Assembly (NCBI GenBank): GCA_018266615.1
Contig: JAFEAB010000089.1
Location: 1 to 64,000 of the forward strand
DNA length: 64,000 bases
From: Bacteroidota bacterium
Lineage (GTDB): Bacteria > Bacteroidota > Bacteroidia > Chitinophagales > Chitinophagaceae
Direction: 5' to 3'
Part shown: in pieces, positions 1 through 64,000 of the stretch
Layout of the letters: the number at the start of each line of letters is the position of its first letter
How positions within the stretch are numbered: position 1 is the stretch's first letter
Program-made: the position numbers and the translations under genes
The notes under the pieces: generated by a model
Database searches by the model: none
What the model was told of the DNA's origin: nothing
Seen by the model: the letters and a program-made list of their open reading frames with translations, nothing else

Positions 1-534
1 TACTTTCTGGCTTCCGAAAGCCGCCACAAAGAATCTGCGATAAGCGGTGTCTGATTTCACTTTTGCCACAATGTTATCGAGGGTTTCACCCATTTCATTG
101 GGGGCTGTCATGGGATTTAGAGGCTGTACTTCGAGGTGGTTCACCCCGCCATCCCAATGCATTTCTTTTTTCCATGCCAGGTTAAAAAGACCTGGTGCGT
201 TGCGGGTGGTTAAGGTGTTTGCTACACCATGGCTTAGATCATGATCGAAGGTGGCAAAGGCTGCAAATTGCTGATGGCAGCTGGCACAACTCACCTGGCC
301 GTCTTTACTTAGGTTTCCATCATAAAACAAACGCTTTCCCAGCATAAAACCTTCCACGGTGAGGGGATTATTATCAAACACATTCTTTTCGGGTTGGGGC
401 CATCCTTTAGGAATTTCCAGTTTCATAGGCCGGGGTTTGAAGGGGCCCTTTCCTTCATTTTTTTCTGCACCGGTTAAGGCAATTCCAAAAATGAAGATCA
501 CCGAAATAATAATGGATGCAGTAATCGATTTCAT
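1..534 (-). CDS. Di-heme cytochrome c peroxidase / MauG-MbnH family (partial, C-terminus outside window)
   Basis: Only the first 178 codons are inside the window; the gene runs off the left edge. The reading frame opens with a signal-peptide-like stretch (about residues 1-23) for export to the periplasm. It contains one CxxCH haem-attachment motif (CASCH) followed by text typical of the N-terminal domain of bacterial di-heme peroxidases. The second haem motif would lie outside the window. The ATG overlaps the stop of the MbnP-like gene upstream in an ATGA arrangement, so the two are probably translationally coupled. In the MbnH/MbnP family pairing a di-heme enzyme oxidises a tryptophan of its partner, so MbnH-like activity is a reasonable inference here. 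Ordinary H2O2-reducing peroxidase activity is the alternative. Confidence 0.85.
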   Translation of the reverse strand, partial: MKSITASIIISVIFIFGIALTGAEKNEGKGPFKPRPMKLEIPKGWPQPEKNVFDNNPLTVEGFMLGKRLFYDGNLSKDGQVSCASCHQQFAAFATFDHDLSHGVANTLTTRNAPGLFNLAWKKEMHWDGGVNHLEVQPLNPMTAPNEMGETLDNIVAKVKSDTAYRRFFVAAFGSQKV

Positions 535-1250
535 TTTGGTACACTCACATTACGAATACTAAACAAGCCCTGAAAATTATCTGCAATTTTATTGGCAAGG
601 GAACCCATTACCATACACATGGGGTCATTAGCAATTTTAAACTCATTTTTCCCCTTCCAAATTTTATCAAGGTCAACCTTCAATTGAATTTCGGTAATTG
701 CCCCCTTCACAATTTCAAACGGAGCATCAAACCGGATCCGCCGGGTAACGTTTAAGGGGCCTTTGAAGCCGCCAATATGCCATTCAATCCGGTTTAGATC
801 GGCCGTAGATTGGGGAGAATTCCCTTCCAGTTTAAACATGATATAGCCCGTATTCCATGTCCAAAACATATCATTCATCGGATCGAGTGGGCCATCCTGT
901 GCTCCACTCACATTCCGGATACTATCCACTCCCAAAAGAAAGGAAAATTGATTGTATTTTCCGGGTTGTAAACTGAGGTCGATTTTGTTTTCTTCCAAAG
1001 CGGCATTTACTAACAGATATTCATCAATGAGTTGATCGCCCAAAATCCATTGACCGGCATAAAATTTCAGTTTGTTAATGGTGTAATTTTCTCCAAATCC
1101 ATTGTGATAGGAAGAATCGCGAAGCTGGATGGGTTTGCCATTGGCTTCAAGGCTAAATACAAGCCGCAGGGTTCCTTCGTTTTGTGCCCACCCCCAAGCA
1201 GGAGATAAAAGAAGGATAAAAATTAAATATAAATTTGTTCTACGCATCAT
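531..1250 (-). CDS. MbnP-like copper-binding periplasmic protein
   Basis: The protein resembles the MbnP family, found beside MbnH-type di-heme enzymes in methanobactin-associated and many Bacteroidota loci. Supporting text is the MFWTWNTGYIMFKLEG segment in the middle and the IEWHIGG segment after it. The reading frame is open from 1307, but I place the start at ATG 1250 (or the adjacent ATG 1247). That gives a clean signal peptide (RRTNLYLIFILLLSPAWGWAQ) and only a short overlap with arfB, whereas the longer form begins with a basic, non-secretory stretch. The mature protein of roughly 220 residues is rich in aromatic residues. Family members bind copper after tryptophan is oxidised to kynurenine. 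Whether this protein does so is inferred from family and from its neighbour. Confidence 0.8.
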   Translation of the reverse strand: MMRRTNLYLIFILLLSPAWGWAQNEGTLRLVFSLEANGKPIQLRDSSYHNGFGENYTINKLKFYAGQWILGDQLIDEYLLVNAALEENKIDLSLQPGKYNQFSFLLGVDSIRNVSGAQDGPLDPMNDMFWTWNTGYIMFKLEGNSPQSTADLNRIEWHIGGFKGPLNVTRRIRFDAPFEIVKGAITEIQLKVDLDKIWKGKNEFKIANDPMCMVMGSLANKIADNFQGLFSIRNVSVPK

Positions 1251-1644
1251 TACCTGAAATTTTCTTTCGCCCTGTTTTAATTTCCGCATTCCTCTTTTTA
1301 GACGCAATCCTTTTTTCTTTAGAAGCTACAGAGGGTTTTGTTGCTTTTCTTTTCCTGGGAACAACCAGAGATTGCTTAACCGCTTCATTTATTTTCCGGA
1401 TTACATTTTCTTTGTTTTCCAGTTGCGTCCTTTTTTCGGAACTTCGGATAGCGAGGATACCGGAAGCATTTACCCGGTTTTTTAGTTTTCCAATTATTCT
1501 TGATTTTTCTTCATCGGAAAACAACCTACTTTTCGAAATATCCCAAAGGCCTTCCACCAGGGTTTCCACCTTATTCACGTTTTGTCCGCCCTTTCCGCCA
1601 CTTCGGGCTGTTTTAAACCGGATTTCCCTGGTTACGTTGGGCAT
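1240..1644 (-). CDS. arfB: Alternative ribosome-rescue factor ArfB (peptidyl-tRNA hydrolase)
   Basis: Small release-factor-like hydrolase of 134 residues. It carries the GGQ catalytic motif in the context SGGKGGQNVNK (residues about 15-25), which hydrolyses peptidyl-tRNA on stalled ribosomes. The C-terminal third is strongly basic (many Lys/Arg, from about residue 95), matching the ArfB tail that enters the empty mRNA channel. It lacks the stop-codon-recognition domain of RF1/RF2, as expected for the family. ATG at 1644. The stop overlaps the start of the MbnP-like gene, though no functional link with the copper/haem pair is apparent. Confidence 0.92.
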   Translation of the reverse strand: MPNVTREIRFKTARSGGKGGQNVNKVETLVEGLWDISKSRLFSDEEKSRIIGKLKNRVNASGILAIRSSEKRTQLENKENVIRKINEAVKQSLVVPRKRKATKPSVASKEKRIASKKRNAEIKTGRKKISGNDA

Positions 1645-1774
1645 AACCCAAAAATACTTAGAAATGAAGGCAAAACGGGCCTATATTATATATGATTATG
1701 GTTAATATTTCGGTAGTAGGGAAAAAATGCACATTTTTGCATGAAACCGGAGTGTAATATAAACGGCGGCTATT

Positions 1775-2533
1775 ATGGGTAAATCTATTTATCAATCATT
1801 TTGGGAACGAAAGCATCAGCAGAAAAAATCCTTTGCTGTACTCATAGATCCCGATAAGGTAAATGCCCATAGTCTGAAGGATGTTGTTTCACTTGCACTG
1901 GATGCATCGGTGGATTATTTCTTTATTGGTGGCAGCCTGGTTGTTTCTCATTTTTTGGATGAGGCGGTAAAACAGGTAAAGCAGGAATGTGATATCCCGG
2001 TAATTCTTTTTCCCGGAAGCCCTTCCCAGATCAGCCAATATGCAGATGCCCTGCTATACCTTTCCTTAATCAGTGGCCGCAATCCCGAGTTACTAATTGG
2101 CCAACATGTAATATCGGCACCGGCAGTAAAGAAAAGCAGATTGGAAATTATGCCAACCGGCTATATGGTTATTGATGGGGGAGCGCCTACTACGGTTTCA
2201 TATATCAGCAATGCAAGCCCTATACCTTCCGATAAAAATGAAATTGCAGTTTGCACCGCTATGGCAGGAGAAATGCTTGGGATGAAACTAATTTATATGG
2301 ACGCCGGAAGCGGAGCACGTAAACCGATTACCGAAAATATGATTTCGGAGGTGGCCGGCAGCATTGAAGTACCTCTGATTGTAGGAGGTGGAATTACAGA
2401 TCCTGAAAAGGCATACCTAAATTGTAAATCGGGGGCCGATGTAATTGTAATTGGAAATGCCATTGAAAAAGACCCTTCCCTTATCCGGGAAATGTCGGCA
2501 GCCATTCATGCATCCTCGGTTAGAGTTCCCTGA
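1775..2533 (+). CDS. Geranylgeranylglyceryl/heptaprenylglyceryl phosphate synthase (GGGPS/PcrB family)
   Basis: TIM-barrel prenyltransferase of 252 residues that joins a polyprenyl diphosphate to sn-glycerol-1-phosphate with an ether bond. Family motifs visible are AVLIDPDK near the N-terminus, YFFIGGSL, ILFPGSPSQIS, YMDAGSGA and the phosphate-binding PLIVGGGIT followed by ADVIVIGNAIE. It resembles the bacterial group of GGGPS known from Bacteroidota rather than Firmicutes PcrB. The product lipid cannot be read from sequence. The gene stands alone on the plus strand and converges on the LytTR regulator with only 2 bases between the stops. Confidence 0.9.
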   Translation: MGKSIYQSFWERKHQQKKSFAVLIDPDKVNAHSLKDVVSLALDASVDYFFIGGSLVVSHFLDEAVKQVKQECDIPVILFPGSPSQISQYADALLYLSLISGRNPELLIGQHVISAPAVKKSRLEIMPTGYMVIDGGAPTTVSYISNASPIPSDKNEIAVCTAMAGEMLGMKLIYMDAGSGARKPITENMISEVAGSIEVPLIVGGGITDPEKAYLNCKSGADVIVIGNAIEKDPSLIREMSAAIHASSVRVP

Positions 2534-2535
2534 AA

Positions 2536-3264
2536 TTAAAGACTCATCATTTCCTTAAACTTAACAGCCTGCCTGCGGCTGACTTCCACTTTCTCGCCCC
2601 CTTTTAAATCCAATAACAGGCCTCCATTAAAATAAGGTTCCACTTTTTCAATCATTCTCAGATTTACGATATGCTTTCTGTTGGCTCTGAAGAAGATCCT
2701 TTCATCCAGCCTGTCTTCGAGGGCATTTAATGATTTTAAGATGAGTGGTTTATGCGTACCGAAAAATACCTTGGCATAGTTTCCAACACTTTCAAAAAGG
2801 CGAACTTCGGAAAGCTTAACAAACCAGCATCTTTCCCCGTCTTTTACAAACACTTGGTCATTTTCGCTCAGCATGGTTCGGTTGAGGTTTGCCAGCGCTG
2901 CCATTTCCTTTTCTTCTGCCTGCTGTAATTTATGTAAGGCATCTGCCAGTCGTTTGGGTTCAACCGGCTTCATCAGGTAATCGAGTGCATTTACTTCAAA
3001 TGCTTTCAGGGCAAATTCATCGTAGGCGGTTGTGAAGATCACCCGTGGAGCTTTTTCCAGTTCTGTCAGCATATCGAAGCCGGTTTTTCCCGGCATTTGG
3101 ATGTCCAGGAAAATCAGATCAGGGTTCAGGCTTTCAATTTTTTCCAAACCTTCATTTGCATTGGCCGCTTCCCCAATTATTTCCACTGAGGGAAAATCCT
3201 GTAATAATTTTTTTAATTCATTACGGGCAAGGCGTTCATCGTCTATGATAAGGGCTTTAGGCAT
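2536..3264 (-). CDS. LytTR-family response regulator
   Basis: Two-domain transcription regulator of 242 residues. The N-terminal receiver domain (about 1-120) has the acidic pocket DDE at 8-10, the phospho-acceptor Asp54 in LIFLDIQMPG, and the conserved Thr/Lys positions (FTTAYDEFALKAF, DYLMKP). The C-terminal LytTR DNA-binding domain (about 140-242) ends in RRQAVKFKE. It lies 11 bases downstream of a membrane histidine kinase on the same strand, forming a typical LytS/LytR-type pair. Target genes cannot be predicted from the sequence. Confidence 0.93.
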   Translation of the reverse strand: MPKALIIDDERLARNELKKLLQDFPSVEIIGEAANANEGLEKIESLNPDLIFLDIQMPGKTGFDMLTELEKAPRVIFTTAYDEFALKAFEVNALDYLMKPVEPKRLADALHKLQQAEEKEMAALANLNRTMLSENDQVFVKDGERCWFVKLSEVRLFESVGNYAKVFFGTHKPLILKSLNALEDRLDERIFFRANRKHIVNLRMIEKVEPYFNGGLLLDLKGGEKVEVSRRQAVKFKEMMSL

Positions 3265-3275
3265 AATATTATTTT

Positions 3276-4328
3276 TTAAGGATTTAAAACAGGAATGGTG
3301 ATTATGGTTTCTACCATTCCCGCCGGAGTTTCATTTATTTTAAAACCGGCTTTTCCCTGAAATAGCAGGTTTAACCGTTCGTGTGTACTTCTGATTCCGA
3401 ATCCGTTTTCATTTTCGGGATTATAACCATTAAGCTTACCCGAATTTCGTACCACGAGTTCGTGGGTATTCTGGTGGAGGGTTGATTGGATTTCTATTAC
3501 TCCTCCGGATATCTGCTTGCTGATGCCATGTTTGATTGCATTTTCAACCAGCGTTTGAAGCATCATGGGCGGAACGGGAAGGTATAGTGTGTCTTCTTCA
3601 ATTTCCATTTTTACGGATAGCCTTTCTTCAAATCTCATTTGTTCTAATGCAAGGTAATCTTTCACGATATTCAGTTCCCTTTCCAGGGGTACGGTCTCCA
3701 ATTTTTCAGTCTGCATACTGCTTCGCAGGATGTTACTCAGTTCGGTAATGGCTTTTCTTGCCCTTTGCGGATTTTCATCTACCAGGGCGCGAATACTGTT
3801 TAGAGCATTAAATATGAAATGAGGGTTAATGTGTGATTTAATGGTTTGCAGTTCCAGCGATTTCACCATCGATTCGAGTCGGATTGTATCAAGTTTTTGT
3901 TTTCGCCCCGTTTCAACATAGTGGTACATAAAGTAAATCATATTCCACACCAGGATCAGCCACATGGCATTGAAGCTACCCAGGAAGATCCGCTCGCTGC
4001 GCGTAAATTTTTCGAGCCGCTCGGGGTTATATCCTATCAGGTAATCAAAAAACTCTGCTGCAATTCCAAAGATGAAGGCATAAACAATGGTTAGTATTAA
4101 AAGAAAAATAATTTGCCTGCTGATGGATTTATCCAGCACCTTCATCTTGTGGATGCTGTTTCGCATGATATGGGTGATTAGTACACCGATCAGGCAGGAG
4201 GTGATCAGGCTGAAATAATATTTGGAGGTAGGGGTCCCAAATGTGTTTACAAAAAAGATGCTTATGGCGATATTAACCAGCCACCCTAAAATCTGGCACC
4301 ACCAGTATATAGATATTTTCTTCAGCAT
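3276..4328 (-). CDS. Membrane sensor histidine kinase (LytS/YehU type, His_kinase family)
   Basis: About 350 residues. Four hydrophobic segments fill the N-terminal 140 residues, followed by the His_kinase box INPHFIFNALNSIR with the phospho-accepting His, and an ATPase N-box (PPMMLQTLVENAIKHGI). There is no large periplasmic sensing domain, so the stimulus is probably sensed in the membrane. The frame extends to a TTG at 4337, but I prefer the ATG at 4328, which starts MLKKISIYWW. It is cotranscribed with the LytTR regulator that follows, its probable partner. Confidence 0.92.
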   Translation of the reverse strand: MLKKISIYWWCQILGWLVNIAISIFFVNTFGTPTSKYYFSLITSCLIGVLITHIMRNSIHKMKVLDKSISRQIIFLLILTIVYAFIFGIAAEFFDYLIGYNPERLEKFTRSERIFLGSFNAMWLILVWNMIYFMYHYVETGRKQKLDTIRLESMVKSLELQTIKSHINPHFIFNALNSIRALVDENPQRARKAITELSNILRSSMQTEKLETVPLERELNIVKDYLALEQMRFEERLSVKMEIEEDTLYLPVPPMMLQTLVENAIKHGISKQISGGVIEIQSTLHQNTHELVVRNSGKLNGYNPENENGFGIRSTHERLNLLFQGKAGFKINETPAGMVETIITIPVLNP

Positions 4329-4484
4329 ACCATACAAATCTAACCGGTAAGCTAAAGCAAAAAAAGCAGCTTTATATCAAAGGTAAAAATTGGGTATAAA
4401 AGGCGGGATTAGACCGGAAGCGCTATTCCGGCAAATCCTAAATTTTTTGGGAAAATGATTTAGTTTTACGGAACAGAAATTGCC

Positions 4485-5519
4485 ATGCCGAATCCTCATT
4501 TAGATCCAAACCATTCCGGCTCAAACGCCGCAGATCTGGCTTTTGAGAATAGCATCCGACCTGCTCAAATTGCCGATTTTACAGGGCAACCACGCCTAAT
4601 AGAAAACCTGAATGTATTTATTAAGGCCGCAAAAATGAGAGGGGAGGCCTTAGATCATATTCTCTTTCATGGCCCTCCCGGATTGGGTAAAACAACCCTT
4701 AGCCGGATTGTTGCCAATGAAATGGGTGTGCACATCAGAGAATCCTCGGGGCCGGTTATTGAAAAGCCTGGCGATCTGGCTGGCTTGTTAACCGGGCTGG
4801 AACCCAATGATGTGTTATTTATAGATGAAATTCACCGGCTTAGCACGGTAGTGGAAGAGTACCTCTATGCTGCCATGGAAGATTACCGGTTGGATATTAT
4901 GATTGATTCGGGCCCCAGTGCACGGAGTATCCAGATTAATCTCAATCCCTTTACCCTGGTGGGGGCTACTACCCGCAGCGGGCTGCTTACAGCGCCATTA
5001 CTTTCGCGTTTCGGCATTAAATCGAGGTTGGAGTATTATGAAGCTGAAACCCTCCAACATATTATTCTCCGAAGCGCTGGAATTTTGAATACCCGGATTA
5101 CTTCCGATGCAGCGAAAGAAATTTCGGGCAGGAGCAGGGGTACCCCCCGTATTGCCAATGGATTATTGCGCAGGGTGCGTGATTTTGCCCAGGTGTTGGG
5201 GAATGGAGTGATTGATTTGGGGATTACCCAGCACGCGCTGAAGGCATTAAATGTAGATCAACACGGGCTGGAAGAAATGGATAACCGGATACTTTCCGTT
5301 ATCATCGATAAGTTTAAAGGCGGCCCGGTAGGGATCAATACCATTGCCACTGCCGTGAGCGAGGAACCGGGAACCATTGAGGAGGTTTATGAGCCCTTTC
5401 TCATCCAGGAGGGATTTTTACAACGGACAGCAAGGGGAAGAGAAGCTACCGCTAAAGCCTATACGCATTTGGGTAAAAAGCAGCAGCGCCCCACACAAAC
5501 CGGTGATTTGTTTGAATAA
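4485..5519 (+). CDS. ruvB: Holliday junction branch-migration ATPase RuvB
   Basis: AAA+ motor of 344 residues that drives branch migration of Holliday junctions with RuvA. Walker A GPPGLGKT is at residues 63-70 and Walker B LFIDEIH at 111-117. The sensor motif GATTRSG and the arginine-finger/winged-helix C-terminal region ([14 protein letters not shown]) are present. Length is normal for RuvB. ATG at 4485. RuvC is encoded about 54 kb away in the same window and RuvA is not seen, so the ruv genes are dispersed, as is usual in this phylum. A shared hairpin separates it from the convergent response regulator. Confidence 0.97.
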
Positions 5520-5554
5520 ATGAATTTATATACTGTCCGGGGTCGCCTACCTCC

Positions 5555-5590
5555 GGAAAATAAAAAGGCCCCTCTGGAGGAGGGGCTGTA
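5555..5590 (-). terminator. Intrinsic terminator for the OmpR-type regulator (minus strand)
   Basis: The inverted repeat GCCCCTC (5568-5574) / GAGGGGC (5580-5586) has a 5-base loop. Read on the minus strand it is followed by TTTTTATTTT, a good intrinsic terminator 20 bases after the regulator's stop. The plus-strand side lacks a T-run, so it terminates ruvB less well. Confidence 0.75.
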
Positions 5591-5607
5591 TAATTTGAAA
5601 CCTTAAT

Positions 5608-6303
5608 TTAATCCTGAACCACTAAACGGAATCCGTTTCCGTGGATATTTACAATCTCAAGTTTATCATCTTCTTTCAGGTATTTGCGCAATTTAGCAAT
5701 GTACACATCCATGCTGCGGCCATTAAAATAGGTGTCACTGCCCCAGATGCGCTTTAATGCCGCTTCGCGGGGAAGTAAGTCGTTTTTATATTCAGCCAGC
5801 ATTTTCAGGAGTTCATTTTCTTTAGGAGAGAGCGTTTGTACTTTACCGTTAACGGATAGTTCGCGGAGGCGGGGGTTAAAGTGATAGCTGCCTAAATCGA
5901 ACTCGGCATTTACTTCATCCCGATGCAGCTCTTCATTTCTTTTAAGGATGGCTTTTATTTTGTGAAGCAATACCTCGCTGTCAAATGGTTTGGTGATATA
6001 ATCATCTGCTCCCAGTTTATAGCCCTGGATGATATCATCCTTCATGGTTTTGGCACTGATAAAAAATAAAGGCACATCGGGGTTAATATCCCGGATCTCT
6101 TCGGCCAAAGTAAAGCCATCCACATTTGGCATCATTACATCCAGGAGGCAGATATCAAATTTCTCGCGCTGAAAAGCAGCCAGTCCCAAACGACCGTCTC
6201 TTTCGAGAACCACCTCATAATCGTTTAATTCGAGATAATTCTTTAACACCATGCCCAGGTTTGTATCGTCTTCGCAAAGGAGGATCTTGGGTTTTGCGTC
6301 CAT
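5608..6303 (-). CDS. OmpR/PhoB-family response regulator (orphan in window)
   Basis: The protein has 231 residues. Its receiver domain (1-120) has acidic residues E11-D12-D13, phospho-acceptor Asp55 in CLLDVMMPNVDG, and the conserved Lys in DYITKPFDSEVLL. It is followed by a winged-helix transactivation domain (about 130-231) with LSPKENELLKML and the recognition region RSMDVYIAKLRKYL. No histidine kinase is adjacent. It is similar in layout to RprY-type regulators of Bacteroidota, but I would not name it on sequence alone. Confidence 0.93.
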   Translation of the reverse strand: MDAKPKILLCEDDTNLGMVLKNYLELNDYEVVLERDGRLGLAAFQREKFDICLLDVMMPNVDGFTLAEEIRDINPDVPLFFISAKTMKDDIIQGYKLGADDYITKPFDSEVLLHKIKAILKRNEELHRDEVNAEFDLGSYHFNPRLRELSVNGKVQTLSPKENELLKMLAEYKNDLLPREAALKRIWGSDTYFNGRSMDVYIAKLRKYLKEDDKLEIVNIHGNGFRLVVQD

Positions 6304-6650
6304 ATTAACTGTTTATTTTTTTTAAAAATATAAAAAACAAAAACTGTTTTGCGAATGTAAAACTAAATTTTCTGTTAATAGATGTCATTATTTGAAAAGG
6401 ATCACTGAATTATGTATTTGATAAAACCTTCTTGTTTTCCGGTATCCTCAATTGGGCAGTTGAAATTATGAATTGTTATATTTCAGGTTCGTGGAATTGT
6501 ATTTCCCAATCTTTTTGATGCCCGGTGAATTATTTTTTATTGGAATCTTTTGATTTTCATATCCGGAAAACCGCCACCCGGAAACGGAATCAAATAAAAA
6601 GCCGCCCCCTTCGGAGCGGCTCTTTTCCAGTAAGATCATTATTGTCCGGT
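6304..6650. other. Intergenic region, 347 bases
   Basis: AT-rich spacer between the OmpR-type regulator and the M16 gene pair, both on the minus strand. It should hold the regulator's promoter, although I find no clear TTG-N20-TAnnTTTG match. At its left end is the terminator of the M16 operon. No credible coding sequence or RNA gene was seen. Confidence 0.5.
6590..6621 (-). terminator. Intrinsic terminator after the M16 peptidase pair
   Basis: The inverted repeat AGCCGC (6600-6605) / GCGGCT (6616-6621) is followed on the minus strand by TTTTTATTTG. It lies 30 bases past the stop of the downstream M16 gene. Confidence 0.75.
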
Positions 6651-8762
6651 TTATTTAAAATCGGCATCTGTAACACCGGTATTTGTTTTTACGTTCGAAT
6701 AGATCAGGGTGAATTCTTGTCCGCCCACATTTCGGGTTACCTCCATAGGGAACATTACGTTACCCACTTTCTGGTAATTTTTAAACTCAGTGCTAACCGA
6801 AACTTCCTGTTCTCCCTGTTTCTCCGTTGTTTCAGATTGTAGCAGTAAGCCGGTTTTGATAGAGTAATCTTCCATCCTGGTTTTCCCGCTTGCCGGTACA
6901 ACCTGTAAACGGTAGGTGGCATCATCGCCTACCTTACCGGTTCCTTTGTATTCGATTTTATAATCGGGGCTTAGGTAATAAACCTGGGGAATAACGGCCT
7001 TATCATCTCCAGCCTCCTTGATTTCTTCTTCGCTCATATCTACTTTTTGGGGCCCCTGTTGCTGGTATCCTTTCGTTCCATCAAAGGATTGTTTCATAAT
7101 GGTCATGGCGCCCATTTTGAGTTCAACCAGGTGTTTGTTGGGGGCCAGAATTTTTTCTGTGCCGGTAAAAGATTGCCCCATCATTTCCATACTCAGATCG
7201 GCAGAGAAGCTGGTTACTTTTAACGCTTCTTCTTTTCCGCCTATTGCTTTCAGGTAGTCATTAACGATAGTGAATGCGGAAACTTTATCGGTGGTCATGG
7301 CAGTTTCCTTGTTATCCACAGACTTCGGTTTTTCAATTACGGGTTCTGCATACTTGTCGAATTTTTTAATGGCATAACCGTAACGAAGCAGGTTGGGGCC
7401 GATTTTAGATTCGTTGCCAACAATTACAATTCGGGACCTGTCGGTTGACATGAAGTTCTTTGAAACCCGTACTACATCTTGCTTGGTAACGGCATTTATT
7501 TTTTGCAGGTAGGTACGGTAAAAATCCTTGGGCAGGTTGTTGATGAGGATATTGGCTGCATAGGTAGCGGTAATAGAAGGATCCTCCATGCGAAGGGCAA
7601 AGGTTCCATTATATTTTGCCTTGGCATTTTTCAATTCTTCCTCAGAGATATTTCCATTCCGCATATTGTTTATTTCTACGAGCATTTCGCCCATAGCGCT
7701 ATCTACTTTTTCTGTTCGCACTGCGGCATTGGTCGAAAACATGCTTTGAAAGCGGCCACTTCCAATACTGGAATAGGAGCCATAAGTAAATCCGTGCTTT
7801 TCGCGAAGGTTCATAAATAACTTGCTGTCGGCACCACCGCCCAGAATTTGGTTCGCAAGTAAGCCCGCATGGTAATCGGGTCCGTTCATGGGGTTATTAA
7901 TCAGATTACCAACCCGCACCTCACCCTGTACAGCCGTGGGAAGGTCAACAAAATCAATTTCAGTTTTTGCGGGGTTATTCATATCGGTAATGGAAGGGAG
8001 TGTAAGTTTTACTCCGGTCCATTTTCCAAAGGTCTTTTCTGCAATTGCTTTTGCCTGTTCAGGTGTAATATCCCCTACAAAAGTAAGGTAGGCACGCGAT
8101 GGGGTAATACCCGCTTTGTAGGCTGCTTTTACATCATCCAGCGTTAATCCTTTTATGGATTCCTCTGTTTCGAATTCGCCCATGGCGGTATGTTTCCCGT
8201 AATTAAGAGCCCGGTTAACCCGGTCGGCAATGGCCGGGGCGCTTTTATCGGAAGCTTTTAGTCCGGTTAAAGTCTGCGATTTAATTTTTTCGAAAGATTC
8301 TTCCGGGAAAACAGGATTCATCAAGGCATCTGCCATTAAGGAAAAGGCCTTATTAAAATAACGGGTAAGCGCAGAAGCTGAACCTCCTGATGAGTGTACA
8401 CTTACATCTGCACCAATAATATCCACGGCTTCATCAAATTTAGCCTTTGACATATTTTTAGTTCCCTCACCCAGCATGGCTCCCATAATACTGTTAACAC
8501 CTGCTTTATTTCCTTCTAAAACCGGCCCGCGGTCAATACTTAATATGGCGTGAACCTTGGGTACTTTGTGGTTTTCCACCACGAGTATGGTGATACCATT
8601 TGGCATTTTATAGATTACCGGATCTTTAAGATGGATAATGGGTGCCGGCCCGGGAGCAGGCTGTTTAGAACGGTCAACTTTATTTTGCGCAAAAGACGGT
8701 GCAACCATCATTACACCCAGCGCTATGATCAGAATTTTTTTCATCTTGAAAAGTTTTAGCAT
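6651..8762 (-). CDS. M16-family peptidase-like protein, inactive subunit, with C-terminal LolA-like domain
   Basis: Secreted protein of 703 residues (signal peptide ending near PSFAQ; the internal ATG at 8744, MKKILIIALG, is an equally good start). Residues about 45-470 form the two M16 lobes of a pitrilysin-like fold. The HxxEH zinc motif is missing: the equivalent region reads GVNSIMGAMLGEGTKNMS. The second lobe keeps the GSYSSIGSGRF region of the family. Residues about 490-703 are an added beta-rich domain (ADLSMEMMGQSFTGTEK, YYLSPDYKIEY) resembling LolA/outer-membrane lipoprotein-sorting folds. It lies 22 bases downstream of an M16 gene that keeps the zinc motif. By analogy with heterodimeric M16B enzymes, this is the non-catalytic partner. 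Confidence 0.88.
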   Translation of the reverse strand: MLKLFKMKKILIIALGVMMVAPSFAQNKVDRSKQPAPGPAPIIHLKDPVIYKMPNGITILVVENHKVPKVHAILSIDRGPVLEGNKAGVNSIMGAMLGEGTKNMSKAKFDEAVDIIGADVSVHSSGGSASALTRYFNKAFSLMADALMNPVFPEESFEKIKSQTLTGLKASDKSAPAIADRVNRALNYGKHTAMGEFETEESIKGLTLDDVKAAYKAGITPSRAYLTFVGDITPEQAKAIAEKTFGKWTGVKLTLPSITDMNNPAKTEIDFVDLPTAVQGEVRVGNLINNPMNGPDYHAGLLANQILGGGADSKLFMNLREKHGFTYGSYSSIGSGRFQSMFSTNAAVRTEKVDSAMGEMLVEINNMRNGNISEEELKNAKAKYNGTFALRMEDPSITATYAANILINNLPKDFYRTYLQKINAVTKQDVVRVSKNFMSTDRSRIVIVGNESKIGPNLLRYGYAIKKFDKYAEPVIEKPKSVDNKETAMTTDKVSAFTIVNDYLKAIGGKEEALKVTSFSADLSMEMMGQSFTGTEKILAPNKHLVELKMGAMTIMKQSFDGTKGYQQQGPQKVDMSEEEIKEAGDDKAVIPQVYYLSPDYKIEYKGTGKVGDDATYRLQVVPASGKTRMEDYSIKTGLLLQSETTEKQGEQEVSVSTEFKNYQKVGNVMFPMEVTRNVGGQEFTLIYSNVKTNTGVTDADFK

Positions 8763-8784
8763 TTAGCGAATGATAATTGCCTGG

Positions 8785-10104
8785 TTATTTTTTAGGTAAA
8801 TAATATAATACTACCCGTTGATTTGGATTCAGGTATTCCCGGGCTACCCGTTGAATATCTTCCCGGGTAACTTTACGGATTTCATCCAATTCCACATTGA
8901 TGTGATTGGCATTATGGTAAAAAGTGTATCCATCAGCCAGGTTTTCAGCTACGCTTAATGAACGGTTGTTATTATCCAGAAAATCATTTTCTGCTTTGTT
9001 GCGGATTTTTGTAAACTCTTCCTCCGAAATAAGGCTGGTTTGGAGTTTGGTTACTTCTTCCGACATATCCTGAAGCAGGGTGTCTAATGGCGTGTTGTTA
9101 TTGGGCATGGCGAACAGGATATAGGCGCCATAATCTTCCAGTGCATAGTTAAAGGATCCGGCGAAAAGTGCTTCCTTTTTATCATCCACCATTTTTTTAT
9201 ACATCCGGCTGCTGTTTCCGTTACTTAACACATTGGAGGCCATTTCGAGGGCACGGGAATCAGCACTGGTCATGCCCGGAGTGCGGTAGGCCATCATGAT
9301 GGCAGGGATCTGGATATTGGCATCGTATGCAGTATCCACTATTTCTTTGGTGATGGGGGCTTCCACAAATTTTTGCTTCACCACCGGTGTGCCCGATGGG
9401 ATATCGGCAAAATAGCTTTCTATAAGGGCTTTGGTTTTGGGGATATCGATATCGCCCGCAACCACCAGTACAGCATTACTTGGCGTGTAGAATTTTTTAT
9501 TAAAGGCCTTAAATTCATCGAGGGTAGCCGAATCAAGGTCAGCCATCGATCCAATTGGTACCCAACGGTATGGATGTTTATAAAACAGGAGCTTCATAAT
9601 ATCCCCAATAAAATTCCCATAAGGCTGGTTATCCACCCGAAGCCTTTTTTCTTCTTTCACCACTTCGTTTTGGGTCTTTACCCCTATTTCATTAATTACG
9701 GGATGCATCATCCTTTCACTTTCGAGCCAGAGCCCTGTGGCTAACTGGTTAGCAGGGAATACCTCATAATAAAAGGTACGGTCCTGGGTAGTATTGGCAT
9801 TATTTTGACCGCCGTTTGCGGTAACAATTTTCATGAATTCGCCCCGCTTGATATTTTCTGATCCTTCAAAAAGAAGATGCTCAAAGAAATGGGCGAAGCC
9901 GGTCCGATTGGGTTGTTCGTCTTTACTTCCCACATGGTACATTACAGAAATTGTAACTACGGGTGCAGAATTATCCTGGGAGAGGATTACCGGTAACCCG
10001 TTTTTGAGTTTGTACTCAATATATTTTACTTTCTGGCTGAAGGCAGGAGCCAACAGGGCAAGTAAAGAGAGTGTACAAAAAATTTTTTTCATATCTTTTA
10101 TCAT
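8785..10104 (-). CDS. M16-family zinc metallopeptidase, catalytic subunit
   Basis: Secreted M16B peptidase of 439 residues, with a signal peptide (KKIFCTLSLLALLAPAFSQ). The inverted zinc motif HxxEH is intact as GFAHFFEHLLFEG (about residues 65-77), and the distal Glu region (TQNEVVKEEKR) follows. It is the first gene of a two-gene operon with the inactive M16 homologue, consistent with an alpha/beta heterodimer acting in the periplasm or at the outer membrane. The start is ATG 10104; the internal ATG at 10092 gives the same signal peptide with four residues fewer. Confidence 0.92.
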   Translation of the reverse strand: MIKDMKKIFCTLSLLALLAPAFSQKVKYIEYKLKNGLPVILSQDNSAPVVTISVMYHVGSKDEQPNRTGFAHFFEHLLFEGSENIKRGEFMKIVTANGGQNNANTTQDRTFYYEVFPANQLATGLWLESERMMHPVINEIGVKTQNEVVKEEKRLRVDNQPYGNFIGDIMKLLFYKHPYRWVPIGSMADLDSATLDEFKAFNKKFYTPSNAVLVVAGDIDIPKTKALIESYFADIPSGTPVVKQKFVEAPITKEIVDTAYDANIQIPAIMMAYRTPGMTSADSRALEMASNVLSNGNSSRMYKKMVDDKKEALFAGSFNYALEDYGAYILFAMPNNNTPLDTLLQDMSEEVTKLQTSLISEEEFTKIRNKAENDFLDNNNRSLSVAENLADGYTFYHNANHINVELDEIRKVTREDIQRVAREYLNPNQRVVLYYLPKK

Positions 10105-10293
10105 TTGAGTGGCAAAATTAGCCCGATATGCAGTGACAGCGAAATATAAATTTGGTTCTTGATGAATGGCGGATCTGCCGTATTTCCGTTTTATTTTTCA
10201 GGGATGACCGGTAGAAATCAGTTTTTCAACTAGTTTTTACCTGAAATTTCCCAATCTGTATTTACTTTTAATAGATAAAAAAATATCATTATA

Positions 10294-11853
10294 ATGAGTG
10301 ATGCATCTGGATTTGTTGAAGCCATAAAGGCCGGGTACAGCTTTAAAGGGGAAGCTCCCCAAATTGGTTGTGGTATGTTGAATGGTGAAGTAATCTCCGA
10401 AGCGGGGGTTTTTCTTCCCCTGAAAACAATGAACCGCCACGGCCTCATTGCAGGCGCTACCGGTACGGGGAAAACAAAAACCCTTCAAATGATTAGTGAG
10501 TTTCTGAGTGATGCTTCCGTTCCAGTATTGGTACTGGACATTAAGGGAGATCTAAGCGGTATTGCAGCAGAAGGCGCTTCCAACGATAAAATTGCAGACA
10601 GATATAATAAACTCCACCTTACCTATACGCCGGCAAAGTATCCTGCGGAATTATTAACGCTTACCGGAAAAAATGGAGTGAAACTAAGAGCAACGGTTAG
10701 CGAATTCGGACCGGTATTGCTTAGCAAAATCCTGGGCTTAAACGATACCCAGGGTGGGGTGGTGGCACTGATATTCAAGTATTGTGACGACAATAAACTT
10801 CCCCTCCTCGATTTGAAAGACCTTACCAAAATGTTGCAATACATCAGCGATGAAGGCAAAGGGGACATTGAAAAAGTTTATGGAAAAATTTCAAGTACCT
10901 CTACGGGAACCATACTTCGGAAAGTGATTGAATTGCAGCAACAGGGCGGTGATATCTTTTTTGGTGAGAAAAGCTTTGAAACCGACGACCTCCTGCGTAT
11001 TAATTCTGATGGGAAGGGTATGATTAATATACTTCGGGTTTCCGATATGCAGGACAGGCCCAAGTTGTTCTCCTCTTTTATGCTGCAAATGCTGGCCGAA
11101 CTGTATGCCACATGCCCCGAAGAAGGCGATATGGATAAACCTAAACTGGTCATGTTTATTGATGAAGCACACCTGATATTCCAGGAAGCAAGCAATGAAT
11201 TAATAAAGCAGATTGAAACAGTAGTTAAATTAATCCGATCGAAGGGAATTGGCATTTTCTTTTGCACCCAAAATCCAATGGATGTACCGGCTTCGGTGTT
11301 GGCCCAATTGGGACTCAAAGTGCAGCATGCACTGCGGGCATTTACCGCAGCCGACCGGAAAACCATAAAACAAACGGCCGAGAATTATCCGGAAACCAAT
11401 TTTTATAAAACCGAAGACCTGATTACTCAGTTAGGCATCGGAGAGGCGCTTATGACCATGCTAAATGAAAAGGGTATCCCAACACCCCTGGTTCATGTTA
11501 TGCTATGCTCGCCCCGGAGCAGGATGGATGTGCTTACCGATCAGGAAGTGGCTCAAATAAATGCATCCTCTAAATTGGTTGCCAAATACAACCAGGATAT
11601 GGACAGCCGGAGTGCCTATGAAATACTGAATGAAAAGCTGCAAATCGCAAGTGAAAAAGACGAAGAAAATAAGCCTGCATCCAAAAAGGAAGATAAGCCG
11701 GAGCCTTCCACACTGGAAAAAATAGCAGATAATAGCATTGTAAAAAGTATGGTTCGGACCGCTGGAAATACGATTGTGAGGTCGTTGTTAGGGGTAATTG
11801 GGCTGGGAGGAAGTACCCGGAGGCGATCCTCGTCAAAAAATTCCTGGTTTTAA
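10294..11853 (+). CDS. HerA-like ATPase, DUF853 (YjgR) family
   Basis: P-loop ATPase of 519 residues. Walker A is GATGTGKTKT (about residues 53-62), Walker B KLVMFIDEAHLIF, and there is a conserved IGIFFCTQNPMDVP segment. These match the DUF853/YjgR branch of the HerA/FtsK superfamily. The C-terminus (from about residue 440) is Lys/Glu-rich, then ends in a basic Ser/Arg tail (RRRSSSKNS). The family's biological role is not established; a DNA-related motor is the usual guess. It is a single gene with no HerA-NurA partner nearby. Confidence 0.88.
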   Translation: MSDASGFVEAIKAGYSFKGEAPQIGCGMLNGEVISEAGVFLPLKTMNRHGLIAGATGTGKTKTLQMISEFLSDASVPVLVLDIKGDLSGIAAEGASNDKIADRYNKLHLTYTPAKYPAELLTLTGKNGVKLRATVSEFGPVLLSKILGLNDTQGGVVALIFKYCDDNKLPLLDLKDLTKMLQYISDEGKGDIEKVYGKISSTSTGTILRKVIELQQQGGDIFFGEKSFETDDLLRINSDGKGMINILRVSDMQDRPKLFSSFMLQMLAELYATCPEEGDMDKPKLVMFIDEAHLIFQEASNELIKQIETVVKLIRSKGIGIFFCTQNPMDVPASVLAQLGLKVQHALRAFTAADRKTIKQTAENYPETNFYKTEDLITQLGIGEALMTMLNEKGIPTPLVHVMLCSPRSRMDVLTDQEVAQINASSKLVAKYNQDMDSRSAYEILNEKLQIASEKDEENKPASKKEDKPEPSTLEKIADNSIVKSMVRTAGNTIVRSLLGVIGLGGSTRRRSSSKNSWF

Positions 11854-11865
11854 ACCGGTTTTTCT

Positions 11866-11890
11866 ATAATTATTTAAATTAAATAATTAT
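11866..11890. repeat. Perfect AT-only inverted repeat (12-bp arms, 1-base spacer)
   Basis: ATAATTATTTAA and TTAAATAATTAT are separated by a single A. The position, 13 bases after the DUF853 stop, suggests an mRNA 3' end structure. It is followed by A-rich rather than T-rich sequence, so it is not a classical terminator. Confidence 0.6.
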
Positions 11891-12072
11891 ATAATATCTA
11901 TAGCCCTGATAATAAATTTACGAAAAAGTAAAATTTATAAAATATTAAAAATTTCCCGGTTATCTTGGTGCTTTTATTGGAATTGTTTAAAGAATTCAGA
12001 TATTCTTTATAGAATTTAATAAAATTATTATTTTTTGTAGGAATAATAATTTAGCATAATTTAAAAAAATAC

Positions 12073-12103
12073 TTGGATTAAACCAGAACTAAGTATATCT
12101 TCG
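12073..12103 (+). promoter_or_regulatory. Candidate Bacteroidota promoter upstream of an orphan terminator
   Basis: TTG at 12073-12075 and TATCTTCG at 12096-12103 are 20 bases apart, matching TTG-N20-TAnnTTTG with one mismatch in the -7 box. Transcription would start near 12110, facing a terminator about 60 bases on. No gene follows on this strand. Confidence 0.4.
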
Positions 12104-12109
12104 TCTTGG

Positions 12110-12170
12110 TTTTTCATAGGATATTGGATTTTAAAGCGGGACTAGATTTCTATCTTGGTCCCTTTTTTTT
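12110..12170 (+). ncRNA. Candidate small RNA (about 60 nt) ending in an intrinsic terminator
   Basis: Inferred only from a promoter-like pair followed by a terminator with no reading frame between them. The 3' part folds as GGGAC...GTCCC with an inner AGAT/ATCT helix and ends in eight T residues. It could instead be a distal terminator of the DUF853 transcript. Confidence 0.3.
12138..12170 (+). terminator. Strong plus-strand intrinsic terminator
   Basis: GGGAC (12138-12142) pairs with GTCCC (12058+100 = 12158-12162), with an inner AGAT/ATCT helix, then T8 at 12163-12170. The T-run is on the plus strand only, so it does not serve recQ on the other strand. Confidence 0.7.
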
Positions 12171-12175
12171 GCACT

Positions 12176-14089
12176 TTATTTTCCTTTAAGTCTCAATTTA
12201 TTTCCTTCAACCCGAATTACTTTACCTTCTGCCAATAGAAAATTGATTGCTTCCCACACTGCATCATCCGGGTAAGATTTTAAGGTTTCCAAAAGGGTTG
12301 AGATAGCTGTTGGGGTTTCAGAAATGGTAATTTCAATTGCGGAGGCAATATTTTTGAATTGGCTTGAATTTATTCGGTTCTTTCTTCTTCGGATGCAGTT
12401 ATCACAAATCTGGCAATCTTTAATTCCCTGGTCATTAAAGTATCTCCCAATATATACCGACCTGCAAATTTCGGTTTCATTGGCGTACCCGGTTAAAGAT
12501 CTAAGCTGTTCTCTAAAGTTTTCCTTCCTTTCCCTGAGTAGCTTCAGGTTAATTTTAAATGCATCCTCATACATCCGGTTTTGCAGCAGGCTGATCTCTG
12601 GTTTTTGTGATCCTGCCGTATAGGACACGATACCATTTGCCTGCATCAACAATAGTCCCTTTTTTATCTGGATGGAGGAAGTTTTAAGCTGTTTTGCCAG
12701 TAATGATTCATATAATGGGGTTTCATTATGAAAAATTCCCTCGTAATTACGAAGAAGGGTTTGAATAAGTTCTTTGTTGGAAGGATATCGCTTTTCAAAG
12801 TCATTCAGTTCATCCCTGTTAACCTTAAATTCCAACCGGGATGGTTTGTTGGCGCCCGGGCTTAGTTCAATCAATCCTTCTTCCACAAAAACCTTTAGAG
12901 CCGATTCGGCCAGGGGCATACTAATTTTAAAATTATCTGCAAAAAGAGGCAGGTCGAAATCAAATGACAGCCCTTCTCCTGCACCGGCTGCAACCTGGAG
13001 GTGGTTCATTAATGCGGAATATGTCTTCTTTAATATTTCGAAGCCGGGGTATCGGTTGTTTATTTTTTCCTCCAGGTCGTTCAGCGATTTCCCTTCATGC
13101 AGCAATATCGCATACGATTTATTGCCGTCTCTTCCCGCGCGCCCTGCCTCCTGGTAATAGTTTTCAAGACAGTCCGGGATATCAAAATGAATAACCGTAC
13201 GCACATCGGGTTTATCAATTCCCATCCCAAATGCATTGGTGCTAACCATAATTCTTACCTGATTCTGTATCCATTTATTTTGGGCTGCCGTTCTATCTTC
13301 CGATGATAATCCGGCATGGTAGGCGGCAGCCGGGATTTTATTTTTGATCAGTAAATCGGCAAGCTGTTGGGTTAGCTTCCTGCTATTACAATACACAATT
13401 CCGGAACCCGGTACATTCCGTAAAATTTCTAAAATTTTGTGCTGTTTAGATTGCGGAATAAATCCGCTATAAGAAAGATTGGGTCTTTCGAATGACTGTC
13501 TGAATATGCGATGATTCTTTCCAAACAGGAGTTTTTCGCAAATATCATCCTGCACTTTTTGGGTAGCCGATGCAGTAAGAGCGATAATAGGAACCCGTGG
13601 GAGTTCCTGCCTTAGCTTTGAAATCCTTAAATAGGTAGGTCTGAAATCGTATCCCCATTGCGAAATACAATGGGCTTCATCCACGGCTATTAACGAAGGT
13701 TTAATGGCGGGAAGATACTCCCTGAATAATTCTGTTTCCAACCTTTCGGGCGAAACATAAAGAAATTTATAATTGCCAAATGCGGCATTACTCAACGTAT
13801 TTTTCACTTCAGCGTAACGCATTCCCGAATGAACCACCAGCACATGGATACCTCGTTTTTTCAGGTTTTCTGCCTGGTCGTTCATCAATGCAATGAGCGG
13901 GCTTACAACCAGGCAAATTCCTTCCATTGCCAGGGCAGGAATCTGAAAGCAAATCGATTTGCCGCCGCCTGTTGGGAGGATGGCCAGGCTGTCGTTTCCC
14001 TGCAATACCGATTCAATGATTTCCCGCTGCAGAGGCCGGAAACGATCGTACCCCCAATAGTTCTTTAATATCTGGGAAATGTCCTTCAA
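12176..14089 (-). CDS. recQ: ATP-dependent DNA helicase RecQ
   Basis: RecQ helicase of 637 residues. Walker A is LPTGGGKSICFQIPAL, followed by the DEAH box VDEAHCISQWGYDFRP, the QAGRAGRDG motif VI region, and a zinc-binding RecQ-C-terminal part with clustered cysteines (CRSVYIGRYFNDQGIKDCQI, then CDNC). The final 80 residues do not show a clear HRDC domain. The only start that keeps the conserved N-terminus (ISQILKNYWGYDRFRPLQ) is the TTG at 14089. It lies 34 bases downstream of copA on the same strand and may be cotranscribed. Confidence 0.94.
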   Translation of the reverse strand: MKDISQILKNYWGYDRFRPLQREIIESVLQGNDSLAILPTGGGKSICFQIPALAMEGICLVVSPLIALMNDQAENLKKRGIHVLVVHSGMRYAEVKNTLSNAAFGNYKFLYVSPERLETELFREYLPAIKPSLIAVDEAHCISQWGYDFRPTYLRISKLRQELPRVPIIALTASATQKVQDDICEKLLFGKNHRIFRQSFERPNLSYSGFIPQSKQHKILEILRNVPGSGIVYCNSRKLTQQLADLLIKNKIPAAAYHAGLSSEDRTAAQNKWIQNQVRIMVSTNAFGMGIDKPDVRTVIHFDIPDCLENYYQEAGRAGRDGNKSYAILLHEGKSLNDLEEKINNRYPGFEILKKTYSALMNHLQVAAGAGEGLSFDFDLPLFADNFKISMPLAESALKVFVEEGLIELSPGANKPSRLEFKVNRDELNDFEKRYPSNKELIQTLLRNYEGIFHNETPLYESLLAKQLKTSSIQIKKGLLLMQANGIVSYTAGSQKPEISLLQNRMYEDAFKINLKLLRERKENFREQLRSLTGYANETEICRSVYIGRYFNDQGIKDCQICDNCIRRRKNRINSSQFKNIASAIEITISETPTAISTLLETLKSYPDDAVWEAINFLLAEGKVIRVEGNKLRLKGK

Positions 14090-14123
14090 GAAAAATTTTC
14101 GCTAAGTTAACGTCGGTAAAGGC

Positions 14124-16259
14124 TCAGGTAACTTTTTTAAATTTAAGCCAAAGTGAATTTAATGCCAGCACCACATCACTGAAGCCCATTGCAAATGCAG
14201 CAAACCGGGGTGCCATAAAACCCATTGCGGCAGCCGGAATGGCAACAATATTATATATAAAGGCCCAAAACAGGTTGCTGCGAATAGTTAGGAAAGTATG
14301 TTTTCCCAGGCCCATAGAAAGGGGGAGTTGTTTTAATCCGGAATTCATCAAAACCACCTGCGAGCTTTGGAGGGCGAGGTGAGACGCATCGCTCATTGAG
14401 ATCCCGACTGCCGCTTTTGCCAATGCAGGGGCATCATTTATTCCATCGCCTACCATCACCACCGGCGAAATTTTATTCAGGGACTCTATTTTTTTTAGTT
14501 TTTCATCTGGTTTAAAGCCGGCAAAATATTTTTTAATTCCTAACTCCCTGGCCAGCGCCGATACTTTTTCTTCACTATCCCCACTGAGCAGGATGGTTTC
14601 CATTCCTTTTTGATGCAGGTAAGCAATAACTTCAGCCGCTTCGGGCCTTACGGTATCCGACAAATCGAACCAACCCTGCAGGGCTCCATTTTTAAACAGG
14701 TATGCCGTATGCCCGGGCTCGGGTTGGGTTCCCTGTTTATAAAAATCGGTTGAACCCAGTTCCCACACATTTCCTTCTTTATCTTTTGCCCTCATGCCGG
14801 TTCCTTTTATTTCAGACACTTCAAACAACGGGTTTGGCACAACAGTGTCCCAAATTCGAATTACCGCACGGGCAAGGGGATGGGTAGAGTATTTTTCGAG
14901 AGAAACAATTATTTTTTTGAACTCATCCTCATTCATTAGGGTATGCATGTCCGATAGAGTGAATTGCCCTAAGGTGAGCGTCCCTGTTTTGTCGAAGACC
15001 ACCGTTTTAATATGCTTAAACAATTCGAGACTTTTAGCATCCCTGAATAAGACCCCCTGTTTTGCGGCGCGCCCCAGCCCCACGGCAATGGCAGCCGGCG
15101 TGGCTAACCCCATGGCACAGGGGCAACTGATAACCAGCACAGCTATGCTACGCATTAATGAGGATGTGCCGGAAACATGAAACCCAAAATAATTGATCAG
15201 GAATGTGAGAATGGCGATTCCTATTACAGCCGGAACAAAAATAGCGCTGATCTTATCGGCCAGTTGTTGCAAGGGCGGCCTTTCCGCCTCGGCATTTTTT
15301 ACCATGGTAATAATAGTGCTCAGTACCGTATCTTTTCCAACGGCAGTTACCTGGGCTTTACAACTACCATCCTCAATAATACTACCCCCAATAAGCTGGT
15401 CCTTTTTTGTTTTGGTGAGGGGGCGGCTCTCTCCGGTTAGTAGGGCTTCGCTTACTTCTACATTCCCTGAAAGGATTTTACAATCGGCCGGTACCTGCTC
15501 CCCCGTCCGAATCAAAACCAGGTCGCCCACTTTTAACTGGGCACTTTCCACCTGAAAGACCTGTTCCTGGTATTTATCATCAAAGGCAATCATATTGGCC
15601 ATTACCACTTGTTGAGCCGATAATTTTTTCAGTTCCTTTTGCGTTGCATCCACCGAAATATGTTCTACATATTCTCCCAGGAAAACCAACGTGATAATGG
15701 TAGCGGCAGTTTCATAAAAAATATAATCGGGGCCAAGGTTGCCCAGTGTTCCCACCAGGCTATACACAAAAGCGGCTGTGGCGCCCATCGCAATCAATAC
15801 ATCCATATTGGGGTATCCCTTTCGAAGGCTTCGCAGGGCGCTCTTCCCAAAATACCCCATGCCCACAACAAATACCGGAAGGCAAATAAAAAGCTGGATC
15901 CAGGGGTTCATTAAAAAGTGGATATGCCAGGGTAGCATGTGCAGCATGAGCACAAGAGTAAACGGCAGGCAAAATAAAAACCGGTGAAGATGGGATGTAA
16001 ATTTCAGGTTGAATCTATTTTGCTTAACCGGTTCGGCAGTTATGCCGGATGCAACGGTGCTAGTAACCTTATAGCCTAATTCCGATATACCCTGTTTTAG
16101 CCTATCTGCAGAAACAGTGCCCAAATGTTTAAAACTGATATCGCCCCCAATAAAATTCACTTTTACTTCTTCCTGGCCTTCTTTCTCAAGGTATTTGCGG
16201 ATAGAAAGGGCACAATTGGTGCAATGCATACCCTCAACCCGCCATTCAATTTTTTCCAT
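14124..16259 (-). CDS. copA: Cu(+)-translocating P1B-type ATPase (CopA-like)
   Basis: P1B-type heavy-metal ATPase of 711 residues in the inner membrane. It has a single N-terminal metal-binding domain with GMHCTNC (Cys13, Cys16), the actuator motif TGES (275-278), the transmembrane CPC (379-381), phosphorylated Asp423 in DKTGTLT, the HP motif in STHPLARAV, and GDGINDAP near the C-terminus. CPC with a GMxCxxC domain is the signature of Cu(I)/Ag(I) exporters. It is divergent from tsaE. Copper-responsive control cannot be confirmed, since no regulator is adjacent. Confidence 0.92.
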   Translation of the reverse strand: MEKIEWRVEGMHCTNCALSIRKYLEKEGQEEVKVNFIGGDISFKHLGTVSADRLKQGISELGYKVTSTVASGITAEPVKQNRFNLKFTSHLHRFLFCLPFTLVLMLHMLPWHIHFLMNPWIQLFICLPVFVVGMGYFGKSALRSLRKGYPNMDVLIAMGATAAFVYSLVGTLGNLGPDYIFYETAATIITLVFLGEYVEHISVDATQKELKKLSAQQVVMANMIAFDDKYQEQVFQVESAQLKVGDLVLIRTGEQVPADCKILSGNVEVSEALLTGESRPLTKTKKDQLIGGSIIEDGSCKAQVTAVGKDTVLSTIITMVKNAEAERPPLQQLADKISAIFVPAVIGIAILTFLINYFGFHVSGTSSLMRSIAVLVISCPCAMGLATPAAIAVGLGRAAKQGVLFRDAKSLELFKHIKTVVFDKTGTLTLGQFTLSDMHTLMNEDEFKKIIVSLEKYSTHPLARAVIRIWDTVVPNPLFEVSEIKGTGMRAKDKEGNVWELGSTDFYKQGTQPEPGHTAYLFKNGALQGWFDLSDTVRPEAAEVIAYLHQKGMETILLSGDSEEKVSALARELGIKKYFAGFKPDEKLKKIESLNKISPVVMVGDGINDAPALAKAAVGISMSDASHLALQSSQVVLMNSGLKQLPLSMGLGKHTFLTIRSNLFWAFIYNIVAIPAAAMGFMAPRFAAFAMGFSDVVLALNSLWLKFKKVT

Positions 16260-16309
16260 ATTGCAAAATTATTTAAGGCTCCATAGAAGTGAATTGTTAA
16301 TTACAAAAA

Positions 16310-16317
16310 TATCTTTG
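16310..16317 (+). promoter_or_regulatory. -7 promoter box upstream of tsaE
   Basis: TATCTTTG, a perfect TAnnTTTG match, ends only 4 bases before the tsaE ATG, implying a leaderless or nearly leaderless mRNA. No TTG lies at the ideal distance upstream. Confidence 0.5.
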
Positions 16318-16321
16318 CATC

Positions 16322-16738
16322 ATGGTTGTGGAATTTTCATTGGAAAAAGTAAATGACGTGGCAAAGCGCCTCCTCGCCCAGGCAGCAGGTTACCAGGTAC
16401 TGGCTTTGCAGGGGTCTATGGGAGTAGGAAAAACCACCCTTATTACGGCTATGTGCAGGGAACTTGGCATTACCGATACCATCAGCAGTCCCACTTTTTC
16501 CATTATTAATGAGTACCAAAAACCGGGTTCCTCTTCAGCGGTTTACCATATCGATTTATACCGCTTACAATCGAAGGCAGAGGCAGTGAATGCCGGGGTA
16601 GAAGATTGTTTATATAACGGAGGGCTCAGTTTTGTGGAATGGCCCGAAAAATTTCCGGAAATATTCCCACCCCAAACCCTGCATTGTAAACTTACAATTG
16701 TTGGAGAATCGCTTCGCAGGCTGGAAATAATTTTGTAA
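16322..16738 (+). CDS. tsaE: tRNA t6A37 biosynthesis ATPase TsaE
   Basis: Small P-loop ATPase of 138 residues that works with TsaB and TsaD to place threonylcarbamoyl on adenosine 37 of ANN-decoding tRNAs. Walker A is GSMGVGKT at residues 31-38, followed by the family motifs ISSPTFSIINEY and YHIDLYRL, and the C-terminal FVEWPEK. Length is normal. Its partner TsaB is encoded at about 55.4-56.1 kb; TsaD is not in the window. It is followed 32 bases later by alanine dehydrogenase on the same strand. Confidence 0.95.
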   Translation: MVVEFSLEKVNDVAKRLLAQAAGYQVLALQGSMGVGKTTLITAMCRELGITDTISSPTFSIINEYQKPGSSSAVYHIDLYRLQSKAEAVNAGVEDCLYNGGLSFVEWPEKFPEIFPPQTLHCKLTIVGESLRRLEIIL

Positions 16739-16770
16739 ATTGATTGCCTGCTATTGCAGGCCCAGAAACT

Positions 16771-17985
16771 ATGGCAACCAACTTTCCTTTTGTATCCCCA
16801 TCTTTCTCCTATGAAACCCTGGAAGAAACCCTTGATGTAAAACCGAAAGTGGAAGAGTTATGTATCGGGATACCTCACGAAACCTCCTTTATTGAAAACC
16901 GGATAGCCCTTACACCCGATGCAGTTAGTGTTATTGTAGCCAATGGGCACAAAGTGAATATTGAGTCCAATGCGGGTATTGGCGCCAATTATTCGGATAA
17001 GGACTACAGCGATGCCGGAGCTAAAATATTGTTTTCCAAGAAGGATGTTTTCGAAAGCGATGTAGTGGTAAAAAGCGCACCGGTGAGTGAAGAAGACTGT
17101 AATTACTTAAAGCCTAATCAATATATCATTTCGCCTATTCACCTGCCGGTGATGAAAAAATCTATCCTCGAGAAAATGATGGAGAAGCGGATTACCGCTT
17201 TAAGTTTCGAGAATTTAAAGGATGCTACAGGCCATAACCCGATTGTAAGAAGCATGAGTGAAATTGCCGGTAGCGCGGTGATGCTCATTGCAGGGCAGTA
17301 CCTGAGCAATGCCAACAACGGGAAAGGGGTATTGGTAGGGGGAATCAGCGGGATCCCACCCACCAAAGTAATTATCATCGGAGCCGGTATTGTTGGGGAG
17401 TATGCAGCCCGCACGGCGCTTGCCATGGGAGCCAGTGTAAAAATATTTGACAATAGTATTTATCGGTTAAAACGATTGCAGAATAATATCAGTGGGCGTT
17501 TATGGACTTCCGTTATAGAACCGAAAATCCTGGCCAAACAATTAAAAACCTGTGATGTGGCTGTAGGGGCCCTGAGCGGTAACGGCGGGCGTACCCCGGT
17601 GGTGGTAACAGAGGAAATGGTTAGCCAAATGCGCCCAGGCTCGGTGATTGTGGATGTGAGCATCGATCATGGCGGATGCTTTGAGTCGAGTGTGGTTACC
17701 ACCCACGAAATACCCACCTTCACCAAATATGATGTGATCCATTATTGTGTTCCCAATATTCCAAGCGGGTTCGCCCGCACTGCTTCCCAGGCCATAAGCA
17801 ATATCCTCATGCCGTTGTTGCTCGAAACGGCGGATGAAGGTGGGATCGATAATGTAATTTGGCACAAAATCAATATCCGCAGTGGGATTTACCTGTTTAA
17901 AGGGTGCCTTACTAATTTTTATCTCAGCGAAAGGTTCGATTTAAAATATACCGACCTCAACCTCCTCATTGCGAGCCGGCGTTAA
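16771..17985 (+). CDS. ald: Alanine dehydrogenase
   Basis: NAD-dependent alanine dehydrogenase family, 404 residues from the ATG at 16771; a frame extension to TTG 16744 looks non-coding. The N-terminal catalytic domain shows IGIPHETSFIENRIALTP, with the Arg/Lys region typical of the AlaDH/PNT family. The NAD-binding fold has VIIIGAGIVGEYAARTALAMGA, and VDVSIDHGGCFE and YCVPNIPSGFARTAS follow. Roles are reversible conversion of alanine to pyruvate and ammonium. Compared with classical Ald (about 370 residues) it has an N-terminal extension of about 40 residues. Its stop overlaps the convergent ABC ATPase gene by 4 bases. Confidence 0.9.
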   Translation: MATNFPFVSPSFSYETLEETLDVKPKVEELCIGIPHETSFIENRIALTPDAVSVIVANGHKVNIESNAGIGANYSDKDYSDAGAKILFSKKDVFESDVVVKSAPVSEEDCNYLKPNQYIISPIHLPVMKKSILEKMMEKRITALSFENLKDATGHNPIVRSMSEIAGSAVMLIAGQYLSNANNGKGVLVGGISGIPPTKVIIIGAGIVGEYAARTALAMGASVKIFDNSIYRLKRLQNNISGRLWTSVIEPKILAKQLKTCDVAVGALSGNGGRTPVVVTEEMVSQMRPGSVIVDVSIDHGGCFESSVVTTHEIPTFTKYDVIHYCVPNIPSGFARTASQAISNILMPLLLETADEGGIDNVIWHKINIRSGIYLFKGCLTNFYLSERFDLKYTDLNLLIASRR

Positions 17986-18605
17986 ACTCTTTTATAATCG
18001 GGAATAGAGATGCGATGCGAGCAAAAGTTGATTTCATGTTCATCATTGCTGCAAACAACGATTAATTTCCCCCGGGTATGATGCGAAATTAATTCATGGT
18101 AAAGGCTTACGCCGCCAGCATCCAGGTTGGCGGTGGGCTCATCCAGCAACAAGACCGGCGCATCTGAAAAAAAGGCCTGTGCCAGTTTTAGTCTTTGTTT
18201 CATCCCACTGCTGTAATACCTGACTTGTTTGTTGATAGCATGGCTTAACCCTACCTTATGGAGGATCTTATCGAGCGGTTCGGAAAGCGGTTTAAAAGCA
18301 TGATGAAATTTCAGGAATTCCAATCCCGTCATTTCTTCTATCAGATCGAGGTAAGGCGCTGCAAAAGAGAAATGCCTGTATTTCTCCATTTCTTCTATGG
18401 GTTTTGCATTGGGGGATGGTTGAAAGATAACCTCTCCCTCATTATGTAAAATGGCGCCTGCCATTACCTGAAGCAAGGTTGATTTTCCTGAACCATTGGG
18501 CCCCGTGATGGCATAAGATTCTCCGGAGCGGAACTCCTGGTTCAGGTGGCGGAATATCCATTCCCGGTTATATCTTTTCCCTGTATTGTTGAGGACGATA
18601 TTCAT
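17982..18605 (-). CDS. ABC transporter ATP-binding protein (CcmA-like size, no permease adjacent)
   Basis: A stand-alone ABC ATPase of 207 residues. It has Walker A GPNGSGKST (about 35-43), signature YYSSGMKQRLKLAQAFF, Walker B APVLLLDEPTANLD and an H-loop near the C-terminus (VVCSNDEHEI). The signature carries SSGMKQR in place of LSGGQ, as in short CcmA-like exporters. It follows lpxA by 17 bases on the same strand, so it is probably in the lipid A operon. No membrane subunit is visible, so the substrate is unknown. Confidence 0.88.
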   Translation of the reverse strand: MNIVLNNTGKRYNREWIFRHLNQEFRSGESYAITGPNGSGKSTLLQVMAGAILHNEGEVIFQPSPNAKPIEEMEKYRHFSFAAPYLDLIEEMTGLEFLKFHHAFKPLSEPLDKILHKVGLSHAINKQVRYYSSGMKQRLKLAQAFFSDAPVLLLDEPTANLDAGGVSLYHELISHHTRGKLIVVCSNDEHEINFCSHRISIPDYKRV

Positions 18606-18622
18606 GTGGAGGGTTCTGCCCC

Positions 18623-19420
18623 TTATTCATCGTCAAGGTTTCCCTTGGCGTATCGTTTAATAATTCCACGGCCGCTTTCCCGGATGAATGTAACAATTTC
18701 ATCGCGTTCATCTGTAGCCGTTAGTTCCTCCTCAATATAGTTAAGTGCCTGGGAGGTATTCATATTTTTATTGTAAATGATGCGGTAGATGTCAAGGATT
18801 TGGTTAATCCGGGTGAGGCTGAACCCTCTTCGCTTCAGTCCAACCGAGTTCACGCCCGCATAGCTCAATGGGGTGCGGCCTGCTTTAATATAGGGGGGGA
18901 CATCTTTTCCCACCAGTGAGCCTCCTGAAACAAATGCATGCTGTCCAATTTGAACAAATTGGTGTACGGCACACATTCCCGCCAGGATGGCCCAATCGCC
19001 AAGTATCACATGGCCGGCAATTTGAGAGTTATTACTCAGGATGCAATTATTCCCAATAATACAATCGTGGGCAATGTGGCTGTAAGCCATAATCAGGCAG
19101 TTGTTACCCACCTTGGTGGTCCACCGGTCTTTACTTCCCCGGTTGATGGTAACAAATTCACGAATGGTAGTATTATCCCCAATTTCCACGGTGGTAGATT
19201 CGCCTTCATATTTTAAATCCTGCGGAATACCGGCAATTACCGCACCCGGAAATACCCTGCAATTTTTTCCGATGCGGGATCCCTCCATAATGGTAACATT
19301 GCTTCCTATCCAGGTTCCTTCTCCAATTTCTACATTGGGATGGATAACGGTAAATGGATCCACCTTCACATTGGTGGCCAGCTTGGCATTCGGGTGTATA
19401 TAAGTATGCGGGTGGATCAT
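18623..19420 (-). CDS. lpxA: Acyl-ACP-UDP-N-acetylglucosamine O-acyltransferase LpxA
   Basis: First enzyme of lipid A synthesis, acylating the 3-OH of UDP-GlcNAc. 265 residues. The N-terminal two thirds is a left-handed beta-helix of hexapeptide repeats beginning IHPNAKLATNVKVDPFTVI. It contains the catalytic-His region (AYSHIAHDCIIGNNC) and GHVILGDWAILAG. The C-terminal helical domain (LKRRGFSLTRINQI) completes the fold. It is third in the series lpxD, DUF5686, lpxC-fabZ, lpxA on the minus strand. Confidence 0.96.
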   Translation of the reverse strand: MIHPHTYIHPNAKLATNVKVDPFTVIHPNVEIGEGTWIGSNVTIMEGSRIGKNCRVFPGAVIAGIPQDLKYEGESTTVEIGDNTTIREFVTINRGSKDRWTTKVGNNCLIMAYSHIAHDCIIGNNCILSNNSQIAGHVILGDWAILAGMCAVHQFVQIGQHAFVSGGSLVGKDVPPYIKAGRTPLSYAGVNSVGLKRRGFSLTRINQILDIYRIIYNKNMNTSQALNYIEEELTATDERDEIVTFIRESGRGIIKRYAKGNLDDE

Positions 19421-19466
19421 ACTACCGGGGTTTATGGGTCGTCTGGTAAAAATTCATTTTCTTGAA

Positions 19467-20885
19467 TCAGGATTTGGGGTCTGTATTCTTAACAAGTTGT
19501 GCAGTGAATTCGCCCTCGGTACAGAGTTTATTTCCTACATAAACGCTGCCCCGCATTACACAAATTCCACGCCGGATGGGTTCAATCAGTTCCATTTTTA
19601 GAATCATGGTATCACCCGGAGATACTTTTTGTTTGAATTTGCAGTTGTCAATTTTTAAAAAATAGGTATCATATTTACCCTCAGGCATGGCATTTATACA
19701 GAGTATGCCCCCGGTTTGCGCCAGCGCTTCTATTTGTAGTACGCCAGGCATTACAGGATTTCCGGGGAAATGGCCCTGGAAAAAATACTCGTTGAAGGAA
19801 ACATTTTTTATACCAATAATAAAGTTATCCTGCAGTTCAATAATCTTATCCACCAAAAGGAATGGGAACCGGTGTGGAAGTGTATTTTCTATTTGTTGCA
19901 GATTATAAACGGGTGGCAGGTTGGGATCATAAACCGGGATACCCCGGGTATGCTTATTCTTCTTTATGTATTGTTTTATTTTTTTTGCGAATTCTACATT
20001 GCTGCTGTGTCCTGGCCTGTTGGCAATGATATTCGCCTTAATAGGGTAACCAATTAAAGCCAAATCGCCCACTACATCCAATAATTTATGCCTTGCGGCT
20101 TCATTGGGGAACCTGAGTTCGAGGTTATTGAGGTAACCTTCTTGTTTTACTTCCACCGTTTTCCTGCCAAATGCTTTGGCCAGTCTCTCCATTTCTTCGG
20201 AAGTAACGGCCTTATCAACCACTACAATGGCATTGTTAATATCACCCCCTTTTATCAGGTTATGTTCGAGCAGGGCTTCTAATTCGTGAAGGAAACAAAA
20301 GGTACGGCAGGGAGAAATTTCATTTTTAAACAGCCGGATATTTTTCATGCTGGCATGTTGGGTACCCAACACCGGGCTATTAAAATCTATAAGGGTGGTT
20401 ACTTCAAAATTGGGAGAAGGGAGGGCCGTCATCTCCACCCTTTTCTTTTCATCATAAAAACTAATATTGGTATCGAGGGTGTACCAAACTTTAGCAGCAT
20501 CCTGTTCAATAACCCCAACTTTTTCGATGATTTCTACAAAGGGGTAGCTGCTTCCATCGATAATGGGGATCTCGGGCCCGTTAACCTCAATCAGGCAGTT
20601 ATCTACACCCATACCTACCAGGGCTGCCAGGATATGCTCTACCGTGCTAATTTTTACAGCATCTTTTTCGAGCGTTGTTCCCCGGGAGGTATCCGTAACC
20701 AGGTCGCAATCTGCTTTAATTACAGGAGATCCGGGGAGGTCAACCCGTTGAAACTGGTAGCCAAAACCGGGGTTTGCGGGTTTTAAAACCATTTTTACGT
20801 TGATGCCTGTATGCAAGCCGGTTCCTGAAATTGAAACCGATTGCCCAAGGGTATGCTGTTTATCAACGTTAAAATTTTTGTCCAT
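19467..20885 (-). CDS. lpxC/fabZ: Bifunctional UDP-3-O-acyl-GlcNAc deacetylase / 3-hydroxyacyl-ACP dehydratase (LpxC-FabZ fusion)
   Basis: Fusion protein of 472 residues characteristic of Bacteroidota. Residues about 10-310 are LpxC, the zinc-dependent deacetylase, with STVEHILAAL and the HKLLDVVGDLALIG zinc/catalytic region. Residues about 325-472 are FabZ, a hot-dog dehydratase, with LPHRFPFLLVDKI and the catalytic GHFPGNPVMPGVLQIEALAQ. It couples lipid A and fatty-acid metabolism in one polypeptide. ATG at 20885, with 46 bases between its stop and lpxA. Confidence 0.97.
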   Translation of the reverse strand: MDKNFNVDKQHTLGQSVSISGTGLHTGINVKMVLKPANPGFGYQFQRVDLPGSPVIKADCDLVTDTSRGTTLEKDAVKISTVEHILAALVGMGVDNCLIEVNGPEIPIIDGSSYPFVEIIEKVGVIEQDAAKVWYTLDTNISFYDEKKRVEMTALPSPNFEVTTLIDFNSPVLGTQHASMKNIRLFKNEISPCRTFCFLHELEALLEHNLIKGGDINNAIVVVDKAVTSEEMERLAKAFGRKTVEVKQEGYLNNLELRFPNEAARHKLLDVVGDLALIGYPIKANIIANRPGHSSNVEFAKKIKQYIKKNKHTRGIPVYDPNLPPVYNLQQIENTLPHRFPFLLVDKIIELQDNFIIGIKNVSFNEYFFQGHFPGNPVMPGVLQIEALAQTGGILCINAMPEGKYDTYFLKIDNCKFKQKVSPGDTMILKMELIEPIRRGICVMRGSVYVGNKLCTEGEFTAQLVKNTDPKS

Positions 20886-20931
20886 TCAATTATTTCAAAA
20901 TTTGGGCAAAGATATTTGAAAAACACCGGAG

Positions 20932-23403
20932 TTAAAACTGGAACTGGAAGCTGCCAAATACCCCAAACCGGGAATACCGGGGCAACCCCGACGGGGGGGA
21001 GAGACGCCATACCAAATCGAGCCGGAAAACACGGAAGATATTATCTATCCCGGTACCTATTTCGGTATAATTTCCCCCGTTCAAATATTTAAAATAGGTG
21101 GGCCCGTTTAGGGTTTTATTGGCATCATTCGCCGAGCCCCATACGGTTTTTATATTCCAGAACTGCCTCCATTTTAGTTTTCGGGTTAGGGGTGTAAACC
21201 GGAAAAGCCCCGAACCCACATTATGTTCGACATTAATACCGGCAAATTGATCGCTGATGTATTCGAACCGGTTCATCAGATTGAACGTGTTTTTATTATA
21301 ATAGTAAATATCGTTACCCGGTTGAACTTCCAGGAAGATGAAAGGGAGGGTGCCCCATACTTTGCCCGCATAAGCTTTATAAGATAAAGTTCCCAGCGGC
21401 GAAATTTTCATTTTGTCCTGGATGCTGAAGTCTAATTTGGTATAGTCGTAGGCGCTTTGTAAAATCCCTTTAAAACCCTTTGTGGCTACGAGTTCCACAA
21501 CCGGGTATTTAGAGCCTAAGGAATATCGGAAATAATCTCCTTCAAAAAATTGTTCCAAAAAGGCAAACCGCAATTTTAATGCGATTTCAAAACTGGTGAG
21601 TGCGGCCCCGCTTTTTACGGGGTAGTCCGATTTGGGAGGCAGGTTGAGCAGGGGGGTAAATTGCTTCCGGGCAAAAAAACCTTCCGTAGAAAACCCCTTT
21701 CCCCATTCTTTAAAAATTTCGAACCGGTAATCCTCCGTTTTCAGGTATTTCCTTTTGGAATTGGGTTTCCGGATGGCAAGGGTAAAGATATTATCCTGGC
21801 TCACTTCTCCGTAATTGCTGATGCCATTATCTACATCCTTACTGTATGAAGCATGAAGCCTGAATCGATTGGGATCGCGCTTTAGAATCCAAAAGGCCTC
21901 CGCCATTCCTTTCAGGGCCTTGTCTTTTGTACCATAGGCAAGATATCCATGGAGATAAATATTTTTATTGAATTTGGTATTGGTACCCAGGTCGAACCGG
22001 AATCGGGTACCTTCCCAGGCATTGGCGCTGATCCAGTTAAACCAGGGTCCGATTTCATAGTTCCCTATTTCTTTGTACCCGGTTCCGATAAATTTCAGGG
22101 TGTTTTGCAATTTTTGGAATTTGGGCATTTCCAACAGCTTGTCGATGGTGGTATAAATTGCTTTTTCATTGCTGGAAAGGGTATCGTGCCGCAACGTTTT
22201 CCAGGTAGAATCAGAATAGCTATAAATATCCGGAGCGGTTATGATTTTTTCTTCAATATTCTGGTCTTTAAAAGCCTGGGTAAGGGAATCGGAATTCACC
22301 ACGATGTCCCGGTAAGAGGTAGTTTTCCTTCCAATCAGGGCAAGTGATTTTTTCCCCAGTACCTTGAAATCAGCAAAAAATTTATCACGTTTTAAAAAGT
22401 AAATGCTATCGTTAATTTGTTGGAATTCCTGAAAAATACTCACCTTATCGATAAAATTTATGTTCGCTTCCCTGCCAATGAACATCGATATTTTTTGAAT
22501 TTGGAAAGTTTTACTCACCACCCAGGCATCTCCCAGAAACGTATTTTGCCCCGGCCGTTTTGGCCTGAAGGTAAAATGAAATACCCGCTGCCCGTTTATT
22601 AGCTGGGTATCCACCACATTAAAATTGTAATACACATCGGCATTGTCGTTAAAGGGGCTGATGAAGTCTTTGTCCATCACGTTCACATAATTGCTATAAA
22701 CGTTAACGTTTTGGTTCATTACGCCCAAGAGCCGGGTAATACTTTCATTTTTAAATCCCTTTGTTTTTGAGGCGGTGATGTATTCTCTGAATTTCCTGGG
22801 TGATCGCTGGTAAGAGTAATCGCTCAGGGTTTCTACCAGATAGGCAGGGAGGAAGGGTTCACTTTCAGAAGTGCTGTCGATGTTGTTAAATACAAAGGAG
22901 AAGGGTTTAAAGAGAAAATTCTTTTTTGCCTTTTCGGGATTGAAATTTTTCAGATCAACCTCCAGTTTATTATAGCTTTCGTAAGCAAAATTTGAAAAGT
23001 TGTACCGGTTGTACATTTTCTTTTTGCTCATAATCTTTTTCCAGAGGAAGAGGCCTTTGTTCACTTTTGCTCTCACCACCACTTCGCCGTTGCTTATTCC
23101 CCTTTGCAATTCAATCAAAACAGCTTTATCGGGGATAATAGCGGAGGCAGGGAGTTTAGCTTCTTCATAACCCACGTAAGAGACTACCAGTTGATCGGTA
23201 CTGTCGGTACTTAGCGTAACTGTGAATCTCCCTAAACTATCCGTTATCATTCCGTTTCCGGCCTTTGCAAAATATACCGAAGCAAAAGCGATGGGTTCGC
23301 GGGTATGTCCATCTACCACCATACCGGAAATAGTTTGACCAATCGTTGAATGGGAGAGGGCAGAAAAAATAAAAATCAGGATGTGTGGCAGAAACCTTTT
23401 CAC
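20932..23403 (-). CDS. DUF5686 outer-membrane protein with N-terminal carboxypeptidase-like regulatory domain
   Basis: Large envelope protein of 823 residues. The frame is open to 23586, but that extension lies inside lpxD. A GTG at 23403 starts KRFLPHILIFIFSALSHSTIGQ, a proper signal peptide, so I choose it. Residues about 30-110 are a CarboxypepD_reg-like beta-sandwich (ISGMVVDGHTREPIAFASVYF). The remainder matches the DUF5686 family and ends in a series of alternating-residue strands, finishing FGVFGSFQFQF, as expected for an outer-membrane barrel with a C-terminal Phe. It is inserted between lpxD and lpxC-fabZ, which suggests an envelope role, but no function is established. Confidence 0.88.
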   Translation of the reverse strand: MKRFLPHILIFIFSALSHSTIGQTISGMVVDGHTREPIAFASVYFAKAGNGMITDSLGRFTVTLSTDSTDQLVVSYVGYEEAKLPASAIIPDKAVLIELQRGISNGEVVVRAKVNKGLFLWKKIMSKKKMYNRYNFSNFAYESYNKLEVDLKNFNPEKAKKNFLFKPFSFVFNNIDSTSESEPFLPAYLVETLSDYSYQRSPRKFREYITASKTKGFKNESITRLLGVMNQNVNVYSNYVNVMDKDFISPFNDNADVYYNFNVVDTQLINGQRVFHFTFRPKRPGQNTFLGDAWVVSKTFQIQKISMFIGREANINFIDKVSIFQEFQQINDSIYFLKRDKFFADFKVLGKKSLALIGRKTTSYRDIVVNSDSLTQAFKDQNIEEKIITAPDIYSYSDSTWKTLRHDTLSSNEKAIYTTIDKLLEMPKFQKLQNTLKFIGTGYKEIGNYEIGPWFNWISANAWEGTRFRFDLGTNTKFNKNIYLHGYLAYGTKDKALKGMAEAFWILKRDPNRFRLHASYSKDVDNGISNYGEVSQDNIFTLAIRKPNSKRKYLKTEDYRFEIFKEWGKGFSTEGFFARKQFTPLLNLPPKSDYPVKSGAALTSFEIALKLRFAFLEQFFEGDYFRYSLGSKYPVVELVATKGFKGILQSAYDYTKLDFSIQDKMKISPLGTLSYKAYAGKVWGTLPFIFLEVQPGNDIYYYNKNTFNLMNRFEYISDQFAGINVEHNVGSGLFRFTPLTRKLKWRQFWNIKTVWGSANDANKTLNGPTYFKYLNGGNYTEIGTGIDNIFRVFRLDLVWRLSPPSGLPRYSRFGVFGSFQFQF

Positions 23404-23464
23404 AAAATCAAAAATAAATTCCGTTGCGGATTGGTGAACCCCGGGAAAAAACCTTAAGGGAATT

Positions 23465-24517
23465 TTAGTCTTCTTTATTTTCGGCAGATAATTCAAGTAC
23501 CAGTTTTTCCAGTTCCTGGATTCTTTTTTCCAAAAGAGGCAGGTTCCTGGATAAGGCCTGGCTGCGTAAAGCGGCCGTATAATCAAATGCAGGAGAGCCG
23601 GTAACTGCCGTGTTGGGATTTTTTATGGATTTACTTACCCCGCTTTGTGCATTTATTTTTGAACCGTCTGCAATTTGAATATGCCCCACAATACCAACCT
23701 GCCCTCCAATCATCACGTTTTTTCCAATCTTGGTACTTCCGCTTATCCCGGCCTGGGCGGCAATTACCGTGTTGCTGCCAATTTCTACATTATGGGCAAT
23801 TTGCAACAGGTTGTCGAGCTTGGCGCCTGCCCGGATGCAGGTACTACCGATGGTGGCCCTGTCGATGGTAGTATTGGCGCCAATTTCCACGAAATCTTCT
23901 ATCACCACATTGCCAATTTGGGGAACTTTTTGAAAGCTGCCATCTTTTTGCGGGGCGTATCCAAAACCGTCGCTCCCGATAACCGTACCGGCATGAATAA
24001 CTACGTTTTTGCCTACCACGCAATCATGATAAATTTTTACCCCTGCATGGAGGATGCTGTTATCGGCCACCGTCACATTATTTCCTAAAAATACCTGTGG
24101 GAATATCTTCACGTTGTTTCCAATCACTACATTTTCGCCGATATAAGCCATGGCGGCGAGGTAAACATTTTCGCCTATTTTGGCGGTTGGGTGGAGGTAT
24201 ACCGGCTCCTGAACCCCACTTAATTGCTGGGTGCGGATTTGCTGGTATTTATCTAACAGGATGGCAAAAGCGCTATAGGCATCCGGAACCCTTATAAGGG
24301 TTGCCTTAATCTGATTCTTAAGCTGAAGGTTTTCATTAATGATGATAATATCCGCCTTGGTACTATACAGAAATTCCTCGTATTTGGGATTTGCGAGGAA
24401 GGAGAGTTGGCCTATTTGGGCGTCTTCAATTTTTCCAAAAGAGGAAACCGTTACCGTTTCGTCTCCTTCAATAGTTCCGCCAATAATTTGTGCGATTTGC
24501 CCGGCACTAAATAGCAT
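23465..24517 (-). CDS. lpxD: UDP-3-O-acylglucosamine N-acyltransferase LpxD
   Basis: Third step of lipid A synthesis, N-acylation of UDP-3-O-acyl-GlcN. 350 residues. It has an N-terminal uridine-binding domain ([16 protein letters not shown]), then a hexapeptide beta-helix from about residue 105 ([15 protein letters not shown]) containing the catalytic-His region ([11 protein letters not shown]). The C-terminal helix is [20 protein letters not shown] at 24517. It starts the minus-strand lipid A series after the HD-domain gene. Confidence 0.96.
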
Positions 24518-24552
24518 AAGGTTTATGTTTTAAGCAGGTCCATTATTGGCGC

Positions 24553-25734
24553 CTACCTAAGGTAGCAAATGTAATATTTTTTTATGGTGCCTTTAAGGTT
24601 TTCATTGATGAGCGCGTTATTCACCTCCGAGATATCTTTCACGGTTCCGTCTTTAAACAGGATGTGGATCCGTTCATTTTCAAAATTATAGGTACGGCTT
24701 TGGGCGGTTCCCGAAAAGGCGAGCCAGGAAGCTTCATCCCGGCTGATATTTAACCTGCCTGCCACCTCATCCAATTTTTCATCGAGGATATAAGAGGGTA
24801 CCGGTTCCTGGAAGTATTTCACCTTCAATAGCCGCCGGTTGAGTAAACCCCGGCAAAGGGTGCTTAATACTACATCCGGATGCTGGCCCCAGCTTTTTAT
24901 GGCCATCAGTACATCGTAGTCGTCGATACTGCAAAACTTTTCGAGGGTGATGTTTTCCATGGGGTTATTTATGAAACTGTTTAATGGTTCCTGGCAAACA
25001 GCCCCAATCTGCCTGGCTCTGCGGATGATGCGTACCAGCATTTGCTCGGCACTCACCACGGTTTTATGCAAATAAACCTGCCAATACATCAGCCTGCGGG
25101 CGATCAGGAATTTTTCAATGGAATAAATACCTTTTTCTTCTACCATCAGTTCGCCATTGTGAACGGTAAGCATTTTGAGGATGCGGTCGTAGGCAATGGT
25201 TCCTTCACTCACCCCGGTGAAAAAACTATCCCGCGAGAGATAGTCCATACGGTCTACATCCAATTGCCCGCTTACCAACTGGTGAAGGAATTTTTTATGA
25301 TAGGTTCCTGTGAAAATTTCGAGCGCCATATTCAGTTTTCCACCCATCGAATCGTTGAGGGATTGAATCATGAGTACGGATAGATCTTCATGATGTTTCC
25401 CGGGAACCAACTCATGCTCCAGGGCATGAGAGAATGGCCCGTGTCCCATGTCGTGCAACAGGATGGCAATTTTTGCCGCGCGTTGTTCGCCGGGGCTTAT
25501 TTCAACTCCTTTTGAGGTAAGTTCCTGTAAAGCAGAGCGCATAAGGTGATATGCACCCAATGCATGGTGAAGCCGGGTGTGAACGGCTCCGGGGTAAACC
25601 AGGTGTGCCATGGCCATCTGGTATATGCGGCGCAATCGTTGGAAATAGGGGTGAGCAATAATCTCGTTTACCAGTTCATCATCAATACTGATGAAACCGT
25701 AAACGGGATCGTTAATTATTTTATGAAATACCAT
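24553..25734 (-). CDS. HD-domain phosphohydrolase (dGTPase-like)
   Basis: HD superfamily protein of 393 residues. The metal-binding HD motif is ILLHDMGHGPFSHALEH with the upstream His in RLHHALGAYHLM, arranged as H...HD...D (DRMDYLSRDS). The N-terminus (DPVYGFISIDDELVNEIIAHPYFQRLRRI) matches the widely distributed SAMHD1/dGTPase-like group of Bacteroidota. The substrate is not known; nucleotide triphosphohydrolysis is the family inference. It is upstream of lpxD with a 35-base gap and divergent from porX. Confidence 0.9.
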   Translation of the reverse strand: MVFHKIINDPVYGFISIDDELVNEIIAHPYFQRLRRIYQMAMAHLVYPGAVHTRLHHALGAYHLMRSALQELTSKGVEISPGEQRAAKIAILLHDMGHGPFSHALEHELVPGKHHEDLSVLMIQSLNDSMGGKLNMALEIFTGTYHKKFLHQLVSGQLDVDRMDYLSRDSFFTGVSEGTIAYDRILKMLTVHNGELMVEEKGIYSIEKFLIARRLMYWQVYLHKTVVSAEQMLVRIIRRARQIGAVCQEPLNSFINNPMENITLEKFCSIDDYDVLMAIKSWGQHPDVVLSTLCRGLLNRRLLKVKYFQEPVPSYILDEKLDEVAGRLNISRDEASWLAFSGTAQSRTYNFENERIHILFKDGTVKDISEVNNALINENLKGTIKKYYICYLR

Positions 25735-25768
25735 ACCGGCTTGCTGTTAAATGTATTACAAAGTGATG

Positions 25769-25776
25769 CAAAGCTA
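25769..25776 (-). promoter_or_regulatory. -7 promoter box for the HD-domain/lpx gene series
   Basis: TAGCTTTG on the minus strand (a TAnnTTTG match) lies 35 bases upstream of the HD-domain ATG. The matching -33 element is not evident. Confidence 0.4.
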
Positions 25777-25797
25777 CAAATGCACAATTCAAAAAAC

Positions 25798-25805
25798 TAA
25801 ATTTG
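25798..25805 (+). promoter_or_regulatory. -7 promoter box for porX
   Basis: TAAATTTG, a perfect TAnnTTTG match, lies 50 bases upstream of the porX ATG. The divergent HD-gene box is only 21 bases away. Confidence 0.45.
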
Positions 25806-25855
25806 TAAGGATGGCATGTATGGATCAGTAATTCTTCAGGAAAAACAATCACGTT

Positions 25856-27412
25856 ATGAGTATTGCAAAAATTTTATGGGTGGATGATGAGATCGACAGC
25901 CTCACCTCCCAAATTATGTTTCTTGAAAACAAAGGGTATGAGGTGGAAACCCGTACCAACGGTTTTGATGCTGTGGAATTTGTAAAAGAAAATATTGTGG
26001 ATGTGGTTTTGCTGGATGAAACCATGCCGGGAATCACCGGGTTGCAAACGCTTCAGCAAATAAAAGAAAACAACACGACCTTACCCGTGGTGCTCATCAC
26101 GAAGAATGAAGCGGAAAACCTGATGGATGAGGCCATTGGGAGCCATATTTCCGATTACCTCATTAAGCCCGTAAATCCCAACCAGGTTTGGCTGAGCCTG
26201 AAAAAGATTATCGATAATAAACGCCTGGTTGCCGAGAAAACCACCTCTGCCTACCAACAGGAATTCCGAACCCTGTTTATGGCATTAAACGATAACCCGG
26301 GATACATGGAGTGGATGGAAATATACCGTAAGTTGGTGTTTTGGGAACTGGCCATCAGTAAAAGCGATACACCCGAAATGAAAGAAGTGTTTGAATCGCA
26401 GAAGCAGGAAGCCAACATCGAATTTTTTAAGTTCATTTCAAAGAATTATGCATCCTGGGTATCCCCGCTTAGCACCAATGCGCCCATCATGAGCCACAAC
26501 CTCATGAAGTATAAAATTCTACCCCATCTCGAAAAAGGAACTCCTCTTTTCTTTGTCCTTATCGATAACCTCCGGTACGATCAGTGGAAAACCATACAGC
26601 CCATCTTTGCGGAGAGTTTTCGCATACAGGAAGAGGATATGTTTTATTCCATTTTGCCTACCGCCACCCAATATGCCCGAAACGCCATATTTGCAGGGAT
26701 GCTCCCCATCGAAATTGAAAAGCATTTTCCTTCCCAATGGAAAAACGATGATGAGGAAGGAGGAAAAAATTTATTTGAAGAAGAGTTTTTTCGTGCCCAA
26801 TTGAAAAAACAAGGGAAGTCTGATTTGAAAGTGTCCTATACCAAAATTACCAATAACAATGATGGTCAGAAACTGGTTGATAACATCCATAACCTCCTGC
26901 AAAACGATCTGAATGTGATTGTGTACAATTTTATGGATATGCTGAGCCATGCCCGTACCGAGATGGAAGTACTGAAGGAGCTGGCCGGCGATGAAACCAG
27001 TTACCGCAGTATTACCAGCAGTTGGTTCGAGCATAGTCCGCTACATCAGGCATTAAAGAAAATTTCGGAGAAAAATATTACCCTCATTGTAGCCACCGAC
27101 CATGGCACAACCCGGGTGAAAACCCCGGTAAAGGTGATTGGCGACAAACAGACTACCAGCAACCTGCGCTACAAACACGGGCGGAATCTAAATTTCGAAC
27201 CCCGGGATGTGCTCGCCTTTAAAGACCCCCGGGAGGCAGGCCTGCCGGTGCCCAATGTAAATTCCAGTTTTATTTTTGCCAAAGGCGATTTGTTTCTTTG
27301 TTATCCCAATAATTATAATCATTATGTGAATTATTACCGGAATACTTTTCAACACGGCGGCATCAGCCTGGAAGAGATGATTGTTCCTGTAATCCGCATG
27401 ACGAACAAATAG
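25856..27412 (+). CDS. porX: PorX, response regulator with PglZ/alkaline-phosphatase-like effector (type IX secretion)
   Basis: The protein has 518 residues. The receiver domain (1-120) has phospho-acceptor Asp54 in VVLLDETMPG and the Lys in DYLIKPVNPNQ. An intermediate helical part follows, then a PglZ domain of the alkaline phosphatase superfamily (from about 200 to the C-terminus) with LIDNLRYDQW, LPTATQYARNAIFAG and the metal-site motif VATDHGTTRV. This architecture is that of PorX, which regulates type IX secretion with the kinase PorY. Its PglZ part acts as a phosphodiesterase in studied examples. PorY is not in the window. GldE and GldD elsewhere in the window support a gliding/T9SS-capable lineage. 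Confidence 0.93.
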   Translation: MSIAKILWVDDEIDSLTSQIMFLENKGYEVETRTNGFDAVEFVKENIVDVVLLDETMPGITGLQTLQQIKENNTTLPVVLITKNEAENLMDEAIGSHISDYLIKPVNPNQVWLSLKKIIDNKRLVAEKTTSAYQQEFRTLFMALNDNPGYMEWMEIYRKLVFWELAISKSDTPEMKEVFESQKQEANIEFFKFISKNYASWVSPLSTNAPIMSHNLMKYKILPHLEKGTPLFFVLIDNLRYDQWKTIQPIFAESFRIQEEDMFYSILPTATQYARNAIFAGMLPIEIEKHFPSQWKNDDEEGGKNLFEEEFFRAQLKKQGKSDLKVSYTKITNNNDGQKLVDNIHNLLQNDLNVIVYNFMDMLSHARTEMEVLKELAGDETSYRSITSSWFEHSPLHQALKKISEKNITLIVATDHGTTRVKTPVKVIGDKQTTSNLRYKHGRNLNFEPRDVLAFKDPREAGLPVPNVNSSFIFAKGDLFLCYPNNYNHYVNYYRNTFQHGGISLEEMIVPVIRMTNK

Positions 27413-27526
27413 CCGGTTTTTTCGTTTCATATAAGTATCCACAACCTGTGGAGAATGCTTTTTTATACAGCAGAAAGAAATTTGCAAGTTGCAGGGAACT
27501 TAACCGAAATAAGGCACAGCAGAGAT

Positions 27527-27799
27527 ATGAAATACACACAATCCAACCTTGATAAAATAGAAGATATTGTTGCAGAAAGCGGATATATTATCCGGTATGA
27601 ACGCGGGAATTTTCAAAGCGGATACTGCATCCTCCAGGAGAAAAAGGTGGTGGTGTTAAACAAGTTCCTGCAAACAGAAGGTCGGATTAATACCCTCATC
27701 GATCTGTTGCCCCAACTCGATATTCAGTTTGATTCGCTTACACAGCAAAGCCAAAAGTTGTTTGAAGAAATTTCGACGATCGAATTGCAACACGCTTAA
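27527..27799 (+). CDS. Small conserved Bacteroidota protein of unknown function
   Basis: The protein has 90 residues from the ATG at 27527 (MKYTQSNLDKIED). The frame is open to an ATG at 27455, but that extension looks non-coding. No known domain is recognised. The central text ERGNFQSGYCILQEKKVVVLNKF followed by EGRINTLIDLLPQL resembles a small protein I have seen annotated as hypothetical across Bacteroidota. It is soluble and acidic with no signal peptide. It lies between porX and an MBL-fold hydrolase on the same strand. Confidence 0.75.
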   Translation: MKYTQSNLDKIEDIVAESGYIIRYERGNFQSGYCILQEKKVVVLNKFLQTEGRINTLIDLLPQLDIQFDSLTQQSQKLFEEISTIELQHA

Positions 27800-27840
27800 A
27801 TAGTCTTTTTCTTCTCTGCCGGAAATTGTTACTTTACAGT

Positions 27841-28620
27841 ATGGTTTTGCCCGGTTTAAAAATTACTTTCCTGGGAACCGGCACCAGTAGCGGGGTTCCC
27901 ATGATCGCTTGCCATTGCAGGGTTTGCACTTCTCCCGATCCCAAAGACAAAAGGTTAAGAAGCAGTATTATGGTGGAGTCTGAAACGACCCGGCTGGTGG
28001 TAGATACGACCCCTGATTTCCGTTACCAGATGCTTCGGGCCAGCGTAGAGCGCCTGGATGCCGTACTATTTACCCATCCGCATAAAGACCATATTGCAGG
28101 GCTGGATGATATCCGCGCCTTTAATTATTTCCAGCAACAGCCCATAAAAGTATTTGCGAACCAGCTTACGCAAACGGCTATACGAAAGGAGTTTTCTTAT
28201 ATTTTTTCGGATGAGAAATACCCGGGTATCCCACAGGTGGATATGGTTGAAATTTCAGAACAGCCATTTAGGATTGGAGATATTGAAGTGGTGCCGGTAA
28301 AAGTGTGGCACCTTCGGATGCCGGTGCTGGGTTTCCGGTTTCGGAATTTTACCTATATAACCGATGCAAACCGAATTGAGGATTCGGAAATGGAAAAAAT
28401 TTCAGGCTCCGAATACCTGGTGTTGAACGCCTTGCGCAATGAACCTCATATTTCACATTTCACCCTTAGCGAGGCCGTCTCCCTATCTCAAAAACTTGGG
28501 ATTCCACAGGCCCGGTTTACGCATATCAGCCACCAGTTGGGAAGGCACCAGGAAGTGAATAGTTCTCTTCCAAATGGGATAGAATTAGCCTACGACAACT
28601 TAGTGATCTATGTGGAATAA
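27841..28620 (+). CDS. MBL-fold metallo-hydrolase (PhnP-like)
   Basis: Metallo-beta-lactamase-fold hydrolase of 259 residues from the ATG at 27841; the TTG at 27826 gives an implausible extension. It begins LKITFLGTGTSSGVPMIACHCRVC and has the metal motif THPHKDHIAG, a THxHxDH variant with Pro and Lys, plus a later Asp (YITDANR) and terminal His (RFTHISHQLG). The GTSxGVP start and cysteine pair CHCRVC are as in the PhnP group of cyclic phosphodiesterases. The substrate is unknown, and no phn genes are nearby. Confidence 0.9.
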   Translation: MVLPGLKITFLGTGTSSGVPMIACHCRVCTSPDPKDKRLRSSIMVESETTRLVVDTTPDFRYQMLRASVERLDAVLFTHPHKDHIAGLDDIRAFNYFQQQPIKVFANQLTQTAIRKEFSYIFSDEKYPGIPQVDMVEISEQPFRIGDIEVVPVKVWHLRMPVLGFRFRNFTYITDANRIEDSEMEKISGSEYLVLNALRNEPHISHFTLSEAVSLSQKLGIPQARFTHISHQLGRHQEVNSSLPNGIELAYDNLVIYVE

Positions 28621-28719
28621 ATAGCCATTTATGTGCCATCACTAATTATTTTTCAGAAGTTCAAAATATTTTTTAGAGTGCTGGTTTTTAATTGAGTGGG
28701 GAATGTCGTTCATTTGTTA

Positions 28720-29625
28720 ATGCAACCCCGGCATCAATCTTATTTCTATCATTCCCGCAAAGAACGGAATGCATTGGTCCTACTTTTAACCCTCTGTTTT
28801 ATATGCAGCTCCCTGCCCCGGCTATATATTTGGCATTATGAAAATGATGCCTTTTCAAATTTATATGCACCCGAAGTAAAGGAATGGATAAAACTGGCTC
28901 CTGAAAGAAAATATCCGGCCTCCGGCCATTTTGACTCAACTTCTCATTCGGCCAGGGATCTGCCCTCCATTGAAAAATTTTCTTTTGATCCAAACACCGC
29001 TTCCCTTGGCGACCTCCAAAGGTTGGGGCTTTCCGAAAAACAGGCATCGGTCATTATTAATTACCGCCAAAAAGGAGGAAGGTTTCGCCAACCAGCCGAT
29101 ATCCATAAAATTTGGGGAATCTCACCTGCTCTCGCCGATAACCTGGAACCATTTATTCATATTAAAGAAAGGGAGCAAGCGGGGATTGTGGCAGAAAAAA
29201 GGCAGCAATGGGCCCCGGCCCAGGTGAAAACAGTTAATATCAATACGGCAGATAGCCTTCAATTCCTTTCTCTTCCGGGAATTGGTCCGGGTTTTACCTC
29301 GCGCATAATGAAATTTAGGGGAAGGCTGGGCGGATTTATTTCGGTGAATCAGATTTCAGAAGTTTACGGGTTGCCCGATAGTGTATTTCAAAAAATCAAG
29401 CCTCATTTGAAATGTGAAGGAGGCATGGTAAAAAGGATAAATATTAATTTGGCCAATCTTGATGAGTTAGGGCGCCACCCCTATATCCGGTATCCGCTTG
29501 CCAAATTGATTGTGGCCTATAGAGAACAGCATGGGCAATTTTCAGGTATTGAGGTGTTGCAAAAGATCATGGTTTTAGATGACAGTACCTTTAACCGGTT
29601 CAAACCTTATATATCGGTTGACTAA
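28720..29625 (+). CDS. ComEA-like protein with three helix-hairpin-helix domains
   Basis: The protein has 301 residues from ATG 28720 (GTG 28696 is possible). An N-terminal transmembrane segment (NALVLLLTLCFICSSLP) is followed by three tandem HhH units, each starting with the same pattern: FDPNTASLGDLQRLGLSEKQ, VNINTADSLQFLSLPGIGPG and ININLANLDELGRHPYIRYP. The middle unit keeps the classical PGIGPG hairpin; the other two are degenerate. Anchored HhH proteins of this type resemble ComEA, the DNA receptor for natural transformation, but a role in uptake here is inference. A single gene with no other com genes nearby. Confidence 0.88.
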   Translation: MQPRHQSYFYHSRKERNALVLLLTLCFICSSLPRLYIWHYENDAFSNLYAPEVKEWIKLAPERKYPASGHFDSTSHSARDLPSIEKFSFDPNTASLGDLQRLGLSEKQASVIINYRQKGGRFRQPADIHKIWGISPALADNLEPFIHIKEREQAGIVAEKRQQWAPAQVKTVNINTADSLQFLSLPGIGPGFTSRIMKFRGRLGGFISVNQISEVYGLPDSVFQKIKPHLKCEGGMVKRININLANLDELGRHPYIRYPLAKLIVAYREQHGQFSGIEVLQKIMVLDDSTFNRFKPYISVD

Positions 29626-29633
29626 ACTAACAG

Positions 29634-29664
29634 TTGTTCGTTTTTGAAGTATTATTTACCTTGC
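29634..29664 (+). promoter_or_regulatory. Candidate promoter for the acyl-CoA dehydrogenase
   Basis: TTG at 29634-29636 and TACCTTGC at 29657-29664 are 20 bases apart, close to TTG-N20-TAnnTTTG with two mismatches in the -7 box. The ATG follows at 29687. Confidence 0.4.
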
Positions 29665-29686
29665 GCCCCAACGATTGCATAATTAT

Positions 29687-30826
29687 ATGGATTTTACTAC
29701 AAGCGAACTCTCAGCCCAGGTGGCTGAATCGGCTCACAATTTTGCACTGCAATACATCCAGCCCCATTTGATGGATTGGGATGAATCTCAAAAGTTCCCG
29801 GTGCATATTTTCAAAGAATTGGGAAAACTGGGGATGATGGGCGTGCTGGTTCCCGAAAAATATAATGGCGCGGGGCTCGGTTATTTCGAATACAGTACGG
29901 TTATCCAGGAAATTGCCAAAGTGTGTGGCTCCATTGGGCTCAGCGTTGCGGCTCATAATTCCCTTTGTACGGGGCATATTCTCACTTTTGGTAATGAGGA
30001 GCAAAAACAAAAATACCTGCCTAAGCTGGCCACTGCCGAGCACATTGGTGCCTGGGGGCTTACGGAAGCTAATACCGGTAGCGATGCAGGTAATATGAAA
30101 GTAACGGCTGTTAAAGAGGGAAATAATTGGGTTATTAATGGTGCCAAAAGCTGGATCACGCATGGTATAACCGGCGATGTGGCTGTTGTAATTTGCCGTA
30201 CGGGCGAACCCCGCTCAAAAAACAACTCAACTGCGTTTATTGTTGAACGTGGTACTAAAGGATTTTCGGGCGGTAAGAAGGAAAATAAACTGGGAATGCG
30301 TGCCAGCGAAACCGCCGAAATGATTTTTGATAATTGTATCATTCCCGATGAGAACAGGTTGGGAAATGTAGGGGATGGGTTTAAGCAGGCAATGAAGATT
30401 TTGGATGGGGGGCGCATTTCAATTGCTGCATTAGCGCTGGGAATTGCACGCGGTGCATATGAGGCATCAGTTAAATATGCAAAAGAGCGGCACCAGTTTG
30501 ATCAGCCCATTGCCAATTTCCAGGGGATATCTTTTAAGCTGGCCGATATGGCGACCAAAATTGCCGCCGCGGATATGCTGATTAAACAAGCCTGTTATTT
30601 GAAAAACGAAGGCAAGCCAATGACCAAAGAATCGGCCATGGCAAAATATTATGCCAGTGAAATTGCCGTTGAAATCAGTACCGATGCGGTGCAGATCTTT
30701 GGCGGATATGGCTACACCAAAGATTTCCCGGTAGAAAAATTTTACCGCGACAGTAAACTTTGCACCATTGGCGAAGGCACCAGCGAAATTCAGAAAGTGG
30801 TTATTGCCAGGGAAGTGCTGAAATAG
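29687..30826 (+). CDS. Acyl-CoA dehydrogenase (short/medium-chain type)
   Basis: FAD-dependent acyl-CoA dehydrogenase of 379 residues from ATG 29687. It has the N-terminal helical domain, the substrate/FAD loops LTEANTGSDAG and WITHGITGDVAVV, and the C-terminal helical bundle with FGGYGYTKDFPVEKFYRD. The catalytic Glu is in the GEGTSEIQ motif near residue 367, the position used by short-chain (butyryl-CoA type) enzymes. It oxidises acyl-CoA in beta-oxidation or branched-chain degradation. No electron-transfer flavoprotein gene is adjacent. Confidence 0.94.
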   Translation: MDFTTSELSAQVAESAHNFALQYIQPHLMDWDESQKFPVHIFKELGKLGMMGVLVPEKYNGAGLGYFEYSTVIQEIAKVCGSIGLSVAAHNSLCTGHILTFGNEEQKQKYLPKLATAEHIGAWGLTEANTGSDAGNMKVTAVKEGNNWVINGAKSWITHGITGDVAVVICRTGEPRSKNNSTAFIVERGTKGFSGGKKENKLGMRASETAEMIFDNCIIPDENRLGNVGDGFKQAMKILDGGRISIAALALGIARGAYEASVKYAKERHQFDQPIANFQGISFKLADMATKIAAADMLIKQACYLKNEGKPMTKESAMAKYYASEIAVEISTDAVQIFGGYGYTKDFPVEKFYRDSKLCTIGEGTSEIQKVVIAREVLK

Positions 30827-30900
30827 GTTCGGCTTCCATAGTTGAAATTTGTCTTCAAGGTTTTTGTTGAGGTATGTTCCCCCTGCTCTCTCTAGTTTGT

Positions 30901-31003
30901 AACTACGGGTTTGCTGAAATTTTATTCTTAAGCCTCCGCATGGTCTTCGGATTTTCGGCGAAAAGATTCTAGATTAAATTTATTTAGCCACGAATGCACG
31001 AAT
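30901..31003 (+). repeat. 103-bp dispersed module, copy A
   Basis: Starts AACTACGGGTTTGCTGAAAT and ends in the 19-bp core TAGCCACGAATGCACGAAT. It aligns without gaps to copy B (31233-31335) and to the inverted copy C (53787-53889); all three are 103 bases. Confidence 0.85.
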
Positions 31004-31209
31004 GAAAAAACAATAGCCATGAATGCACGAATGAAAAAACAATAGCCACGAATGCACGAATAAAATAACAATAGCCACGAATGCACGAATAAAAAAACAA
31101 TAGCCATGAATGCACGAATGAAAATACAATAGCCACGAATGCACGAATAAAAAAACAATAGCCACGAATGCACGAATGAAAAAGGCAATAGTCCCGAATG
31201 CACGAATAA
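30985..31209 (+). repeat. 29-bp tandem repeat array, eight units
   Basis: Units begin at 30985, 31014, 31043, 31072, 31101, 31130, 31159 and 31189. Each is a TAGCCACGAATGCACGAAT core plus a 10-base A-rich tail (GAAAAAACAA and variants). Each core holds two tandem copies of CACGAATG. Units differ mainly at core base 7 (C/T) and in the tail; the eighth is shortened and degenerate. Confidence 0.92.
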
Positions 31210-31232
31210 ATGCCCCGCTGTTGGTAGTTTGA

Positions 31233-31335
31233 AATTACGGGTTTGCTGAAATTTTATTTTTGCGCCTCCGCATGGTCTTCGGATTTTAGGTGAAAAGATT
31301 CTAGACTAAATTTATATAGCCACGAATGCACGAAT
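31233..31335 (+). repeat. 103-bp dispersed module, copy B
   Basis: Same layout as copy A, ending in one core at 31317-31335. With the two 29-bp units before it (from 31159) it forms a block of about 177 bases that reappears inverted at 53787-53962 with roughly a dozen differences by eye. Confidence 0.85.
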
Positions 31336-31439
31336 GAATGCTCCCGTTATGAAGATGGATTTGAGGTTAAAGAAATTTTAGCCTGCAATAAATATTCTTC
31401 GGTCAGAATTCTTTATACAATTATTTTTTGATCTTATTT

Positions 31440-31464
31440 TTACCCCCGGGGTGGGGGCAGCAAA
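31440..31464 (+). repeat. GC-rich hairpin element, copy 1
   Basis: CCCCCGGGGTGGGGGCAGCAAA at 31443-31464, preceded by a T-run. An almost identical sequence (one base different) occurs at 54034-54055 in the second repeat cluster, in the same orientation. Confidence 0.7.
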
Positions 31465-31634
31465 CTGTCTTCAAAAATTTACATTCAGGCACTCTCTTAA
31501 AACTGATATTTCTTTTTTACACCAGAAGTGCAGCAACCGTTTTCTGCACCCTGGTATCCCTATAATCTCAGGTTCATTTCCTTTTTGTTTGCATTCGGAG
31601 ACATGTTCCGAAAATTTTTATAATACAAAACAAG

Positions 31635-31663
31635 AAAGCCGCATCTTTCTGGGATACGGCTTT
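31635..31663 (-). terminator. Intrinsic terminator after relA/spoT and the 76-residue gene
   Basis: AAAGCCG and CGGCTTT form a stem with a loop of about 14 bases that has further internal pairing (ATC/GAT). It lies 24 bases past the minus-strand stop at 31688 and is followed by CTTGTTTTG on that strand. Confidence 0.6.
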
Positions 31664-31687
31664 AATAAAAATGAAGAATTAAGTACA

Positions 31688-31918
31688 TTACCCTCCAAAA
31701 AGCCCGCTCAATTTATCTTTTACCGAATCAATCAGGCCTTCTGCTTTATCGCCAGCCGCTTCTCCGGCACTTTCGCCTTTTGCAAAGAGATTGTCTACCG
31801 CTCCGGCTACCATTGGAAATTTTTCCTTAATATAGTCTGTTACGGTATGGATTACTTTTTCAGCCTGTTCGCCGCTGATTCCTGCTTTCTCTACAAGTTG
31901 ATTGATGAGTTCCTGCAT
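31688..31918 (-). CDS. Small acidic helical protein of unknown function
   Basis: The protein has 76 residues and no signal peptide. It starts MQELINQLVEKAGISGEQAE and ends with Gly-rich DKLSGLFGG. The text is amphipathic-helical and Ala/Glu-rich (GESAGEAAGDKAEG), reminiscent of the small stress-type or DUF2267/DUF2780-like proteins of Bacteroidota, though I would not assign it. It lies 28 bases downstream of relA/spoT and before a terminator, so it is probably the last gene of that transcript. Confidence 0.75.
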   Translation of the reverse strand: MQELINQLVEKAGISGEQAEKVIHTVTDYIKEKFPMVAGAVDNLFAKGESAGEAAGDKAEGLIDSVKDKLSGLFGG

Positions 31919-31946
31919 GTTTGTTTATTTAAAAGTGAAAAAATAA

Positions 31947-34196
31947 TTATTCGGTATCGTATCGGTCAACGCGCTCAATTCCGGGAAGTTTTAATAATTC
32001 GTTTACCAGTTTATCTAATTCTTCTTTATCGTGAACAAATACTTTTACGTTCCCGTTGAATATTCCATCCTGGGCCTCAATGGTCATGGCCGAAATATTA
32101 AATTTCAATTCGCCGCTAATCAGGTTGGTAATCTTATGGATTACGCCCACATCATCGAGGCCAATAATTTTAAGCCCGGTAAGGAATGATATCTCTTTAT
32201 TCTTTGCCCACTTTGTTTTCACTACCCGGTGACCATAGTTTGCCAGTAATCTGGCAGCATTGGGGCAACTGGTACGATGAATCTTCAATCCCTCGCCTGT
32301 GGTGATAAAACCAAACACATCATCTCCCGGGATAGGTTTGCAGCAATTTGCCAGGGTGTACATAATCTTGTCGCTACTTTCTCCAAAGATGATCAATTCG
32401 GCATCTTTATCTTTTTTACCCTGGTGCTTCCCGGAGGGTTCAGGTATTTCTGGTTTTTCTTCCTGGGTTTTTGGGGGTTTGGGAGGAAGTAATTTATCTC
32501 CGTGAACTATAAATTCTTTCAGTTCTTTTAGGTCGATCTTTTTGAGCGCAATTTCATATAGCAGATCGAGGCTGCTGTTTATTTTATAAAAATTGGCAAC
32601 CTCCTCAATATTTGTTTGGTTATACACGGCACCCAAACCCTCCATCTTTCTTTGTAGAATGTATTTTCCTTCTTCCGCAATCAGCCTTTTTTCTTCTTTG
32701 AGGGTGTCTTTAATTTTCGCTTTGGCCTTGCTGGTTACCACATGTTTCAACCATTCTGCATTGGGTTTTTGTTTGGCGCTGGTGATGATTTCAATCTGGT
32801 CGCCGCTGCGTAATTTGTAACTAATGGGTACCAGTTTATGATTTACTTTAGCGCCAATACACTGGGTTCCAACAGCCGTATGTACGCTAAATGCAAAATC
32901 GAGGGCCGTGGCGCCTATCGGTAGCGTTTTGATATCTCCTTTTGGGGTATAAACATAAATTTCTTCGGTGAGAAAAGAGGTTTTAAAATCCTGTAAAAAA
33001 TCGAGGGAGTTGGTTTCCTGGTTGGCCAATACTTCCCGTATTTGTTGAAACCATTTATCGAAACGGTTTTCATCTTCCTTTCCTTCTTTGTATTTCCAGT
33101 GGGCGGCAAGTCCTTTTTCGGCAATTTCATTCATCCGAAGGGTGCGTATCTGCACTTCTACCCATTTTCCCTGGGGCCCCATAACGGTGGTGTGTAACGC
33201 TTCATATCCATTATTTTTGGGGTTGCTCAGCCAGTCGCGGAGCCGTTCCGGCGAAGGGTTGTAGGCGTCTGTAATTATACTATATACCTTCCAGCAATCT
33301 TCTTTTTCCTTTTCCTGAGGAGAATCCACCAGGATGCGAATGGCAAAAAGATCATACACTTCCTCAAAAGAAACACCTTTCTTCTTTATTTTATTCCAAA
33401 TGGAATGGATGCTTTTTGGCCTTCCATAAATTTCAAAATGGAGTCCGGCACGTTCCAGTTTATCCTTTAATGGCCGGATGAAATCGTTGATATACCGGGT
33501 TCTTTCCCGTTTGGTATCCTGAAGTTTTTGGGCAATGTAACGGTAGGTATCCGGTTCCATATATTTCATGGCCAGGTCCTCCATCTCGGTTTTGATATTA
33601 TAAAGCCCCATGCGGTGGGCAAGGGGGGCATATACATAAATGGTTTCGGATGATATTTTGAGTTGCTTTTCGCGATTCATGCTTTCGAGAGTACGCATAT
33701 TATGCAACCGGTCGGCCAGCTTTATCAGGATTACCCTTGGGTCGTCTGTTAAGGTGAGGAGGATCTTTTTAAAATTTTCGGCCTGCTTGCTGGTATTGGC
33801 GTCCATCACGCTCACATTGGAAATCTTGGTGAGCCCATCCACTATTCGGGTAATTTCGGTGCCAAATTCCTGCTGGATATCGGCTAAGGTAATGTCGGTG
33901 TCTTCCACTGTATCATGCAACAAAGCACAAATGGTTGAGCGTACCCCCAGGCCAATTTCTTCCACACAAATTTTAGCCACCGCCAGGGGGTGCAGGATGT
34001 AGGGTTCCCCACTTTTTCGACGCATGGTTTTATGGGCCTCGGCAGCCATTTCAAACGCATTGCGAATCAGGATTTTATCTCCTGGCTTCATTTTACGTTT
34101 GAGTACCCGTAACAACGCCCTGTATTGGCGAAGAATCTCTTTCTTTTCTTCCTCTTCTGAAAGCTTATAAACGGGGGGAGAAGCTACTTTTTGCAT
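31947..34196 (-). CDS. Bifunctional (p)ppGpp synthetase/hydrolase (RelA/SpoT family)
   Basis: Stringent-response enzyme of 749 residues. The N-terminal HD hydrolase domain has YILHPLAVAKI and ALLHDTVEDTD, followed by the synthetase domain (GRPKSIHSIWNKIKKKG, RDWLSNPKNNGYEALHTTV), a TGS domain (EEIYVYTPKGDIKTLPIGATALDF) and a C-terminal ACT domain (ISFLTGLKIIGLDDVGVIH). An intact HD motif argues for a bifunctional Rel-type enzyme rather than RelA. No second rel gene is seen in the window. ATG at 34196. Confidence 0.95.
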   Translation of the reverse strand: MQKVASPPVYKLSEEEEKKEILRQYRALLRVLKRKMKPGDKILIRNAFEMAAEAHKTMRRKSGEPYILHPLAVAKICVEEIGLGVRSTICALLHDTVEDTDITLADIQQEFGTEITRIVDGLTKISNVSVMDANTSKQAENFKKILLTLTDDPRVILIKLADRLHNMRTLESMNREKQLKISSETIYVYAPLAHRMGLYNIKTEMEDLAMKYMEPDTYRYIAQKLQDTKRERTRYINDFIRPLKDKLERAGLHFEIYGRPKSIHSIWNKIKKKGVSFEEVYDLFAIRILVDSPQEKEKEDCWKVYSIITDAYNPSPERLRDWLSNPKNNGYEALHTTVMGPQGKWVEVQIRTLRMNEIAEKGLAAHWKYKEGKEDENRFDKWFQQIREVLANQETNSLDFLQDFKTSFLTEEIYVYTPKGDIKTLPIGATALDFAFSVHTAVGTQCIGAKVNHKLVPISYKLRSGDQIEIITSAKQKPNAEWLKHVVTSKAKAKIKDTLKEEKRLIAEEGKYILQRKMEGLGAVYNQTNIEEVANFYKINSSLDLLYEIALKKIDLKELKEFIVHGDKLLPPKPPKTQEEKPEIPEPSGKHQGKKDKDAELIIFGESSDKIMYTLANCCKPIPGDDVFGFITTGEGLKIHRTSCPNAARLLANYGHRVVKTKWAKNKEISFLTGLKIIGLDDVGVIHKITNLISGELKFNISAMTIEAQDGIFNGNVKVFVHDKEELDKLVNELLKLPGIERVDRYDTE

Positions 34197-34310
34197 GGGA
34201 TGGTTACGAATTTACCTTAAAAACACGATTTTTTTTCTCCAAATGCAGGATAACCAAATAATTACTCAATTTTAACCCCTTGTCTGTACTTTCAGATGAG
34301 AATAAAGCCC

Positions 34311-34318
34311 TAATTTTG
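34311..34318 (+). promoter_or_regulatory. -7 promoter box for tRNA-Leu
   Basis: TAATTTTG, a perfect TAnnTTTG match, lies 12 bases before the mature tRNA 5' end. The TTG farther upstream is at a poor distance (28 bases). Confidence 0.5.
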
Positions 34319-34329
34319 CATCCCCAATC

Positions 34330-34414
34330 GCGGATGTGGCGAAACTGGCAGACGCACCAGACTTAGGATCTGGCGGAGCAATCCATGTAGGTTCGATTCC
34401 TATCATCCGCACCA
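34330..34414 (+). tRNA. tRNA-Leu (anticodon TAG), CCA encoded
   Basis: The acceptor stem GCGGATG (34330-34336) pairs with CATCCGC (34404-34410), followed by discriminator A and genomic CCA (34412-34414). The anticodon stem CCAGA/TCTGG encloses loop CTTAGGA with anticodon TAG at 34364-34366. The T-loop is GTTCGATTCC and a class II-type variable arm is present. It reads CUN/CUA leucine codons. It precedes tig on the same strand. Confidence 0.96.
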
Positions 34415-34466
34415 AATCAACCAGGAACCGGGCATTCCGGTTCCTTATATTTTAAAAGTTACTATT

Positions 34467-35831
34467 ATGGCAGTTGTAGAAAGGGAAAATATCGGAATTC
34501 TGAACGATAAACTAACCGTAAAGATTACAAAAGAAGATTATCTCCCCGCATTCGACAAAAAGCTGAAAGAATATTCCAAAACAGCAAACATCCCAGGGTT
34601 CCGGAAAGGAATGGTTCCTTCGGGAATGATCAAAAAAATGTACGGCCCCTCCATATTTAATGATGAGGTGTTACGCACCGTAGAGAAGGAATTATTTTCT
34701 TATCTGAATACCGAGAAGCCAGACATTTTCGCTCAACCCTTGCCGTTATCAAGCGATATCCGAATGGATATGAACAACCCGTCGGATTTTAATTTTGATT
34801 TTGAAATCGGGCTTAAACCGGTTTTTGAAATGCCTGATTTTGCCAAAGCAAAACTTACCCTGAACAAGGTAGAAGTTACTCAGGAAATGCTGGAAGAAGA
34901 AGCAGACAGACTGCAAATGAAAGCCGGTAAAATGACCGAACCGGAAATTATTGATAACGACAATAACGTACTTAACCTTCTGTTCACCGAATCAGATGAA
35001 GACGGTAACCCGGTTGAAGGAGGAATTAAAAAGGAAAATTCTGTGCTGCTCAAATATTTTACTCCCTCACTGCAAAAGGAATTAATGGGTAAAAAGTCCG
35101 GCGACCACCTGGTTTTCCAACTGAACAAAACCTTTGACGGCGATAAGCTGGAAATGATGCTGCATGATCTGGGACTTGATCCGCACGACAAAAATGCCGG
35201 TGAAAAATACTTCCGCCTGGATATCGAAAAACTGGGCCTGGTGGAAAAACGAGAAATGAATGAAGACTTTTTTAATGAAGTGTACCCGGGTAAGGAAATT
35301 AAATCGGAAGAAGCCTTTAAAGAAATCCTGAAGGGCGAAATTGAAAAATATTGGTCGGCACAATCTGCCAATCAACTGCACGATCAGATCTATCATTTCC
35401 TGGTTGATGAAACCAAAATGGAATTCCCTGAGAAATTCCTGAAACGCTGGCTCCAAACCAGTGGGGAGAAACCGAAAACGGAAGAAGAAGCTGAATCGGA
35501 ATTCCCCGGATTTAGCAATCAGTTAAAATGGACGCTGATCAGCGATAAATTGGCTGTAGATAATAGGCTGGATGTAAGCCAGGAAGAAATCCGGGAATAC
35601 ATGAAGAACGAAGTATCCCGATATTTCGGACAAATGAATTTGGGTGAGAATATGGATTGGCTGGATGGGTATGTAGACCGGATGATGAAAGATGAGAAAC
35701 AACTGGAAGCCACCTATCGCAAGGCGTCCGCTGAAAAATTGTTTAACTGGTTGGTAAGCCAGGTTGAACCGGTTGAAAAAACGGTTACTCCGGATGAGTT
35801 AAATGCCATGCAGCACCATCACCATCATTAA
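34467..35831 (+). CDS. tig: Trigger factor (ribosome-associated chaperone) with a native C-terminal His5 tail
   Basis: The protein has 454 residues. The N-terminal ribosome-binding domain carries the signature GFRKGMVP (family usually GFRKGKVP). The middle region (about 150-260) is a divergent FKBP-like fold (GDHLVFQL, FRLDIEKLGLVEKREMNEDFF), probably without strong PPIase activity. The helical C-terminal substrate-binding domain follows. The protein ends in MQ then five histidines (residues 450-454), encoded by alternating CAC/CAT codons before the TAA. A perfect hairpin follows. It lies downstream of tRNA-Leu. Confidence 0.95.
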   Translation: MAVVERENIGILNDKLTVKITKEDYLPAFDKKLKEYSKTANIPGFRKGMVPSGMIKKMYGPSIFNDEVLRTVEKELFSYLNTEKPDIFAQPLPLSSDIRMDMNNPSDFNFDFEIGLKPVFEMPDFAKAKLTLNKVEVTQEMLEEEADRLQMKAGKMTEPEIIDNDNNVLNLLFTESDEDGNPVEGGIKKENSVLLKYFTPSLQKELMGKKSGDHLVFQLNKTFDGDKLEMMLHDLGLDPHDKNAGEKYFRLDIEKLGLVEKREMNEDFFNEVYPGKEIKSEEAFKEILKGEIEKYWSAQSANQLHDQIYHFLVDETKMEFPEKFLKRWLQTSGEKPKTEEEAESEFPGFSNQLKWTLISDKLAVDNRLDVSQEEIREYMKNEVSRYFGQMNLGENMDWLDGYVDRMMKDEKQLEATYRKASAEKLFNWLVSQVEPVEKTVTPDELNAMQHHHHH

Positions 35832-35854
35832 TAGAATAAATTGGATTAAATATT

Positions 35855-35882
35855 AAAGGGAGCAAAATGCTCCCTTTTTCTT
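35855..35882. terminator. Bidirectional intrinsic terminator between tig and the fused M16 gene
   Basis: The perfect 10-bp stem AAAGGGAGCA/TGCTCCCTTT (35855-35864, 35868-35877) has a 3-base loop. T-runs on the plus strand (TTTTTC) and A/T-rich sequence on the other make it usable in both directions. It separates convergent tig and the M16 gene. Confidence 0.8.
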
Positions 35883-35903
35883 TTAACTAATTAGGTAGGA
35901 GGG

Positions 35904-38741
35904 TTATTTTGGGTTTCCATCTACATCCAATTCTGTTATCTCATAACCCAACTTCTCTAATTTGGGCAGGATAGAAGCCTTATCCCCAACCAAAATGATA
36001 TTGAATTTATCGTAGGTAATCCATTTCTTAGCCAGGGCATCTATTTCGGATTTCGAAATGGAAGATAAAATCTTGTTTTGTTCTGTTACATAATTGGCTG
36101 GCAGATTATAATCGAGAATCCGTTTTATGAAGGCAGCTTTTTGGCTTCCGGTCTCATACATCAAAGCATCCCGTTGGCCAATGGCATTTTTGGTGAAAGT
36201 AAGCTCCTCCCCGGTAACACCCTTTTCAACATAGGATTTTATATCTTCCATCAGGGCACTCAGCGCGCTATCCGTTGCATTGGCACGAATCCCTGAACTA
36301 AAGGTGAAAGCACCACCATATTCATCTCCGGTAAAAGACGACCTCGCCCCGTAGGTCCAGCCCTTTTCTTCTCGTAGGTTCATATTTATAATACTATTAA
36401 AACTACCTCCCAACGGGAAGTTCATCAGCCCTGCCCGGTAGAATTCCCCGGTGGCATCATATTTTAATTTGGTAAGATAACCCACCCGAAATTCTGTTTG
36501 TGCCGCATTTGGCACATCTACCAGGTAAATTTTTGTTTTAGAAATTTCTGGGGTGTTTCCTACCAGTTTTGGAAGGTTTATTTTTTTATTAGGCAGGTTA
36601 TTCAAAAAATGAAGTTTGGGTAGAATTTCTGTTTCTGTGATATCTCCCACTATAACTACATTGGTTCCCTGACTACTAATCCAATTACTGTAATAATTCT
36701 TTACATCCTGGAGGCTTAGATTATTTACTGTATGCTCGGTTCCCTCTTGCCTCATCCCCCAAATAGAGCCATTGCCATAGTTGATTTTGTTATATACCGC
36801 ACTGGCAATTGATTGCGCGTTTGCCCGGTAGTTTTTAAAAGCAGCCAGGGCCTGTTTTTTATTTCTTTCAAATGCATCTTCTGTAAAATTGGGCTCCAGG
36901 ATTCTTTCCGAAAGGAGTGCAATAGATTGATCCAGGTTCTTTTTCAGGCATTGCATCGAAATACTGATATTATCCAGTCCGCTTGAAATGCGGATACTGC
37001 TTCCCAATTTCTGCAATTCAAGCGCCAGTTGTTCTGCCGTGTAATGCCGGGTATCTTCATTCATCATATCTGCAACTAAAGATGCCAACCCCGCTTTGGC
37101 GGTATCGGTTGCCTGTGCCAGGTGGCCACCCGGAATGGTTATTAAAATAGTAACAATAGGCAATTCGTTATTTATGGTTCCAATGAGTTTAATGCCATTG
37201 GGTTGCTCTTTTTTCCAGAAGGGAGGTACTTTTTCAACCGGGTTAGGCCCATTGGCGGGAATCTTATTCCTGTCAAAATGATCCTGACCCTTCATATATT
37301 TTAATCCATCATACCCATAATCGGGATGGGTGTAATGGGTAGTGTCTATAGTATAATTATCGGGTTTAGCCGGCGTCTTGTAGTTTTTGGTTAGGACTGA
37401 AAGGATTACCGCATTCTTGTTTTTGAGGTATTTGTTAAAAACCCGCATTACATCTTCTTTTGTAACCGCCAGGTATTTTTTTAATTGGATCCCTATCATA
37501 TTGGGGTTACCTGCAAAAGTTTGAAAAGCTGCCAGTTGCGAAACTTTGCCTGAAATACTCTGCAGGCCATTAATATATTGGGCTTCAATCCCCCCTTTGA
37601 ATTTAGCTATATCATCGTCCGTTACCCCTCTTTTTTCAAAGGCGGAAATTACATCCTTAAACATGGAATCTGCTGCTTCCAGAGAAGTTCCTGAAAATGG
37701 CCGGATCGTAAAATTAAAATCTCCTGCAAGCTCACTGTTGCTACTATACGCATTTGCCTGCATGGCTTTTTTTGTTTTCACCAATTCCTGGTACATAATG
37801 GAGTTTCTTCCCTGGCCAAGAACCTGAGCCAGGCAGGATAGGGCCGCCATATCGGGATGGTACAGCGGAACCGTAGGAAAGGCAACTTCAAGCTGGGGTA
37901 ATTTTGCATAGTTATCGACATAGGAAACATAACGGTTGTTGCTAAGCGAAACGGGTGGAAGTATGGTTTTTTCAACTTTTGGCCCTGCGGGGATATTGCC
38001 AAAATATTTCTCTGCATATTTAATTACATCTGCGGTTTTTACATCGCCTCCTACAGTTAGAGTGGCATTGTTAGGCCCATACCAGCGAAGGAAGAAATTT
38101 TTAAGATCCCTGAGGGTTACCCGGTTCAGGTCTTCTACATATCCAATGGTTAACCAACTGTAAGGATGTCCAAATGGATAAAGATTTTTTGAAATAGTTT
38201 CGCCTGCCAATCCGTAAGGCCGGTTGTCGTAATTCTGGCCTCTTTCATTTTTTACGGTGCTGCGTTGGTTTTCAAATTTTTCCTGGGTCACGGCATCCAG
38301 CAAATACCCCATTCTATCGGCTTCCAGCCAAATCATTTTTTCCAACTGGTTACTTGGCACGGTCTCATAATAATTGGTGCGGTCGCGGTTGGTAGAGCCA
38401 TTTAATGTTCCCCCCGCGTCTGTAATAATTTTAAAATGTTCTCCTTTAGCAACATGGTCACTGCCTTCAAACATCATGTGTTCAAAGAAGTGAGCAAACC
38501 CGCTTTTCCCAATTTCCTCCCGGGCGCTCCCTACATGATAGGTAACATCTACATGTACAATGGGGTCGCTGTGGTCTTCTGTTACAATAATGGTTAGGCC
38601 ATTCGGCAATTTATACTCCTCAAACGGGATGACAAGTTCATTTCCTTTTTTGGTTACTTTTTCAATAAATTTTGCCTGGGCATTTGCAAATCCTGCTATC
38701 AGGAGGAAGCAGGCAACGGTAGTAAAGTGCTTATAATTCAT
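35904..38741 (-). CDS. Secreted fused M16 peptidase (two M16 units in one chain)
   Basis: The protein has 945 residues with a signal peptide (NYKHFTTVACFLLIAGFANAQ, boundary approximate). The first half carries the active zinc motif HFFEH in GFAHFFEHMMFEG. The second half, from about residue 500, repeats the M16 fold with AGLASLVADMMNEDTRH in place of HxxEH, so it is the inactive unit. It is therefore the single-chain counterpart of the two-gene M16 pair at 6.6-10.1 kb. It acts in the periplasm or outer membrane; the substrate is unknown. Confidence 0.92.
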   Translation of the reverse strand: MNYKHFTTVACFLLIAGFANAQAKFIEKVTKKGNELVIPFEEYKLPNGLTIIVTEDHSDPIVHVDVTYHVGSAREEIGKSGFAHFFEHMMFEGSDHVAKGEHFKIITDAGGTLNGSTNRDRTNYYETVPSNQLEKMIWLEADRMGYLLDAVTQEKFENQRSTVKNERGQNYDNRPYGLAGETISKNLYPFGHPYSWLTIGYVEDLNRVTLRDLKNFFLRWYGPNNATLTVGGDVKTADVIKYAEKYFGNIPAGPKVEKTILPPVSLSNNRYVSYVDNYAKLPQLEVAFPTVPLYHPDMAALSCLAQVLGQGRNSIMYQELVKTKKAMQANAYSSNSELAGDFNFTIRPFSGTSLEAADSMFKDVISAFEKRGVTDDDIAKFKGGIEAQYINGLQSISGKVSQLAAFQTFAGNPNMIGIQLKKYLAVTKEDVMRVFNKYLKNKNAVILSVLTKNYKTPAKPDNYTIDTTHYTHPDYGYDGLKYMKGQDHFDRNKIPANGPNPVEKVPPFWKKEQPNGIKLIGTINNELPIVTILITIPGGHLAQATDTAKAGLASLVADMMNEDTRHYTAEQLALELQKLGSSIRISSGLDNISISMQCLKKNLDQSIALLSERILEPNFTEDAFERNKKQALAAFKNYRANAQSIASAVYNKINYGNGSIWGMRQEGTEHTVNNLSLQDVKNYYSNWISSQGTNVVIVGDITETEILPKLHFLNNLPNKKINLPKLVGNTPEISKTKIYLVDVPNAAQTEFRVGYLTKLKYDATGEFYRAGLMNFPLGGSFNSIINMNLREEKGWTYGARSSFTGDEYGGAFTFSSGIRANATDSALSALMEDIKSYVEKGVTGEELTFTKNAIGQRDALMYETGSQKAAFIKRILDYNLPANYVTEQNKILSSISKSEIDALAKKWITYDKFNIILVGDKASILPKLEKLGYEITELDVDGNPK

Positions 38742-39000
38742 TTCTTGTTAAATATTGTATTGGTTTAAAGGTATTAAAACCTGAAAACAATTTTAGTTGA
38801 TTTTTATTAGCGGATTTAAAACGGAGAAGTTAAAACCGGAAGGAAATCCTTCCAATTTTGTATTCTAACTTAAAGGGTAGGATAAGAAACAACGATTTGT
38901 GCGAATAAATGACAGACCTAATGCGGAAGAAGCCAGTTTTGAAAGGAGGCTTGTTTTATAAATGGGCTATTAAAGGCAGGAATGATCAGAAATGGGATAC

Positions 39001-40548
39001 CTACAGTTTAATCTCTTCTTCATTATTATCGAAAAAGCGGAATTCGGTGAGGTGGTAGGTGCTATTGGATTTTACTTTTATTTTTTGTTTAAACCGCCAG
39101 CTCCATTTCATCCGGCGGGATGGGAATCCGCAGGTGAGGTGGGAATAAAGGATGGGATGAACCTCTATGGTGAGGCCTTTATGCTTTTGCATAATGAGGT
39201 AGGTGAGGTTCTTCAAAATTTCGTCCTCCAGAATGAGGGTAGAGGAAACCTTACCGGTACCGTGGCAACTTGGACAAATTTCACTGGTATTGATGGTGGT
39301 TTCCGGCTTCATTCGCTGCCGGGTAATTTGCATCAAACCAAACTTGGTGATTGAAAGCACCGCATGTTTGGCCCTGTCGGGACGCATGAATTGATCCATG
39401 GCGTCGGCCACCTTCTTTTTATTCTCCGCCAGCTTCATATCAATGAAGTCGACCACAATAATACCCCCAAGGTCGCGTAAACGCAGTTGCCTGGCAATTT
39501 CCTCTGCTGCTTCCAGGTTGGTTTCAAGGGCGTTTTGTTCCTGGTTATTGCTAACGCTTTTATACCCGCTGTTTACATCAATTACATGCAGGGCCTCAGT
39601 GGGTTCAATAATTAAATAGGCCCCACTTGGCATATTAACCGTTTTACCAAAAGAGGCTTTAACCTGCTTGGTAACGCCAAAATTGTCGAAAATAGGCTGA
39701 CCGTTATTATAATAAGAAACGATCTCTGCTTTTTCAGGGGCAATTTGCTGGATATAACTTTTGGTATCGGCAAAAATACTTCTGTCGTTTACCACGATCC
39801 GGTTGAAGTCTTCATTTAAAAGGTCGCGCAGGATGCTGGTCGTTTTTCCCTGTTCGCTAAGAATGCGGGTTGGGGGTACAGCGCCTTTTAAGTTCTTTTG
39901 GATGGTAGCCCAGGTTTTTACCAGGTTGTTTAAATCAGTGTGTAATTCAGCCGTGCTTTTTCCTTCGGCAGCAGTCCGTACAATCACCCCCAGATTTTTG
40001 GGTTTGATGGCTTCAATTAATTTTTGCAGCCGCTTTCTTTCATCCGAAGAGTGAATTTTACGGGATACCGCAATTATATCATTGAATGGAGTTACTACAA
40101 CAAAACGGCCGGGAAGCGACAATTCGCAGCTAAGCCTGGGGCCCTTGGCTGCAATAGGCTCCTTTAAAATTTGAACCAGGATGTTCGGCTTTCCATTCAG
40201 AACTTCTGTAATTTTTCCGGTTTTTACAATTTCAGGTTCCACTTTGAATTTGGAAAAGTCCAAACCCTCGGGACTGTTATCGTTTATCGACTGATTTGTA
40301 AATTTCAGGATCGACCGGACGTAAGGGCTTAAGTCGGTATAATGAAGAAAGGCATCTTTTTCAAACCCCACATCCACAAATGCGGCGTTAAGGCCCGGAA
40401 TGAGTTTTTTTACTTTTCCCAGGTAAAGATCTCCCACCGCAAAACTTGCATCCGCTTTTTCGCTGTGCAGCTCTACGAGCTTTTTATCCTCCAGAAGCGC
40501 GATTTCCACGCCTTGGGGAATAGCATTAATGATGAGATCCTTTGTCAA
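39001..40548 (-). CDS. rng: Ribonuclease E/G family endoribonuclease (Rng)
   Basis: The protein has 515 residues. An N-terminal S1 RNA-binding domain (GDLYLGKVKKLIPGLNAAFVD) is followed by the RNase E/G catalytic domain. It carries GGIIVVDFIDMKL with metal-binding Asp residues, and a zinc-type CPSCHGTG motif near residue 430. The start must be TTG at 40548, because no ATG occurs before the S1 domain and homologues begin with the same TKDLIINAIP text. It is downstream of the tiny COX24-type gene and the TPR/HU genes. Confidence 0.93.
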   Translation of the reverse strand: MTKDLIINAIPQGVEIALLEDKKLVELHSEKADASFAVGDLYLGKVKKLIPGLNAAFVDVGFEKDAFLHYTDLSPYVRSILKFTNQSINDNSPEGLDFSKFKVEPEIVKTGKITEVLNGKPNILVQILKEPIAAKGPRLSCELSLPGRFVVVTPFNDIIAVSRKIHSSDERKRLQKLIEAIKPKNLGVIVRTAAEGKSTAELHTDLNNLVKTWATIQKNLKGAVPPTRILSEQGKTTSILRDLLNEDFNRIVVNDRSIFADTKSYIQQIAPEKAEIVSYYNNGQPIFDNFGVTKQVKASFGKTVNMPSGAYLIIEPTEALHVIDVNSGYKSVSNNQEQNALETNLEAAEEIARQLRLRDLGGIIVVDFIDMKLAENKKKVADAMDQFMRPDRAKHAVLSITKFGLMQITRQRMKPETTINTSEICPSCHGTGKVSSTLILEDEILKNLTYLIMQKHKGLTIEVHPILYSHLTCGFPSRRMKWSWRFKQKIKVKSNSTYHLTEFRFFDNNEEEIKL

Positions 40549-40589
40549 GAGAAACAGTTTAACATCCGTCTATTACGGAATTGCCGAAA

Positions 40590-40628
40590 AAAGAAAATAG
40601 GGTAATTGCAAATAATACAATTACCGTA
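40590..40628 (-). terminator. Candidate terminator after the 29-residue ribosomal protein gene
   Basis: GGTAATTG (40601-40608) pairs with CAATTACC (40618-40625), an 8-bp perfect stem. Read on the minus strand it is followed by CTATTTTCTTTTTT. The stem is AT-rich, so strength is uncertain. Confidence 0.45.
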
Positions 40629-40688
40629 TTGAACTACTAAATAGAAATAATTAATAGGGCGTTTGGCCCCAACGTGCAGAGAGGGAAA

Positions 40689-40778
40689 CTATTTCTTCTT
40701 ATGACGGTTTTTTCTTAAACGCTTCTTCCGCTTGTGTGTGGCGATTTTATGACGTTTTCTTTTTTTTCCACAAGGCAT
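40689..40778 (-). CDS. AURKAIP1/COX24-domain small ribosomal protein (29 residues)
   Basis: A 29-residue gene too short for normal ORF finding. The minus strand from ATG 40778 reads M-P-C-G-K-K-R-K-R-H, then KIATHKRKKRLRKNRHKKK and TAG. The almost wholly basic sequence with the KRKKRLRKNRHKK pattern matches the AURKAIP1/COX24 family, the bacterial relative of mitochondrial ribosomal protein mS38, known as a tiny conserved gene in Bacteroidota. It lies between the TPR gene and rng on the same strand. Confidence 0.93.
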   Translation of the reverse strand: MPCGKKRKRHKIATHKRKKRLRKNRHKKK

Positions 40779-40820
40779 AACCTGGTAAAATTTTGTTTAA
40801 CAATAAGTTTATGGTAAAGG

Positions 40821-41681
40821 CTATTGAAGGCTTTTAATACGCTTATCCACTTCTTCTGAATAGTGCGGATTATTAGCCAGCCGTTTACTGATCGTGTACC
40901 AATTAATTGCTTCGGCCCGTTTTCCGGCAGCCGCATAAGCGTCTGCCAGGTAAGCAATTGCTTCGAGGTTGGTCGGTTGTTCTTTTACAACCCGGTTAAA
41001 TCTGGCAATGGCTTTATCGTATTGCCCCGATACCATGCCACCCACCCCAAGCATAAGTTGTGCTTTCATATTATTGGAATCCTTTCGGGCCACCGTAAGA
41101 ATTTCCTGAATTCCTTTTAATGTCTGTTGCGGATCGGAAGATTGACTGTAACCATAAATATAACAGCTACCCAGGCCAATCCGCAGGTCATCGTTTTGAG
41201 GATCGATTTTGATTGCACGTTGAAAAAGATCTATCGCTTGCGCGGTTTCCCATTCCAGTTTTGCTTCGTCTTTTTCTACCCGAAGCCACTCCAGAAATAA
41301 TTGGGCTGCGAAGTTGAGGTTTTTTTCCGAATTATCCAATTTAGCAGCCTCCGCCTGATAAAAAAGAGCTGGCTCGTAAAATTTTGTGGAGTCTTTCCAG
41401 AAATTGGCAAGTGAGAGTAATTTTTCAGTACCGCTGCCCCGCTTTTCCAAAGAATCCATCTTAGCCAGGGCAGTAGCGGAAAGACTGGCCTTCTTTTCTT
41501 TTATAAAGTCTTCAATATCAAAGGAATGATTATGAGAATCTGCAGCTTGGGCCACCGGTTTAGGAGGCTCACTGGTTTTCCCAAATAAAAAAAGAAGAAT
41601 AACTAAGGCTAAACCGGAAACGGCGATGAGGAGTTGTTTTTTCAAAATTTTTATCCCTTTTGGGGATGCAAATTTACTCAC
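40821..41681 (-). CDS. TPR-repeat protein with N-terminal membrane anchor
   Basis: The protein has 286 residues. One hydrophobic segment is near residues 15-35 (LLIAVSGLALVILLFLFG), followed by a helical region and several tetratricopeptide repeats (for example AIDLFQRAIKIDPQNDDLRI, AIARFNRVVKEQPTNLEAIA). The start is GTG at 41681, overlapping the HU gene's TGA stop in a GTGA arrangement, so translation is coupled. It is likely an inner-membrane protein with a periplasmic or cytoplasmic TPR domain for protein contacts; the partner is unknown. Confidence 0.88.
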   Translation of the reverse strand: MSKFASPKGIKILKKQLLIAVSGLALVILLFLFGKTSEPPKPVAQAADSHNHSFDIEDFIKEKKASLSATALAKMDSLEKRGSGTEKLLSLANFWKDSTKFYEPALFYQAEAAKLDNSEKNLNFAAQLFLEWLRVEKDEAKLEWETAQAIDLFQRAIKIDPQNDDLRIGLGSCYIYGYSQSSDPQQTLKGIQEILTVARKDSNNMKAQLMLGVGGMVSGQYDKAIARFNRVVKEQPTNLEAIAYLADAYAAAGKRAEAINWYTISKRLANNPHYSEEVDKRIKSLQ

Positions 41682-42001
41682 TCTTCTTCATTGTCGTCTG
41701 CAATTTTAGGCGCTTGTTTTATGTCGGCACTTTTTATTACCTGAACAAATTCTTTGGCAGGTTTAAATGCGGGGATAAAATGCTCGGGGATATTTACAGC
41801 AACATTTTTTTTGATATTTCTTCCGATTTTTGCTGCACGCTTTTTTATGATAAAACTTCCAAAGCCCCTGATATACAGGTTTTCGCCACCTGCAAGGGAG
41901 GCTTTGATCTCCCTAAACATCGTTTCTAACGTTACAAGCACATCCACTTTTGGAATGCCTGTTTTGTCAGAGATTTTGTTAATGAGGTCTGCTTTTCTCA
42001 T
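41678..42001 (-). CDS. HU/IHF-family DNA-binding protein
   Basis: The protein has 107 residues from ATG 42001 (MRKADLINKISDKTGIPKVD). The frame is open to 42163, but the extra 54 residues have no family counterpart and overlap the divergent mutY promoter, so I reject them. The fold has LYIRGFGSFIIKKRAAKIGRN, typical of the DNA-bending arms, with the proline-containing tip text IPEHFIPAFKPAKEF. An acidic C-terminal tail ends DDNEEE. It is a nucleoid protein, heading an operon with the TPR gene and divergent from mutY. Confidence 0.92.
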   Translation of the reverse strand: MRKADLINKISDKTGIPKVDVLVTLETMFREIKASLAGGENLYIRGFGSFIIKKRAAKIGRNIKKNVAVNIPEHFIPAFKPAKEFVQVIKSADIKQAPKIADDNEEE

Positions 42002-42104
42002 ATAATCGAAATTTGAAAGGTAAGGTAGTAAAATCTTTCGAAATCCCAAAATAAACTTATGATTATCAATATGTTTTAGCTTATTGTCTGATGAAACCCC
42101 AAAA

Positions 42105-43181
42105 ATGCCAGAAAACTCCCTCTTTTTTACAAAAACCTTGCTTAAATGGAACCGGGAATCCAATACCCGGATGATGCCCTGGAAGGCAGAGAAGGATCCC
42201 TACAAAATATGGTTAAGCGAAATTATACTCCAACAAACCAGAGTGGAGCAGGGGATGGCATATTATCAGCGATTTATCCTAAAATATCCCACTATCCGTG
42301 CTCTTGCAATGGCGAATGACACCGATGTGTTTAAACTCTGGGAAGGACTGGGCTATTATGCCAGGTGTCGGAATATGCTTTTTACCGCCCGGTTTCTATA
42401 TAATAATAAGAAGGCCGTATTTCCCTCCCGCTATGAGGATATTTTAGCATTAAAGGGTATCGGGACCTATACCGCCGCTGCCATTGCTTCCTTTGCTTTT
42501 AATTTAGCTTACCCGGTAATTGATGGCAATGTTACCCGTGTTATTTCTCGGTTTTTTGGTGTCGGGGAATATGTGGATTTGGCTATTGGAAAAAATATAA
42601 TCAACAACCTGGCTCATAAAACAATCGATAAAAAATCTCCGGGAAAATACAACCAGGCTATCATGGATTTTGGCGCAACCGTATGTAAACCCGTCGGTCC
42701 GCTTTGTAATCAATGTCCTCTATCAGGAAAATGTTTAGCCCTTATGGATAATCGGGTGGCCCAATTGCCCCGAAAAAGGGGAAAGATCCGTATTCGGGAC
42801 CGGTATTTTCATTTCCTGGTTATTATTCAAAAGGATCAAATTTTTATAAGGGAAAGGATAGCACGCGATATCTGGCAGCATCTGCACGAATTTGTGTTGA
42901 TTGAAAATGGAAAATTGCTTTCAGCTAAATCGTTCTTTTCGAAATGTTCCAATTCAATTCCAACCGGGATATCCTATTCTGATTTAATTTATTCTTCCGG
43001 GGAGTATAAACAACAACTCTCCCACCAATGCATTCATGCCCGGTTTATCCTGGTAAAGCCCAAAAAGGAGGTGAAACTGGATGGGTTTTTAACAATACCA
43101 ATTGGTTCGCTGCATCGATATGCTTTCCCGCGGATTATAACGAAGTGGCTGGCCGAGAACCCGTTTTATTCCCTGCCATGA
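42105..43181 (+). CDS. mutY: A/G-specific adenine glycosylase MutY
   Basis: Repair glycosylase removing adenine paired with 8-oxoguanine. 358 residues from ATG 42105; a frame extension starts at TTG 42084. Catalytic Glu is in SEIILQQTRVEQG. The helix-hairpin-helix LKGIGTYTAAAIASFAF is followed by catalytic Asp in VIDGNVTRV. The [4Fe-4S] cluster cysteines are in CKPVGPLCNQCPLSGKC (C-x6-C-x2-C-x5-C). The C-terminal NUDIX-like domain (IRDRYFHFLVIIQKD) recognises 8-oxoG. It is followed by ssb, gldE and gldD, a typical Bacteroidota order. Confidence 0.96.
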   Translation: MPENSLFFTKTLLKWNRESNTRMMPWKAEKDPYKIWLSEIILQQTRVEQGMAYYQRFILKYPTIRALAMANDTDVFKLWEGLGYYARCRNMLFTARFLYNNKKAVFPSRYEDILALKGIGTYTAAAIASFAFNLAYPVIDGNVTRVISRFFGVGEYVDLAIGKNIINNLAHKTIDKKSPGKYNQAIMDFGATVCKPVGPLCNQCPLSGKCLALMDNRVAQLPRKRGKIRIRDRYFHFLVIIQKDQIFIRERIARDIWQHLHEFVLIENGKLLSAKSFFSKCSNSIPTGISYSDLIYSSGEYKQQLSHQCIHARFILVKPKKEVKLDGFLTIPIGSLHRYAFPRIITKWLAENPFYSLP

Positions 43182-43262
43182 TATTTAGGCTATGCGGTAA
43201 AATTGATTATCTTTAAGGTTGAAGAAAAACGACTGCCGAAGGAAGGAAATAAAACAAATTGA

Positions 43263-43703
43263 ATGAGGGGTGTTAATCGGGTAATATTGATTGGTAATCT
43301 GGGAAAAGACCCGGATATGCAATTTCTGGAAGGGAATATTGCCGTAGCAAAATTTTCTCTTGCCACCACCGAAACGTATAAAGACAGAAGCGGAAAACTC
43401 ATTTCTCAAACCGAATGGCATACCGTAGTTTTATGGCGTGGCCTTGCCGAACTGGCACAAAAATACCTCCATAGAGGAAGCCTCGTTTATATTGAAGGCC
43501 GCCTGAAAACGAGAAGCTGGGAAGATAAAGAAGGAAATAAAAAATTTGCAACCGAAATTATTGGCGACAACCTGATAATGCTCGATAAAAGGTCGGACGG
43601 AACAATCCCTAATACAGGGGAAGATTTTATGGGTCCGGAAGGAAACCTCAGAGATATGGATTCGGATGTAAAGCCTCCATCAAATACTGATACCAGTCAG
43701 TAA
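43263..43703 (+). CDS. ssb: Single-stranded DNA-binding protein
   Basis: OB-fold SSB of 146 residues. The N-terminus is RGVNRVILIGNLGKDPDMQF, the middle is SQTEWHTVVLWRGLAELAQKYL and GSLVYIEGRLKTRSW, and an acidic C-terminal tail follows. It ends NTDTSQ rather than the classical DDDIPF tip, so the usual partner-binding tail is weak or lost. It lies downstream of mutY and upstream of gldE, all on the plus strand. Confidence 0.93.
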   Translation: MRGVNRVILIGNLGKDPDMQFLEGNIAVAKFSLATTETYKDRSGKLISQTEWHTVVLWRGLAELAQKYLHRGSLVYIEGRLKTRSWEDKEGNKKFATEIIGDNLIMLDKRSDGTIPNTGEDFMGPEGNLRDMDSDVKPPSNTDTSQ

Positions 43704-43725
43704 TTTTCTAACAAAATTATTCGCA

Positions 43726-45060
43726 TTGGATTATCATTCGGTTGCACCCTTTCACCTGCTGCTTATCACGCCTGCTGTTACTACCGTGTTGGTTTTTACC
43801 AGTATCATTTTGCTTATCGTTTCCTTCCTGATGTCGGGAAGCGAAGTGGCATTTTTTTCACTTACCACCAAAGACCTTAATGTATTAAAAACCCGACAGC
43901 AGCCCGCATTCCGACGAGTAGTTAACCTGATGGAAAGGCCCAAGACCCTGCTCGCCTCCATGCAAATCACCAGCACATTTGTGAATATCGGGTTCATTCT
44001 TTGTGTAAATACCCTGGTAGATGAATGGATGGGGAAACAATATGGATTCTGGCCTTTGTTTCTTGTAAAATGTGTCTGCCTGATTATCCTCCTGATCCTT
44101 TTTGCAGAAGTGCTTCCCAAAGTTTGGGCCACTCACCACAAAATCTGGTTTGCCTCCATGGCTTCCCTGGTAGTGGAAATTTTCAACAGCCTCTTTTATA
44201 CCCTCAGTAAAAGAATGGTCCGGTTTACAGACCGGATTGAAAAACGACTGACGGCCGACAGCTCGGGACTAACGGGTGAAAATAATATAGATTATGCCAT
44301 CGACCTCCTTCCCGATCATGAAGCATCGGTAGAAGAAAAACAAATCTTAAAAGGGATCCGTAAATTCGGCGATACCATGGTAAAGCAGGTAATGCGGACA
44401 CGCCTCGACGTGAGTGGAATTGAACAACAAACCAGCTTCGCTCAACTGGTAAGAAAAGTAGGCGAATTGCATTATTCACGCCTCCCCGTTTTTCGAAATA
44501 ACCTTGATGATATTGCCGGGATGCTGCACACCAAAGACCTCATTGCGCATTTGAATGAACCGGATGACTTTAACTGGCACCCCTTGATCCGGGTTCCCCA
44601 CTTTGTGCACGAACAAAAACTGATTGAAGACCTCCTGCAGGAGTTTCGGGCTAACCGCAACCACTTTGCCATTGTGGTGGATGAATTTGGCGGAACCTCG
44701 GGCATTGTTACCCTCGAAGATATTATTGAGGAAATTATCGGCGACATCAAAGATGAATTTGATGATGAAGAAAGCGCTAATAAAAAATTAGATGACTTCA
44801 ATTATATCTTTGAAGGAAAAACCATGATTAACGACGTGTGCAAAGCCATGAATATCGCTGTGGATAGCTTTGATGATATCCGCGGGGATAGTGATTCACT
44901 TGCCGGACTGGTGCTGGAAATTGCCGGAGAATTCCCCCAGGTAAATTCAAATCTTAACCATGGCCTTTTTACCTTTATCCCGCTCGAAATCAATAAAAAC
45001 AGAATAGATAAAGTAAAAGTCACCATCCAAAACACCCCTCATGCCCAAACCCCTGATTAA
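43726..45060 (+). CDS. gldE: Gliding motility-associated protein GldE (CNNM/CorC-like membrane protein with CBS domains)
   Basis: The protein has 444 residues. The CNNM transmembrane domain has several hydrophobic segments (VLVFTSIILLIVSFLMSGSE, and FLVKCVCLIILLILFAEVLP). It is followed by a CBS pair (MRTRLDVSGIEQQTSFAQLV, FAIVVDEFGGTSGIVTLEDI) and a CorC_HlyC-type C-terminal domain (LAGLVLEIAGEFPQ). The only start that keeps the N-terminal helix is the TTG at 43726. Its position between ssb and gldD identifies it as GldE. Its stop overlaps the gldD start by 20 bases, indicating a tightly coupled operon. Confidence 0.9.
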   Translation: MDYHSVAPFHLLLITPAVTTVLVFTSIILLIVSFLMSGSEVAFFSLTTKDLNVLKTRQQPAFRRVVNLMERPKTLLASMQITSTFVNIGFILCVNTLVDEWMGKQYGFWPLFLVKCVCLIILLILFAEVLPKVWATHHKIWFASMASLVVEIFNSLFYTLSKRMVRFTDRIEKRLTADSSGLTGENNIDYAIDLLPDHEASVEEKQILKGIRKFGDTMVKQVMRTRLDVSGIEQQTSFAQLVRKVGELHYSRLPVFRNNLDDIAGMLHTKDLIAHLNEPDDFNWHPLIRVPHFVHEQKLIEDLLQEFRANRNHFAIVVDEFGGTSGIVTLEDIIEEIIGDIKDEFDDEESANKKLDDFNYIFEGKTMINDVCKAMNIAVDSFDDIRGDSDSLAGLVLEIAGEFPQVNSNLNHGLFTFIPLEINKNRIDKVKVTIQNTPHAQTPD

Positions 45061-45703
45061 GGTTTTTGTTTTTTGGATCCTCTCCCCGCTCTTTTTCATA
45101 GTCCTTTATGCCTGCAACTCTGTTTATACATCAAGGCCAAAAGGATATTTCGAAATTGAATTTCCCAAACACCAGTATAAACTGTTTGATAAGCCCGGAT
45201 TTCCCTACCGTTTCGAGTATCCTGTGTATGCCCGGGTTGTGCAGGATAGTACATATTTTGATGCAGCTCCTGAAAATCCCTTCTGGGTGAATATTGAATT
45301 TCCGCAATTTGATGGGAAAATATTTCTTAGTTATAAAGCAGTTGGCGGAAAAGCCTTTTACAAAGTGAAGGATGTGAATGGAGTGTATCACGATTCAACC
45401 GGTATCAATGAATTTGACCGGATGGTGGATGACGCATTTAACCTTACCAACAAAAACCAGGTAATGAGCACCTCCATAAAAGACAGCCTCTTCCATACAC
45501 GGAATGGAGTTACCGGTGTCTTCTTTCGGGTGGGTGGAAACGCCGCTACCTCCAAACAATTTTTTTTAAGCGATACTTCAAAAAATTTCCTGCGGGGAGC
45601 CTTGTATTTTGATGCAACCCCCAATTATGATTCCCTTAAACCCGTGCAGGATTTTCTGCAGGTTGATATGGACCACCTCATCAATACCTTTCGCTGGAAA
45701 TAA
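45041..45703 (+). CDS. gldD: Gliding motility lipoprotein GldD
   Basis: The protein has 220 residues. It has a lipoprotein signal (FWILSPLFFIVLYACNS, predicted lipidated Cys at about residue 25) and a GldD-like body: RPKGYFEIEFPKHQYKLFD, YPVYARVVQDS and PKPVQDFLQVDMDHLI-like C-terminal text. GldD is required for gliding and type IX secretion in flavobacterial models. Its overlap with gldE and the mutY-ssb-gldE-gldD order support the name. ATG at 45041. Confidence 0.92.
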   Translation: MPKPLIKVFVFWILSPLFFIVLYACNSVYTSRPKGYFEIEFPKHQYKLFDKPGFPYRFEYPVYARVVQDSTYFDAAPENPFWVNIEFPQFDGKIFLSYKAVGGKAFYKVKDVNGVYHDSTGINEFDRMVDDAFNLTNKNQVMSTSIKDSLFHTRNGVTGVFFRVGGNAATSKQFFLSDTSKNFLRGALYFDATPNYDSLKPVQDFLQVDMDHLINTFRWK

Positions 45704-45749
45704 CAGTTTTGCCTCACAATAAGCCTTCATTTTTAACTAAATTCGCAGC

Positions 45750-46337
45750 ATGATTGCAATAGGTAATGCTCTCATCAGTGATGAAGTGATAAATGAACAG
45801 TTTGTATGCGACCTCGGCAAATGCAAAGGCGCCTGTTGTGTAGATGGTGATGCCGGAGCCCCGCTCGACAAAGAGGAACTGAAAATCATGGATGATATTT
45901 ATGATGAGGTTGTTCCTTTTATGACTCCGGAGGGAATCCGTGAAACCCAAAAGCAGGGGCACTACGTTTACGACCGGGAATTTGGCTGGGTAACGCCTTC
46001 CATTGAAGGTAAAATTTGTGCTTATGGTTTTCGCGATAAGGCAGGAATTGTGAAATGCGCCATTGAACAGGCCTTCCTCAATAAAAAAATTAATTGGAAG
46101 AAACCCATCAGTTGCCACTTGTTCCCTGTCATTGTTAAAAAATCGAAACGAAGCAATACGGTATTTGTGAATTACCAACCCCGGGAAGATAATTGCAAGC
46201 CGGCCTGCATATTGGGAAAAAGGCTAAAGGTTCCTGTTTACCAGTTTTTAAAGGAACCCCTCATTCGCCGATTCGGTGAAGCATTCTTTGAAACACTCGA
46301 AGCCACCGCAATGCATTTAGATAATGTAAAGAAATAA
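45750..46337 (+). CDS. DUF3109-family cysteine-rich protein
   Basis: The protein has 195 residues and no signal peptide. Cysteines are grouped as VCDLGKCKGACCVDGDAGAP near the N-terminus, GKICAYG and VKCAIEQAF in the middle, then ISCHLFP and DNCKPACILGK. This spacing suggests an Fe-S or zinc site, as is typical of DUF3109, whose function is unknown. It has its own probable -7 box (TAAATTCG, 45738-45745) upstream and is followed 13 bases later by the beta-lactamase-like gene. Confidence 0.9.
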   Translation: MIAIGNALISDEVINEQFVCDLGKCKGACCVDGDAGAPLDKEELKIMDDIYDEVVPFMTPEGIRETQKQGHYVYDREFGWVTPSIEGKICAYGFRDKAGIVKCAIEQAFLNKKINWKKPISCHLFPVIVKKSKRSNTVFVNYQPREDNCKPACILGKRLKVPVYQFLKEPLIRRFGEAFFETLEATAMHLDNVKK

Positions 46338-46350
46338 TTTATTCAAGAGC

Positions 46351-47157
46351 ATGAAATATATTTTTTTCCTTCTTACAATTTCAGTACTAATCTCAGGCTG
46401 CTCCGTTAATAGGGCAAAAGTAGATAACAGCCTTAAGAAGTATTTTGATGCAAAGAATGTGGATGGCTGTTTTACTATGTTGGATAATGGCACCGGAAAA
46501 ATTACCGTATTTAATATGGGAATGGATACAACCCGAATGCTCCCGGCATCTACTTTTAAAATTGTGAATTCTCTGATCGCCCTCCAAACAGGCGTTGCCC
46601 CGGATGAACATTTGAAAATTAATTGGGATGGGGTTGTGCGTTCTAATAAGGCCTGGAACAAAACGATGGATATGGCCGAGGCTTTTAAAGTGAGTTCAGT
46701 TCCTTATTTTCAGGAAATAGCCCGCCGGATTGGACATGATACCATGAAAGCCTGGATTGACAGCCTCTCTTACGGCAACATGGATATTTCCGGGCCTGTT
46801 GATTCATTTTGGTTGAACAATCATCTCAAAATTTCGCCCGATGAACAACTTGGGTTAGTGAAGAAATTATTTTTCGATCAATTGCCCTTTCAAAAAAGAG
46901 TGCAGCAAATAGTAAGAAATATGATGTTGCAGGAAGACAACACGCTTTATAAACTCAGCTACAAAACCGGACTTGGGATTGATGAACAACAAAATAGGAT
47001 AGGATGGGTTGTAGGCTGGATAGAAGAGAACAATCATGTGTATTTTTTTGTAACTACGTTGAAGTCATCCGACCCGAACGTAGATATGAGTAATAGCCGG
47101 CTCGATATTACCCGGGATATCCTTAAACAATATGGCTTTTTTGAAGGGAAAAAGTGA
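46351..47157 (+). CDS. Class D (OXA-type) beta-lactamase-like lipoprotein
   Basis: The protein has 268 residues. A lipoprotein signal is present (LLTISVLISGC; lipidated Cys17). The serine beta-lactamase class D motifs are all present: active-site S67-T-F-K70 in MLPASTFK, S115-S-V117 in KVSSVPYF, Y141-G-N143, W154 in DSFWLNNHL, and K205-T-G207. With this full set it is probably a functional class D enzyme or a penicillin-sensing relative. It is chromosomal, shows no mobile flanks, and follows DUF3109 by 13 bases. Substrate range cannot be judged from sequence. Confidence 0.88.
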   Translation: MKYIFFLLTISVLISGCSVNRAKVDNSLKKYFDAKNVDGCFTMLDNGTGKITVFNMGMDTTRMLPASTFKIVNSLIALQTGVAPDEHLKINWDGVVRSNKAWNKTMDMAEAFKVSSVPYFQEIARRIGHDTMKAWIDSLSYGNMDISGPVDSFWLNNHLKISPDEQLGLVKKLFFDQLPFQKRVQQIVRNMMLQEDNTLYKLSYKTGLGIDEQQNRIGWVVGWIEENNHVYFFVTTLKSSDPNVDMSNSRLDITRDILKQYGFFEGKK

Positions 47158-47226
47158 ACCCTTTATTAAGCGGTTCTTACCGGATCCTTAACATGGGAGT
47201 TTAATGATGTTTCGTATTTTCAATTC

Positions 47227-48855
47227 ATGTTTCGGTTTCAACATCCCGAATTTTTCCTTCTGCTCGCACTGGTTCCGGTAGCGCTTTTTCTTTTCGTATT
47301 TGCGTATAGGCAAAAGCGGAAGACCGCAGCCAGGATTGCCGATCCCGGCTTATTGCAGTTTCTTCTTAGAAATTACAGTTCCGGTTTGTATAAACTGAAA
47401 TTTGTTTTTTTGGCTATCGCCCTTGGCCTCCTTGCATTGGCCGCTGTAAATCCGAGGAAGGCCTCCAGCTTTATAAAGGTTTCCCGGAATGGAGTGGATG
47501 TAATGATTGTATTGGATGTTAGCAAGAGCATGCTGGCGCAGGATATAAGGCCATCCAGGCTGGAAAGGGCGAAACAATTTTGTGCAAAACTCATAGATAA
47601 ATTGAATAACGACCGTGTCGGTATCGTTGTCTTTGCGGGGAGAGCCTATCTGCAAATGCCTTTAACCTCCGACCCTGTAGCGGCAAAAATGTACATCAAT
47701 ACGGCAGACCCGGGTCAAATTCCAACCCAGGGAACTGTGATTTCTTCGGCCTTACAAATGGCGGCGTCCGGGTTTAACCAACAGGAAAAAAAATATAAAA
47801 CCATCTTATTAATTAGCGATGGGGAAGACCATGATGAAGAGGCGGTAAAAACTGCCAGGGAATTGGCAAACCAGGGTATCATTATTAATACAATTGGAAT
47901 TGGATCGCCGCAGGGCTCAATAATTCCGGATGAGAATACGGGCCAGCCCAAAACCGACAAAGATGGAAATTTGGTGATTTCAAAACTTAATGAAAAAGAA
48001 CTTCAAACTATTGCTGCTGCAGCCAACGGAAGTTATTTATTATTCGAAAACACCGATACGGCCGTGGAAGCCATTGGGTCGGATATTTCCAGGATGGATC
48101 AACGCCCGGTTACCGACGATTCACTCACGAACTTTTTTTCTTTTGCTGTTTACCTCCTCGCTGCCGCGCTTTTGCTATTGTTGGTCGAATTTTTTATGAG
48201 AGAAAACAGGCAATCTGTTAAAAGGAGAACTTTCAAAATATCAACCGGGGTAATTATATTCCTTTTCTCACATCTTCATGTTTTGGGTCAACCCGCTAAA
48301 GAATGGGTGAGAAAAGGAAATGAGGCGTATGAAAAAAAAGACTTCGCAACCGCTTCCCGCTATTTTCAAAAAGCATTGGATATTAACCCCAACATGGCGG
48401 TAGCTGCGTTTAATAAAGGCAATGCCGATTACCGGGCAAAGAGGACTGATGATGCTGTGGCCAGTTATGATGCTGCTGCAAACAGGATGAAAGATCCCGT
48501 TCAAAAAAGCAATAGCTATTTTAATAAAGGGGTCGTTTTTCAAAATAATAATATGCTTCCGGAATGCATAGATGCTTACAAGGATGCCCTGATACTTGAT
48601 CCCCATAATGAGGATGCAAGACAGAATCTGCAAAAAGCATTACAGGAACAACAAAGGCAGCAGGAAGAGCAGGACCGAAAAAAAGAACAGCAAAAGAATA
48701 AAAACCAGACGCCCCCAAAGCCCAAACCCTCCCAAATGAAGAAACAGGAAGCATTGGATAAACTCAAGGCGCTGGAGCAGCAGGAAAAAGACCTTCAGGA
48801 TAAATTACATAAAGCAAATCCTGCATCTATTTCCCGGCCCGAAAAAGACTGGTAA
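47227..48855 (+). CDS. BatB-BatC fusion: VWA-domain and TPR membrane protein
   Basis: The protein has 542 residues. The first half has two N-terminal membrane segments (residues 8-28 and 60-74), then a von Willebrand A domain with a complete MIDAS (D97-V-S-K-S101, and ILLISDGEDHD), and a further membrane segment (FFSFAVYLLAAALLLLLVEFF). The second half has another hydrophobic segment (TGVIIFLFSHLHVLG) and TPR repeats (ASRYFQKALDINPNMAVAAF, ECIDAYKDALILDPHNEDAR), ending in a Lys/Gln/Pro-rich tail. It looks like BatB joined to BatC, proteins of the Bacteroides aerotolerance cluster. BatA, BatD and MoxR are absent nearby. Confidence 0.9.
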   Translation: MFRFQHPEFFLLLALVPVALFLFVFAYRQKRKTAARIADPGLLQFLLRNYSSGLYKLKFVFLAIALGLLALAAVNPRKASSFIKVSRNGVDVMIVLDVSKSMLAQDIRPSRLERAKQFCAKLIDKLNNDRVGIVVFAGRAYLQMPLTSDPVAAKMYINTADPGQIPTQGTVISSALQMAASGFNQQEKKYKTILLISDGEDHDEEAVKTARELANQGIIINTIGIGSPQGSIIPDENTGQPKTDKDGNLVISKLNEKELQTIAAAANGSYLLFENTDTAVEAIGSDISRMDQRPVTDDSLTNFFSFAVYLLAAALLLLLVEFFMRENRQSVKRRTFKISTGVIIFLFSHLHVLGQPAKEWVRKGNEAYEKKDFATASRYFQKALDINPNMAVAAFNKGNADYRAKRTDDAVASYDAAANRMKDPVQKSNSYFNKGVVFQNNNMLPECIDAYKDALILDPHNEDARQNLQKALQEQQRQQEEQDRKKEQQKNKNQTPPKPKPSQMKKQEALDKLKALEQQEKDLQDKLHKANPASISRPEKDW

Positions 48856-48870
48856 GCCCGGAAGGCTTAG

Positions 48871-48878
48871 TATCTTTG
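48871..48878 (+). promoter_or_regulatory. -7 promoter box for ispG
   Basis: TATCTTTG, a perfect TAnnTTTG match, is preceded by CTG at 48848-48850 (20 bases away, in place of TTG) and followed by the ATG at 48896. Confidence 0.55.
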
Positions 48879-48895
48879 CTTAAATTTTCTTCTCC

Positions 48896-50842
48896 ATGCA
48901 ATATTATTGCGAATCACTTTCCCAATGCCGAAGGCTTCCCACACGCGAAGTAAGGGTTGGGAAGCTGTTGCTTGGTAATGGTAATCCAATACGCGTTCAA
49001 ACCATGACCACCACCGATACCATGGATACCATGGCAACTGTGGAACAAACTATTCGTTGTATAGAGGCGGGTGCAGAAATGGTTCGCATCACTGCACCAT
49101 CAAAAAATGAAGCCGAAAACCTCCGGGCTATTAAAGCGGAGCTAAGAAGAAGAGGGTATGACACGCCCCTGGTGGCTGATATCCACTTCACACCCAATGC
49201 GGCGGAAATTGCAGCACAAATAGTGGAAAAGGTTAGGGTTAACCCGGGAAATTATGTAGATAAAAAGAAATTTGAACAAATTGAATATACCGATGAGGAA
49301 TATACGGAGGAGATTGAACGGATTCGCGAACGGTTTACTCCGCTGGTAAAGATATGTATTGTGCATGGTACGGCTATGCGCATTGGGGTAAACCATGGAA
49401 GCCTGAGCGATCGCATCATGAGCCGCTATGGCGATACTTCCAACGGAATGGTGGAAAGTGCCATGGAGTTCCTCCGCATCGCACGAAGCGAAAATTACCA
49501 CAACATTGTGCTGAGCATGAAGAGCAGCAATCCGCAGGTAATGGTAGAAGCTTACAGACTTCTGGTTAAGCACATGATGGATGAATTTAAGGAATGCTAT
49601 CCCCTTCACCTGGGAGTTACAGAAGCCGGAGAAGGGGAAGACGGAAGAATAAAATCGGCAATAGGTATCGGCACCCTGCTTGAAGATGGTATAGGCGATA
49701 CGATTCGGGTATCCCTTACCGAAGACCCTGAGTTTGAAATCCCTGTTTGCCGGGAAATTATTTCCCGGTATGAGAATCGGACCGGTCAATCTTCCGTTGC
49801 ACAGGTAGATAAACTCCCTTATAACCCGTTTGAGTATAACCGAAGGAAAGGAATTCCGGTTGGGAATATTGGGGCAGGTCGTGTACCGGTGGTGGTGGCA
49901 AACTATTTTTCATACGGTCATCCGGAACCTGCCGACCTGAAGCCGATTGGCTATACGTATCATGAAGCGTCAGATAAATGGTTCATTTCAGATACCGCTG
50001 CCGATTATATCCTGCTTAATCATCCACCGGATTTCGAACTGCCGGGAACACTGAAAATGATTTTACCCCTGGATGTATGGCTCGAGGAAAAAGATAACAG
50101 TACTTTTCCCATTATGGATGGTAACCGGTTTGTAGAGACTCAATCATCCCTGTCTAACATAAAGAAATTTATTCGGGTAACCAATGAAATTTGGAATCCG
50201 CAATTAAAGGAAAGCATTAAAGCAGACAGCAATGCCATAGTTTGTTTCCAATCGGATGATATAAACAGCATGCAAAGTATTCGCCGGATGTTTATTGATT
50301 TGGAGGAAGATGGGATTCTAAATCCGGCTATAATATTTTGTAATAGCGACTACTTGTCTTTATCGGAAAGCCTTATTCATTTTGCGATTGAAACCGGAGC
50401 CTTGTTGATTGATGGTATGGGCGATGGAATTTGCCTCGATGTGCAGGGCGATGAAAGTCATCCAACCCTCGAAACGATAAACAGTATCGCTTTTGGGATA
50501 TTACAGGCAACCCGTACCCGCATTTCCAAAACCGAATATATCAGTTGCCCAAGTTGTGGAAGAACGCTTTTTGATTTACAGGAAACCACCGCCAAAATCA
50601 GGGCAGTTACCAATCACCTGAAGGGCGTTAAAATTGCCATTATGGGTTGCATTGTGAATGGGCCCGGTGAAATGGCAGATGCTGATTTTGGTTATGTAGG
50701 AAGCGGCGCCGGAAAAATCACCCTGTACAAAGGAAAGGAAGTGGTAAAACGAAATATTCCCAGTGAAGTGGCTGTGGCCGAACTCATTGCCCTGCTTAAA
50801 GAAAACAACGCCTGGGTGGATGCACCCCTTGTTCATGCCTGA
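48896..50842 (+). CDS. ispG: 4-hydroxy-3-methylbut-2-enyl diphosphate synthase IspG, long form
   Basis: Penultimate enzyme of the MEP isoprenoid pathway. 648 residues, the long type with an inserted central domain found in Bacteroidota and Chlamydiae. The N-terminal TIM-barrel has VQTMTTTDTMDTMATVEQT and VRINPGNYVDKK-like text. The C-terminal [4Fe-4S] domain has YISCPSCGRTLFDL and the GCIVNGPGEMADADFGYVG signature. Residues between about 270 and 520 are the insertion. It is followed 9 bases later by nadB. Confidence 0.96.
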   Translation: MQYYCESLSQCRRLPTREVRVGKLLLGNGNPIRVQTMTTTDTMDTMATVEQTIRCIEAGAEMVRITAPSKNEAENLRAIKAELRRRGYDTPLVADIHFTPNAAEIAAQIVEKVRVNPGNYVDKKKFEQIEYTDEEYTEEIERIRERFTPLVKICIVHGTAMRIGVNHGSLSDRIMSRYGDTSNGMVESAMEFLRIARSENYHNIVLSMKSSNPQVMVEAYRLLVKHMMDEFKECYPLHLGVTEAGEGEDGRIKSAIGIGTLLEDGIGDTIRVSLTEDPEFEIPVCREIISRYENRTGQSSVAQVDKLPYNPFEYNRRKGIPVGNIGAGRVPVVVANYFSYGHPEPADLKPIGYTYHEASDKWFISDTAADYILLNHPPDFELPGTLKMILPLDVWLEEKDNSTFPIMDGNRFVETQSSLSNIKKFIRVTNEIWNPQLKESIKADSNAIVCFQSDDINSMQSIRRMFIDLEEDGILNPAIIFCNSDYLSLSESLIHFAIETGALLIDGMGDGICLDVQGDESHPTLETINSIAFGILQATRTRISKTEYISCPSCGRTLFDLQETTAKIRAVTNHLKGVKIAIMGCIVNGPGEMADADFGYVGSGAGKITLYKGKEVVKRNIPSEVAVAELIALLKENNAWVDAPLVHA

Positions 50843-50851
50843 TAAATTATT

Positions 50852-52450
50852 ATGGAAACAGATTTTTTGGTGATAGGTTCGGGAATTGCCGGACTTACGT
50901 ATGCGATTAAAGTTGCCAATGCATGCCCTGATAAACAAGTAACCATCATTACCAAAACCCAAAGCGATGAAACCAACACCAAATATGCACAGGGTGGGAT
51001 CGCCGGTGTGATGGATACCTCGCACGACAGTTTTCAAAAGCATATTTCGGATACCCTGATTGCCGGTGATGGGCTTTGCGATGAAAAAGTAGTGGAGATC
51101 GTGGTGAAAGAGGGAGTACAAAGGATAAATGAACTAATTGACTGGGGAGCCAATTTTGATAAGGAGGCTGATGGGGATTTTAAATTGGGAAAAGAAGGTG
51201 GACACAGCGAAAACCGGATTCTTCATCATAAAGATATTACCGGCCGGGAAATGGAACGAACGCTGCTTGCCGCCATAAAGGAAGTGCCGAATATCCAACT
51301 CATCAGCCATTGCTTTGTACTGGATCTCATCACCCAACACCACCTTGGTTACCTTGTTACCAAATCCACTCCGGATATCGAATGCTATGGAGTTTATGTG
51401 TTGAACCTTAAAACTTCCAGGATTGAAAAGGTTTGTGCCAAACTGGTCATGCTGGCTACCGGAGGTAACGGACAGGTTTACCGCAGCACTACAAACCCGG
51501 TAATTGCTACCGGAGACGGCGTGGCAATGGTGTATCGGGCAAAAGGGCGGATAGAGAACATGGAATTTATCCAGTTTCATCCCACGGCTTTATATGAACC
51601 GGGAATAAGGGGTCAATGCTTTTTAATAACGGAAGCGGTTAGGGGAGATGGAGCTATCCTTCGAAACCAGGATGGAGAGGCATTTATGAGGAAGTATGAT
51701 GAGAGGCTGGAACTTGCCCCCCGCGATGTGGTGGCCAGGGCGATTGATAATGAAATGAAAATTGCAGGAACAGAATATGTTTTCCTCGATTGTACCGCTA
51801 TGGATCGGGATAAATTCCTGGAACATTTTCCCAATATTTTTGAAAAATGCAAAAGCCTCGGGATTGACCCTTTAAAAGACTTTATTCCTGTGGCACCCGC
51901 AGCCCATTATAGTTGCGGTGGTATTAAAACCGACGAATGGGGAAGAACATCTATTAAAAATTTGTATGCATCGGGTGAGTGTGCCTGCACCGGATTACAT
52001 GGTGCTAATCGCTTAGCCAGCAATTCCTTGCTTGAGGCAATGGTATTTTCGCACCGGGCTTTTACAAATGCGGTTCAAAAAATTAATGCGTTGCAGTTTA
52101 AAACAGGCATCCCTAACTGGAATGAGGAAGGGACAAACAAACCCTCCGAAATGATTTTGATTACCCAAAGTTTGAAGGAGTTGAAATTGTTAATGAGCGA
52201 TTACCTGGGGATCGTAAGAAATAACCAGCGTTTGCAAAGGGCAAACCGCCGGCTCGATCTGTTGCACGAAGAAACAGAAACACTCTACGAAAGAACCCAG
52301 GTATCCCCACAATTATGTGAACTTCGGAATATGATTACAATTGCCTATTTGATCGTTAAGAGTGCCGAATTGAGAAAAGAAAGCCGGGGCCTCCATTATA
52401 ATACCGATTATCCGCAACGTTCCGCCATTCTTCAAAACACCATACTGTAA
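50852..52450 (+). CDS. nadB: L-aspartate oxidase NadB
   Basis: FAD enzyme converting aspartate to iminoaspartate in de novo NAD synthesis. 532 residues. The N-terminal dinucleotide fold is LVIGSGIAGLTYAIKVANAC. The succinate-dehydrogenase/aspartate-oxidase motifs are KYAQGGIAGVMD, GGHSENRILHHKDITGREME and ASGECACTGLHGANRLASNS. The C-terminal helical domain (LMSDYLGIVRNNQRLQRA) is complete. NadA and NadC are not adjacent. Confidence 0.94.
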   Translation: METDFLVIGSGIAGLTYAIKVANACPDKQVTIITKTQSDETNTKYAQGGIAGVMDTSHDSFQKHISDTLIAGDGLCDEKVVEIVVKEGVQRINELIDWGANFDKEADGDFKLGKEGGHSENRILHHKDITGREMERTLLAAIKEVPNIQLISHCFVLDLITQHHLGYLVTKSTPDIECYGVYVLNLKTSRIEKVCAKLVMLATGGNGQVYRSTTNPVIATGDGVAMVYRAKGRIENMEFIQFHPTALYEPGIRGQCFLITEAVRGDGAILRNQDGEAFMRKYDERLELAPRDVVARAIDNEMKIAGTEYVFLDCTAMDRDKFLEHFPNIFEKCKSLGIDPLKDFIPVAPAAHYSCGGIKTDEWGRTSIKNLYASGECACTGLHGANRLASNSLLEAMVFSHRAFTNAVQKINALQFKTGIPNWNEEGTNKPSEMILITQSLKELKLLMSDYLGIVRNNQRLQRANRRLDLLHEETETLYERTQVSPQLCELRNMITIAYLIVKSAELRKESRGLHYNTDYPQRSAILQNTIL

Positions 52451-52457
52451 GCCGTAC

Positions 52458-53372
52458 ATGTACAGGATACTTTATGCCATACTCTATTTGTTTTCGCTTC
52501 TTCCCTTTTTCATCTTGTATGGAATTGGGGAATTCTTTTTCTTTATTATTTATCGTGTATTCCGGTACCGTATCAAAATAGTAATGGCCAACCTGGAGCG
52601 GGCCTTTCCAGAAAAAAACAGGAAAGAAAGAGCGAAAATTGCTAAACATTTTTACCGCAACCTCATCCAGACTTTTTTGGAGACTTTCAAAATGCTCAGC
52701 ATCAGCGAAAAAGGATTTGATAAAAGGGCCGTTTTTGAATTGGAGGAAGTAAATAAAAAAATTGGGGAAGGAAAGAATATTGTTTTTCTGAGCGGGCACC
52801 AGATGAACTGGGAGTGGGGGCCCTGGGCTCTTGCAAGGGGAATTAAAATTCCTTTGGTGGGGATGTATTCCCGCATAATGAATAATTCTGTAGACCGCCT
52901 ATTTTACAAGATGCGGAGCCGCACCGGGGTTATATTAGTTGATATCACAAAATTTTCGACCGCTATTATCCGGATATCCAAACAACAACACGCCGTGGGA
53001 TTAATTGCCGACCAGTCGCCGGCAGGTGGGAAAGCGGTTCATTGGATGAATTTCTTTGGCGAGCCAACTCCCTTTTATGTAGGCCCCGAAAAGCGGGCCG
53101 TTCAGGCCAAAGCTGCCGTTTTCTTTGTGGAGTTTGTAAAACTTAGATGGGGGCATTACAAATTTGTGCCTCATTTGATTACGGAAGATGCGAGCCAAAA
53201 TGAAAAGTTCCATGTAATGCTGGCTTACCGGGATATGCTGGAAGAGGCGATCCAACGGCAACCTTCAAATTATTTATGGAGCCACCGGCGTTGGAAGCGA
53301 AAATACGACAGTAGCTGGAAAGATAGCTGGATGGACCGGGTACCGGCACCCGATGAATCATCGTTTCGATAA
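52458..53372 (+). CDS. LpxL/HtrB-family lipid A acyltransferase
   Basis: The protein has 304 residues. It has an N-terminal hydrophobic anchor (ILYAILYLFSLLPFFILYGI) and the family's HX4(D/E) catalytic motif in LSGHQMNWEWGPWA (about residues 112-125). The substrate-loop text QSPAGGKAVHWMNFFGEPTPF and the C-terminal YLWSHRRWKRK fit lipid A secondary acyltransferases of Bacteroidota. It begins 7 bases after nadB stops, so cotranscription is likely. It is separate from the main lpx cluster at 18-25 kb. The last gene before the second repeat cluster. Confidence 0.9.
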   Translation: MYRILYAILYLFSLLPFFILYGIGEFFFFIIYRVFRYRIKIVMANLERAFPEKNRKERAKIAKHFYRNLIQTFLETFKMLSISEKGFDKRAVFELEEVNKKIGEGKNIVFLSGHQMNWEWGPWALARGIKIPLVGMYSRIMNNSVDRLFYKMRSRTGVILVDITKFSTAIIRISKQQHAVGLIADQSPAGGKAVHWMNFFGEPTPFYVGPEKRAVQAKAAVFFVEFVKLRWGHYKFVPHLITEDASQNEKFHVMLAYRDMLEEAIQRQPSNYLWSHRRWKRKYDSSWKDSWMDRVPAPDESSFR

Positions 53373-53430
53373 ATGCCTGAAGAATAATTGAGCATCGTGG
53401 TTACTACTAACCAAGTTCAGCAAGAATTTC

Positions 53431-53786
53431 ATTCGTGCATTCGTGGCTAATTTAAATGCTATATCTGAAAGGTTCATAGTTTGGGAAATACATACAGCGA
53501 AGTAAGAAACCTATTCATGCATTCGTGGCTAATTTAAATGCTATATCTGAAAGGTTCATAATTTGGAAACTCGTACAGCGAAGTAAGAAATCTATTCGTG
53601 CATTCGTGGCTAATTTAAATGCTATATCTGAAAGGTTCATAGTTTGGGAAATACATACAGCGAAGTAAGAAATCTATTCGTGCATTCGTGGCTATTGTTT
53701 TTTCATTCGTGCATTCGTGGCTAATTTAAATGCTATATCTGAAAGGTTCATAGTTTGGGAAATACATACAGCGAAGTAAGAAACCT
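53431..53786 (-). repeat. 82-bp tandem repeat array
   Basis: The core ATTCGTGCATTCGTGGCTA begins at 53431, 53513, 53594, 53676, 53705 and then 53787 (the module C core). The spacing is 82, 81, 82, 29 and 82 bases. Between cores is a conserved stretch (AATTTAAATGCTATATCTGA, then AAGGTTCATAGTTTGGGAAA...). A single 29-bp unit is inserted at 53676-53704. Two cores carry ATTCATGC in place of ATTCGTGC. Non-core sequence is conserved between units. Confidence 0.9.
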
Positions 53787-53889
53787 ATTCATGCATTCGT
53801 GGCTAAATAAATTTAATCTAGAATCCTTTCGCCGAAAATCCGAAGACCATGCGGCGGCGTAAAAATAAAATTTCAGCAAACCCGTAATT
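53787..53889 (-). repeat. 103-bp dispersed module, copy C (inverted)
   Basis: The reverse complement of modules A and B, same length. The core is at its left end (53787-53805, ATTCATGC variant). The extension to 53962, with two 29-bp units, is the inverted counterpart of 31159-31335. Confidence 0.87.
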
Positions 53890-53914
53890 TCAAACTACCA
53901 ACAGCGGGGCATTT

Positions 53915-53962
53915 ATTCGTGCATTCGTGGCTATTGTTTTTTCATTCGTGCATTCGTGGCTA
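53915..53962 (-). repeat. Two 29-bp repeat units
   Basis: Cores at 53915-53933 and 53944-53962, 29 bases apart, with the TTGTTTTTTC spacer (reverse complement of the GAAAAAACAA tail in cluster 1). Confidence 0.85.
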
Positions 53963-54030
53963 AATAAATTTCTGCTACACTAAATATTTCAAAGTAAATA
54001 ATTCGGGTTGATTTTTTTTCATCCGTATTT

Positions 54031-54055
54031 TTGCCCCCGGGGAGGGGGCAGCAAA
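54031..54055 (+). repeat. GC-rich hairpin element, copy 2
   Basis: GCCCCC-GGGGA-GGGGGC with CAGCAAA following, one base different from the copy at 31443. It could fold as a 6-bp stem and 5-base loop. Not followed by a T-run, so not a terminator. Confidence 0.7.
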
Positions 54056-54093
54056 ATGCATAAGAATTTTTGGAAGATCTTACTAAATCCAAT

Positions 54094-54140
54094 ATTCGTG
54101 CATTCGTGGCTAATATCAATGCTATACCAGGAAGGTTATT
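54094..54140 (-). repeat. Isolated degenerate core unit
   Basis: Core at 54094-54112, followed by a diverged version of the 82-bp unit's spacer (ATATCAATGCTATACCAGGA, then AGGTTAT). Confidence 0.75.
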
Positions 54141-54170
54141 AGAAAAAGTCAACCCTTTCCACAAGAAAAA

Positions 54171-54833
54171 TCAATTCAACATCTTCCCTTCCTTTACAAT
54201 CTCTGCTTTTTTCTCTTCTCTGATTTTTTTCCACCCGCCAGCCACATTTCGAATATTATTTAACCCATGCCGTTTTAATAGAGAGGCGGCAATGATGCTT
54301 CGGTTGCCTCCCGCACAATGCAGGTAGATGTTTGCCCCTTCATCCAACTGGGCAATCTTTCCAGGGTCAGTTAGCTGGTCTAATGGAATGTTGCATGCAT
54401 TGGCCAGATGCCCATCGGCAAATTCCATTTCCTTCCGTACATCCAATACCATTAAATTTTCGTCATAGGGAATATCCATAATCAGTTCATCTGCTTCCAC
54501 GTCAATTATCAGGTCAATCGGTTCGCCAGACTTAAGCCAGGCTTCAAAGCCTCCGTTAAGAAACCCTGTAATATTTGGAAAGCCGGTTTTATGCATGAGA
54601 ATGGCTATTTCCTTTTCTGTGGAGGGTGTAGAAACAAAGAGGAATGATTGTTCGGGGGTAAACATAGGTTCAACCAGGTTTAGGTATTTTCCTTCTGTTC
54701 CCAAAAAAATGGCTCCAGGTATAAACCCCTGAATAAAGTCTGATGCATTGCGGGTATCAATTACAACCGCATTATTATCCATTGCATTTTTAAACTGATC
54801 TACAGTCAGCATCGGGGTATTTATTTTTTCCAT
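54171..54833 (-). CDS. Tandem rhodanese-domain protein
   Basis: The protein has 220 residues with two rhodanese folds. The first (about 10-105) lacks the active-site Cys: the loop reads FVSTPSTEKE. The second (about 120-215) keeps Cys173 in LHCAGGNRS, a catalytic loop of the sulfurtransferase family. The pair resembles the C-terminal half of MBL-fold/rhodanese fusion proteins but lacks the MBL part. It probably handles sulfane sulfur. It is next to an ArsR regulator and the second repeat cluster. Confidence 0.87.
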   Translation of the reverse strand: MEKINTPMLTVDQFKNAMDNNAVVIDTRNASDFIQGFIPGAIFLGTEGKYLNLVEPMFTPEQSFLFVSTPSTEKEIAILMHKTGFPNITGFLNGGFEAWLKSGEPIDLIIDVEADELIMDIPYDENLMVLDVRKEMEFADGHLANACNIPLDQLTDPGKIAQLDEGANIYLHCAGGNRSIIAASLLKRHGLNNIRNVAGGWKKIREEKKAEIVKEGKMLN

Positions 54834-54880
54834 AGAATCAAATTTATAGTTAATGTAATTATACTTTGCGCAAGATGTTT

Positions 54881-54913
54881 ATGTAAAAAAAACGGTTGAA
54901 TTTCATCAACCGT
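54881..54913 (-). terminator. Intrinsic terminator after the ArsR-type regulator
   Basis: ACGGTTGA (54892-54899) pairs with TCAACCGT (54906-54913), 8-bp perfect stem with a 6-base loop, followed on the minus strand by TTTTTTTT. It lies 23 bases past the regulator's stop. Confidence 0.85.
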
Positions 54914-54936
54914 ATTCGAAAGATTTAAAGTTACTA

Positions 54937-55287
54937 TCAGGAGACCAGGTTCTGAACAAACTGGTTTATTTCTTCAATCCGTTTGTGGTTTACCGTATAA
55001 TAAATGAATTTACCATCTCGCTGTGTAGTAACAATACCAGCCCTTCGCAAAATGGCCAGGTGCTGGGAGGCTACAGATTGTTCCAGCCGCATCCGGACAT
55101 AAATTTCGGTAACGGTTATTTTGTTTTCTGTTTCAATTAAGCTTAATATTTGTTGCCTGAGTTTATGGTTCAGCGCCCGCAATACCATTGCCGCTTTTTT
55201 CAGGTTATGAAAATTAATCTTTAAGGTATCAGGCGTTTCGTTGGTGGAGGCGGGCGCCTGTATATTTTCTTGGTTTGTTACCATCAT
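54937..55287 (-). CDS. ArsR/SmtB-family winged-helix transcription regulator
   Basis: The protein has 116 residues from ATG 55287 (or 115 from the adjacent ATG 55284). The open frame extends to 55491 but overlaps tsaB and has no family counterpart. The winged helix has ALNHKLRQQILSLIETENKI, the recognition helix QSVASQHLAILRRAGIV and the wing TQRDGKFIYYTV. No Cys-based metal site is visible, so it is not an obvious metal sensor. It is next to the rhodanese protein, which suggests but does not prove a sulfur-related regulon. Confidence 0.88.
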   Translation of the reverse strand: MMVTNQENIQAPASTNETPDTLKINFHNLKKAAMVLRALNHKLRQQILSLIETENKITVTEIYVRMRLEQSVASQHLAILRRAGIVTTQRDGKFIYYTVNHKRIEEINQFVQNLVS

Positions 55288-55418
55288 AGGAAAGAAATTT
55301 AAAATACTTAAATAATAATGTACTGCAAAGATACAAATAAGAATAAGCCTTTCAGGGTATCGATATGTTAAATAAAAAAATGTAAAAATTGTGCAACAAT
55401 TAGGGGATGGAAATTGTT

Positions 55419-56081
55419 TTACCTCCCTTGAAATTCCTTTAAATAAAAGGGTTCTGAATAAGCAATGCTGCTGAATTTTTTTTGTGTGCAATATTGAAAT
55501 GAAAGTTGGGCAAGCGATTGAGTCACATCAATTTCCGGATAAAATTTTGATCCATGAATGGTGGTTGTTTTTTGAAATTTGGCAGAACCATCACCTGCGA
55601 AAATTATTTTCTTATTCGGGAAGTTAGTAAAACTGTCTGCCCCGAGAATCTGGGCAGAAGGGGCCAGTATTTCTTCTAGCTGATAATTATAGGTGGCGGT
55701 GAATACTTCCATTCTCCGGGCATCCACCATGGCTGTATACCAGGCTTCCTCATCTTTTTCCAATAAGGCAGCCGCATGTGCAATACAGGGAAGTGTGCCT
55801 ACTAAAATCAGAGGTAAATTTTTGGCGTAACACAACCCTTTAGCAGTAGATAGCCCCACGCGCAATCCGGTATATGAACCGGGTCCTCCGGTCACTGAAA
55901 TGGCAGCAAGCTGGTCAAACCTTACTCCAAGTTCTGCCATCACATCTTTAATAGCCGGATGCAGGAAGGCCGAATGGTCTTTCTGATTTCCGTTAAATTT
56001 TGAAAGCAAAATGTTACCATCTTCCGCCAATGAAACGGAAGCCAGTTTTGTGGAACTGTCAATATTTAAAATTTTTGCCAT
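55419..56081 (-). CDS. tsaB: tRNA t6A37 biosynthesis protein TsaB
   Basis: The protein has 220 residues from ATG 56081 (MAKILNIDSSTKLASVSLAE). The open frame extends to 56192, but the extra part overlaps the preceding gene. The ASKHA fold markers ISVTGGPGSYTGLRVGLSTAKGL and WYTAMVDARRMEVFTATY are characteristic. It scaffolds TsaD in t6A synthesis; the ATPase partner TsaE is encoded at 16.3 kb. The start overlaps the upstream stop by one base (TGATG), so translation is coupled. Confidence 0.94.
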   Translation of the reverse strand: MAKILNIDSSTKLASVSLAEDGNILLSKFNGNQKDHSAFLHPAIKDVMAELGVRFDQLAAISVTGGPGSYTGLRVGLSTAKGLCYAKNLPLILVGTLPCIAHAAALLEKDEEAWYTAMVDARRMEVFTATYNYQLEEILAPSAQILGADSFTNFPNKKIIFAGDGSAKFQKTTTIHGSKFYPEIDVTQSLAQLSFQYCTQKKFSSIAYSEPFYLKEFQGR

Positions 56082-56686
56082 CAGCTTAAGGCCGCTTTTA
56101 TTAATAAAGGAGCCGGGGTATATAACGGATCCGTTTTTTCCAACTCTTTCAGAAGATAATAGATATTTTTTATGCCAATTTGGTCTGCCCACTCAAAGGG
56201 ACCTAAGGGATAGTTGGTACCCAGTTTCATGGCGGTATCAATTTCCTCTTTACTGCTAACCTTTTCATCCAATGCAAACCAGGCTTCGTTTATTATCATC
56301 GAAATTACTTTTGGAGAAACCATTCCAGGAGTTTGGGGAACTACCAATGCTTTTCTGTGAATTAGGGAGAGCACCTCCATGGCACCGTCGGATAGCTTAC
56401 CTGCCATTTCCCAATATTCTTTTTCAATAAAACCTTTCCATCCGTTAAAAGGAATGATGGAAGGGTGATTTAATTTGGCAGATAATAGACCAACGTCATT
56501 AATAAAATAAGGTTTGTTGCCTGCATCCGGAATATACTGGTCTTCCATAAAGGGTACCAACTGAATAAATCCGTTGATATTATTGTCGGGAAAAACCAAA
56601 TTATTTTTTACCCGTATACGGTTTTCATTTTCCGAAAGCCCCAACAAAATCCAGGATTCATCATCCGCCCAAATGGCAATTCGCAT
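56081..56686 (-). CDS. 3-hydroxyacyl-CoA dehydrogenase C-terminal-domain protein
   Basis: The protein has 201 residues. The C-terminal 95 residues match the 3HCDH fold: TPGMVSPKVISMIINEAWFA, then SSKEEIDTAMKLG and YPLGPFEWADQIGI. The N-terminal half is a shortened Rossmann-like region without a GxGxxG motif, so NAD binding and dehydrogenase activity are doubtful. The protein may be a degraded or repurposed relative. It is coupled to tsaB by the TGATG overlap and divergent from ridA. Confidence 0.82.
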   Translation of the reverse strand: MRIAIWADDESWILLGLSENENRIRVKNNLVFPDNNINGFIQLVPFMEDQYIPDAGNKPYFINDVGLLSAKLNHPSIIPFNGWKGFIEKEYWEMAGKLSDGAMEVLSLIHRKALVVPQTPGMVSPKVISMIINEAWFALDEKVSSKEEIDTAMKLGTNYPLGPFEWADQIGIKNIYYLLKELEKTDPLYTPAPLLIKAALS

Positions 56687-56726
56687 GGTTCAATTTTTGG
56701 CAAAAATAGCATGTTGTGAAATTGCA

Positions 56727-56734
56727 TACTTTTG
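56727..56734 (+). promoter_or_regulatory. -7 promoter box for ridA
   Basis: TACTTTTG, a perfect TAnnTTTG match, 16 bases before the ridA ATG. Confidence 0.5.
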
Positions 56735-56750
56735 AAACCAAATTTCATTC

Positions 56751-57134
56751 ATGAAAAAGAAAATAGTACATACGGCTAAAGCACCGCAGCCCATTGGCCC
56801 TTACAGCCAGGCGGTGGCGGCAAATGGCCTCCTTTTTGTTTCGGGGCAAATTGCTATAAATCCTGCTACCGGCGCCATGAATATGGATAATCTGGAAACA
56901 GAAACCCGGCAGGTAATGGATAACCTTTCTGCTGTTCTCGAGTCGGCAGGGGCTTCTTTCGATAACATTGTAAAAACAACCATCTTTTTAAGTGATATGG
57001 GATTATTTGCACAGGTAAATGAAATTTATAATAGTTATTTTTCTGGAAATTTCCCGGCAAGAGAAACTGTAGCCGTTAAGGGCCTCCCCAAGAATGTAAA
57101 TGTGGAAATAAGTGTGATAGCCCAACTTATATGA
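56751..57134 (+). CDS. ridA: RidA-family enamine/imine deaminase
   Basis: The protein has 127 residues. Family text is PQPIGPYSQAVAANGLLFVSGQ near the N-terminus, then NIVKTTIFLSDMGLFAQVNE, and FPARETVAVKGLPKNVNVEI with the conserved Arg. It clears reactive 2-aminoacrylate-type intermediates. The stop overlaps the next ATG (ATGA), giving tight coupling to the D-2-hydroxyacid dehydrogenase. Confidence 0.94.
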   Translation: MKKKIVHTAKAPQPIGPYSQAVAANGLLFVSGQIAINPATGAMNMDNLETETRQVMDNLSAVLESAGASFDNIVKTTIFLSDMGLFAQVNEIYNSYFSGNFPARETVAVKGLPKNVNVEISVIAQLI

Positions 57135-58060
57135 TTCTTGTAACTGCCAATACCCATCCTTACCTTTTGCAACAATTCGCGCAACGGGATATTGAGTATA
57201 TCTATTCTCCGTCTATCAGTTATGAGGAAATGAGCCAGCTAATGCCTGATCTTACCGGACTGGTTGTAACTACCCGGTTGCGGATAGATCGGGAATTAAT
57301 TGATAAAGCGGCCAAATTAAAATGGATTGGAAGGTTAGGGAGCGGACTCGAATTAATTGATACACACTATGCCAACGAAAGGAATATAGCCTGCATCAGC
57401 ACCCCGGAAGGGAACCGGAATGCGGTGGCCGAACACGCCCTGGGCATGTTGCTTTGCCTTTCCAATCATATTTTAAAAGCGAACCGGGAAGTACAGCAAC
57501 GGGAATGGGTACGCGATGCAAACCGGGGAACCGAAATTTCAGGAAAGACGATTGGAATCATTGGATATGGGAATATCGGAAGCGCCTTTGCTAAGCTACT
57601 TTCTTCCTTTGGGGTAACCATCCTGGCTTACGATAAATATGTACATGGTTTTGGTGGCGAATTTATTAAAGAGGCCAGTTTTGAACAGGTATGCCGTTAT
57701 GCAGATGTGGTTAGTTTTCACCTCCCTCTGAATGGCGAGACCCAGTATATGGCCAATATGGATTTTTTCAATTCCTTAGGACAAAAACCTTTTATCCTGA
57801 ATACCTCCAGAGGAGGAATAGTGCACACGGAAGCCTTAATTAACGCGTTGAATGGGGGACTCATCCGGGGCGCCTGCCTGGATGTATTGGAAAATGAAAA
57901 ATTATCCTCTCAATCCATTGAAGATCAGGAACAAATGGCATTCCTTGCCACACATCCATCCGTGGTATTAACCCCCCATATTGCAGGGTATTCGCATGAA
58001 TCTTTTTTAAGAATGAGTGAAACCCTGATAATGAAATTAGAAGCACAGGGTTTCTTGTAA
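57131..58060 (+). CDS. NAD-dependent D-2-hydroxyacid dehydrogenase
   Basis: The protein has 309 residues. It has a split catalytic domain with a central NAD fold: GKTIGIIGYGNIGSAFAKLL, acidic Asp in LAYDKY, NTSRGGIVHTEALINAL with the catalytic Arg, and the His in LTPHIAGYSHESF. It is closest in style to phosphoglycerate dehydrogenase-like enzymes, but the C-terminal regulatory (ACT) domain is absent. The substrate is uncertain. Coupled to ridA by a 4-base overlap; a terminator follows. Confidence 0.9.
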   Translation: MILVTANTHPYLLQQFAQRDIEYIYSPSISYEEMSQLMPDLTGLVVTTRLRIDRELIDKAAKLKWIGRLGSGLELIDTHYANERNIACISTPEGNRNAVAEHALGMLLCLSNHILKANREVQQREWVRDANRGTEISGKTIGIIGYGNIGSAFAKLLSSFGVTILAYDKYVHGFGGEFIKEASFEQVCRYADVVSFHLPLNGETQYMANMDFFNSLGQKPFILNTSRGGIVHTEALINALNGGLIRGACLDVLENEKLSSQSIEDQEQMAFLATHPSVVLTPHIAGYSHESFLRMSETLIMKLEAQGFL

Positions 58061-58085
58061 AATCCGCTGAATTTTACTATATTTG
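58055..58085 (+). promoter_or_regulatory. Consensus promoter upstream of greA
   Basis: TTG (58055-58057), 20-base spacer, TATATTTG (58078-58085), an exact match to the Bacteroidota consensus. It lies at the end of the 2-hydroxyacid dehydrogenase gene. Transcription would start near 58091, at the base of the hairpin below. Confidence 0.7.
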
Positions 58086-58090
58086 TATAA

Positions 58091-58131
58091 ATGCAACGCT
58101 TTAGAGTGATCTGGGGCGTTGTATTTTTTTT
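58091..58131 (+). terminator. Terminator-like hairpin between the dehydrogenase and greA
   Basis: ATGCAACGC (58091-58099) pairs with GCGTTGTAT (58116-58124) with one G-U pair, then T7. It fits a terminator for the upstream operon. Because a consensus promoter lies directly before it, it could also be a greA leader attenuator. Confidence 0.7.
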
Positions 58132-58164
58132 CATATCTATTATAATGATCTAAAACCTCGTATT

Positions 58165-58638
58165 ATGATTGAAACAAGCTATGTAAATCAGGAAACTTTC
58201 AATAAGATGCAACAAGATTTGCAACAATTGAAAACCGTGGACAGGTATGCTGCAAGTAAGGCGATTGCCGAGGCCAGGGAAAAGGGAGATTTGAAAGAGA
58301 ATGCTGAATATGATGCAGCCAAAGAAGCGCAGGGCCTTCTTGAGGCCAGAATTAAATATATGGAAGGAGTTTTAGCTACCACCCGGATACTCGATGAAAG
58401 CAACATCGACACCAGCCGGGTTAGTGTGCTTACCCGGGTTACTCTTACCAACCAGGCCACGAGGAAAACTGTTACTTATAAACTGGTTTCTGAACAGGAG
58501 GCTGATCTAAAATCAGGGAAGATTTCTGTTGCCTCCCCAATCGGGAGCGGAATCCTTGGGAAAGAAATCGGAGATGTGGTAGAAGTTTCAGTCCCCGTTG
58601 GGAAAATTAAATTCAGCATCGATAAGATCGAAATTTAA
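58165..58638 (+). CDS. greA: Transcription elongation factor GreA
   Basis: The protein has 157 residues. The N-terminal coiled coil has the tip text EAREKGDLKENAEYDAAKEAQ, whose acidic residues reach the RNA polymerase active site. The C-terminal FKBP-like domain ends SPIGSGILGKEIGDVVEVSV. It promotes cleavage of backtracked RNA. A HIT-family gene starts 2 bases after its stop. Confidence 0.96.
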   Translation: MIETSYVNQETFNKMQQDLQQLKTVDRYAASKAIAEAREKGDLKENAEYDAAKEAQGLLEARIKYMEGVLATTRILDESNIDTSRVSVLTRVTLTNQATRKTVTYKLVSEQEADLKSGKISVASPIGSGILGKEIGDVVEVSVPVGKIKFSIDKIEI

Positions 58639-58640
58639 TT

Positions 58641-59030
58641 ATGACCCTTTTCACCAAAATTATCAGGGGTGAAATTCCCAGCTATAAAATTGCAGAGGAC
58701 GATTATTTCTTTGCCTTTCTTGATATCAATCCATTGGTAAAAGGGCATGTGCTTGTGGTTCCAAAAACTGAAGTGGATAAGATATTCGATTTAAATGATG
58801 AATACCTTTCCCGGATGCTGGTCTTTGCAAAACCTATTGCCAAAGCAATAGAAAAGACCTTCAATTGTAAACGATGCGGCATCAGCGTTATCGGTTTGGA
58901 AGTACCCCATGTGCACATGCACCTTGTACCATTAAATACCATGGACGACCTGAACTTTACCCGAAAGAAATTATCGCCGGGTAAAGAAGAAATGGAAGTG
59001 GTGCGCCAGGCAATCCTTGCTCATCTTTAA
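58641..59030 (+). CDS. HIT-family nucleotide-binding hydrolase
   Basis: Histidine-triad protein of 129 residues. The triad is HVHMHLVPL near residue 93-101. Family features upstream are TLFTKIIRGEIPSYKIAED and HVLVVPKTEVDKIFDL. Probably a nucleoside phosphoramidase or dinucleotide hydrolase. In an operon with greA (2-base gap). A weak hairpin at 59144-59159 (GGGAGA/TCTCCC) could end the transcript. Confidence 0.93.
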   Translation: MTLFTKIIRGEIPSYKIAEDDYFFAFLDINPLVKGHVLVVPKTEVDKIFDLNDEYLSRMLVFAKPIAKAIEKTFNCKRCGISVIGLEVPHVHMHLVPLNTMDDLNFTRKKLSPGKEEMEVVRQAILAHL

Positions 59031-59231
59031 TTCCCAGTTGAATTTTTTTTGATGGTCATTTTGTTTCCTTTCTGATTGTTGGAACAGATCGCAAATTCAA
59101 TATTTTCCCGGTCTTGAAATTAGAGGAACATTTTTTTGATGAGGGGAGATTTTTCTCCCGAATTTGTTGTGTTTTTCCCAGGGCGTATAGGAATAACTTA
59201 GGTATGGAAGCAGCCGCCGTAAAGCTGTGGT

Positions 59232-59798
59232 TTACTGCCTTATCCTGGATGGGTTATCGAGGAGAAATTTTTTCCAATCCGATGATTTATTTGCGGAGAC
59301 GAGCCCCTGCGGGATGTCTTGCTGAAAATGGTGGCATAATGCAACGGCAAGCGCATCAGAGGCGTCAAGATATGCCGGTTTGTCGCCAAATTTTAATAGC
59401 TGCTGAAGCATGTGCATCACCTGTAATTTGTCGGCATTGCCATTGCCGGTAATGGATTGTTTTATTTTTTTAGGAGAGTATTCGGCAACCGGGAGCCCGG
59501 CCTGGATGGCTGCTGCAATGGCTACCCCCTGGGCCCTGCCCAGTTTTAGCATACTCTGTACATTTTTTCCAAAAAAAGGCGCCTCAATGGCAAAATAATT
59601 GGGCTTATACCGGTTGATGAGATTATGTATAATTTCATGGATCTGCTCCAGTTTTTGATACCCATTTAGTTTGTTGGAAAAACGACAGGCATTCATATCA
59701 AGCATTTCCATTTTCTTTCCTTCAATAGAGAGCAGGCCATACCCCATAAGGATGGTTCCGGGATCAATTCCGAGGATGATTTTGGATGCGGTTTGCAA
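59232..59798 (-). CDS. ruvC: Holliday junction resolvase RuvC
   Basis: The protein has 188 residues. Catalytic acidic residues include Asp12 in IILGIDPGT, Glu in YFAIEAPFF and the C-terminal DASDALAVALCHH. The furthest upstream start is TTG 59798 and no ATG occurs before the catalytic Asp, so TTG is the probable start. It resolves junctions handled by RuvB (encoded at 4.5 kb). Divergent from the flippase-like gene. Confidence 0.93.
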   Translation of the reverse strand: MQTASKIILGIDPGTILMGYGLLSIEGKKMEMLDMNACRFSNKLNGYQKLEQIHEIIHNLINRYKPNYFAIEAPFFGKNVQSMLKLGRAQGVAIAAAIQAGLPVAEYSPKKIKQSITGNGNADKLQVMHMLQQLLKFGDKPAYLDASDALAVALCHHFQQDIPQGLVSANKSSDWKKFLLDNPSRIRQ

Positions 59799-59830
59799 GA
59801 GTGGGCTTATTTTTACCGATATTCTGTTGC

Positions 59831-60811
59831 TTGAACAAAAGTATCAAATTAATCATCAATTACCTGATTGGCCCCTTGCTGTTTGTGGTGCTTACCTGGA
59901 GCCTTTACCGGCAAATCATTCGGCAGCCCGATTTGGCAATTCGGTGGGCACATATTAAAGACAGCTGGTTGCAGCCTGCATTTTGGCTGGTGGTAATATT
60001 GATGTTTGTGAACTGGGGAATTGAAGCGCGTAAATGGCAATTGCTCTTACGCCCACTTCAGAAGTTTTCTTTATTGTACTCCCTTAAAGCCGTGTTTGCA
60101 GGGTGCAGTATTACCATGCTTACACCCAACCGGATTGGTGAATACGGAGGCCGGATATTATATGTGGATGAAGCATTCCGAATAAGGGCTATTTCACTAA
60201 CCATCCTGGGAAGCATGAGCCAACTGGCGGTAACCATGCTTACGGGAACCATTGCACTGGCCGTCTTAATCTTTAGCCCCGCCGCACACAAACTGGAGGC
60301 TTCATCCATATCCTGGATTTTTAATGGCAAATTAATTTTTCTGGCCGGTGCAGGTCTAATTGTAATCATGTTGCTTTTTTTCAGGGTCCATTTCCTGATT
60401 GTGCTTATCGGCCGGGTGCCGTTCCTCCGCCGAATGGTACGGCACATACGTGTTCTCGATTTTTTCAACGGTAAACAATTGTTAAGAATATTTTCATTAT
60501 CCTTTAGCCGTTACCTGGTATTTATATTGCAATACGTACTCTTGTTGCAGGTTATGGATGTGAGGATCAGTTATCCAATTATGCTTCTGCTGCTTGCAGT
60601 ATTTTATATGCTGATGGTACTTGCTCCATCCATTGGGTTTACTGAGTTGCCCGTACGGGCAGGGGTTAGTGTGTTGCTCCTCGGAGTTTTCAGCAGTAAT
60701 AGCATTGGCATACAGGCAGCGGCACTGGGTATCTGGTTAATAAACCTGGTGGCGCCGGCCATTATTGGAAGCGTATTATTATTGGGAATAAAAATCATGA
60801 AAGAAAAATGA
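59831..60811 (+). CDS. Flippase-like membrane protein (lysylphosphatidylglycerol synthetase TM-region family)
   Basis: About 327 residues and around eight hydrophobic segments, including LIINYLIGPLLFVVLTWSLY and ISYPIMLLLLAVFYMLMVLA. The conserved text MLTPNRIGEYGGR is typical of the UPF0104/flippase-like family. The ATG at 59786 would overlap the start of divergent ruvC, so I choose TTG 59831 (NKSIKLIINYLIGP); this is uncertain. Substrate unknown, lipid-linked molecules likely by family. Its stop overlaps the DUF3108 start by 4 bases. Confidence 0.8.
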   Translation: MNKSIKLIINYLIGPLLFVVLTWSLYRQIIRQPDLAIRWAHIKDSWLQPAFWLVVILMFVNWGIEARKWQLLLRPLQKFSLLYSLKAVFAGCSITMLTPNRIGEYGGRILYVDEAFRIRAISLTILGSMSQLAVTMLTGTIALAVLIFSPAAHKLEASSISWIFNGKLIFLAGAGLIVIMLLFFRVHFLIVLIGRVPFLRRMVRHIRVLDFFNGKQLLRIFSLSFSRYLVFILQYVLLLQVMDVRISYPIMLLLLAVFYMLMVLAPSIGFTELPVRAGVSVLLLGVFSSNSIGIQAAALGIWLINLVAPAIIGSVLLLGIKIMKEK

Positions 60812-61614
60812 AAAAAAACACCCTTACCGCTCCTTTTTTTCTTTTGGTTATTGTTTGTTCGCTAAGTTTTACCACCGATAAGGGAGATTTTTGTGGCATA
60901 AAGAATACCGCATTTAAGGATGGCGAAATGGTAACTTTTAAAGTGTTTTATAATGCGATGGGAGCCTATATTGGCGCCGGTGAAGCAACTTTTACTACCA
61001 CCATCGAACGATATAATGGTAAACCGGTTTACCACCATGTTGGTGAAGGAAAAACTTTTTCTTTTTTTGATAATTTTTTTAAGGTACGGGATAAGTATGA
61101 AAGTTACGTGGATACCAGCACGCTCCTGCCCATGAAATTTATTCGAAATGTTGATGAAGGCGGCCATAAAATTTATAATAATGTTAGTTTTAATCAAAGC
61201 GCCAATACGGCTGTAAGTACCAACGGGGTTTTTAATATTACGGATTGCATGCAGGATGTGGTCAGTTCGGTGTACTACGCCCGCAATATTGATTTTTCGA
61301 AGTATAAACCCGGCGATAAAATCCCATTCGATATGTTCCTGGATGATGAAATATACCATCTGTATATCCGGTATATTGGAAAGGAGTCGGTTAAGACCCG
61401 GTATGGTAAATTCAGAGCCATTAAAATTAAGCCACTCCTTATTAAGGGTACTATTTTTGAAGGGGGAGAAAAAATGAACGTTTGGATCAGTGATGATCCC
61501 AACCATATTATTTTGAGGGTGGAAAGCCCTATTGCCGTTGGAAGCATCAAGGTGGATATGATGTCATACCGAAATCTCCGCTACCCGCTCAGTTCTTTTA
61601 AGGGCTTACGGTAA
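60808..61614 (+). CDS. DUF3108-domain secreted protein
   Basis: The protein has 268 residues. The signal peptide is APFFLLVIVCSLSFTT. The beta-rich body matches DUF3108: FKVFYNAMGAYIGAGEATF, and DQKWMNVWISDD-type text (MNVWISDDPNHIILRVES) near the C-terminus, with PLLIKGTIFEGGE. Function unknown; likely periplasmic. Translationally coupled to the flippase-like gene, which points to a shared envelope task. Confidence 0.9.
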   Translation: MKKNTLTAPFFLLVIVCSLSFTTDKGDFCGIKNTAFKDGEMVTFKVFYNAMGAYIGAGEATFTTTIERYNGKPVYHHVGEGKTFSFFDNFFKVRDKYESYVDTSTLLPMKFIRNVDEGGHKIYNNVSFNQSANTAVSTNGVFNITDCMQDVVSSVYYARNIDFSKYKPGDKIPFDMFLDDEIYHLYIRYIGKESVKTRYGKFRAIKIKPLLIKGTIFEGGEKMNVWISDDPNHIILRVESPIAVGSIKVDMMSYRNLRYPLSSFKGLR

Positions 61615-61617
61615 GGG

Positions 61618-62457
61618 TTACCTGATATCGCTTAACCTGAACTGGTCTTTTAAGCGAACTCCTTTCTCTGTATTTTGAACTGTGGCACATTCAATTAATG
61701 GGTCGTGTTCAAAAAACAGGATGGTCTCATTTTCTGCTGCTTCTCCTAAAAAGGATTTTTTTTCATTTAAAGTCGTGAGGGGAAACATATCATAGGCCAT
61801 CACGTAGGGTAATGGAATATGCCCGGCAGACGGAAGCAAATCGGCCATGTACAGGATGGATTTTCCTTTATAATTGAATTGTGGCAGCATCATGGCATCG
61901 GTATGGCCAAAAACTTCCCGTATGCTGATGAAAGAGGGGAATTCGTTGGGTGATTGCTCTACAAATTTCAACCTGCCACTTTCTTTGATGGGTAAAATGT
62001 TTTCCTTTAAAAAGGATGCCTTTTCCCGGGCATTGGGTTCTGTGGCCCATTTCCAGTGCCTGGCATTGCTCCAGTAAGTCGCATTTTTGAATGCCGGCAC
62101 CAGGTTTTCGCCTTCCCTTTCTATAGCGCCTCCGCAATGATCAAAGTGAAGGTGCGTGAGAATTACATCGGTAATTTCATCTTTCGAAAATCCATTCTTT
62201 TTTAACGACGACTCCAGGGTCCCGGATCCATTTAGGTAATAATGACCAAAGAATTTTTCATCCTGTTTATTGCCGATACCCGTATCAATTAAAATTAACC
62301 GGTTCCCTTCCTCAATAAGCAGACAACGCATGGCCCAGTTGCACATATTATTCTCATCAGCAGGATTTATTTTATTCCAGATGGTTTTGGGTACTACACC
62401 AAACATAGCACCCCCGTCTAATTTGAAATAGCCGGTATCTATGCTGTAAAGGTTCAT
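61618..62457 (-). CDS. MBL-fold metallo-hydrolase
   Basis: The protein has 279 residues. The metal motif is LTHLHFDHCGGAI (HxHxDH complete), with later FGHTDAMM and DHDP-type metal ligands (FFEHDPLIE). It resembles the lactonase-like/AHL-acylase-free MBL group with an N-terminal SIDTGYFKLDGGAMFG. The substrate is unknown. Its ATG overlaps the stop of the upstream MFS gene (ATGA). Converges on the DUF3108 gene. Confidence 0.9.
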   Translation of the reverse strand: MNLYSIDTGYFKLDGGAMFGVVPKTIWNKINPADENNMCNWAMRCLLIEEGNRLILIDTGIGNKQDEKFFGHYYLNGSGTLESSLKKNGFSKDEITDVILTHLHFDHCGGAIEREGENLVPAFKNATYWSNARHWKWATEPNAREKASFLKENILPIKESGRLKFVEQSPNEFPSFISIREVFGHTDAMMLPQFNYKGKSILYMADLLPSAGHIPLPYVMAYDMFPLTTLNEKKSFLGEAAENETILFFEHDPLIECATVQNTEKGVRLKDQFRLSDIR

Positions 62458-63743
62458 GGTATTTGTTGTTTTTTATATGCAGATCTGGTAAAAAGTAAGA
62501 ATATTAATCCAAGTGCAAAGAAAACGATTAATGCAAGTACGGAATTCCTCATGTTTCCGGTAAAGCCTTCAATAAAACCAAAACTGAACAACCCGATTAC
62601 GATAGCTATCTTTTCGGTTACGTCGTAAAAACTGAAAAAGGAAGCGGTGTCTTTGGTTTCTGGCATTAGCTTGGAGTAGGTAGAACGGCTAAGCGATTGG
62701 ATCCCCCCCATGATCAAACCTATAAAAGCACCCACAATATAAAAATCGGTTTCGGTTTTAAGAAAGTAACCGGCGATGCATACTCCAATCCACATCATTA
62801 CCGTGATAATGAGTACTGAAATATTCCCGATTCTTTCGGAAAGCCGGCTGATTCCAATGGCACCCCCAATGGCAACAAGCTGGATAATCACCGCCATAAT
62901 GATTAGTTTGGAATCTTCCAGATGCAGTGTTTTGATACCAAAATCGATGGCTACCAGCATCACGGTCTGTACCCCCATACTATAAAGGAAAAAAGCAGCA
63001 AGAAATCTTTTTAATACCGGAAGGTGGATGAGCTGGTCCCAAACTTTTTTCAATTCGATAAACCCGTTGGATAGTACATTCCTTCTCTTCTTGCGATCCG
63101 ATTTTGATGAAATCGGAAGTACCTTAAATGTAATTTGCGCAAAGCCGACCCACCAAAGGCCCACTAATAGGAATGTAATTTTTAATGGGAGTTCCGAATT
63201 AGGCATAGCAAGCACCAGGGCAAATCCTATCATCTGCATAATTACACTTCCAATATATCCGAAAGAATAACCGCGGGCACTCACCCTGTCCATATCCTTT
63301 TCTGCTGCAATTTCCGGTAGATAAGAATTGTAAAAAACCTGGCTGCCGTAAAACCCAATCCCCGCCATCATAAAACAAAAAAGCCCCCAGGTAACGTGGT
63401 TCTCATCAAAAAAGAACATAAGCGAGCAACTGGCGGCGCCGAGGTAACAAAAGAATTTCATGAAATTCTTTTTATTGCCTTTGTAATCTGCAATGGAGGA
63501 AAGGATGGGCGAAAGGAGGGCAATAATTAAGAATGCAATGGCCAGGGTATAATCTTTAAGTTCTGTATTTACATACTTGCGGCCAAAAAGAGGAACCCCG
63601 TCTTTAAATGCCTGATTTTGGGTCCCGGTAACTGCTGCAAAATAAGCAGGAAAAAAAGTGGTGGTAATAACCAGGTTATAAACTGAATTGGCCCAGTCGT
63701 ACATGGCCCATCCGTTTACTACTTTTCGGGAGGCAGTTTGCAT
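62454..63743 (-). CDS. MFS transporter of the UMF1/Atg22 type
   Basis: About 429 residues from ATG 63743 (MQTASRKVVNGWAMYDWANS); a longer frame starts at TTG 63770. Twelve or so hydrophobic segments. The N-terminal WAMYDWANSVYNLVITTTFFP and the SRSTYSKLMPETKDTASFFSFYD motif are typical of UMF1/Atg22-like transporters in Bacteroidota. Substrate unknown. It lies 19 bases downstream of uppP. Confidence 0.9.
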   Translation of the reverse strand: MQTASRKVVNGWAMYDWANSVYNLVITTTFFPAYFAAVTGTQNQAFKDGVPLFGRKYVNTELKDYTLAIAFLIIALLSPILSSIADYKGNKKNFMKFFCYLGAASCSLMFFFDENHVTWGLFCFMMAGIGFYGSQVFYNSYLPEIAAEKDMDRVSARGYSFGYIGSVIMQMIGFALVLAMPNSELPLKITFLLVGLWWVGFAQITFKVLPISSKSDRKKRRNVLSNGFIELKKVWDQLIHLPVLKRFLAAFFLYSMGVQTVMLVAIDFGIKTLHLEDSKLIIMAVIIQLVAIGGAIGISRLSERIGNISVLIITVMMWIGVCIAGYFLKTETDFYIVGAFIGLIMGGIQSLSRSTYSKLMPETKDTASFFSFYDVTEKIAIVIGLFSFGFIEGFTGNMRNSVLALIVFFALGLIFLLFTRSAYKKQQIP

Positions 63744-63762
63744 GTGAAGCGTTAGTTTGCGT

Positions 63763-64000
63763 CTATGCAATATAACCCTTCCAAATCAATACCAATAGAA
63801 TAATACCAACAGCAATACGGTAGTAACCCCAAATTTTAAAACCGTGCTTTTGCAGGAAACTGATAAAAAATTTGATAGCAATCATAGCAACTACAAAAGC
63901 AACCAGATTTCCCACGGCCAGTAATTTCACTTCCTGCCCGGTAAACCCACCGGTTTCTTTGTAGTGTTTAAATAGTTTATAACCGGTGGCGGCAGCCATG
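63763..64000 (-). CDS. uppP: Undecaprenyl-diphosphatase UppP (partial, N-terminus outside window)
   Basis: Only the C-terminal 78 codons are inside. The text AAATGYKLFKHYKE, VGNLVAFVVAMIAIKFFISF and YYRIAVGIILLVLIW fits the last membrane helices of UppP (BacA), which recycles the undecaprenyl carrier. The catalytic region lies beyond the right edge. The stop lies 19 bases before the MFS gene. Confidence 0.88.
   Translation of the reverse strand, partial: MAAATGYKLFKHYKETGGFTGQEVKLLAVGNLVAFVVAMIAIKFFISFLQKHGFKIWGYYRIAVGIILLVLIWKGYIA

Follow-up and report, generated by a model that had tools for sequence, protein, structure and literature searches.

What a short tandem array is doing between two genes, and how it came to be there, is the question raised by an intergenic interval within a 64,000-nt stretch of DNA from a member of the Chitinophagaceae (Bacteroidota), the whole of which is termed the window. 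The interval is bordered by the stop of an acyl-CoA dehydrogenase-like gene on the plus strand and the stop of a 76-aa open reading frame (ORF) on the minus strand, with a RelA/SpoT-like gene also among the array neighbours (Table 1). A sequence-only reading had described eight 29-bp units, each carrying a 19-bp core of two tandem 8-mers and an A-rich tail, and had suggested a repeated protein-binding site (iteron-like) or a product of replication slippage. The array is real, as eight cores at a 29-bp spacing (final step 30 bp) were read at 30985-31207 and TRF reported the same limits (period 29, 7.7 copies, 91% matches), with a ninth core in addition. Matches to the core pattern CACGAATGCACGAAT at up to two mismatches numbered 18 in the window versus 0.09 expected from dinucleotide shuffles, which excludes chance, and comprised nine on the plus strand (30989-31335) and nine on the minus strand (53431-54108), the latter forming a second cluster such that the window holds more than one array. 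The same reading had ruled out a CRISPR array and was borne out, since the tails repeat within each array and there are no unique spacers; it had also been unable to place the repeat in a named family, and the core is no obvious member of any. No Rfam family scored above its gathering score at the array, the sole match in the window being a tRNA at 34330-34411.

Table 1. Positions of the features discussed (window coordinates, except for the last row, which refers to locus L179 on contig C106 of the host genome G000).
Feature	Position	Strand	Basis or remark
Array, eight core units, 29-bp period, TAGCCACGAATGCACGAATRAAAAAACAA	30985..31207	+	TRF, pattern search, reading
Ninth core, separate from the regular array	31317..31336 (core match 31321-31335)	+	Pattern search, reading
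~80-bp lead-in to the first core	30905..30984	+	Reading; boundaries approximate
Second copy of the ~80-bp segment, leading into the ninth core	~31229..31316	+	Reading
Further copy of the ~80-bp lead-in segment	~53806-53912	-	Reading; approximate
GC palindrome GCTGCCCCCACCCCGGGGG, part of a second dispersed element (~120 bp)	31443..31461	-	
Second core cluster, nine cores, 82-, 128-, 150-, and 29-bp units	53431..54108	-	TRF, pattern search, reading
GC palindrome between two cores of the second cluster	54034..54052	-	
Intergenic interval with the array	30827..31687	.	Gene order kept in relatives without core or GC palindrome
Miniature element copies at L179	3942-4053, 7259-7370, 7550-7665, 12759-12870		

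Two further observations concern coding capacity in the window. Long ORFs run across the array on the minus strand (30928-31203 and 30980-31165) with FVHSWLL and FIRAFVA repeats, and are probably products of the repeat and not genes, while similar ORFs elsewhere may be annotated as small proteins. A trigger-factor-like protein encoded at 34467-35831 (+) ends in a natural C-terminal histidine run (MQHHHHH).

The host genome (G000) is a 2.9-Mb draft of 110 contigs in which clusters at contig ends are truncated. Exact matches to CACGAATGCACGAAT numbered 202 and those with at most one mismatch 298, compared to 0 for the reversed pattern in the same genome, so the core is not confined to this site. 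The 202 copies were grouped in approximately 30 intergenic clusters, and 32 clusters, a minimum number given by those among the matches listed, were analysed. By simple ORF-based gene calls, with nine contig-end clusters left out, no cluster overlapped a called gene except one that encloses a GxxExxY gene (see below). Comparison of the 32 clusters revealed that GCCACGAATGCACGAAT was common to them almost without exception (one position in 30/32) and that positions outside it held approximately 1 bit or less nearly everywhere on both sides. The doubled repeat of the sequence-only reading therefore exists with an invariant part of 17 bp, not 19 bp, that consists of GC, one 8-mer, and a 7-mer followed by G or A. 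Whole units, which that reading had taken as conserved, are near-identical inside each array, but the tail is specific to the locus. Spacing between cores varied by locus, with values of 22, 25, 28, 29, 42, 49, 65-66, 82, 122, ~200, and ~329 bp. Each cluster hence has its own unit length (22 to ~330 bp) and the 29-bp period is without general meaning; the conserved thing is the core, not the unit or the period.

These data bear on a role as a binding site. A repeated protein-binding site at the array is possible, and recognition of the core by a host protein, as an iteron-like, nucleoid, or transcription-end element, would agree with the intergenic position of the clusters and the invariance of the core across them. 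That such a host function accounts for the arrays is nevertheless very improbable, as a spacing of 22 to more than 300 bp keeps no helical phase (the geometry of three helical turns minus two bases, noted for the 29-bp unit, is lost with it), the clusters show no preferred orientation relative to genes (6 convergent, 10 tandem, and 6 divergent among those with two called neighbours), and no replication gene was found among the neighbours of the window array. An iteron-like origin also has to be given up in view of the ~30 intergenic sites. In addition, the exact core was present in just 3/59 relatives, and in few copies there, which indicates no conserved host function.

Most arrays in this genome are direct repeats without a hairpin, unlike the inverted pairs found elsewhere, a difference that speaks against the mobile-element reading given below; a single core is not palindromic and inverted core pairs form a hairpin. 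Tandem repeats containing the core accounted for 30/33 at array loci versus 0/11 in 370 kb of control DNA, where the former is partly so by construction because array loci were selected for the core, and what is informative is how sparsely comparable arrays without the core occur in the control DNA. The core-free control repeats included L341 (3422-4115 and 14554-15200) and L343 (136-528), with periods of 279, 240, and 128 bp. A plain minisatellite, in which slippage lengthens a short repeat or REP-like hairpin with no nuclease involved, would give near-identical units per array with a length that varies by locus, as observed, and replication slippage may explain the copy number at each locus. 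It does not explain the dispersal of the core to ~30 sites, the lack of the core in all 11 control tandem repeats, the scarcity of comparable core-free arrays, or the gene association and co-evolution described below, such that a plain minisatellite is considered improbable.

The history of the window site was approached via its neighbours. The order acyl-CoA dehydrogenase, 76-aa ORF, and RelA/SpoT-like gene recurs in several relatives, and in none of them did the same interval hold a core or GC palindrome; the gap from the acyl-CoA dehydrogenase gene to the 76-aa ORF is 861 bp here versus 24 bp in genome G026. The window array is therefore most simply read as an addition in this lineage. Beyond the relatives, the same core occurs across the Bacteroidota, often as an inverted hairpin, and a scan of the genomes of 84,980 species for GCCACGAATGCACGAAT returned at least 120 stretches that were nearly all Bacteroidota by title, with a minority of the stretches listed from Ignavibacteria/Chlorobi, Planctomycetes, and Acidobacteria.

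Genomic context linked the core to a gene that the sequence-only reading, otherwise partly supported, had missed. In one host-genome cluster (L158, cluster C7), a 13-unit array of 28 bp and an opposed 8-unit array of 22 bp surround a single ORF that encodes a GxxExxY protein, as shown by matches to TIGR04256 (E 4.9e-35, 120.4 bits against a cut-off of 35) and PF13366 (E 6.7e-32, 110.7 bits against a cut-off of 22; full member), and this is the sole PF13366 gene of the genome. The association recurs in foreign DNA, with a GxxExxY ORF in 8 of the 120 core stretches listed, 7 of them with cores within ~160 bp, compared to ~0.04 adjacent genes expected by a rough Poisson estimate for the same stretches. 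GxxExxY was the largest recurring family beside the core among the 120 foreign loci listed, and the other recurring core-adjacent families scanned there included no transposase. PF13366 was present in 44/49 core-bearing genomes versus 101/198 genomes of an even phylum sample (Fisher p 2.4e-7), a comparison that is supporting only since the two sets differ in make-up. The family was missing in 5/49 core-bearing genomes, and the same-genus G005 and G011 carry 3 and 6 cores without a PF13366 gene, suggesting either that copies outlive the gene or that the drafts are incomplete. Within the genus, the number of cores was compared with the presence of GxxExxY and no link emerged. Truncated or stop-interrupted GxxExxY copies lie beside intact ones in G271, G291, G266, G016, and others, as would be expected for genes that arrive and then degenerate. 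Phage records gave no match to GxxExxY, and the open-licence literature mentions the family in passing, with neither a role for it nor an account of the core repeats found there.

The AF2 model of the GxxExxY protein (pLDDT 88.8) had its best structure match in SSO0001 (Z 9.8, 97 residues, rmsd 3.2), which is a Cas4 nuclease. A D...ExK motif (D79, E89, and K91) is invariant in alignment A1, and GxxExxY is thus a predicted PD-(D/E)XK-fold nuclease. A homing-endonuclease catalytic domain was among the weak fold matches, and a sequence search against solved structures gave no match.

The bracketing of the gene by repeats was not peculiar to this core. Thirty GxxExxY genes drawn from the phylum via the gene, and not via any repeat, in most cases had repeats on both sides that follow the same grammar in different letters, such as ACCACAGAGG...gene...CTCTGTGGTT and, in another case, CGCAAAGACGCAAAG. 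Four heptamer classes were distinguished (CACAGAG, CGCAAAG, CACAGAT, and CACGAAT), with the repeats matching within an element and the class nearly exclusive within the flanks of one gene. The inverted score of a gene's own flanks was 16.5 versus 9.5 with the flanks of other genes and 8.7 for DNA 550-700 bp away (58 genes), a value reached in 0/20,000 permutations; for all 93 genes, the own-flank score was 16.2 versus 9.2. The flank threshold was exceeded by 57/93 GxxExxY genes versus 0/26 RelA controls. A further 21/96 genes had none of the four repeat classes, and 8 of these 21 form one separate clade (L242, L244, L315, L319, L321, L325, L332, and L232) in which the flanks of at least two members match in another motif, which resembles GTCTGAATTAGGATTT.

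The letters of the repeat follow the protein tree. On a tree of 96 proteins, which has few columns and many weak forks, the flank class changed 24 times versus 55.5 when shuffled. The seven CACGAAT-flanked proteins form one clade (SH-aLRT 99) with distant hosts including the genome of the window, Bacteroidales, Flavobacterium, and others, and those of them in alignment A1 have 56-70% identity to the protein of the window genome; this set was retrieved via the core, so the flank label of the clade is partly ascertained, with the other classes unaffected. Protein identity was correlated with 6-mer similarity of the flanks (r 0.34, p 0.0005; r 0.25 with the same p without the CACGAAT set) whereas sequence 450 bp away showed no such correlation (r 0.06, n.s.). 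Near-copies favour such clustering and the nearest-neighbour and far-flank controls therefore matter; among proteins less than 90% identical, the nearest neighbour had the same flank class in 56/75 cases with 21 expected.

Comparison of related sites revealed gain or loss of the gene along with its repeats. An arsC-like to arsM-like gene order, with names inferred from the Pfam matches LMWPc and Methyltransf_31, is common to L058 and L080, which come from two species, and an ACR3-like transporter follows in L058. Between the two genes, L058 has a single hairpin of 46 nt, each arm of which is the core (-29 kcal/mol when folded as RNA), and L080 has direct cores, a core hairpin, a GxxExxY gene, and a second core hairpin at the same junction. 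As these junctions lie in apparent arsenic-resistance operons, read-through transcripts would carry the hairpins. In Sphingomonas parapaucimobilis, a GxxExxY gene bounded by CACGCGAAGGCGCGAGGACGCGAAG and CGCGTCTTCGCGGCTTCGCGTG lies between fabD and fabG, and neither the repeats nor the gene were present between fabD and fabG of S. paeninsulae. A putative third pair at Bacteroides/Phocaeicola radA was dropped as another gene was present there. The two filled/unfilled pairs, which are from species too diverged to define a target-site duplication, argue from sequence comparison that the GxxExxY gene moves.

The same sites are central to the strongest rival explanation, in which the repeats are targets and not ends, i.e., pre-existing host sites beside which a homing-type GxxExxY gene inserts while the arrays spread and grow by other means. 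The arsC-arsM junction with a hairpin and no gene, next to another genome with hairpins and gene at that place, is as anticipated for such targets, as are the cores without GxxExxY in G005 and G011 and the homing-endonuclease domain among the weak fold matches. Conversely, the unfilled Sphingomonas fabD-fabG site is free of any repeat, such that the repeats arrived or departed with the gene, and the letters vary between elements, match within them, and follow the protein, which element ends fit at least equally well. Repeats that served as host targets are on balance unlikely.

A second dispersed element accompanies the core arrays. This ~120-bp element contains a GC palindrome (TTTGCTGCCCCCnCCCCGGGGGyAAAAATA) and was found in 40 places in the array loci versus 2 in the 370-kb control. 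A conserved stretch follows the palindrome and often ends in TTTAGCC and the core, with some copies lacking the core. At L179 (G000:C106), four ~110-115-bp miniature elements are bounded by opposed cores (inverted pairs ~96 bp apart); one copy was folded and gave a single long hairpin, and these elements are candidate non-autonomous copies. Other repeat systems were also present. At L183 (G000:C108, ~600-1400), a Y1_Tnp (RAYT-like) gene lies beside its own palindrome tandem array around GTGCGCCCCTACGGGGC, the complement of which contains GTAG, and this looks like an ordinary REP/RAYT system separate from the core. PF05635 genes at L246-L275 lie between matched inverted degenerate repeats in 22/30 cases, with other letters, e.g., GTATCAAGTATCAAG.

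An ordinary owner of the core was sought among these systems. The host genome has two Y1_Tnp genes, and the MITE-like inverted pairs of L179 and the GC-palindrome element often found beside arrays would likewise be in keeping with a MITE moved by an ordinary insertion sequence transposase or RAYT to which GxxExxY is a bystander. This has very little probability, as no core was present in 6-8 kb around each of the two Y1_Tnp genes, even at three mismatches, the L183 gene has a different palindrome array, and the largest core-adjacent family at the 120 listed loci is GxxExxY with no transposase seen; the core-bearing gene that was found belongs to a nuclease family and not to known transposases. 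A RAYT was thus ruled out as the owner of the core, as was the four-helix-bundle gene of the host (L185), near which there is no core.

Several described systems resemble the core in part. REP/BIME sequences with their RAYT (REPtron) are also short, high-copy intergenic repeats, often arranged as inverted pairs or, along with adjoining DNA, as tandem clusters; a gene devoted to DNA processing is enclosed by copies of the repeat that belongs to it, and repeat types correspond to protein types (PMC8266576, PMC3733652). A dispersed high-copy intergenic repeat (202 copies) with a dedicated gene (GxxExxY) between copies is likewise what was found here. RAYT-type REPs are palindromes of 20-50 nt preceded by a GTAG tetranucleotide, whereas no conserved GTAG was present in GCCACGAATGCACGAAT or its flanking bases across the 32 clusters, the gene encodes a PD-(D/E)XK GxxExxY nuclease in place of an HUH transposase, tandem 7-10-mers make up the repeat, and the gene unit is inserted whole between host genes. 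Since both the GTAG and the HUH transposase are lacking, the core is not filed under REP/RAYT despite a similar working. The BrickBuilt minisatellite-MITE of the Bacteroidota species Porphyromonas gingivalis (23-nt unit, 19 loci, leader and tail flanks) also comprises intergenic tandem units of similar size, but has its own unit AGAYCATARTATCCTCTCRTRTG, a constant unit length, termini matching known insertion sequences, and no mention of a linked nuclease gene (PMC4596501). The TAACTGA direct repeats of Beggiatoaceae, Cyanobacteria, and some Bacteroidetes are similarly short, largely intergenic oligomers that are patchy between phyla with no mechanism reported, but consist of a different heptamer with a proposed post-transcriptional role (PMC4679880). 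The 23S rRNA intervening-sequence/four-helix-bundle genes (PF05635) share the phylum and the matched inverted degenerate repeats and differ in their unrelated protein family, their repeat letters, and the core-free surroundings of the host's own copy (L185). Finally, by curated cut-off the core-bracketed gene is a full member of TIGR04256/PF13366 (PDDEXK_3), a named model for which the sources consulted state no function, and the flanking repeats lie outside the family description.

Together with its repeats, the nuclease gene makes up a compact unit, and the comparisons show its association with the core and its gain or loss between related sites. We consider it fairly likely that the window array derives from the terminal repeat of a small mobile element with GxxExxY as its sole gene, as a copy or remnant that lacks the gene and was amplified locally. 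The array would thus probably be a by-product of mobile DNA of a minimal kind that has been little described. A complete element would span ~0.45-0.6 kb and consist of core repeats or a hairpin, the GxxExxY gene, and opposed core repeats or a second hairpin. Co-evolution and the predicted fold suggest that the protein may recognise its own repeat as duplex or hairpin. Cutting at the core could then release or copy the DNA that cores enclose, so that it enters further intergenic sites either together with the gene or lacking it, and core-only copies might be mobilised in trans by the enzyme. Repeated cutting and repair at the core would duplicate the core plus neighbouring DNA and lead to tandem growth, such that unit length would be fixed in each array and differ between arrays.

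The wider proposal that GxxExxY genes are widespread minimal transposable elements with clade-specific repeat ends, the enzyme reading its own repeat letters and moving itself along with gene-less arrays and hairpins, is put forward tentatively, as it may well not hold. If true, it would explain why repeats of the CACAGAG, CGCAAAG, CACAGAT, and CACGAAT types surround the genes, and the four-helix-bundle genes would represent a parallel system. GxxExxY is present in about half of the sampled phylum genomes (101/198), and its repeats suggest a hypothesis for its function, namely that of a nuclease specific for its repeat that propagates its own gene. This hypothesis names a likely substrate for each protein clade, would explain a class of dispersed repeats, and is open to a direct in vitro test that uses short oligonucleotides and a protein of 130 residues. 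If this is true, such nucleases would constitute a second enzymatic route, besides the RAYTs, by which bacterial intergenic space is filled with short repeats.
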